A stretch of DNA of 24,916 nucleotides, taken from positions 1 through 24,916 of IMG/VR virus record IMGVR_UViG_3300006919_000402. One strand, 5' to 3'. This DNA comes from a virus. Positions 1-24,916 of this stretch are shown here, piece by piece. A program made the translations under genes and the position numbers. Position 1 is the first letter of the stretch, and each line of letters starts with the position of its first letter. The notes under the pieces were generated by a model. It was not told where the DNA came from. It saw nothing but the letters and a program-made list of their open reading frames with translations, and ran no database searches.

Positions 1-782
1 CCGCCGTAGATCTTGGGCGCTTGAGTGTCAATTGCTTCCCTTAGATTCGCGGAAGTGATGACAAGCCTTTCCTCGTCCTCTGTGAACTCTGCAAGGTGCA
101 TTGATCGATAGAGCGGCGAAGTCTCGCCGTGCTTCCTGCGGTCCCGTTCTCGCTTGGCTGGGTCAATGTGAGGGCATTCCAAGGATGTGACCTGACGAGT
201 CCAAAATAAACTGCGATTTGCATGAAAGGCCTCATAAAACTCTCCAACCGCTGGGCCGGGAGAAGAGACCCACAACTGAAACATCCGAGTGCAACGGTCG
301 AACGCTTCGAAAATCTTATTGGGAACGGTCTTGGCCTCATCGACGATAATCATTACCGGATCAACCTCTTTGCTGATCTTGGGATGCCATCCTTCCGCTC
401 GTCCCGGCTGGTCGGTCGAAAACCCTAGAGCGAATCCTCCTTCTGGAGTTTTGAGCTCAGTTTGCAAAAACGACCATTCTGGGAAGCATTGCGAAAACAC
501 CCGCATTGCAGGCCAGAGCTGCTTTTCAATCTGCCGGAACGACCCAGAGGTCACCACAACCTGACCTTTAGGGTAATGCGCTAAGAACCAAAGGACGGCG
601 GGAGCTACAAGATTAGAGGTCTTTCCTGATCCGTTTGCTGCGACTACCGCCGTAGGTAGCCCCCCGCTCTCTTGTAGCCCGATAGACTCAAGACACTCAA
701 TTTGCCAATCGTAGAGCGAGCCCATCTTGAGCCTCAAAAGCGCGAACTCCGCTGGCGTTAGGGTTGTGCCAGATGCTGCCAA
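1..782 (-). CDS. terL: terminase large subunit, N-terminal ATPase part (truncated by window edge)
   Basis: This is the motor ATPase that packages phage DNA into the prohead. I translated 260 codons from a TTG at 782. Walker A is at about residues 48-56 (AANGSGKTS), Walker B at about 143-150 (VMIIVDEA), and a motif III-like SSPGP follows at about 173-177. The C-terminal nuclease domain lies beyond the left edge. The TTG directly follows the TAG of the small terminase gene and has GGAGG seven bases upstream; the first ATG in frame is 19 codons further in, so the TTG is the better start. Its neighbour is the small terminase, as usual. The family (gp28-like of Mu-type phages versus others) cannot be settled from this half. 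The function is firmly supported by the motifs and the context. Confidence 0.92.
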   Translation of the reverse strand, partial: MAASGTTLTPAEFALLRLKMGSLYDWQIECLESIGLQESGGLPTAVVAANGSGKTSNLVAPAVLWFLAHYPKGQVVVTSGSFRQIEKQLWPAMRVFSQCFPEWSFLQTELKTPEGGFALGFSTDQPGRAEGWHPKISKEVDPVMIIVDEAKTVPNKIFEAFDRCTRMFQLWVSSPGPAVGEFYEAFHANRSLFWTRQVTSLECPHIDPAKRERDRRKHGETSPLYRSMHLAEFTEDEERLVITSANLREAIDTQAPKIYG

Positions 783-1295
783 CTATTTTCCTCCCTTTAT
801 TTTGTCGCGAGTATCCGCAATTTCCCTAATCTTTTTTTCATCTGCCTCTGTAAGCGCAAACGATGCTTGTTGTTTGATTGGTCCGCCATCCTTTCCGGTA
901 AGTTCAGCACGTCGAAAATCTGAATACTTTTCCGGGTGGAGTTTACTCAACGACCATTTAAGAGCGTCAACCTCTAATCTGATGGCTTGCACCTTAGCGC
1001 TAGCCTCTCCAGTGCCGGGAGCACCTGTCGCGTTCTCAAACGCCTTCTGTGAAAGCTCAATAAGCCTGTCGAACAGCACATCTCCCTGAATCTTTCTCGC
1101 GCGCGCGTAACGCTCCTTAAAACCGCCGCGATCATCCATCACCCACCCAATGACGGAGCTGCAAGCAGGTAAATGATCGTCGTTGCATATTGAGCGAAGC
1201 GACTCCCCTTCGGCTAATCTTTCGAGAATTTCGTTTGCCGTTTCTTCCTTGTAAACGGTAGGTCTTCCACGTTTGCGTTTTTGCATACTACCCAT
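783..1295 (-). CDS. terS: terminase small subunit (Sf6-like)
   Basis: This is the DNA-recognition subunit of the packaging terminase. The 170-residue product has the layout of the Sf6-type small terminase family: a basic GRPTVYKEE start, a helix-turn-helix-like stretch at about 20-50 (ILERLAEGESLRSIC), an oligomerisation region with FKERYARARKIQGDVLFD, then a conserved RLEVDALKWSLSKLHPEKY segment near 108-126. The tail is lysine-rich. It overlaps the upstream RHH gene by 8 bases and abuts terL with no gap. An alternative start is the ATG at 1286 (residue 4), which follows the upstream stop more closely; neither start has a clear Shine-Dalgarno sequence. Confidence 0.88.
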   Translation of the reverse strand: MGSMQKRKRGRPTVYKEETANEILERLAEGESLRSICNDDHLPACSSVIGWVMDDRGGFKERYARARKIQGDVLFDRLIELSQKAFENATGAPGTGEASAKVQAIRLEVDALKWSLSKLHPEKYSDFRRAELTGKDGGPIKQQASFALTEADEKKIREIADTRDKIKGGK

Positions 1296-1482
1296 TGATA
1301 TGATCTAGGATTTTTTCCTGCAAGTATTTACCGCGCGACTTGTTGCCTCTTAGGGTATCAATCCTCTCCCAGATTTCTGGTTTCAGGGTTATTGATCGCG
1401 TTACGACTGTTCGGCCCTTGCCGCTGCCCTTGGGCCTTCCTGCGCCCTTCCGGGCTCCTCCATGTGTGTTTTTTGTTTTCAT
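1288..1482 (-). CDS. small AT-hook/ribbon-helix-helix-like DNA-binding protein
   Basis: A 64-residue basic protein. Residues 8-22 are a Gly/Arg/Lys-rich arm with the AT-hook-like core GRPKGSG. The rest (TVVTRSITLKPEIWERIDTL) looks like the beta strand and first helix of a ribbon-helix-helix repressor, followed by a second helix. Such proteins are usually dimeric DNA binders that regulate their own promoter. It is the first gene of the terminase operon: a terminator lies just upstream at 1486-1510 and terS overlaps its end. A role in controlling terminase expression, or in helping TerS bind the packaging site, is inference. The start ATG at 1482 has no good Shine-Dalgarno sequence. Confidence 0.65.
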   Translation of the reverse strand: MKTKNTHGGARKGAGRPKGSGKGRTVVTRSITLKPEIWERIDTLRGNKSRGKYLQEKILDHING

Positions 1483-1485
1483 GAT

Positions 1486-1510
1486 ATAAAAAATCCCCGT
1501 CTTTCCGGGG
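1486..1510 (-). terminator. rho-independent terminator (minus strand)
   Basis: On the minus strand the arms CCCCG and CGGGG enclose a six-base loop, followed at once by A and six T. It ends transcription of the gene at 1612-2124 just before the terminase operon, so the terminase genes need readthrough or a promoter near 1483-1495. Confidence 0.75.
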
Positions 1511-1611
1511 TGTCAGAGTTAAGGTATCGCCGTCTCATGGGCGGGGAGTAGGATGCCAGCCGTTTTGATGTTTTAAGCAAAGCGCATTTCTTGATTTACG
1601 TCAATGACGAA

Positions 1612-2124
1612 TTACACAAATTTCTTCCAATCCTTAGCGGCAAAGGTCTGCCCTTTTTGGTTTTCGTAACGGACGACCGACCTAAGTTCGTTACCAGATG
1701 AGTCAATAATTGTCTCAGTGTATCTGGTTTTGATACTAGGATGAAAAGCGCCGATTTCGTGAGATACAGCAGTCAACAATCTAAAATCACCGGGGTGGCG
1801 ATCCACGAAAGTGTGACGGTTTGACGGGTTTGGTTTGCCGACAATTGTCCAATTGTCTAAAGTTGGATCAATACCATCAAAGCAATCTTTTACTTCTTCT
1901 ACTCCGATAACAAATTCTGAAAAATAATCATCTTTTTGAGTAATTGCGTTAGCGAAAGCAATCGGATCAACTTCATTCGTAAGAAGGTAAGTGTTTCCGC
2001 CTTTCTTTTTCCAATACTGAGGGCATTCTCCTTCGCCATCCCAATCATGCGCCCCGTAATTTTCAATGATCTGGGTGAAAATCTGGGTTGTTTTGTGGGC
2101 TTTGGTATTAGTTGTATTTGTCAT
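1612..2124 (-). CDS. hypothetical protein in a terminator-flanked (moron-like) position
   Basis: I do not recognise this 170-residue protein. After a Thr/Asn-rich start it contains an aromatic and acidic segment (HDWDGEGECPQYWKKKGGNTY), then FVDRHPGDFRLL and SHEIGAF, and a basic C-terminus. It has no membrane segment or signal peptide. There is no obvious catalytic motif: the HEIG has no second histidine in HExxH spacing. The reading frame runs back to a GTG at 2184, but that codon lies at the foot of the upstream terminator; I prefer the ATG at 2124, preceded by GGAG at short spacing. Terminators on both sides make it a separate transcription unit, the pattern of phage morons. No convincing promoter was found. 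An 11-bp palindrome (CGTCAATGACG, 1599-1609) lies just past its stop. Confidence 0.6.
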   Translation of the reverse strand: MTNTTNTKAHKTTQIFTQIIENYGAHDWDGEGECPQYWKKKGGNTYLLTNEVDPIAFANAITQKDDYFSEFVIGVEEVKDCFDGIDPTLDNWTIVGKPNPSNRHTFVDRHPGDFRLLTAVSHEIGAFHPSIKTRYTETIIDSSGNELRSVVRYENQKGQTFAAKDWKKFV

Positions 2125-2183
2125 AACTCCAGAAGGATAGGCGCTCGCTTGATTCTTGTCCACAATAAAAAAGCATTTAGGCA

Positions 2184-2209
2184 CAAAAAAACCGGGGTGT
2201 TATCCCCGG
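2184..2209 (-). terminator. rho-independent terminator closing the early operon
   Basis: On the minus strand the arms CCGGGG and CCCCGG enclose the loop ATAACA and are followed by seven T. The site lies 33 bases past the stop of the DUF3127-like gene, so it marks the end of the early operon that begins near 7788. Confidence 0.85.
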
Positions 2210-2241
2210 CCTTGATTTGATTAGCTTAAAAAGGAATAGCT

Positions 2242-2550
2242 TCACTCAGCACATTCAATCCGCCAAGCAATAAGATTTGTGTAATGGTTGCCGTTTTCAC
2301 CACGGTTCCCCTTGATGTCGAAGAAAACCCGCACAAAATCACCTTCTTGGTATGCTGCTATAATGTCAGCCTTGTCGTTGTGCAGCTCAAACAGGAGTTG
2401 CTGTGAGTATGCTCCCGGTGTCATAATGACAAACTTGACTTTCCGAAAACCGTTCTCGTATTGTTCTTCGGGGTAAATTGTGACAATCTCACCAAGCTTG
2501 GTGTCAGGCTTGCGTTTCATTTCCAATTGATTTTGTTTTATTGTTTTCAT
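2242..2550 (-). CDS. DUF3127-like OB-fold (single-stranded DNA-binding-like) protein
   Basis: A 102-residue protein resembling DUF3127, a small OB-fold family common in Bacteroidota and annotated as SSB-like. The pattern is visible: an opening strand (GEIVTIYPEEQY), a second strand pair (RKVKFVIMTPG), the LFELHNDKADIIAAYQEGDFVRVFFDIKG core, and a closing HYTNLIAWRIE strand. It is the last gene of the early operon, downstream of a conventional SSB, so the phage appears to encode two OB-fold single-strand binders. The frame also allows a TTG start at 2601 (17 residues longer); I chose the ATG at 2550 because the fold begins shortly after it. Binding to ssDNA is inferred from the family. Confidence 0.7.
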   Translation of the reverse strand: MKTIKQNQLEMKRKPDTKLGEIVTIYPEEQYENGFRKVKFVIMTPGAYSQQLLFELHNDKADIIAAYQEGDFVRVFFDIKGNRGENGNHYTNLIAWRIECAE

Positions 2551-2615
2551 ATCTGGACGTAAAATGACCGGATCCAGATTCTCATCAACCCCTATTTTCA
2601 AAAATATTTGATGCC

Positions 2616-2867
2616 TTATTTTTTAGGCTTGAGAGTCAACTCCCCCTTGAGTCCGGTCTCGAATCCGAGCGCGCAATAAGCTGCAATGATGACATCGCGT
2701 TTAGCTATTGCTTCTTCTAAATCTTTGGTTCTGAGCCTTACCTTTATGCGCTTCCCGACAACCTTATTTGATGAGTTGACCGTGACTCTTAAAAAATAGC
2801 CGCGACCAGCCTCCCAAGAAACATGATGATTCTTCCTCAGATGATTCAGGTTGTCGGGTTGCTCCAT
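2616..2867 (-). CDS. small AP2/integrase-arm-like DNA-binding protein
   Basis: An 83-residue basic protein. Residues 16-65 resemble an AP2 or arm-type DNA-binding fold: three strands (VSWEAGRGYFLRVTV, GKRIKVRLR) followed by a helix with DLEEAIAKRDVIIAAYCALG, which matches the FxTLEEAIxARD signature of such domains. No catalytic domain follows, so this is a stand-alone DNA binder, not an integrase. Its start overlaps the zinc-ribbon gene stop as TAATG. It may be a nucleoid-like or regulatory factor in the replication operon; this is inference from fold and position. Confidence 0.5.
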   Translation of the reverse strand: MEQPDNLNHLRKNHHVSWEAGRGYFLRVTVNSSNKVVGKRIKVRLRTKDLEEAIAKRDVIIAAYCALGFETGLKGELTLKPKK

Positions 2868-3091
2868 TATTTCATTTTCTCAAGATCTTGCTGGATTATC
2901 TGAGCGAGCTCGATGCGGTTTTCGTCATGGGATTTCCATGTTTTGCAATCACACCAAGCCGACAAGCAACCCGGCTCATAAATCAAAATCGGCATTTTTT
3001 TGCATATTTTGCAAGTCTTAACTATATTTTGAGCTGCTTTCTTTTCAATTGCATGTTTTTTTAGGGTTGGATGATCATCATTGTAACTCAT
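2867..3091 (-). CDS. small zinc-ribbon-like protein
   Basis: A 74-residue protein with two cysteine clusters: CKICKK at about 27-32 and GCLSAWCDC ending near residue 49, giving a probable four-cysteine zinc site. A charged helix (ENRIELAQIIQQDLEKMK) ends the protein. Small zinc ribbons like this are frequent in phage early operons and their roles are mostly unknown. It overlaps the ssb stop by one base (TGATG) and the next gene through TAATG, so it is translated with SSB. A nucleic-acid-binding role is inference. Confidence 0.55.
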   Translation of the reverse strand: MSYNDDHPTLKKHAIEKKAAQNIVKTCKICKKMPILIYEPGCLSAWCDCKTWKSHDENRIELAQIIQQDLEKMK

Positions 3092-3450
3092 CAGAAAGGA
3101 TTTTGATCTCCAGATTGGTCGGACTGCTTAGGACCAAATTGCAAAGATTGGGCTGTGATTTTTATTTTGCTTCGCTTCGCTCCTGTTTCTTTGTCTTCCC
3201 ATGTTTCCATTCTCAATCTCCCTTCAACCAAAACGACCGAGCCTTTTTTGAGGTATTGGCTGGCATTTTCTGCCTGTCTACCCCAGACGGTCACATCTAA
3301 GTAGATTGTTTCGTCAATCCACTCTTCTCGTTTTTTTGCTCTTTGGTTGACCGCTACAGATAATTCTGCGACAGCGTTTCCGTTTGGCAGTGCCTTTAAC
3401 TCGGGATCTCTCGTAAGCCTTCCGGCAATTATTGTTTTATTCAGGTTCAT
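3091..3450 (-). CDS. ssb: single-stranded DNA-binding protein
   Basis: A canonical SSB OB-fold of 119 residues: MNLNKTIIAGRLTRDPELK at the N-terminus, AVAELSVAVNQ, the YLDVTVWGRQAENASQYLKKGSVVLVEGRLR core, and KIKITAQSLQF as the last strand. It binds and protects ssDNA during replication and recombination. The disordered tail is short and ends QNPF, close to the usual acidic DDDIPF tip that recruits SSB partners, though less acidic. It overlaps the DnaA-like gene by 14 bases. Its place between the replication genes and the small binders fits the early operon. Confidence 0.92.
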   Translation of the reverse strand: MNLNKTIIAGRLTRDPELKALPNGNAVAELSVAVNQRAKKREEWIDETIYLDVTVWGRQAENASQYLKKGSVVLVEGRLRMETWEDKETGAKRSKIKITAQSLQFGPKQSDQSGDQNPF

Positions 3451-3772
3451 TTTCTTTTTTGTTTTGTCGTTGTAAAAATTCCTTTTCAGCTCTGATTAAG
3501 ACGATGCTGATTCTGTCATCCGGGCCAGCGGCTGAAATCTTTCGATTTGCATAGCAAACATTGGCATGATTTAGCCCAAATATCTTACCAATGTCACCGA
3601 GAGACAAAGTTGTATATTTTCTTATCAAAAACATCGCAGCCAAACGGGGATAGGAATACTTCCATTTCCTCGAACGTACCATCATTGAAAAGGGATCGAT
3701 TTCTTCACTGTCGGCGACTGATTCGATTATTTCGGTAGCAATAACGCTGTTCTTTTTGGTTTTATAGTTCAT
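3437..3772 (-). CDS. stand-alone DnaA domain IV-like DNA-binding protein
   Basis: A 111-residue protein whose residues 27-82 match the C-terminal DNA-binding domain of DnaA: DPFSMMVRSRKWKYSYPRL, then AMFLIRKYTTLSLGDIGKIFGLNHANVCYANRKI. This includes the sLgdIGkiFG.nHanV.yA helix-turn-helix that reads DnaA boxes in the full-length protein. The AAA+ domain of DnaA is absent; a separate DnaC-like ATPase lies one base upstream. The usual DHSTV signature is NHANV here, so the box read may differ. It is probably a phage origin-binding or replication-control factor; this role is inference, while the domain assignment is strong. Confidence 0.75.
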   Translation of the reverse strand: MNYKTKKNSVIATEIIESVADSEEIDPFSMMVRSRKWKYSYPRLAAMFLIRKYTTLSLGDIGKIFGLNHANVCYANRKISAAGPDDRISIVLIRAEKEFLQRQNKKENEPE

Positions 3773-3773
3773 T

Positions 3774-4373
3774 CTAATTCTTTCGATAGGATTTCCAATT
3801 GCAGACTAAAATTCCACCGATCTCTTCTGATCGGTTCCAGATTGAGTCACCAACCGCTTTGATTGCCTCTGCCGGGGTGTGATTGGTTATAATCACGGTT
3901 GCGAGTAAGTTGTCGTATCTGTGATCAATGAGATTAGTCATCGTTCTTTTTTCCCAATCTGTCCCGGCAAGCTCTGACCATTCATCCAAAATAAGGAGGT
4001 GGCATTTTTTCGCGTCATGCAACTCTTCTCGGGCTTTTTGACTTCTGTGGCCATCCTTGTCGAATTGCTCTCGGATCGTGCAAAGAAAATCGTGAGATTT
4101 GTAGTATCGAGCCCTTTTAAGCTGAAATGCCGTTTCTTGGCCCCAGAATGCCGCCATTTGCGTTTTTCCGGGACCTCGCTCTCCGCACACTATAAAGATC
4201 AGATCCCCCGTCAGAATGCGACTGAGATGCTTCTTTGCCATTTCTAGGCTTCGACCGTGCATCCTGTCGAGGTTTTGAATATGACGCTGCGGAAAGCCCC
4301 ACTTTTTAAGCCACTTCTTAATTTCGCCGCTAGACGGTCTTGAGTCCATGAGTTGACCAATTTTTGAGTTCAT
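3774..4373 (-). CDS. DnaC/IstB-like AAA+ helicase loader
   Basis: This is a 199-residue P-loop ATPase of the DnaC family, expected to load a replicative helicase onto the phage origin. Walker A is GERGPGKT (64-71), Walker B LLILDEWSE (126-134), and the sensor 1-like VIITN is at 160-164. The arginine-finger region NRSEEIGG and the closing NWKSYR motif (192-197) are typical of DnaC. The N-terminal 50 residues likely hold the helicase-contact region. No replicative helicase gene is seen in the window, so it probably loads the host DnaB. It overlaps the upstream replication gene by 44 bases and ends one base before the DnaA-like gene. Confidence 0.85.
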   Translation of the reverse strand: MNSKIGQLMDSRPSSGEIKKWLKKWGFPQRHIQNLDRMHGRSLEMAKKHLSRILTGDLIFIVCGERGPGKTQMAAFWGQETAFQLKRARYYKSHDFLCTIREQFDKDGHRSQKAREELHDAKKCHLLILDEWSELAGTDWEKRTMTNLIDHRYDNLLATVIITNHTPAEAIKAVGDSIWNRSEEIGGILVCNWKSYRKN

Positions 4374-5139
4374 CTTGTTTTATTTGTTTGCTTTTAATTG
4401 ATTCGTGTTCCCAGCCAAGCCAGCCTGAACAGATGGCGCAATCGACTGCCTCGCTGACAACCGTTTCGGGATAAAGTTCCATTCGCTTAAGACACTTTTT
4501 CCACGACTCAAGGCTCTTAAACCTCTCACGCTTTACGCCTCGGGATTGTTTGTCAAAGGCCCATTCTTTGGCAGCGTTGGTTTTGATGTCGCCAAAGCTG
4601 GCCGGAATGACAGCAACCATATCAAGCGGACTAGGACATCCCCCAGCGGGGGACTGAGGGGGAGTACTTTTCATTTCTTTATCTTCCCTTATCTTATCTT
4701 TCTTTTCCTTATCTTTCGTTGGGTGTTTGCTTTCCAAGTTGCTTGGGTTTCCGCTACAAGCTGTGCTTGGGTTTTGCTTGGCCCCGTTGATCCTAGCAGC
4801 TTCGGCTTTAGCTTTGGAGGTTGCTTTGCCTCCCTTCCTTCCCGCCTCTCGCCTCGACTGAGCAACAATTTCCATTTCGGTTGGGTAATAATTGACAACC
4901 AAAGATCCCGAATCGTCCAAAAAGTACAAAGCACTTTCGAGACTGACTTCCTCGAGCGTGACTCCTGCAATCTGTTGCCACTTGCGGCACTTCCAATTTT
5001 TCGCGTCTTTGATTATCCCGCCATTTTCTTGGCTGGCACACCATCCGAGCAAATTAAGCCATGTCGCGCGCTCTACCGGATCAGCGCCAAGATAATCCTC
5101 TGACCTTAAAATATCGGTTTTAATGTTTAGGTAATTCAT
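4330..5139 (-). CDS. phage replication protein (replisome organizer/DnaT-like)
   Basis: A 269-residue protein with the architecture of phage replisome organizers. The globular N-terminal part (about 1-100) starts MNYLNIKTDILRSEDYLGA. A basic linker (REAGRKGGKATSKAKAEAAR) and a very lysine-rich spacer with KDKEKKDKIREDKE follow. The small C-terminal domain has KSLESWKKCLKRMELYP and AVDCAICSGWLGWEHE, like the DnaT-type segment that hands ssDNA to the loader. Position directly before the DnaC-like gene supports this. The frame can start at 5169, but the ATG at 5139 cuts the overlap with the upstream gene to 20 bases and gives a typical N-terminus. Exact family unproven. Confidence 0.65.
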   Translation of the reverse strand: MNYLNIKTDILRSEDYLGADPVERATWLNLLGWCASQENGGIIKDAKNWKCRKWQQIAGVTLEEVSLESALYFLDDSGSLVVNYYPTEMEIVAQSRREAGRKGGKATSKAKAEAARINGAKQNPSTACSGNPSNLESKHPTKDKEKKDKIREDKEMKSTPPQSPAGGCPSPLDMVAVIPASFGDIKTNAAKEWAFDKQSRGVKRERFKSLESWKKCLKRMELYPETVVSEAVDCAICSGWLGWEHESIKSKQIKQDELKNWSTHGLKTV

Positions 5140-5440
5140 CAATTTTAATTTTGTACGGTTTGGATCCATTTCTGGGATTTCCCGCTGGTTCGATTTGTCC
5201 AGACCTTTTCAACTCAGAAAATCGTCCACTGATTACATTCATGCCGATGGCCCACTTATTTGCAAGCTCTTTACAGGTAAGGCCATCACTTCCAGAAAGT
5301 GAAATCTCTTCCAGCACTTGCCTTTGTCTTTGTTTTAGCGTTGGTTTAATTTTCGCCTGAAAGGCTTGGTTCGACTCTTTGTTTTGTCTATGGCGTTGCT
5401 GGCAAATGTCCTGCCATTCGTGAAAAAGATCAGGAATCAT
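5120..5440 (-). CDS. winged-helix DNA-binding protein
   Basis: A 106-residue protein. The N-terminal 35 residues are a charged helix (WQDICQQRHRQNKESNQAF). Residues 37-95 form a winged helix: LKQRQRQVLEEI (helix 1), LTCKELANKWAIGMNVISGRFSELKRSG (helix-turn-helix), then QIEPAGNPRNGSKPYKIKI as the wing. Such domains control mixed-content phage genes or act in replication. The start is certain: AAAGGAG lies seven bases before the ATG, which overlaps the resolvase stop as ATGA. It may be a transcriptional regulator of the early operon or an accessory replication factor. Confidence 0.6.
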   Translation of the reverse strand: MIPDLFHEWQDICQQRHRQNKESNQAFQAKIKPTLKQRQRQVLEEISLSGSDGLTCKELANKWAIGMNVISGRFSELKRSGQIEPAGNPRNGSKPYKIKIDELPKH

Positions 5441-5841
5441 TTGTCTTCTCCTTTCTCAAACGATCCGGCTTCTGTGATAATCAACTCGACCGCTGGCCCC
5501 ATCTCCCGCCTCGTCCCATCCTGATCGGAAGAGGTAGTTTTTATAAACTTCATCGAATCATCAGTAAACCACCCGCAAGCAACCATCGCGTCCTCAAGTT
5601 GTTTGTAATTACCCCGTAGGACGCTGCTGGAATCCCAATACTTTTGCCTTTTGCCAAGAACACGCACAACGTGAACGTGCACGGGAAACAAGTATGGTGT
5701 TCGCACCATTCCAAGACTTTTCAGCAGTGTCTCAAATTTTTTCCGATCATTAGCGGATTGATGCCATGAACGACCTTGCCCGTTGTTTTTGTTGCTAATC
5801 TCAACCGGCAAAAAAATTGTCTCCTGAAATAAATCACTCAT
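5437..5841 (-). CDS. RusA-like Holliday junction resolvase
   Basis: A 134-residue protein resembling RusA, which cuts recombination and replication junctions. The N-terminal ISNKNNGQGRSWHQS segment fits the substrate-binding strand, PVHVHVVRVLGKRQKYWDSS holds the first acidic position (D70), and QLEDAMVACGWFTDDSMKFI carries the helix and the DD pair (D94, D95). In RusA the first motif is DxDN; here it reads DSSS, so one catalytic aspartate may be lost or shifted. Start choice is clear: the ATG at 5841 has AAAGGAG seven bases upstream and overlaps the exonuclease stop. The longer frame to 5997 is not used. It sits with ERF and the exonuclease, as expected. Confidence 0.65.
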   Translation of the reverse strand: MSDLFQETIFLPVEISNKNNGQGRSWHQSANDRKKFETLLKSLGMVRTPYLFPVHVHVVRVLGKRQKYWDSSSVLRGNYKQLEDAMVACGWFTDDSMKFIKTTSSDQDGTRREMGPAVELIITEAGSFEKGEDK

Positions 5842-7039
5842 ATTTTTCTCCTTTCTTGTCAAAATCAGTCCCTCCCAGCTCTTGAATAATGTAGGAGATC
5901 GATGCCGGATAAAGCGGATCCAAGAGGACAGGATCAAGGCAAGTTTTCCACGCATCCTTTTCGCCCTTTCGGTCTGCAAGATAGCGTTTGCAAACATCTT
6001 TCAAAGCTATGTCAGCACAATGCCAACCTGCGACTAGATGCGAATTGGGAATCTGATAAGGGTAAGCCTCGAAAGGAGCGGTTGTCTCTTGGGCCAGCAA
6101 TACCGCTTTCCGCTTGTCTGGTAGGCTGTAAAGCTCACAAAGATCTTTTGGCACTTTGGTAGCTAATTGCCTGAGCATTTCCAAGTAGATGGCCATCGAA
6201 AAGAAGTAACCGCGCTTGATCGATTCCTTGCTAAAATCTTCAATGTGGATTGACCGGCAAGTCTTGTAATCGTGGAGCGTTTCGCCTTTCAAGACAAGAT
6301 CGGGACGACCTTTCATCTGCACGGGAATAGTCACACCGGGGGCGACCGTAACATCAATCACGCAAAAAATGCTAACCTCAACCCGTTTTTCTTTTTGGTC
6401 AATGTCGGCAAGAATCTCCCTTGCTTCGTAGTTCATTGGCGCATGATCCAGCGCGTCTTTCATTCCGATAACAGTCTTGTGATCGGAGTAGCTATCATCT
6501 AGCACCAAAGCGGTCTCTGACAGATCCAGCATCTCTCTAGAGTTCTTGTTCAAACCAGAATCAGCGGCCAGCTCTCGCTCAATGCGTGACCTAATCAAAA
6601 CATTTTGCTCTGACTCGTCGGGAACACGGTTATTTTCGGCCTTGAATGCTTTGGCTTCGGCAAAGTTACACATAAATTTGCGCTCTGAATAATCCAAAAA
6701 CAACTGGTCGCGTTTGCGTTGTAATCTAGCCGCTTCCATGTCTTTCCGGCGTTCGTCATTGATTACAATAAACTCGTCAGATTCAAGGATTAGCTTGTGC
6801 GCCAGCGTCCCAAGACCCAAAGCCTTCGATCGCTTGTTTTCGATTTCTCCGGCGAGGTAAGAGCGCAAGCGGGCAGCTGAGCCTCTGGGCTCACCAAACC
6901 CACCAAGGTCTTCAACTGCCTTTTTGAGCGCGCTTGGAGATAAGCCGGGCGCTTGGCGGTATTCTTCGTCTGGCATTCCAACCATGATTTCGTTTCGCGG
7001 GGTAGCCGGGAAGATAATGCTCTCAAATGGATCGTTCAT
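5834..7039 (-). CDS. RecE-like PD-(D/E)XK exonuclease
   Basis: This 401-residue nuclease resembles RecE-type phage exonucleases (PDDEXK/DUF3799-like) that resect double-stranded DNA for single-strand annealing. Visible parts: LSPSALKKAVEDLG near the N-terminus; the GTLAHKLIL histidine motif (H81); the EVSIF glutamate (E221); KGRPDLVL (D247); LHDYKTC (D257, K259) as the catalytic core; and RGYFFSMAIYLEML as the helix behind it. It follows the ERF annealase by five bases, forming a standard exonuclease-annealase pair. The frame can start at 7069, overlapping erf, but the ATG at 7039 lies just past the erf stop and is preferred. The upstream sequence is A-rich without a Shine-Dalgarno motif. Confidence 0.85.
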   Translation of the reverse strand: MNDPFESIIFPATPRNEIMVGMPDEEYRQAPGLSPSALKKAVEDLGGFGEPRGSAARLRSYLAGEIENKRSKALGLGTLAHKLILESDEFIVINDERRKDMEAARLQRKRDQLFLDYSERKFMCNFAEAKAFKAENNRVPDESEQNVLIRSRIERELAADSGLNKNSREMLDLSETALVLDDSYSDHKTVIGMKDALDHAPMNYEAREILADIDQKEKRVEVSIFCVIDVTVAPGVTIPVQMKGRPDLVLKGETLHDYKTCRSIHIEDFSKESIKRGYFFSMAIYLEMLRQLATKVPKDLCELYSLPDKRKAVLLAQETTAPFEAYPYQIPNSHLVAGWHCADIALKDVCKRYLADRKGEKDAWKTCLDPVLLDPLYPASISYIIQELGGTDFDKKGEKYE

Positions 7040-7044
7040 TTTTT

Positions 7045-7788
7045 TTATTTGATAAAAAGTTTGTCCCATCCCGAAAGGATTCGATCTTTGATCTTCTCAG
7101 ACTGCTCTTCCCAGCCCCATCCTTTAAGATCAACTCCTTTTTCTCGCAAAGCCTCGTTGAGCTGCTGGCTGGTCACGCCTGCGCGCTCCATTTGGAGTTT
7201 GATCGCATCGTCAACGGTTGTTTGTGTCACCTTGTCGGGCTTTGGTAAAACGCCATCAGTGTCATCGTCCGTGAACACGAGCCCAAGCGCCGCTTTCAAG
7301 GCATAACGCTCGCCGTAAGTGTTTGTGATCCCCCCGGCTTGGATGTCGCTTGTAAGCTGACTCTGAGGTTTGGCAAATGGGATTGGGATCGTGGTTTCCG
7401 GGAAGGTGAACCCTGAGATATGCAGAACCCGGCAAATCGTGATTTGTTTGTTGTTTTGTATTTCGTGGGAAAAAGTCCAACTCAACCCGTGCTTGTCGGC
7501 GTAGGGCTTAACAAACCGCACAAGGTCGTCCATTGCGCTGTAGCGGAACGCGACCTGACCGCCGCGAGTTTTTGCACCATCCCTCATTTTTGGAATTACA
7601 GGCACTTCCTGTTTGAATAGGGCCAAATCCCGATAAGCCTCGTCTCGTGCTTGGCGGTCTTTTTCTTGGTTGTGCAGCTTCACGAGCTGCTCAAGCTTAT
7701 TAGCGTCAACCTCTGGGCTTTTGGCTAGTTCTAATATTAATCCTAGCTGATCCGTCTCTTCGATTGGTTTTATTTCGTTCATTTTCAT
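7045..7788 (-). CDS. erf: ERF-family single-strand annealing protein
   Basis: A 247-residue recombinase of the ERF family, which anneals complementary ssDNA and partners with a 5'-3' exonuclease. Characteristic parts are ALFKQEVPVIPKMRDG, the FRYSAMDDLVRFVKPYADKHGLSWTF segment, the strand ITICRVLHISGFTFPE, and the family hallmark TNTYGERYALKAALGLVFTDDDTDG near residues 150-175. A C-terminal region of about 60 residues with a helical repeat ends the protein. It is the first clear gene of the early minus-strand operon, so its promoter should lie in 7789-7965. Start at 7788; a second ATG two codons in is possible. Confidence 0.9.
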   Translation of the reverse strand: MKMNEIKPIEETDQLGLILELAKSPEVDANKLEQLVKLHNQEKDRQARDEAYRDLALFKQEVPVIPKMRDGAKTRGGQVAFRYSAMDDLVRFVKPYADKHGLSWTFSHEIQNNKQITICRVLHISGFTFPETTIPIPFAKPQSQLTSDIQAGGITNTYGERYALKAALGLVFTDDDTDGVLPKPDKVTQTTVDDAIKLQMERAGVTSQQLNEALREKGVDLKGWGWEEQSEKIKDRILSGWDKLFIK

Positions 7789-7894
7789 TTTGGTTTATCG
7801 CAATCAGGGACCTGACTAAAGACGCGAACAGGCAGACAACTGCGATGGTCGCTGACAGAATCGCCGTAAATATTGCGGTCATAAATACACACAT
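7706..7894 (-). CDS. possible small membrane protein overlapping erf
   Basis: A 62-codon frame upstream of, and overlapping, the erf start by 83 bases. From the ATG at 7894 it has a hydrophobic stretch of about 30 residues (FTAILSATIAVVCLFASLV in the middle) and then a polar, arginine-rich tail with no pattern. It could be a real leader membrane protein translated from the early transcript, or a chance frame: the tail overlaps erf and looks non-selected, and there is no Shine-Dalgarno sequence. I recognise no family. Confidence 0.22.
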   Translation of the reverse strand: MCVFMTAIFTAILSATIAVVCLFASLVRSLIAINQNENERNKTNRRDGSARINIRTSQKPRG

Positions 7895-7897
7895 ATT

Positions 7898-7915
7898 CAC
7901 AGGCTTTAGCCGGTG
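7898..7915. promoter_or_regulatory. imperfect palindrome in the divergent control region (candidate operator)
   Basis: The sequence CACAGGCTTTAGCCGGTG is an inverted repeat with one mismatched pair (A opposite G). It lies in the 177-base region between the erf start (minus) and the HTH gene (plus), the only divergent region in the window, so early and late promoters should be here. A T-rich run follows at 7921-7940. I found no convincing sigma70-type -35/-10 pair on either strand. The operator role is inference from position and symmetry. Confidence 0.35.
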
Positions 7916-7965
7916 CAACACTTTTTTTTCTTTTTTCTTATCCGTTGTTTTTGTTTGATTTTGAC

Positions 7966-8175
7966 ATGGATACAAACTCCAAAGAAAAAAAACCCGAATG
8001 GATCACTACAACTGAGCTCGCGAGGCGCTGGAAAACCTCATCAGTAACGATTCGAAGATATGCTAATGATGGATTTCTTCCCCATATAGCAATAGGAAAG
8101 ACAAGGAGGTTTGATTGGAACCTTTTGTCTGATTTAGTCAAAAAAAATTACCCCCTTTCCGGTTTACAAAAATGA
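7966..8175 (+). CDS. helix-turn-helix (excisionase/MerR-like) regulator
   Basis: A 69-residue protein with a single winged HTH of the HTH_17/excisionase type: WITTTELARRWKTSSVTIRRYANDGFLPHIAIGKTRRFDWNLLSDLV. This has the helix-turn-helix, then the wing with G-x-TRRF and the closing W/L helix. Such proteins act as excisionases or as small regulators. No integrase is visible, so regulation is more likely here. It is the first gene of the plus-strand block and faces away from erf, a natural place for an early-to-late switch. The frame can start at a TTG at 7945; the ATG at 7966 is preferred. No Shine-Dalgarno motif. Confidence 0.7.
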   Translation: MDTNSKEKKPEWITTTELARRWKTSSVTIRRYANDGFLPHIAIGKTRRFDWNLLSDLVKKNYPLSGLQK

Positions 8176-8303
8176 TCAATAACTTCTTTTTGATTTTTGG
8201 TTGCGTCCTAATGCTGCCATTTTTGATTTTAGCAGTTTGGGGGAATCTTGTCAGAAGTGAACAAAGATATAAGCGGAAGAAGCTGGATAGAAAAAACAAG
8301 TAA
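8172..8303 (+). CDS. 43-residue single-span membrane protein
   Basis: A short gene overlapping the HTH stop as ATGA. The product begins MINNFFLIFGCVLMLPFLIL and continues AVWGNLV, a single hydrophobic span of about 22 residues, then a strongly basic tail (SEQRYKRKKLDRKNK). By the positive-inside rule the tail should be cytoplasmic and the N-terminus outside. Translational coupling to the HTH gene suggests joint expression. Possible roles are superinfection exclusion, antiholin or membrane anchoring of a regulator; none is shown by the sequence. Confidence 0.5.
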   Translation: MINNFFLIFGCVLMLPFLILAVWGNLVRSEQRYKRKKLDRKNK

Positions 8304-8305
8304 AT

Positions 8306-8323
8306 CGGGGACCACTTCGAAGG
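8306..8323 (+). promoter_or_regulatory. conserved GGGGACCA box, copy A (before the connector/tail operon)
   Basis: CGGGGACCACTT followed by CGAAGG. It begins two bases after the TAA of the 43-residue gene and 54 bases before the GTG of the connector gene. Copy B before the portal has the same 12-mer, also two bases after a TAA and 55 bases before the start. This suggests a shared late promoter, activator site or leader element. Confidence 0.5.
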
Positions 8324-8359
8324 TTGTAAATTCTGGACTCATCCAATCATTATCGTTGC

Positions 8360-8782
8360 GTGGCTTGGATAACTTTAACATCTGATCACGTCAGGGACCG
8401 TTTGGCTTTTGACGAGATCAACGCTATTGAGGCGACCGGCGGAGGCGATGGAGACCGACTCTCCGGGATCCTTACACAGGTAACCTCTCTCGTTAGAGCT
8501 AAGGTTGCCGCTTGTGATGATAATTCGATAGGTGATGCGGGAACAATCCCAGAGGAATGTCTGCATGCTGCCGCGACACTGGCAAAGCATGATCTGAGGG
8601 CAACCCTCCCATCAACTGGGCTTGAGGACGAGGGTGATTTAAGGGCCGATGAGTATCGAGCAGCCCAAGATTTCCTTTCGGAAGTCGCAAGTTGCAACAT
8701 TGGGATCGAGAACCCAGATGGAGAGTCAATCGGAGGCCGGGAGTCTGGTTGCTACGGAGGAGACCCAATTCTCAAATTTTGA
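8360..8782 (+). CDS. head-tail connector/adaptor (gp36/gp6-like)
   Basis: A 140-residue helical protein with the layout of the small head-completion adaptors that dock under the portal (Mu gp36/DUF1320 and HK97 gp6-like). It has a start of the type WITLTSDHVRDRLAFDEINAI, a central helix (ILTQVTSLVRAKVAACDDN), a second helix (PEECLHAAATLAKHDLRATL), then EYRAAQDFLSEVASCNIGI and a Gly-rich tail. It begins with GTG; the in-frame stop at 8327 excludes a longer form. It is the first gene of the tail operon and is followed two bases later by the tail-completion gene, the normal order for this function. Confidence 0.65.
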   Translation: MAWITLTSDHVRDRLAFDEINAIEATGGGDGDRLSGILTQVTSLVRAKVAACDDNSIGDAGTIPEECLHAAATLAKHDLRATLPSTGLEDEGDLRADEYRAAQDFLSEVASCNIGIENPDGESIGGRESGCYGGDPILKF

Positions 8783-8784
8783 CA

Positions 8785-9210
8785 ATGAGCGTTTTTCTCG
8801 ACAAAGCTGATCAAATCAAATCACGCCTTGAAAGTGTCGCAGATCTTTCAACGGTCGAAATCATTGTTGACAAACAAAAGGATATTGTTTCCGAGTTCAA
8901 TCAGGCAATCCAAAAATCAAAAGGCGGAGTCATCGTAATATTATTTGAAGGGTATGAGCCAAATGATCCAGAGAATGTTGATTCGACTTTGATTTCGTCG
9001 TATTCCGTCACGATTTGGACTCAACCAATTCTCAGATCCTCTAATCCCAAAAACACCGATCTAGTTGAGGCCACTCATCGAGCTTTGCACGACTGGAAAC
9101 ACGATTCATTTTGTCAGAATAATGCCCAAGTCCTTCGAGGTGCTCTGGTTCCAAACCCTAGATTTTTGATCCACGAGCTATCCATACAACTTAAACACGA
9201 GCTAAATTAA
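8785..9210 (+). CDS. tail completion/terminator protein (gp37-like)
   Basis: A 141-residue alpha/beta protein. It has the pattern of gp37/DUF1834-like and other tail-terminator proteins: an N-terminal helix (FLDKADQIKSRLESVA), a strand-rich core with GGVIVILFEGYEPNDPENVD and SSYSVTIWTQPIL, then NTDLVEATHRALHDWKHDSF and a closing IHELSIQL strand. It would cap the tail tube and join it to the connector. The frame extends upstream to 8692, but that part is only the shadow of the connector gene; the ATG at 8785 follows the connector stop by two bases. Confidence 0.6.
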   Translation: MSVFLDKADQIKSRLESVADLSTVEIIVDKQKDIVSEFNQAIQKSKGGVIVILFEGYEPNDPENVDSTLISSYSVTIWTQPILRSSNPKNTDLVEATHRALHDWKHDSFCQNNAQVLRGALVPNPRFLIHELSIQLKHELN

Positions 9211-9213
9211 ACC

Positions 9214-9423
9214 ATGTCAGACAAACCAAAAAAGCAAGCCAAGAAGGCCGCTAAAAAGCAAGCAACCGAGAAATCGGAAATTCTGTATTCGTGCGTCGTT
9301 GTCAAAGATTTTGCAAAAATCGGATCGATGACTTGCCTTAAAGGGACAAAAGCAAATCTTCCCGAAGACAAGGCGAAAGCACTTGAGGCGCTTGAGATGA
9401 TCAAAATCGAAGGGGTCGCGTAA
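9214..9423 (+). CDS. small lysine-rich hypothetical protein
   Basis: A 69-residue protein. The first 20 residues are almost all Lys, Ala and Gln (KPKKQAKKAAKKQATEK). The rest is a compact segment with strands (LYSCVVVKDF), KIGSMTCLKGTKANLPEDKAKALEALEMIKIEGVA. Small proteins with this KGTKANLPEDKAKAL-type end often sit between connector and tail tube genes in siphophages, where their function is unknown. It starts three bases after the preceding stop. A structural or assembly role is suggested only by position. Confidence 0.55.
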   Translation: MSDKPKKQAKKAAKKQATEKSEILYSCVVVKDFAKIGSMTCLKGTKANLPEDKAKALEALEMIKIEGVA

Positions 9424-9457
9424 CTTTCAAACAATACAACCCAAACAAAAATAAAAA

Positions 9458-10021
9458 ATGCCCTCGTATAATCTACAAAAAACAATGCTTGGCTCTGAGC
9501 TCTATTTCATCGAGTCCGGGCTCACTGTTGACAGCGTAACGGTAAGCGCAACCGCCAAGCCAGACATTTCACCAGTAGACAATTGGTATCCATTAGGATG
9601 CGCTAACGACTTAACACCTTATCGTGTGACCGAAGAAGACACTCCGTTTAAGTGTTTTGAAGGAGGTCGCTATCGCCAAGAAACCAGCACCGTCGTACTG
9701 GAAGACGGTTGGGAGTTTACTTTAAAGAATCACGCCGAGCCAATTTATCGACTGATGCTTGGTCTTGATGCTCGCGTCACCGACGAAACGCCTGTCATTC
9801 CGTACGCTGAAAACATTCGCGAAATTTTTGGGTGGCTTAAATTCCAAGCAACCAACGTGAACAAGTCACAAGACATTTGGACTATGGATCTATGGGGGAA
9901 GCTTGAGATGATCGAGTTGCCAACCTACAATGATAAATCGGTTTATCCTCGTCTCCGATTCACACAACACGACAGTGATCTCAATGTTGTTGAGCTCGAT
10001 AATGTCCAAAATAACGCATAA
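9458..10021 (+). CDS. major tail tube protein
   Basis: A 187-residue beta-rich protein in the position of the tail tube subunit, right after the completion genes and before the tape measure. Strand-rich segments are SELYFIESGLTVDSVTVSAT, the YRQETSTVVLEDGWEFTLKNHAEPIYRLML core, and FGWLKFQATNVNKSQDIWTMDLWGKLEMIE. Loops such as DNWYPLGCANDLTPYRVTEEDTPF fit the tube fold where a strand returns across the subunit. I do not see a family-defining motif, so this rests on size, secondary-structure pattern and order. The leader is A-rich with no Shine-Dalgarno sequence. Confidence 0.6.
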   Translation: MPSYNLQKTMLGSELYFIESGLTVDSVTVSATAKPDISPVDNWYPLGCANDLTPYRVTEEDTPFKCFEGGRYRQETSTVVLEDGWEFTLKNHAEPIYRLMLGLDARVTDETPVIPYAENIREIFGWLKFQATNVNKSQDIWTMDLWGKLEMIELPTYNDKSVYPRLRFTQHDSDLNVVELDNVQNNA

Positions 10022-10023
10022 TT

Positions 10024-10410
10024 ATGCCATTCCTAAAAGTTGAGGCTCTAATCGACGACAATCGAGCAACCGGGATTTACGAAAAGCAAGGCGCTCTCAA
10101 CGTCTGGCAGCAAATTTCTCCCGATAACGATTATGTGATTAAGGTCGTTTCGACGAATTGGACTCTCATTGAGGTCGTTGACGCTGTTGAGGTGACAAAA
10201 GAAGCCGCAACTGGCGGAGATTCTGTCGATCCCACAAGTGCGACTTGGATTAAATACACCGTTGAGGATTGGGAAAGACCTGACACTTTTTCGCAAGCGT
10301 CTGTTTCTCCTTCGTCCCCCGGAAATATTGTTGGTCCTCCTTTATCGCCAAGTTCCCCGAATCGATTTGATTACGTCCCACCGACTCCGGCTAGTCCTAA
10401 CAACATTTAA
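10024..10410 (+). CDS. hypothetical tail-region protein with Pro/Ser-rich tail
   Basis: An unrecognised 128-residue protein starting two bases after the tube gene. Residues 1-85 are beta-like (FLKVEALIDDNRATGIYEK, DYVIKVVSTNWTLIEVVDAVEV). Residues 90-128 are a low-complexity Pro/Ser/Asn stretch (SPSSPGNIVGPPLSPSSPN and PPTPASPNNI), probably disordered. It sits where tail-assembly chaperones usually lie, but it lacks their helical character and I see no frameshift site. It may be a tail decoration or spacer protein; this is inference. Confidence 0.5.
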   Translation: MPFLKVEALIDDNRATGIYEKQGALNVWQQISPDNDYVIKVVSTNWTLIEVVDAVEVTKEAATGGDSVDPTSATWIKYTVEDWERPDTFSQASVSPSSPGNIVGPPLSPSSPNRFDYVPPTPASPNNI

Positions 10411-10415
10411 ATCAA

Positions 10416-10913
10416 ATGATTTGCTCTCACTATCGTCACACCTTAAACGGAGTGACGTTGCTTGATTATGGAGACAGGATGGGCGAGGAGCCCGTTTATC
10501 CTGTATCCCAGCAAGTGCAAGAGAGTAGTTTTGTAGGAGCCAAATGGGGCAAGCCAATTTCAAGGGGTAATGCAATCCGCACCTTTACATGGTCTCGGAT
10601 TCTTACCTTTGGAAGTTTGGCGGAACGTCAGACGCGCCAACTCCAACTCGCATCAACATACCTTGGATTGGGTGCAGGTGATTTGCTAATTGAGGTTGAA
10701 AATGGCGGATCGACCAAAATTAAAGATTTTTGTCTGCAATCTGTAACGCCATCGCAACGCTACGAAAAAAATCAATTCGATTTACTTTTAACCTTTGAGG
10801 GCATTGGAGGAGAAGAAGTGACAATTGATAATGGAGGATATGGCGAAAGATGGTTAGCAGGAGATTCTTCAACTTGGCAAAATTCAGATTCAACTAAATG
10901 GGATATTTTATAA
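10416..10913 (+). CDS. hypothetical tail-associated protein
   Basis: A 165-residue protein I cannot place in a family. It begins HYRHTLNGVTLLDYG and contains FVGAKWGKPISRGNAIRTFTWSR, then RQTRQLQLASTYLGLGAGDLLIEVENG and a strand-rich end with FDLLLTFEGIGGEE. It looks like a mixed alpha/beta virion protein of the distal-tail or tube-associated kind. There are no membrane segments or signal peptide. It is spaced five bases from the preceding stop and three bases from the next start, so it belongs to the tail operon. Confidence 0.5.
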   Translation: MICSHYRHTLNGVTLLDYGDRMGEEPVYPVSQQVQESSFVGAKWGKPISRGNAIRTFTWSRILTFGSLAERQTRQLQLASTYLGLGAGDLLIEVENGGSTKIKDFCLQSVTPSQRYEKNQFDLLLTFEGIGGEEVTIDNGGYGERWLAGDSSTWQNSDSTKWDIL

Positions 10914-10916
10914 ACT

Positions 10917-11600
10917 ATGACAACTTACACAATAATCGGAGAGACAAAGGGAGCGCCTGACAACACGCAAAACAATCTCCTGCACATTTATAGCCAAACA
11001 CTTTCGTCAGGGGCTCGAGTCGCTCAAGGTGACGGGACTGGGCTCGGCTTGGTTGTTTGGTCGGATTCTGTAGGTATAGAAAACTCATACGGTTTTAATC
11101 ACCGGATTTATTCTGACGCATCAGAAAACAGAACGGCAAATTTCCCTGATCAAGATGGTTTGGTACAGGTTTCGCAAACTTCTAAGCTTTCTTCTGATTT
11201 TTCAACCTCAAGCGACCTTCCTCAAGAAGTTTCTGGTTTGACTAAATCTCTTGATGCCAACGCGATTTACAAAGTAAACGGGTATTTTTTGGTTAGGGCG
11301 TCAGACCATTCGCATCCATTGCATCCTCGCGTGACTGCTCAGAACGACACTGTGGAATCTCTAAATTTAAAATTTTGCGCTAACGACGAATGTTTGCCAG
11401 TCAATGCACTTGATACAGACGCGGAGTTTTCGACCTTTACCACCCCAGACAACACTCCCGAGATTATTACAGTCGAGGGAATTTTAAAATTAGATTCTTC
11501 TTTTGGTTACGAATCAATCGGAATTGAAGTCAGTAGCAAGACCAGCGGGCACAGCGTGACTATGATGGCAAATTCGTTTATTAGTTACACAAGAATCTAA
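10917..11600 (+). CDS. probable receptor-binding/tail fibre-like protein
   Basis: A 227-residue protein with the features of small phage adhesins. Residues 40-90 hold a repeat-like stretch (GLGLVVWSDSVGIENSYGF, then NRTANFPDQDGLVQVSQTS), similar to the dRT..lPD..GtV pattern of fibre shafts. The C-terminal 110 residues look like the jelly-roll tip domain seen in many fibres (LDANAIYKVNGYFLVRASD and SVTMMANSFISYTRI at the end). It lies before the tape measure instead of after the hub, which is unusual. An alternative is a head or tail decoration protein, since this tip domain also occurs there. The stop overlaps the tape measure start as TAATG. Confidence 0.5.
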   Translation: MTTYTIIGETKGAPDNTQNNLLHIYSQTLSSGARVAQGDGTGLGLVVWSDSVGIENSYGFNHRIYSDASENRTANFPDQDGLVQVSQTSKLSSDFSTSSDLPQEVSGLTKSLDANAIYKVNGYFLVRASDHSHPLHPRVTAQNDTVESLNLKFCANDECLPVNALDTDAEFSTFTTPDNTPEIITVEGILKLDSSFGYESIGIEVSSKTSGHSVTMMANSFISYTRI

Positions 11601-13252
11601 TGGCTGACAAAAACGTCAAAATCAACTTCAAAACCACAGCGGACGCTCGTGGTGCTAGAGATGCTGAAAAGGGCATCAAAAGGGTTGAGGATAGTGCGAG
11701 AGACACCGAGCTAGCTCTCGACGGCGTTGAGGATTCAGCGAAAGACATACGGCGAGAATTAGACAAGCTTGACGGACTAGATCCAAAAGTCAGAACTGAC
11801 GTAGAAAAGCTTACCAGATCCTTAAACAAGGCGGCATCAAGTGGCCGTCAGATGGCGAGCGCACAAGGCTCAAACGCCAAATCAAACAAAAACGCCGGTC
11901 TTGCCGCGCTGGAATTTTCTCGCGCGGTTGAGGATGCTCAATATGGTGTAAGAGGCATCCTTAACAACATCCCGCAGCTCGTGCAGTTTATGGGAGGAAG
12001 TGCTGGCCTTGCTGGTGCAATTTCGCTTGCGGCGGTTGGTCTGACTCAATTGGTCGAACGACTTCAAAAGACTGACGATGCTGTCAAAAAGACGGCGGCG
12101 AATGTAAAAGTAGCAAGAGACCAGATTGATGAGCTTTATGAGAAATCGGCAGAAGACGGAACTTCTGGACTGAGAACTCAAATCGGATCTGTAATCGATC
12201 AGCTAGATCTTCAAAGCGATGCTCTTGAGCGCAACACAATGCTTCTGCAAGAAAAGCGGAAGGCCGAGTTGGAAATCGCCAAACTTACCGAAGATCTAGC
12301 ACTGCAAGAAATCGCAAGAGCGGAAGCTGCTCTAGAGATTAGCCCTGAGCAAGCGGCAGAACAAAGGAAGCAGATTGCTATCACTCGACTCCAAAGCCAG
12401 AAAGAAGAGGAGATCCTCAAAGCAAAAGAGAAAGTCGAACTCATCGAAAAACAGAGATTTGCAGCGGCAGAGCAAAAATTGCAACTCGAAGAAGAAATTG
12501 CTCGACGAGAAAAACAGTTTGCCGAAGAGCGAGACAAAAGGAATCAGCTGCAAACCCTAAGAGAAACAGCTGAAAAAAGAATAGAGGCCGCAGAAAAGAA
12601 GAAAAAAGAGACTAGATTCTTTTTTGGTGTAGGAGATGAAGCTGGAGAGGAAATGATCCGGCAAGGTCGCGAAATGTTTGGCGAACAAGAGCGCGAGCAG
12701 CTTGCCAGACAAGAGGCTAGGGTGAAAGCCTTAGAGGACTCGATCACGCAACTCAAAGAGGCTAGATCGGCAGCAGAGGAGCAGCAAATGCAGCTCTCCG
12801 TTGCCCAAGGCGAGGCGTTCAATTTGCTCCAACTTACCGAGGAGACAGAAACAAAAACTGCGGAATTAAAAGAGCAAATTCTCGAGGCAAAAACTAGCAC
12901 TCAACTAGCTCAAAAGGCTAGAAGTGAATTTTCCAGTGGTGTCGCTGAACTGCAAAAAGCTGCCGAAAACTCTTCGAATCTGGTCGAAGTTGATCGAAAG
13001 CGTGTTGAGACTGCAAACGAGCAGATGAGGCAAATCATGTCGGATGACACTCTCACAGCTCGAGAGCTAGGCCAGACGAGTCAAGTTCTTGGTCGTTTGA
13101 CCGGAACAGTTGTAGGAGCGACAAAAGAAAACACTCAGATGATTCAGCGGCTACAAAATACCGTCGATCAACTCAGCCAAATTATAAGCACAACCAAAGC
13201 CCAAAACATCAACTTGACTCAAAGGCTCAACAATCAGAACTCAAGGCGATGA
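11600..13252 (+). CDS. tail tape measure protein
   Basis: A 550-residue helical protein. Long charged coiled-coil segments (about 20-80 and 200-480, very rich in Glu, Lys, Arg and Gln) flank one hydrophobic patch (GGSAGLAGAISLAAVGL, about 132-148). That patch is typical of tape measure proteins, which set tail length and may enter the host membrane. By the usual rule of about 1.5 Angstrom per residue it would give a tail near 80 nm. It overlaps the preceding gene by TAATG and the hub gene by ATGA. The bias to A and G codons reflects its Glu/Lys content and is not a sign of transfer. Confidence 0.82.
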   Translation: MADKNVKINFKTTADARGARDAEKGIKRVEDSARDTELALDGVEDSAKDIRRELDKLDGLDPKVRTDVEKLTRSLNKAASSGRQMASAQGSNAKSNKNAGLAALEFSRAVEDAQYGVRGILNNIPQLVQFMGGSAGLAGAISLAAVGLTQLVERLQKTDDAVKKTAANVKVARDQIDELYEKSAEDGTSGLRTQIGSVIDQLDLQSDALERNTMLLQEKRKAELEIAKLTEDLALQEIARAEAALEISPEQAAEQRKQIAITRLQSQKEEEILKAKEKVELIEKQRFAAAEQKLQLEEEIARREKQFAEERDKRNQLQTLRETAEKRIEAAEKKKKETRFFFGVGDEAGEEMIRQGREMFGEQEREQLARQEARVKALEDSITQLKEARSAAEEQQMQLSVAQGEAFNLLQLTEETETKTAELKEQILEAKTSTQLAQKARSEFSSGVAELQKAAENSSNLVEVDRKRVETANEQMRQIMSDDTLTARELGQTSQVLGRLTGTVVGATKENTQMIQRLQNTVDQLSQIISTTKAQNINLTQRLNNQNSRR

Positions 13253-14910
13253 TTACCATTTCAGGAGCACAAGGAGCATCTTTCGGGCCTGATCAAATAC
13301 CTTTTGGAGATCTGGCTTCATCTGGCAATCTAGTATTTCAGTCTCTAGGCGTTGATGAGTTGACCTTTTCAATCAATCCCGCTTTTTTGGACTCTAGGGA
13401 TTTTCAAATCCCGCAAGAAGGACAAACCATTGAACTGTTCCAATCTTCTCAAAGGATTTTCAAAGGTATTGTCTCAAAAGTGTCAAATGAGTGGGGATCT
13501 GGTTCTCTTTCTGTCGATGTCTTGGTTTCCGGCCCTTTTTGGTGGCTTGAGCAAACCTCGCTGACCGAAATAGTAGGAACTGGAGCCAATGAGGCGGAAA
13601 GGCCGCAATTTAGGTGCGAGCTCGGAGCAATAGAAGACCATGTGACGGCGCTGTTTAGACGGATGATTGAGATCGGGCTCCCTGTCCAACTGGGCGAGAT
13701 GGATTCGCTTTACGACATACCGACAACAACGTTTCAAAATGTTTCTTTCGCTAGAGCACTTTCTGAGCTGTTGCGGCTAGTTCCTGACGCGGTTGGTTGG
13801 TGGGATTATTCAGGAAGTGAAGATCCTGCCTTTCGCATATCACGACGAAATACGTACGCAGCTCAACAGTTTACGCTTGGGGTCGATCCTGTCATTTCTG
13901 GATCTTTAACAGCAGAATACTCGCTGAAAATCGAGAGGGTTTCGGTCCCTTACGCCGAAAGGCTCGATGATGGCAGTATTTCGTTCAAAGAACTCAATGC
14001 TGGGCCTAACTACGGGACGAGGCAAGTTGTTCCTGTCAGCGGTCCCGAATTGGTTGATTTTGTGCCGCCGGATCCGATTGATTCGGTAACGGTCTCGACT
14101 GTCAACATCCTCTCAAATTCGGTAAGTTTAAACATGAACTCTCTGGAATCTGTCTGGGAGTTTTGGCAACAATGGTCTGAGAGGTATCCTAGCCCCGCAG
14201 CAACGCGAACCCCCACTGAGTGGACTAGTGGCACAAACCCCTCGGATTATTACCCTGAAGGTTTAAGGCCTTACGCGTATCTGGAAGACGGGACAAAGGT
14301 TGACATCGCAACGGATAATCGTTGGGCGATTAGCTACTCTCCAGACAATGAGATTCCTAGCTGGCTTAAAGATGTCGAATCTGTTCAAAACGCCAAAATC
14401 AGAGGGACCGTTTGGCTATTTGTTGACGCTGCTTTTGATGGTCAGGATTGGCTCTTGGAACTGATTAACGAGGCCGATTACGTACGAACCGAAGTAGGAG
14501 GCGAGAACAACTTAGACCGTCATTTGTTCTTTGATCTCGATTTTGATGTTGTGCTTTTAGATCGAACGCTGACGGATCAAACATTTTACAAGCCTTTGGC
14601 TTACATCTTTGAAACTCCTCCGCCTAATTTTGCAAACAATCTGAGAATTGCTCAAAATTGGTTGCCTTATGTAGGAAATTTGAAATTGCAGCCAGATCAA
14701 GATTTGTTTACCCGGCGGATTGGCTCGACGATTAACGTGCTGGGAGGGCGGAGTGCTTGGGAGCAGATGGGAGGACTCGTTCAAGGGGAAACGTTCGATT
14801 TGTTTAGCAAAGAGCAAACTTTAAACCTTGGACTGCCTGAGAGGCTTTCGGGAGAAACTCCAGTTACTAGGCTTGAAAGATCCAGCTCTGACAGCTTGAT
14901 CATCTTGTAA
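13249..14910 (+). CDS. tail hub/baseplate-like protein
   Basis: A 553-residue protein placed directly after the tape measure, where the tail hub is encoded. The N-terminal region is beta-rich (ELTFSINPAF, GQTIELFQSSQRIFKGIVSKV, SLSVDVLVSGPFWWLEQTSL), as in the first barrel of gp27/gp44-type hubs. A helical insert (TTTFQNVSFARALSELLRLVP) and strand-rich parts with WWDYSGSEDPAFRISRRN follow. The C-terminal 200 residues are less structured with many aromatics. No peptidase or lysozyme motif is seen. It is the last large gene of the plus-strand block: no fibre gene follows. Confidence 0.65.
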   Translation: MITISGAQGASFGPDQIPFGDLASSGNLVFQSLGVDELTFSINPAFLDSRDFQIPQEGQTIELFQSSQRIFKGIVSKVSNEWGSGSLSVDVLVSGPFWWLEQTSLTEIVGTGANEAERPQFRCELGAIEDHVTALFRRMIEIGLPVQLGEMDSLYDIPTTTFQNVSFARALSELLRLVPDAVGWWDYSGSEDPAFRISRRNTYAAQQFTLGVDPVISGSLTAEYSLKIERVSVPYAERLDDGSISFKELNAGPNYGTRQVVPVSGPELVDFVPPDPIDSVTVSTVNILSNSVSLNMNSLESVWEFWQQWSERYPSPAATRTPTEWTSGTNPSDYYPEGLRPYAYLEDGTKVDIATDNRWAISYSPDNEIPSWLKDVESVQNAKIRGTVWLFVDAAFDGQDWLLELINEADYVRTEVGGENNLDRHLFFDLDFDVVLLDRTLTDQTFYKPLAYIFETPPPNFANNLRIAQNWLPYVGNLKLQPDQDLFTRRIGSTINVLGGRSAWEQMGGLVQGETFDLFSKEQTLNLGLPERLSGETPVTRLERSSSDSLIIL

Positions 14911-15006
14911 ATCATCTGACTATTTTAGCTTATCAAAAAATTAGCCAAATTTTAGTTTGGAAATGGGTTGACGAAAATCAAGAAGTTGATCAAAATCATT
15001 TCCGTT

Positions 15007-15084
15007 ATGCTAAAAAACACATTTCAAGCCATTCTCGCGATTGCAATTCTTATTCTTCTTGGTTGGTTAGGCGGTCAACCTTAG
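15007..15084 (+). CDS. 25-residue hydrophobic peptide (possible small membrane protein)
   Basis: The frame encodes a 25-residue peptide starting MLKNTFQAILAIAILILLGW and ending with five small residues, a nearly perfect single membrane span with a basic N-terminus. It lies in the 196-base convergent gap between the hub gene and the minus-strand nuclease gene. A TTGACG at 14968 with a 17-base spacer to CAAAAT at 14991 resembles a promoter but leaves a leader of only a few bases. It may be a real micro-protein (holin helper or toxin-like peptide) or chance; no Shine-Dalgarno sequence is present. Confidence 0.33.
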   Translation: MLKNTFQAILAIAILILLGWLGGQP

Positions 15085-15106
15085 CCTCCTATTGTTTTGT
15101 CTATTT

Positions 15107-15643
15107 TCATTCTGGCAATTCTGGAAGCAGTTCAGAAATCGGCATGTTGAACATATCAGCTTTCACCGTAAATCCGTTCGATCTGTCAATCTCTTCTTTT
15201 TTTAAGAATCTAGCGCGCTTAAAATATTCTGAACGGCTCATAAATCCACACAGCCATAACGATTGAGGAGAGTAATATTTTGAATTTACACCAAAACCAG
15301 TCTTTTTAGAAAAGGTAATTGAGATGAACGCATAGAAATCAGTTTGTTGATGTTTACTGGCTTCAGCGATTGAGACTTCATAATGCAACTCAGGATCAAC
15401 CGTTCTCCTTTTGGTTTTCACTTCAATTTTTTTGCCGTTTTTCAGCAAATCAAAGTCGTATTTATACTCTCCCGGATCACATGATACGTTGCTGCATCCC
15501 AGATGCTCAGATAGTGCAATCTCTGAAAGGTATCCGGCGACATTGCCAGCGCCGCCTGTGATTGAATTTTTTATTGTTCCTAGTTGCTGGGCCTTTTTAG
15601 CGGCCAGCCTTATCATTTGCTCGTCGAATTTTAATCGTCTCAT
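15107..15643 (-). CDS. PD-(D/E)XK-family nuclease
   Basis: A 178-residue protein with the restriction-endonuclease-like core: a helix with a glutamate (NVAGYLSEIALSEHLG), a strand with YKYDFDLL and the hallmark KKIEVKTKRRT (ExK), followed by YEVSIAEA. This fold cleaves DNA, or acts in repair and anti-restriction. A Mg2+ site would be formed by E41, D64 and the ExK pair. The C-terminal part (FMSRSEYFKRARFLKKEEI) may bind substrate. It is coupled to the metallophosphoesterase by ATGA. Genuine endonuclease activity is likely from the motif; the substrate is unknown. Confidence 0.7.
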   Translation of the reverse strand: MRRLKFDEQMIRLAAKKAQQLGTIKNSITGGAGNVAGYLSEIALSEHLGCSNVSCDPGEYKYDFDLLKNGKKIEVKTKRRTVDPELHYEVSIAEASKHQQTDFYAFISITFSKKTGFGVNSKYYSPQSLWLCGFMSRSEYFKRARFLKKEEIDRSNGFTVKADMFNMPISELLPELPE

Positions 15644-16776
15644 CCGTCACATCGTTCGCATATCCAGCCTTGTGTGTAATTGTGATAAAGTAGAACGCCG
15701 CATTTGCAGACTTTTTGATCGCTATCAACGTAATGCGTCAGCCGGGCAACTTGTCCGTTGTCGTAAGAGTGGATAAAGGCTTCCACTGCTTTGGGGCTTC
15801 GGTAACCTTTCTTGGCATGCCATGCGTCAGAAGCTGACGGGCTGCGAAGGTATTCAGCAGTCACCCCAATAAAATCCTGCCCGGCCATAAATTTAGCCGT
15901 TTGCTTGTGATGAATATGGTGCAGGTAAATGTAGCGATGCACGCTATTGCTCCACATCTCCGGGCGCTCTGTAGCCATCAAGAGCGGCGTGTCTGCGAGT
16001 TTCGCTCCATCGCCGTGGCTAAAACTTAAAAGATTCTTTCCATAGCTTGTATATTTTCGGTGAGCAATTGAGACATCAAAGGTGATGTTTTTAGACTTTC
16101 GAAAATAAGCTTTGATTGTGTGGGCCAACATGAACCCGCTCATAAAATCGTGATTCGACGGGCAAAAAATGATTTCAACATCTGACAGCGGCAGGCACTT
16201 CTCAATTGCGCTGATATACATGTCTTTCGCAGCTAAAAAAGCATCATGCCATTTACCATCCATATCTTGGCTAGTGCCGCCAGTGGTGACTGGTGAGCTT
16301 GACGAGTCGATATGAAGGCAGTCATTGCCAATTACAAAAATGATTTTGTTAATAGGGAACCCGGAAGCTTTTTGAAGAAGTGAATTAATCCCGGAGTCAA
16401 CAATGCTCACGGCCTTTTTCACATCATAACTTTCACCAGATTCGTGATTGACTGAAAGCTTCCCAACGTGGATGTCGGACGGGTCGAGAATAAGACAGTG
16501 CGGATTCTTGATTTTGTTTCGCTTGATTTTGCGAATTGTGGGCGAGTAGCGTTGGATGTCTTTGATGATTGGCTCAAAAACGTCTTCCAGTTGCAAACCG
16601 TTGTTTTTACTGAAAATTGAAAACTTGTCTGACTTGTACCAAAAATGCCTAACGTTTGACAATGGGATCCCGGCTTCATCGCATTGGTTTACGAGTTCAG
16701 TTGCGACTCCCTTTTTGCGGAGTTGCTTAATAAGTTCAAATTCGTCTTCGCTTAATCTGATTCTCGGAACGCTCAT
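15640..16776 (-). CDS. calcineurin-like metallophosphoesterase with N-terminal helical region and C-terminal zinc ribbon
   Basis: A 378-residue protein with all five motifs of the metallophosphoesterase fold: DIH (101-103), GND (150-152), NHD (208-210), a metal-binding histidine in SHGD (254), and HIH (287-289). Members include phosphatases and the SbcD/Mre11 nucleases. The N-terminal 70 residues are helical (DEFELIKQLRKKGVATEL). The end has a zinc ribbon, CxC (357, 359) and CxxC (373, 376), which suggests nucleic-acid binding. The frame extends to 16869, but the ATG at 16776 overlaps the zincin stop as ATGA and is preferred. I infer a DNA or RNA substrate; a nucleotide phosphatase is the alternative. 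Confidence 0.8.
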   Translation of the reverse strand: MSVPRIRLSEDEFELIKQLRKKGVATELVNQCDEAGIPLSNVRHFWYKSDKFSIFSKNNGLQLEDVFEPIIKDIQRYSPTIRKIKRNKIKNPHCLILDPSDIHVGKLSVNHESGESYDVKKAVSIVDSGINSLLQKASGFPINKIIFVIGNDCLHIDSSSSPVTTGGTSQDMDGKWHDAFLAAKDMYISAIEKCLPLSDVEIIFCPSNHDFMSGFMLAHTIKAYFRKSKNITFDVSIAHRKYTSYGKNLLSFSHGDGAKLADTPLLMATERPEMWSNSVHRYIYLHHIHHKQTAKFMAGQDFIGVTAEYLRSPSASDAWHAKKGYRSPKAVEAFIHSYDNGQVARLTHYVDSDQKVCKCGVLLYHNYTQGWICERCDG

Positions 16777-17063
16777 TGCATCAATCTTTTCTGGGTTCGT
16801 TCCCACGCTGGGAAAAATACTTCGTCCATGCAGCGAACAACAGCCTCCTGCTCGTAATTTTCGCACCATCCAACACCAGACAAAAGCAAAGATGCCTCAA
16901 TCATTTCGTGTCTTAAGGTAACAATCAAATCCTCTCCGCTAATCATTGTGTTCAACAAAATAACTCGTTCATCGTGCCGATATTGACCAAAGCAATCATC
17001 AAGCGGTTGCCTTTTAATAGCTATACGATGCCCCGCGATTTTGACTGATTTAGGAATGCCCAT
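16773..17063 (-). CDS. small zincin-like metallopeptidase (SprT/ImmA-like)
   Basis: A 96-residue protein like the small phage zincins. It starts with a strand-rich part (IPKSVKIAGHRIAIKR, DDCFGQYRHDERVILLNTM), continues EDLIVTLRHEMIEASLLLSGVG with the metal motif HEMIEA, and has a downstream glutamate in NYEQEAVVRCMDEVFF. The usual HExxH reads HExxE, as in several phage relatives, so peptidase activity is uncertain. Related proteins cleave repressors or are called ImmA-like. It leads the accessory cassette, with a terminator-like hairpin seven bases before its start that also covers its leader. It is coupled by ATGA to the phosphoesterase. Confidence 0.6.
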   Translation of the reverse strand: MGIPKSVKIAGHRIAIKRQPLDDCFGQYRHDERVILLNTMISGEDLIVTLRHEMIEASLLLSGVGWCENYEQEAVVRCMDEVFFPAWERTQKRLMQ

Positions 17064-17067
17064 AATG

Positions 17068-17101
17068 ACAAAAGCCCCCGACCATTTAAGGCCGAGGGCT
17101 T
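17068..17101 (-). terminator. hairpin just before the zincin gene (weak terminator)
   Basis: On the minus strand AAGCCCTCG pairs with CGGGGGCTT with one mismatch, loop of 12 bases, then a short run of four T. It may stop residual transcription from the capsid operon, or fold in the leader of the zincin gene and limit its translation, since the start codon follows within a few bases. Confidence 0.5.
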
Positions 17102-17173
17102 CAGGTTATGCAACAAACAGAATAAACTCTGGAAGAGTAGCAAAAGAAAGTCTCATCGAGTGTTTGTCATTGC

Positions 17174-17214
17174 AATTAAAAACCCCCTCCCGCAAAAAAT
17201 AAACGGGAAGGGGT
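17174..17214 (-). terminator. strong rho-independent terminator after the capsid gene
   Basis: On the minus strand ACCCCTTCCCG pairs with CGGGAGGGGGT over 11 positions (one U-G pair), loop of about 11 bases, followed by TTTTTAATT. It begins 16 bases beyond the major capsid stop and ends the head operon. Confidence 0.85.
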
Positions 17215-17230
17215 GCTATTGTTTCTTTAA

Positions 17231-18136
17231 TTAGGAAACGGTGATGTCGAGACGCTTTGCAGCGGCGGCGTTGTTCACATAAGCGGCCTCGGTCCACTCG
17301 GTGATGACTTTTTCGCCAAAGTCCTTCTGGACAACGCGAACGCCTCCAAATGGATTGTTGCGAACGCGGAAAGTCTTGAACGCTGACGGGTCAAACATAT
17401 CAACCGACTCGCTTGAGTAGTAGATCCACACGTCAGTGGTAAGAGCCGCAGACTTCGTGCTAGTCGATCGGAACTTGGTGTCAAAGACAGACGTTGACAT
17501 CATGCACTGAGTATCTGGATTCAAGAAAAGAGAACCAATGGCGCTAATTTGTGGCGCTGCGGTCGCTGCTCCGGGATAGCGGTCGATCACGGTGCTGTTG
17601 TTCTTGAAAGCTTCCCAAGCGCCAAGGTTGAAAACGATGCGGTTAGGGAGGAGGCCAATCTGGTCAGCGATCTGCTTCATCTTTTCATCGATTGCGGAAA
17701 TCACATCAGTGGAAGATCCCCAAGTCTGAGAATCAGCACTCACGCCAGCCCGGAGAGTGGTCAGGGTCTCGTTGAGGCGAGAGTTGCCAGCCTGAGAAAC
17801 AAGATTGCGAACACGAGCCTCGCGAAGAATGCGAGAACCTTCGCCAGTGGTAGCGCGGTCAAGCTCGTGGTTGTCAATCATGTCATGCAGAGCGTAAGGC
17901 TGAAGGCTGACGTTGACACGCTCGCCATCAGTTACGACAGCAGAGGAGTCTCCACCGATTGCACGGCGTGCGTTCGGGGTCTGAAAACCAGAGCGTTGTC
18001 CGTAGTCGATGATCGAAAACTCAGCGGCTCCGGTTGGAACGACTGGAGCGAGAAAGTCAGCAACTGGGCTTGAAGTATCTTGGAACAGTCCTTTAGCGAA
18101 CTGATTCAGAACGGAAATATTTGCGGAAGTAGCCAT
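17231..18136 (-). CDS. major capsid protein
   Basis: A 301-residue protein at the end of the head operon, after the protease-scaffold and decoration genes, where the HK97-fold shell subunit is normally encoded. It starts with a helix (ISVLNQFAKGLFQ) and has the strand- and loop-rich pattern of the fold: FSIIDYGQRSGFQTPNARRA, SLQPYALHDMIDNHELDRAT, a long helix with VRNLVSQAGNSRLNETLTTL, and DVWIYYSSESVDMFDPSAF near the end. No long N-terminal delta domain is visible, in keeping with a separate scaffold. It is followed by a strong terminator. I do not assign a Pfam family. Confidence 0.85.
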   Translation of the reverse strand: MATSANISVLNQFAKGLFQDTSSPVADFLAPVVPTGAAEFSIIDYGQRSGFQTPNARRAIGGDSSAVVTDGERVNVSLQPYALHDMIDNHELDRATTGEGSRILREARVRNLVSQAGNSRLNETLTTLRAGVSADSQTWGSSTDVISAIDEKMKQIADQIGLLPNRIVFNLGAWEAFKNNSTVIDRYPGAATAAPQISAIGSLFLNPDTQCMMSTSVFDTKFRSTSTKSAALTTDVWIYYSSESVDMFDPSAFKTFRVRNNPFGGVRVVQKDFGEKVITEWTEAAYVNNAAAAKRLDITVS

Positions 18137-18167
18137 TTTTTTATTTAGTCAGATTTTACCTTAGTGA

Positions 18168-18548
18168 TTAGGAAGCTGTTGGCTTGTTACTTTGTCCAAG
18201 AACAACCTTGATCAAGTCGCCTTGTGCCGTTGCTGCTTCGAGCGCAACACCCAAAACGTGCTTTCCAGCTGTTGCAGTTGCAACACGCCCGGCAGAGGTT
18301 GGCATGAGATCAGCGCCAAGTGCGACAGCAGCATTTGCTTCAGCTAAAACAACCGCACCAGATCCAGCAACTGCAACAGCAGCTTGTCCATCAGCGGCAG
18401 CGTCTTCTGTAATCACTCCGAAAGCCACATCAGTGGTTGCGGTAGTTACAACAGTTTTACCAGCGGCAAGCTTCACAACCTTGCCTTGGGCAATGGCCGA
18501 AGCTCCGTTATCAAAGGCCAAAATCGGGCCATCATTTGCAAGGGGCAT
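18168..18548 (-). CDS. head decoration protein (DUF2190-like)
   Basis: A 126-residue, Ala/Val/Gly-rich beta protein (GKVVKLAAGKTVVTTATTD, GVITEDAAADGQAAVAVAG, GVALEAATAQGDLIKVVLG). It resembles DUF2190-like small capsid decoration proteins, which form spikes at the three-fold axes and stabilise the shell. It sits directly between the protease-scaffold and the major capsid gene, the usual position for this function. Codon use is more GC-rich than its neighbours because of the Ala and Gly content. There is no signal peptide. Confidence 0.7.
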   Translation of the reverse strand: MPLANDGPILAFDNGASAIAQGKVVKLAAGKTVVTTATTDVAFGVITEDAAADGQAAVAVAGSGAVVLAEANAAVALGADLMPTSAGRVATATAGKHVLGVALEAATAQGDLIKVVLGQSNKPTAS

Positions 18549-18584
18549 AATACTTTTTTTTTTAGGGTCTCGGTGAGATTTGGT

Positions 18585-19079
18585 TTAAGCGCCAAAGGCT
18601 TCAGGATCGATTTGAGCAGCAAGCTCCCACTTGACATCGAAAGAAGCATTTTCGCCAACTTGGTCGGAGGCTTTAGCCATAGCTGCCTCAATTCTTACTT
18701 CTGAGCTTCCAGTTTTTTCGCCGCCTGTTTTGACAATGGAGTCTTCAAGGCCAGCGTGAATCTTTGGCAGCTTGGAAAGAATTTCTTCGGCAAAAGTATC
18801 GCCAGCTTCGATCTTCTCGACAAACTTGGCTTTGGTGTCTTCGTCTTTAGGAGCGATACGACCTTCCGAAACGGCGGCTTTTACGAGAGACTCAGCGCGT
18901 GACTTGTTTGCTTCAGCTGCTTTAGCCGCAAGCTCGTCTCGCTCTTCTGTAATTTCTGCAAGAGATGCCTTGGCGGTCTCAGCGTCATTTTTCAGGGCTT
19001 CAATGGCTGCAACTGCGGCGGCCTCGGCGGTTTCGGTGTCCGGCTCAATTGAGAGAGCGGCAAGAATAAGATCAGACAT
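18585..19079 (-). other. possible internal start giving a free scaffold (Z-like)
   Basis: An in-frame ATG at 19079 lies just after the protease domain and would produce a 164-residue scaffold alone. AAGGAGG occurs 23 bases upstream, too far for a normal ribosome site; closer to the ATG the sequence is A-rich, like other starts in this window. An 11-base exact copy of the late box (CGGGGACCACT) lies at 19168-19178. The nested arrangement is known in Mu; its use here is inference. Confidence 0.4.
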
Positions 19080-19586
19080 TTTTTTAGTATCAGTTTTTTC
19101 CGCCTCCTTATCGGATGCAGCTATGCGAGGAATCTCTCGGAAGGCTGGCTCGTTGACCAGTGCTCCCAGTGGTCCCCGTTTTGGAAGTCCGGCAGGGACT
19201 CCGTTTCGCCCAAGTAAAAAGGTTGGCGAGAAGTAAGAATAGTCTTTCGACTCGATTGCTTTTCTACCCGCTCCAGTCCATTCAAGTTCAGCCATCAATC
19301 CCTCACCCTCGACGTAATAAAAGCTTTTAGGCAGCGCAGAGGCTGGCCCTTTGTCGTTGTGATCAAAATCGAAAACAGGGCGCACGTTAGCCGAAAGCCT
19401 TTTCTCAAGATCCCTCTGGAACATGGAAGCGATTTTTTCGCCCATGTAGGCCTCCATTTTTACCTCTACGTTTTTAGGCTTACCGTTGACGCTTGGGGTA
19501 ATAGTATGCACGCCCTCGGGGATATAAACGATAGACGCAAATTCCCCTTTTTCCGGCAAAGAGTAATCAAGCGCGCAAATAAGCAT
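18585..19586 (-). CDS. head maturation protease with fused scaffold (Mu I-like)
   Basis: A 333-residue protein of the Mu I type: an N-terminal serine protease (about 1-150) joined to a C-terminal scaffold (about 170-333). The protease part shows VFDFDHNDKG with the likely catalytic His76 and YSYFSPTFLL with Ser117/Ser120, a layout of the U35/I-protein family. The scaffold is Ala/Glu/Lys-rich coiled coil (DAETAKASLAEITEERDELAAK). In Mu the scaffold Z is made from an internal in-frame start; here an ATG at 19079 fits that role. The start at 19586 is 54 bases after a GGGGACCA box (copy C). The protein should cut the scaffold after assembly. Confidence 0.82.
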   Translation of the reverse strand: MLICALDYSLPEKGEFASIVYIPEGVHTITPSVNGKPKNVEVKMEAYMGEKIASMFQRDLEKRLSANVRPVFDFDHNDKGPASALPKSFYYVEGEGLMAELEWTGAGRKAIESKDYSYFSPTFLLGRNGVPAGLPKRGPLGALVNEPAFREIPRIAASDKEAEKTDTKKMSDLILAALSIEPDTETAEAAAVAAIEALKNDAETAKASLAEITEERDELAAKAAEANKSRAESLVKAAVSEGRIAPKDEDTKAKFVEKIEAGDTFAEEILSKLPKIHAGLEDSIVKTGGEKTGSSEVRIEAAMAKASDQVGENASFDVKWELAAQIDPEAFGA

Positions 19587-19618
19587 TCCGTATGAAATGA
19601 CAAAGCTGCGCTTTCTGG

Positions 19619-19822
19619 CTATCCTCTTGACTGGTCCCCAGATTCTAAGTCGTCAATAATGTTAAAATTTATCGTCATCATTGACGCTAGGACAGACGTG
19701 GCATTTTCTCTTTCAAGTCCTAATTCGACAAGCCGAGAAATCGCTGAATCAAAATCGATTTGTTCAGTGAAAAAGTCGTCGTAAATCGCAGTGATTTGCT
19801 TGTCTATTTCTTCCTCATCCAT
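19619..19822 (-). CDS. small acidic hypothetical protein after MuF
   Basis: A 67-residue acidic protein (MDEEEIDKQITAIYDDFFTE, then DFDSAISRLVELGLERENATSVLASMM), probably two or three helices of a UBA-like kind. It overlaps the MuF gene by 19 bases and ends 32 bases before the protease-scaffold start. I do not recognise it. Its position could make it a partner, inhibitor or chaperone of the metallopeptidase tail of MuF, or a small assembly factor. The GGGGACCA box copy C lies across its last codons, so this gene also holds a control element. Confidence 0.55.
   Translation of the reverse strand: MDEEEIDKQITAIYDDFFTEQIDFDSAISRLVELGLERENATSVLASMMTINFNIIDDLESGDQSRG
19624..19640 (-). promoter_or_regulatory. 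GGGGACCA box, copy C (before the protease-scaffold gene)
   Basis: On the minus strand TGGGGACCAGTCAAGAGG shares the GGGGACCA core and the trailing GAGG with copies A and B. The first base is 54 bases from the start codon at 19586, the same distance as in copies A and B. It lies within the end of the preceding small gene, so coding constraint could also explain it. Confidence 0.35.
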
Positions 19823-21366
19823 CCCCTTTTTTCAAATATGTTAGTAATTGCCTCAGAAATCAAAGAGAAATCATCAGGCTCCCATTGACCAATTTCCTCA
19901 CGGTTGCGTCTGGCAATTTCGGCAAGAAGTTTAGAATCTTGGCTCTTTTCGGCTATCCATTGAGAATAAGCTCGCGCCCATCCTTCATGGAAGGATAAAA
20001 GATAAGTTTTGTATTTTTTAGATGTTTGCGCCTCTTGGATTCTTGCATACCCTTCAGATTCTAAGTAAGCTTTTCTAAACTCAGCAAATTCCGGCCCATA
20101 GGAGCCATAAAATCCCCTGTATAATTTATTTTCCCTAGGGAATAAATTAGAATAATCCTCTTGGTTATATTTGTTCTCTCTTGCGTTAAAGGCTTGATGA
20201 TCAAGCCAATGACCTATTTCATGCGCCATTGTAAGCTCGCTTCCTTTGACACTGCTTAATTTAATTGAGTTTGATCTATGAGAGTAAACACCTCGCGTTC
20301 TAGTGGCTCTTGTTTGCTTGAAACCTATTTCCTCTAAAGGGCCATCACCGTGAACTTTTTGGATTGCGTCCAAAGTTCTTTTTTTCATACCACCAACCTT
20401 TTTACTTACTCCTTTTTGGGTCACTATCTTGTCGGCAAAGTTACTTCCTCCAGAAGCTGGTTCGTCTTCTGTGATCAATTGGATAGTGTCGCCTTTATCC
20501 TCAATTGGTAAACCTTGCGCAGCTCTGCGACCTCTCTCGGCTGCGTCTGGCGCTTCGTATCCTCGCAGCTTCAGCAATAGCTTGCGTTTTAGATCAGGAT
20601 CGACGTTTTTCATTGCTGCCCCAAGTTTTGAGTTTAGACCTCTCTTTGTGTCCGGTTTAATCTTTTCGACTGGCAAACCCAGCGCAATAGCTTCTTCCCG
20701 GTCAACGTCTTGCAACCCCATTCCGCTGTTGAATCCAAATGGAGCCCATGGAACGCCAAACCCTCCAATTTTCGGATCGTTTTGGTAATTCGCCCAATAT
20801 TCAACGTCCGATTTCAATCTGACATCCCCTTCGCCTTCGGCATGTCTAAGCCTTTTGACTCTGACAATTCGGTCACGCACAAATCTTTGGGCGGGGACTC
20901 TTTTTAAAATGGTAGGAGTTTGCCCCTGTTTCCATTGCCCAAAACCGAAAGCCTGTCTCAAATTTGTGTCGTATATAAGCTTTAAACGATTTTCAGAGCG
21001 CAGATCAGTAATGTCTTTTTCATCTACCTCAAAAAACTCATCTTCCTCGGTAACCATTGACTCTTGAATCATAAACTCGCGCATTGTTTGCACAAACGTA
21101 GCTCTGTCTCCTCCGCTCAACATCCGCACAGTTTTACCGTTTGGGTCAATGACTTCTTTAGTTGCTTGTTGCAAGGTGTCTGAAATAAATTTTTTTGCAC
21201 GGTTGAGGAACCGCATATTTTCGACGTTAGCGGAAAAGAATGACCTCTGTGCAACTTCTTCCCTTTTGCTTCTCCACAGCGCGGCATTCCACTCTGAAGC
21301 CGGAACAATATCCCGGCTTTCAAGCATTTTGACAGCTTGTTCAAACGGAACCGGTCTTGTAATCAT
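19804..21366 (-). CDS. MuF-type minor head protein with C-terminal HEIGH metallopeptidase
   Basis: A 520-residue fusion. Residues 1-235 match the Mu F/SPP1 gp7 head morphogenesis family: an N-terminal helical region with EWNAALWRSKREEVAQRSFF, the hallmark LKLIYDTNLRQAFGFGQWKQ (128-147), RFVRDRIVRVKRLRHAEG (161-178) and a loop with PWAPFGFNSGMGLQDVD. This protein sits inside the prohead near the portal and can be ejected with DNA. Residues 340-475 carry a zincin: SELTMAHEIGHWLDHQAF (HExxH at 382-386) and the downstream glutamate in LSFHEGWARAYSQWI (E461). It is coupled to gp31 by ATGA. Such MuF fusions are known as polymorphic toxins in some prophages; the substrate here is unknown. Confidence 0.82.
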   Translation of the reverse strand: MITRPVPFEQAVKMLESRDIVPASEWNAALWRSKREEVAQRSFFSANVENMRFLNRAKKFISDTLQQATKEVIDPNGKTVRMLSGGDRATFVQTMREFMIQESMVTEEDEFFEVDEKDITDLRSENRLKLIYDTNLRQAFGFGQWKQGQTPTILKRVPAQRFVRDRIVRVKRLRHAEGEGDVRLKSDVEYWANYQNDPKIGGFGVPWAPFGFNSGMGLQDVDREEAIALGLPVEKIKPDTKRGLNSKLGAAMKNVDPDLKRKLLLKLRGYEAPDAAERGRRAAQGLPIEDKGDTIQLITEDEPASGGSNFADKIVTQKGVSKKVGGMKKRTLDAIQKVHGDGPLEEIGFKQTRATRTRGVYSHRSNSIKLSSVKGSELTMAHEIGHWLDHQAFNARENKYNQEDYSNLFPRENKLYRGFYGSYGPEFAEFRKAYLESEGYARIQEAQTSKKYKTYLLSFHEGWARAYSQWIAEKSQDSKLLAEIARRNREEIGQWEPDDFSLISEAITNIFEKRGWMRKK

Positions 21367-21971
21367 AATGATTCAATTTTATCAGCAAAAGCTCCCATCC
21401 ATCCCTTTGTAAAGGAATCTTGCAGCAAACGCTCGTCTGGTAATGCTCCGGGCCAAGGTTTTTGTGTCACTTGTTTAACCAAAGCATAAACCGCGCGAAT
21501 GCTACCGCCTTCAGTTTTTTCAAACAAAGCATTTTTTCCTTTTACGCCAAAAAGTTTATTTCCAGTCGCTGATTGATAATCTGAAGCCCTTCTTCCGGCA
21601 GCGTCAGCAATCATCGGGATGGTCAGGGCTTTGGCTTTTTTGGGCCTAATAGTGCCGCCTGTGACCTTATGCGAAAAGAATGGTGCTCCGTTTTGGATTG
21701 TCGCTCCTGTTTTTGTCGCGCTAACAAAGTTCCAACCTAGGATGATATTTTGTGCAAAGCTCCCTGATTGACGACCCGGTCCCGCTAAATACCTTTTTCC
21801 CCTCCATCCGTTTTTTTTGTTGTATTCACGATGATAATCAATCGCCGCGCTGTTTGCTATTTTTGCTCCAGCTTCGTTCAAATTCGCGATTTCTTGACCT
21901 TCAAGCAAAGCAATCAGCTTTCTTAAAGCTGGCTCGGCTTCGTCAACTATATTGACTCCAACCTCGATCAT
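21363..21971 (-). CDS. virion morphogenesis protein (Mu gp31-like)
   Basis: A 202-residue protein resembling Mu gp31 (G) and other virion morphogenesis proteins, which act in head completion and tail joining. It has an N-terminal helix (EPALRKLIALLEGQEIANL), the core ANSAAIDYHREYNKKNGWRG, FAQNIILGWNFVSATKTGAT, the strand pair PFFSHKVTGGTIRPKKAKALTIP, and VYALVKQVTQKPWPGALPDE near the end, typical of the family. It is coupled to both neighbours (portal and MuF) by ATGA overlaps. In Mu the gp29-30-31 order differs slightly, but these three genes travel together. Confidence 0.75.
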   Translation of the reverse strand: MIEVGVNIVDEAEPALRKLIALLEGQEIANLNEAGAKIANSAAIDYHREYNKKNGWRGKRYLAGPGRQSGSFAQNIILGWNFVSATKTGATIQNGAPFFSHKVTGGTIRPKKAKALTIPMIADAAGRRASDYQSATGNKLFGVKGKNALFEKTEGGSIRAVYALVKQVTQKPWPGALPDERLLQDSFTKGWMGAFADKIESL

Positions 21972-23692
21972 CGTTCATATCTCTCAACGCTTCCCGCAAG
22001 CATAGCGGTTCCAATAGCTTCATCGAGAGAGTCTTGAAGAACCTCGACATTTAGCTGATCAAACAACTCAGGAAGCTGGTTTTGTGCTTCGATTAGCGTT
22101 TTAGTGAAATCCTCGTCCGTCACGTTTTTAGACATGGCCAAAGCTGCAAGTCGCTGAAAAAAAGGTTTTACCGGCTTGAGCCATTCCTGTGTAACTCCTG
22201 TCAGGTTTTCTAGAACGTTATTGCTTAGATCGTCAATCGTTGTCGAAAAATCCTCTCCCCGAGCTTTTACTTGCTCGGGAAGAGATTCCAGCACCACTCC
22301 CTTTGTTTCATGAGGGCAAACCATGGCCGCCGTCTCAAGATCTCCTTGAGCACCATCCGGGACGGGCTGAAAAAGGTCTTCTGAATCGGAATCAGGAGCC
22401 GGAACGTTGTGGCGCTTGTGAAGCCAATCTTTTTCTACTGGCAGACCTAACTCTTTAAACAGAATCCGATCACGTTGCGCCATCTCAACCTCGTTCCTTG
22501 AACGTTCAAAATCTGGGCGGATGCACGGGAGCTCTTCAGTTGTGCCATAATTTAATTCGATGAGAGAGGGCAAGAATTGCTCGTTAATAATATCCGAAAC
22601 AAATTCAGCAACTCCCTCAATAACTCCAGATCTCACGCCTTCATGGACTTCTCCCAGTGCTCGGCTTCCGCTAGATCCCACGTCAGTGGTCAGAGTTTGG
22701 CCTAGAATAAACGTATCGCATTGACGATCCGCCATTTCGATAAGCTCTTTTTGAGGCAAAGATGAGGCTGACTTGCTTGCATCAACGAAATTAAGTTTTG
22801 TATTTTCGGGGAATGCTCCCCAACCAGAAGAACCGATTGTCTCGAGCATGGCACAAACCTTTGCCTTGTCGTTTGGATCTGAGTAGTTCGCCCAGCGGAA
22901 TGGGACTCCATAAAGTTGCGAAAACTGAAGTAGCCATTTTAGCCCAAAGGTCGCGGCAAGCCAGTATCCGGTAAGGGCTCTTAATGGCGCGGAAATCGAT
23001 TGATGGCCAGCGTGACCAGAATTTATAGACAGAAGAAACCTGTGAGCAGGAAAATCGACATAGTTTGTCCCATAGTATTGACCATCCGCCGAAAACATAA
23101 GCCGATCTTCGTCGGCGGAATCTAGTGGGTAACCATAAAACCGGGGAGGGCAGACTTTGACCGCTCTAGGCATTAAGGAGTCATTGTCTTGCGTCCATCT
23201 GATTTCAAGGACCTGATGCCCCGCAAAGTAGCCATAAGCTAAATCCTCAATCATTCCCTTGCCGCCTCTTTCGGCAAAAGCGATTCTAGGCTTCATTCCC
23301 TCAAGTGCCTTTTCAGCAAGTGCCGCTTTCTCGATGGCGGAATCATTTGGCTCCTCACCTCTTTCGCAATACGGATCAAAAGAAAAACGAGTTTTTTTAA
23401 CCTCCCGAAACACTTCGGAAAGGTTTTTTTGCAGCCGAGGCCATGTGTCGATCATTGCCTGAAAGAGCAATTGTTGGCGTTGTAGATCTCCTGTAAGTGC
23501 TCCCGCCAGCGTATCCCTTACGTCTCCGGGTAATTGCTCCCGCTCGATTAGCTCAAGCAGCCGATCTCTTGCTTTTGGAGCGACAATGGGATCAAAGTCA
23601 CCGTTTTCAATGGTGCTTTCTTGCGCTTCGATTCGCTCGGAAATATCACGCCGTGGAGGCAGGAAAGATCCTATTGGTGTGCCTGATCTCAT
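21968..23692 (-). CDS. portal protein (Mu gp29-like, DUF935)
   Basis: A 574-residue portal, the dodecameric ring through which DNA enters and leaves the head. It shows the DUF935 pattern: LQRQQLLFQAMIDTWPRLQ, KKTRFSFDPYCERG, AYGYFAGHQVLEIRW, PPRFYGYPLD, SAPLRALTGYWLAATFGLKW, QLYGVPFRWANYSDPNDK and a Gly/Ser loop (TTDVGSSGSRALGEVHEGVR). The C-terminal 130 residues (after about 440) form a helical extension with VLENLTGVTQEWLKPVKPFF. It is the first head gene, 57 bases after the endolysin stop, with copy B of the GGGGACCA box in between. AAGGG lies close before the ATG. Confidence 0.88.
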   Translation of the reverse strand: MRSGTPIGSFLPPRRDISERIEAQESTIENGDFDPIVAPKARDRLLELIEREQLPGDVRDTLAGALTGDLQRQQLLFQAMIDTWPRLQKNLSEVFREVKKTRFSFDPYCERGEEPNDSAIEKAALAEKALEGMKPRIAFAERGGKGMIEDLAYGYFAGHQVLEIRWTQDNDSLMPRAVKVCPPRFYGYPLDSADEDRLMFSADGQYYGTNYVDFPAHRFLLSINSGHAGHQSISAPLRALTGYWLAATFGLKWLLQFSQLYGVPFRWANYSDPNDKAKVCAMLETIGSSGWGAFPENTKLNFVDASKSASSLPQKELIEMADRQCDTFILGQTLTTDVGSSGSRALGEVHEGVRSGVIEGVAEFVSDIINEQFLPSLIELNYGTTEELPCIRPDFERSRNEVEMAQRDRILFKELGLPVEKDWLHKRHNVPAPDSDSEDLFQPVPDGAQGDLETAAMVCPHETKGVVLESLPEQVKARGEDFSTTIDDLSNNVLENLTGVTQEWLKPVKPFFQRLAALAMSKNVTDEDFTKTLIEAQNQLPELFDQLNVEVLQDSLDEAIGTAMLAGSVERYER

Positions 23693-23730
23693 ATCCCTTA
23701 AAGTGCCAGATCAATTTTGTCCGGTCTCTT

Positions 23731-23747
23731 CCTCAAAGTGGTCCCCG
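23731..23747 (-). promoter_or_regulatory. GGGGACCA box, copy B (before the portal/head operon)
   Basis: On the minus strand CGGGGACCACTTTGAGG begins two bases after the TAA of the endolysin gene and 55 bases before the portal ATG. It matches copy A over 12 consecutive bases, and over 20 of 23 positions when the TAA and flanks are included. It may serve as a late promoter/activator site or a leader element; this is inference. Confidence 0.5.
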
Positions 23748-23749
23748 CT

Positions 23750-24409
23750 TTAAACCTTTGATCTGATGTCTTGAAAATATGCAACAATTCCATCACAATA
23801 TATTTGCGCTATCAAATCTTGGTTTCCATCCATCAAAACCCACTCTTTCGGGCTGCTGCCGAAAAAAGGTTCGCAGATGACTGCTGGTGGTTTTACCATT
23901 GTCACAAAATGTCCGCCACGATCCTTCCGCTCGATCGGCTTCGCCCCGCGATCTTTCTGAGCAACAGACTTAGATTGGTGCGCCTTATGGATGCAAAGGG
24001 CCAGTCTCTTACCTTCCGCGCTGGGTGCATAGTAAAGGTATTCGTATCCTTCCGCCGAAGACGATGAAAAACTGTTAAAGTGTAGCTCGATGGCTACGTC
24101 CACCTTGTTCTTGCTAATCTCTTTTGATAACCACCTCATCGCGCCGCCGTAGGACTCAGATGGGTAATCGTCGATAATGACGGAAGCAATGCCGCGTTGC
24201 TTGAGCTTTTTTGCAAGTTGAGTTGCAACCTCTGAGTTGTAAATCCATTCAGTCACCCCGCCAACAGACCGCGCGCCCTTGTCACCTATACGGCTGTGTC
24301 CAACGCATATTGCGACCTTCCCGATCTTCTTTGGTTTACGTTTTGCGGCCTTTCTCGCTGCTTTAAAGGTAGCAATTAGCTCAAGTATTTTATCTAGTAG
24401 TCCACTCAT
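23750..24409 (-). CDS. endolysin: N-acetylmuramoyl-L-alanine amidase (Amidase_3-like)
   Basis: A 219-residue zinc amidase, expected to cut the bond between N-acetylmuramic acid and the peptide in the cell wall. The zinc ligands are visible: GHS with His38, a glutamate at about 54 (GGVTEWIYNSEVA), His110 in ELHFNS, and the catalytic Glu180 in ICEPFF. The first 28 residues form a basic amphipathic helix (ELIATFKAARKAAKRKPKK), not a signal peptide, so release depends on a holin. It overlaps the lipoprotein stop by ATGA. The position between spanin genes and portal fits a lysis cassette. Confidence 0.87.
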   Translation of the reverse strand: MSGLLDKILELIATFKAARKAAKRKPKKIGKVAICVGHSRIGDKGARSVGGVTEWIYNSEVATQLAKKLKQRGIASVIIDDYPSESYGGAMRWLSKEISKNKVDVAIELHFNSFSSSSAEGYEYLYYAPSAEGKRLALCIHKAHQSKSVAQKDRGAKPIERKDRGGHFVTMVKPPAVICEPFFGSSPKEWVLMDGNQDLIAQIYCDGIVAYFQDIRSKV

Positions 24410-24642
24410 TTACCTATGATGATCGCGCGACGATAGCTGTAGTCGCTGTGGAATTTCTGGCCTCTTCCTTCCAACTGGCCGTCCTTAAAACGGTAGACCT
24501 GACCGTCAACCAGAGTTATTGTGGGAGGATCGTAGAGTGAGCTTTTGTTCAAAGCGGAGTCTTTTTGAAAGACGCTCGATCCGCAGCTTGGCAGCAGGAG
24601 AACCGTCAGCAGCGAGATCGTCGATTTGGTCTTCCAGTGCAT
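24406..24642 (-). CDS. lipoprotein, probable outer-membrane spanin subunit
   Basis: A 78-residue precursor with a signal and lipobox: MHWKTKSTISLLTVLLLPSC, where Cys20 would be lipidated. The mature part is about 58 residues and includes PPTITLVDGQVYRFKDG and FHSDYSYRRAIIIG. It begins inside the gene at 24506-24715 in another frame and runs past its end, the Rz/Rz1 overlap pattern of spanins, which fuse inner and outer membranes at the end of lysis. The longer frame to 24678 is unlikely. The Pro-rich feature of many o-spanins is absent, so it could also be a different phage lipoprotein. Confidence 0.6.
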   Translation of the reverse strand: MHWKTKSTISLLTVLLLPSCGSSVFQKDSALNKSSLYDPPTITLVDGQVYRFKDGQLEGRGQKFHSDYSYRRAIIIGK

Positions 24643-24715
24643 AAATGTAGCGTCTTCTTTTCCAATTAAGCATAGCAACGTATGCTTTGATCAGCTCAGT
24701 GAGCAGCTTGATCAC
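24506..24715 (-). CDS. basic helical protein overlapping the lipoprotein gene (i-spanin-like position)
   Basis: A 69-residue protein started by a GTG that overlaps the holin-like stop as GTGA. It reads as a continuous amphipathic helix (LTELIKAYVAMLNWKRRRYI), then YALEDQIDDLAADGSPAAKL and a basic end. Coiled-coil character fits an inner spanin, but the hydrophobic N-terminal part is short and amphipathic, not a clear membrane span. The lipoprotein gene is nested in part within it in a different frame, which supports a spanin pair. If it lacks a membrane anchor it may have another lysis role. Confidence 0.5.
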   Translation of the reverse strand: MIKLLTELIKAYVAMLNWKRRRYIYALEDQIDDLAADGSPAAKLRIERLSKRLRFEQKLTLRSSHNNSG

Positions 24716-24888
24716 TTCTTCGCGTTGAACACGTTGAGAGCGAGCCAGTCGATCACCTTGTACGCTTTGCCGATAATGGTATCATCCTTCGGTGTAGGGG
24801 TAAGGGCGGCAATAGCTGACGCGGCTGCAATGATGGCGGTGACAACTCCGAAAAGTTCTTCTTTGTTTTCTAGGATGTAGTTAATCAT
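24712..24888 (-). CDS. holin-like small membrane protein
   Basis: A 58-residue protein. A polar start (MINYILENKEELF) is followed by one hydrophobic segment (GVVTAIIAAASAIAALTPTP) and then PKDDTIIGKAYKVIDWLALNV. The pattern of an alanine-rich span, TPTPKDD and a closing WLALN helix matches small holin-like proteins found in lysis cassettes of several phages of Gram-negative hosts. It would open the membrane for the endolysin. It is the first gene of the cassette in the window, directly upstream of the spanin-like pair. The weak AGAAA before its ATG could act as a ribosome site. Confidence 0.6.
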   Translation of the reverse strand: MINYILENKEELFGVVTAIIAAASAIAALTPTPKDDTIIGKAYKVIDWLALNVFNAKK

Positions 24889-24916
24889 TTCTTTCGATTA
24901 CGGAAGTTTTCAATAG

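What the first reader, a model, noticed from the sequence alone, without database searches (positions are those of the whole stretch)
19804..21366. MuF head protein fused to an active-looking HEIGH metallopeptidase
The N-terminal half is a standard MuF/gp7 minor head protein; the C-terminal half has HExxH and a downstream glutamate in the order of a zincin. MuF proteins are packaged in the head and can enter the cell with DNA, so this may deliver a protease into the host at infection. MuF toxin fusions are described mainly in prophages of Gram-positive bacteria; here the lysis genes point to a host with an outer membrane.
Basis: partly seen in the sequence, partly recalled or inferred. Interest (0 to 1): 0.62.

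Follow-up and report, generated by a model that had tools for sequence, protein, structure and literature searches.

The report
Phage head protein carrying swappable protease
This phage gene joins a minor head protein to a zinc-protease domain that related phages exchange as a cassette, nearly always with a tiny gene overlapping its end; it looks like a protease toxin with its own inhibitor, a known design with a previously unnamed protease and partner.

Summary
The N-terminal half is a divergent MuF minor head protein. Pfam misses it, but a profile comparison with nine Pfam-MuF proteins gives 99.4% probability. The C-terminal ~190 aa form a zincin: HEIGH 382-386, D389 and E461. AlphaFold confidence is high (pLDDT 89.8), and the nearest solved fold is the anthrax lethal factor catalytic domain (VIA Z 9.8). 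HExxH, E461, R465, Y467, Q469 and H339 are invariant in 76 homologues from many phyla.

The domain is a swappable cassette. MuF proteins with nearly identical N-termini end in this zincin, another HExxH domain, something else, or nothing. Two close relatives share 98-100% identical DNA over the protease alone.

Its start codon lies inside the protease's terminal Gly-Trp codons. In held-out tests a homologue is the top-scoring ORF just downstream of the protease in 59 of 77 families (1.8 expected). It is absent below short MuFs.

Best reading: a MuF polymorphic toxin, meaning a virion-delivered protease with a candidate immunity protein. That kind is known (Jamet 2017; Bxa 2024), so this is a new variant. 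Delivery, toxicity and immunity remain inferred.

The parts
20647..21366 (-). MuF minor head (capsid) domain, residues 1-240
   Evidence: PHROG_220 E 3.8e-7; hhalign 99.4% against nine PF04233 proteins; lies between portal/gpG-like genes and the head protease/capsid genes
20377..20646 (-). linker, residues 241-330; the upstream exchange boundary lies at about residues 284-344 in close relatives
   Evidence: DNA identity along the gene falls or rises sharply here between close relatives
19807..20376 (-). zincin metallopeptidase domain, residues 331-520
   Evidence: 76-member alignment A5; AF2 pLDDT 89.8, pTM 0.89 on residues 316-520; PHROG_4529 E 2.8e-10
20350..20352 (-). H339, invariant residue of the VHGDG motif
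   Evidence: invariant in A5
20209..20223 (-). HEIGH (382-386): predicted zinc ligands H382 and H386 and catalytic E383
   Evidence: invariant HExGH in A5
20200..20202 (-). D389 (HExxHxxD)
   Evidence: nearly invariant in A5
19984..19986 (-). E461 (E-G-W-A-R-A-Y-S-Q), predicted third zinc ligand on the following helix
   Evidence: invariant E, R, Y, Q in A5; in the AF2 model residue 146 of the construct opens the helix numbered 144-160
19619..19822 (-). 67-aa acidic companion gene, candidate immunity protein; its ATG (19820-19822) lies within the GGA-TGG codons of G515-W516
   Evidence: homologue is the top-scoring downstream ORF in 59 of 77 peptidase families, held out; small ORF absent after short MuFs; dN 0.265 vs dS 2.24 between window and L002
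21363..21971 (-). 202-aa gene between portal and MuF, in the position of Mu gpG (virion morphogenesis)
   Evidence: position; no confident family hit
21968..23692 (-). Mu-type portal protein
   Evidence: PF06074 E 6e-69
18585..19586 (-). Mu I-like head maturation protease/scaffold (the phage's own head protease)
   Evidence: PF10123 E 1e-22; PHROG_328 E 1.3e-30
17231..18136 (-). major head protein
   Evidence: PHROG_1005 E 1.6e-23

Best explanation
A MuF polymorphic toxin/effector. Shown: a MuF head domain fused to a conserved zincin, in the head gene module, whose C-terminal domain is exchanged as a cassette and is coupled to a small overlapping gene. Inferred: the MuF domain places a few copies in the procapsid near the portal, the protein enters the next cell with the DNA, and the Zn-dependent domain (H382, H386, E461 as ligands; E383 as base) cleaves a bacterial protein there. 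The 67-aa companion, translated from a start codon inside the protease's last codons, binds and blocks the protease in the producing cell or lysogen. The substrate is unknown.
For: Catalytic residues invariant over 76 divergent domains. High-confidence zincin model; best solved fold is the lethal factor catalytic domain, Z 9.8, about two Z units above the next family. C-terminus polymorphic on near-identical MuF backbones (L154 vs L158; Akkermansia-type L007/L139 vs L142/L149), with at least 5 forced changes on the N-terminal tree. Domain-limited DNA exchange: L002-L052 98-100% identical over residues 344-504 against 86-98% in most flanking windows. Companion gene: top downstream hit in 59/77 families vs 1.8 expected; a small ORF follows 12/13 families with an HExxH C-terminus and 0/9 short MuFs, Fisher p 2e-5. 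[quoted passage not shown] The same domain plus companion ends large non-MuF proteins in Nocardiopsis contigs, next to kinase, helicase or restriction-enzyme-like genes and not phage genes.
Against: No activity, virion proteomics or toxicity data. In the closest clade the protease domain varies 13-28% between L003, L004 and L052 while the companion stays 91-98% identical, so the pair is not strictly allele-matched as classical immunity pairs often are. The companion's fold is only moderately confident (pLDDT 71.5) and has no clear fold match. No integrase was identified among the window ORFs searched, while MuF toxins are reported only from temperate phages.
Confidence: 0.6

Rival explanations
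1. Injected anti-defence or take-over protease: packaged and delivered as above, but it removes a host defence or regulatory protein to help infection or bias lysis/lysogeny, and is not a toxin against competitors. The companion is then a restraint or chaperone.
For: Same anatomy; Jamet et al. themselves suggest low-toxicity peptidases could guide lysogeny or counter defence. Rapid divergence of the protease relative to the MuF part (dN/dS about 0.3 vs 0.13 for L002-L003) fits an arms race. Weak similarity to M78/CapP-type regulatory zincins.
Against: The domain also ends non-phage proteins in Nocardiopsis with the companion, which is more like a general toxin cassette; many related phages do without it.
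Confidence: 0.25
2. Processing protease: the zincin cuts phage head proteins or its own MuF part during assembly, with no role in the infected cell.
For: MPTase domains in phage proteins can serve autoprocessing (PMC5512222); the gene sits in the head module.
Against: The phage has its own Mu I-type head protease next door. Close MuF homologues in the same gene order lack the domain altogether (L005, L130, L131), so it is not needed for assembly. The same domain is fused to portals and to non-phage proteins.
Confidence: 0.08
3. The companion is a chaperone, packaging adaptor or expression device for the protease domain, not an immunity protein.
For: It tracks the domain across carriers and phyla, yet stays nearly constant while the protease varies among close relatives.
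Against: Different C-terminal domains have different small companions (class B vs A), as expected of cognate inhibitors; experimentally shown MuF-toxin companions are inhibitors (Bsi and BAH for Bxa, PMC11699363).
Confidence: 0.25
4. Structural or inactive zincin-like domain.
For: Only indirectly: one Akkermansia homologue (L109) has lost HExxH.
Against: Full catalytic set invariant in 76 sequences, including the window's closest relatives.
Confidence: 0.04

Closest known systems
MuF polymorphic toxins of temperate phages (Jamet et al. 2017, PMC5576092)
   Same: N-terminal MuF head domain, variable C-terminal enzyme, small downstream ORF; 20% of 191 MuF toxins had a metallopeptidase domain
   Different: Theirs are overwhelmingly in Firmicutes; this zincin family was found here in Verrucomicrobiota, Pseudomonadota, Planctomycetota, Bacteroidota and others, with no Bacillota locus in one single-pattern GTDB scan. 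Whether their metallopeptidases include this family could not be checked, since the supplements are not available.
Bxa (Bacteroides stercoris prophage MuF ADP-ribosyltransferase) and Apk2 (PMC11699363)
   Same: MuF fusion toxin with adjacent immunity genes, Bxa in a Gram-negative host, shown experimentally
   Different: Different enzyme (ADP-ribosyltransferase / alarmone synthetase); no protease
PHROG_4529 and Akkermansia phages Chambord/Chantilly 'head morphogenesis' proteins
   Same: Same two-domain protein: 32% identity over 92% of the length; catalytic motif kept
   Different: Annotated only as head protein / DNA pilot; the protease was not named
Anthrax lethal factor catalytic domain (Pfam ATLF)
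   Same: Nearest solved fold, Z 9.8, rmsd 3.9 over 152 residues; sub-threshold sequence similarity
   Different: Score far below Pfam's cut-off (16.8 vs 27.4 bits), about 16% identity; phage protein with no sign of eukaryotic targeting
LPD1 and zincin-like MPTases of polyvalent proteins (Iyer et al. 2017, PMC5512222)
   Same: Phage-delivered zincin theme; 25 of 36 domains weakly resemble LPD1
   Different: Small two-domain head protein, not a giant polyvalent protein; not matched by Pfam's MPTase models in the scans made

Membership tests
MuF minor head protein (PF04233 superfamily) | direct match to Pfam Phage_Mu_F | tested here: not met
   no hit at E<=1 for the window protein
MuF minor head protein (PF04233 superfamily) | homology to PF04233 proteins by profile comparison | tested here: met
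   A10 vs A11: 99.4%, E 1.2e-21, 190 columns; all nine A11 members hit PF04233. A first attempt with a shallow alignment against a different MuF set found nothing
MuF minor head protein (PF04233 superfamily) | position in the head module after the portal | tested here: met
   portal - gpG-like - MuF - companion - Mu I protease - capsid
Zincin metallopeptidase | HExxH plus downstream acidic ligand on a following helix, conserved | tested here: met
Zincin metallopeptidase | zincin fold | tested here: met
   AF2 pLDDT 89.8, pTM 0.89; VIA matches are dominated by HExxH metallopeptidases, although Foldseek alone gave no PDB match at E<=0.001
Zincin metallopeptidase | Zn binding and proteolysis | not testable with these tools
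   needs bench work
ATLF / lethal-factor family | Pfam ATLF gathering score | tested here: not met
   14.9-16.8 bits vs cut-off 27.4; fold similarity only
LPD1 (PF18796) | profile match | tested here: inconclusive
   25/36 and 16/54 members match weakly; the window protein itself does not
MuF polymorphic toxin | variable C-terminal domain on a shared MuF domain | tested here: met
MuF polymorphic toxin | cognate small ORF immediately downstream | tested here: met
MuF polymorphic toxin | toxin domain shared with other polymorphic-toxin families | tested here: inconclusive
   same domain plus companion at the end of large non-MuF proteins in Nocardiopsis; their N-termini look WXG-like by eye only, and the PDB search found nothing
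MuF polymorphic toxin | carried by temperate phage | tested here: inconclusive
   window is a 24.9-kb virus record; no integrase among the ORFs searched
MuF polymorphic toxin | toxic to bacteria, neutralised by companion | not testable with these tools
   needs bench work

The most novel reading that the evidence does not exclude
An undescribed protease-inhibitor cassette, a lethal-factor-like zincin plus a small acidic protein whose start codon is embedded in the protease's terminal Gly-Trp codons, moves between phage heads (MuF and portal fusions) and cellular toxin carriers across at least ten phyla, mostly with two membranes. In phages it serves as a virion-delivered protease against bacteria.
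Probability: 0.45. Interest if true: 0.68.

Novelty: new variant of a known kind. Interest (0 to 1): 0.52.

Why it matters
It gives a named, testable protease effector carried in phage heads of diderm hosts including Akkermansia, with a candidate cognate inhibitor and natural swap variants. Whether MuF peptidases kill, disarm defences or steer lysogeny is an open question, and this pair (active site known, companion known, phages without the domain as controls) makes it directly testable.

Tried and rejected
Chance HExxH: rejected by invariance in 76 homologues. Weak Pfam hits (UB2H, TraE, GroEL3, sulfatase): chance-level and inconsistent. Filing under ATLF or LPD1: scores below cut-off. hhalign of a shallow N-terminal alignment against a zinc-finger-type MuF set gave nothing; a deeper alignment against Mu-type MuFs succeeded. 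Foldseek against the PDB gave no E<=0.001; its top viral match is a phage head morphogenesis protein, E 1.3e-10. Companion against PHROGs: nothing consistent; its fold search found no clear match. PDB sequence searches with the protease were uninformative. Literature searches for a phage head / lethal factor fusion found none. Iterative clustering of the small ORFs could over-recruit short acidic proteins, so it was re-tested with each protease cluster held out. In 18 of 77 families the top hit was not the adjacent ORF by the strict window; in two of these (L059, L092) it was an ORF reaching the same place from a start about 190-200 nt upstream.

Full report
Observation. The ORF lies on the minus strand of the window at 19804-21366 and encodes 520 aa. 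HEIGH is at residues 382-386, D389 completes HExxHxxD, and E461 sits in EGWARAYSQ. HExxH alone occurs in 0.8% of shuffles of this protein, so conservation carries the argument.

Head domain. The neighbours are a Mu-type portal, a gene in the position of gpG, a Mu I-like head protease and a major head protein. Pfam Phage_Mu_F does not detect the N-terminal half. PHROG_220 does (E 3.8e-7), and a 31-sequence profile of this N-terminal family matches nine PF04233-positive proteins at 99.4% probability over 190 columns. It is a divergent MuF protein, not a standard one.

Protease domain. Searches with the C-terminal domain found 43 loci in viral contigs and 59 in GTDB genomes: Pseudomonadota, Verrucomicrobiota, Planctomycetota, Bacteroidota, Acidobacteriota, Chloroflexota, Spirochaetota, Deinococcota, Armatimonadota, Cyanobacteria, Actinomycetota and others. 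There was no Bacillota locus, though the GTDB scan used one peptide pattern. In a 76-row alignment H339, H382, E383, G385, H386, E461, R465, Y467 and Q469 (window numbering) are invariant. AlphaFold2 gives pLDDT 89.8 and pTM 0.89. Structural alignment ranks the anthrax lethal factor catalytic domain first (Z 9.8, 3.9 A over 152 residues), followed by other HExxH proteins at 7.4 and below. Foldseek alone gave no significant PDB match; its best viral match is a phage head morphogenesis protein (E 1.3e-10). Sequence similarity to ATLF and LPD1 stays below cut-offs. So this is a zincin family without a Pfam name. PHROG_4529 already contains it, labelled only 'minor head protein and DNA pilot'.

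Cassette behaviour. Fifty-five viral loci share the N-terminal MuF family. Their C-termini fall into four groups: this zincin, other HExxH domains (HEITHAIE, HELAHWL), other extensions, or a short end. On a tree of the N-terminal part these labels are scattered: at least 5 changes are forced for the zincin, and near-identical MuF domains carry different C-termini (L154/L158; L007 and L139 against L142 and L149). Among the window's closest relatives, L002 and L052 are 98-100% identical in DNA over residues 344-504 against 86-98% in most flanking windows. L002 and L003 drop to 63-90% there. The synonymous distance tells the same story: L002-L052 dS 0.019 in the protease against 0.163 in the MuF part; L002-L003 0.542 against 0.156. 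Exchange of the protease domain is therefore recent and natural.

Companion gene. A 67-aa acidic ORF (19619-19822, minus) overlaps the stop of the protease gene by 19 nt. Its ATG lies in the GGA-TGG codons of G515-W516, a Gly-Trp pair conserved in at least 90% of the family, and 34 of 50 representative loci use a start in that position. An HMM trained with each protease cluster held out picks the ORF immediately downstream as its best hit in 59 of 77 clusters, against 1.8 expected from ORF positions. In the MuF family a small downstream ORF follows 12 of 13 non-redundant groups with an HExxH C-terminus and none of 9 short MuFs (p 2e-5; p 2e-4 if a doubtful case is counted). It evolves under purifying selection (dN 0.265, dS 2.24 against L002). 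AlphaFold predicts three helices with moderate confidence. [quoted passage not shown]

Outside MuF. The same domain, with a member of the companion family, ends large non-MuF proteins in Nocardiopsis contigs beside kinase, helicase or restriction-enzyme-like genes. Two members are fused to Mu-type portals. This fits a toxin cassette shared between delivery systems. The identity of the Nocardiopsis N-termini (WXG-like by eye) was not established.

Mechanism and limits. The most likely mechanism is packaging through the MuF domain, entry with the DNA, and Zn-dependent cleavage of a bacterial protein, with the companion restraining the protease in the producer. Packaging, delivery, cleavage, substrate and inhibition are all inferred. 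One result cuts against allele-matched immunity: within the closest clade the companion barely changes while the protease is exchanged. It could still cross-protect, or it could be a chaperone.

Host. The closest cellular sequence is a Porticoccaceae MAG contig. A small ORF overlapping the endolysin gene has a lipobox-like LLPSC, as an outer-membrane spanin would. Both agree with an outer-membrane host; neither proves it.

Verdict. The new elements are the unnamed zincin family centred on diderm hosts, the demonstrated exchange of the domain, and the tightly coupled companion gene.

Noticed in passing
L154-L158, L007/L139-L142/L149: Nearly identical MuF N-termini carry a second, different HExxH domain (HEITHAIE or HELAHWL type) with a different small downstream ORF.
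   Followed up: partly
L122:395-1579, L123:1834-3018: Window-like MuF proteins end in what looks like a PDZ domain instead of a protease.
   Followed up: no
L096, L098, L104 (Nocardiopsis): The zincin plus companion cassette ends 848-1103-aa non-MuF proteins in non-phage surroundings; N-termini look WXG-like.
   Followed up: partly
L044:1117-3582, L027:847-3606: The zincin is fused to a much longer protein in these loci; L044 begins like a Mu-type portal and L027 also looks portal-like by eye (two alignment members match Portal_Mu).
   Followed up: partly
L109:2777-4315 (Akkermansia MAG): Homologue that keeps E..AR.Y.Q but has lost HExxH: a degenerate copy.
   Followed up: no
L005:1-771: Window-like MuF without the protease has an in-frame stop near the contig start: damaged copy or assembly error.
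   Followed up: no
window 24406-24678 (-): Small ORF overlapping the endolysin gene with a lipobox-like LLPSC, a possible outer-membrane spanin.
   Followed up: no
window 11600-14910 (+): Two adjacent ~550-aa plus-strand ORFs, opposite to the head genes, with no Pfam family; one weakly matches an uncharacterised PHROG.
   Followed up: no
L002/L052, residues 344-504 of the MuF protein: Domain-limited DNA exchange: 98-100% identity inside the protease domain, lower in most of the flanks.
   Followed up: yes
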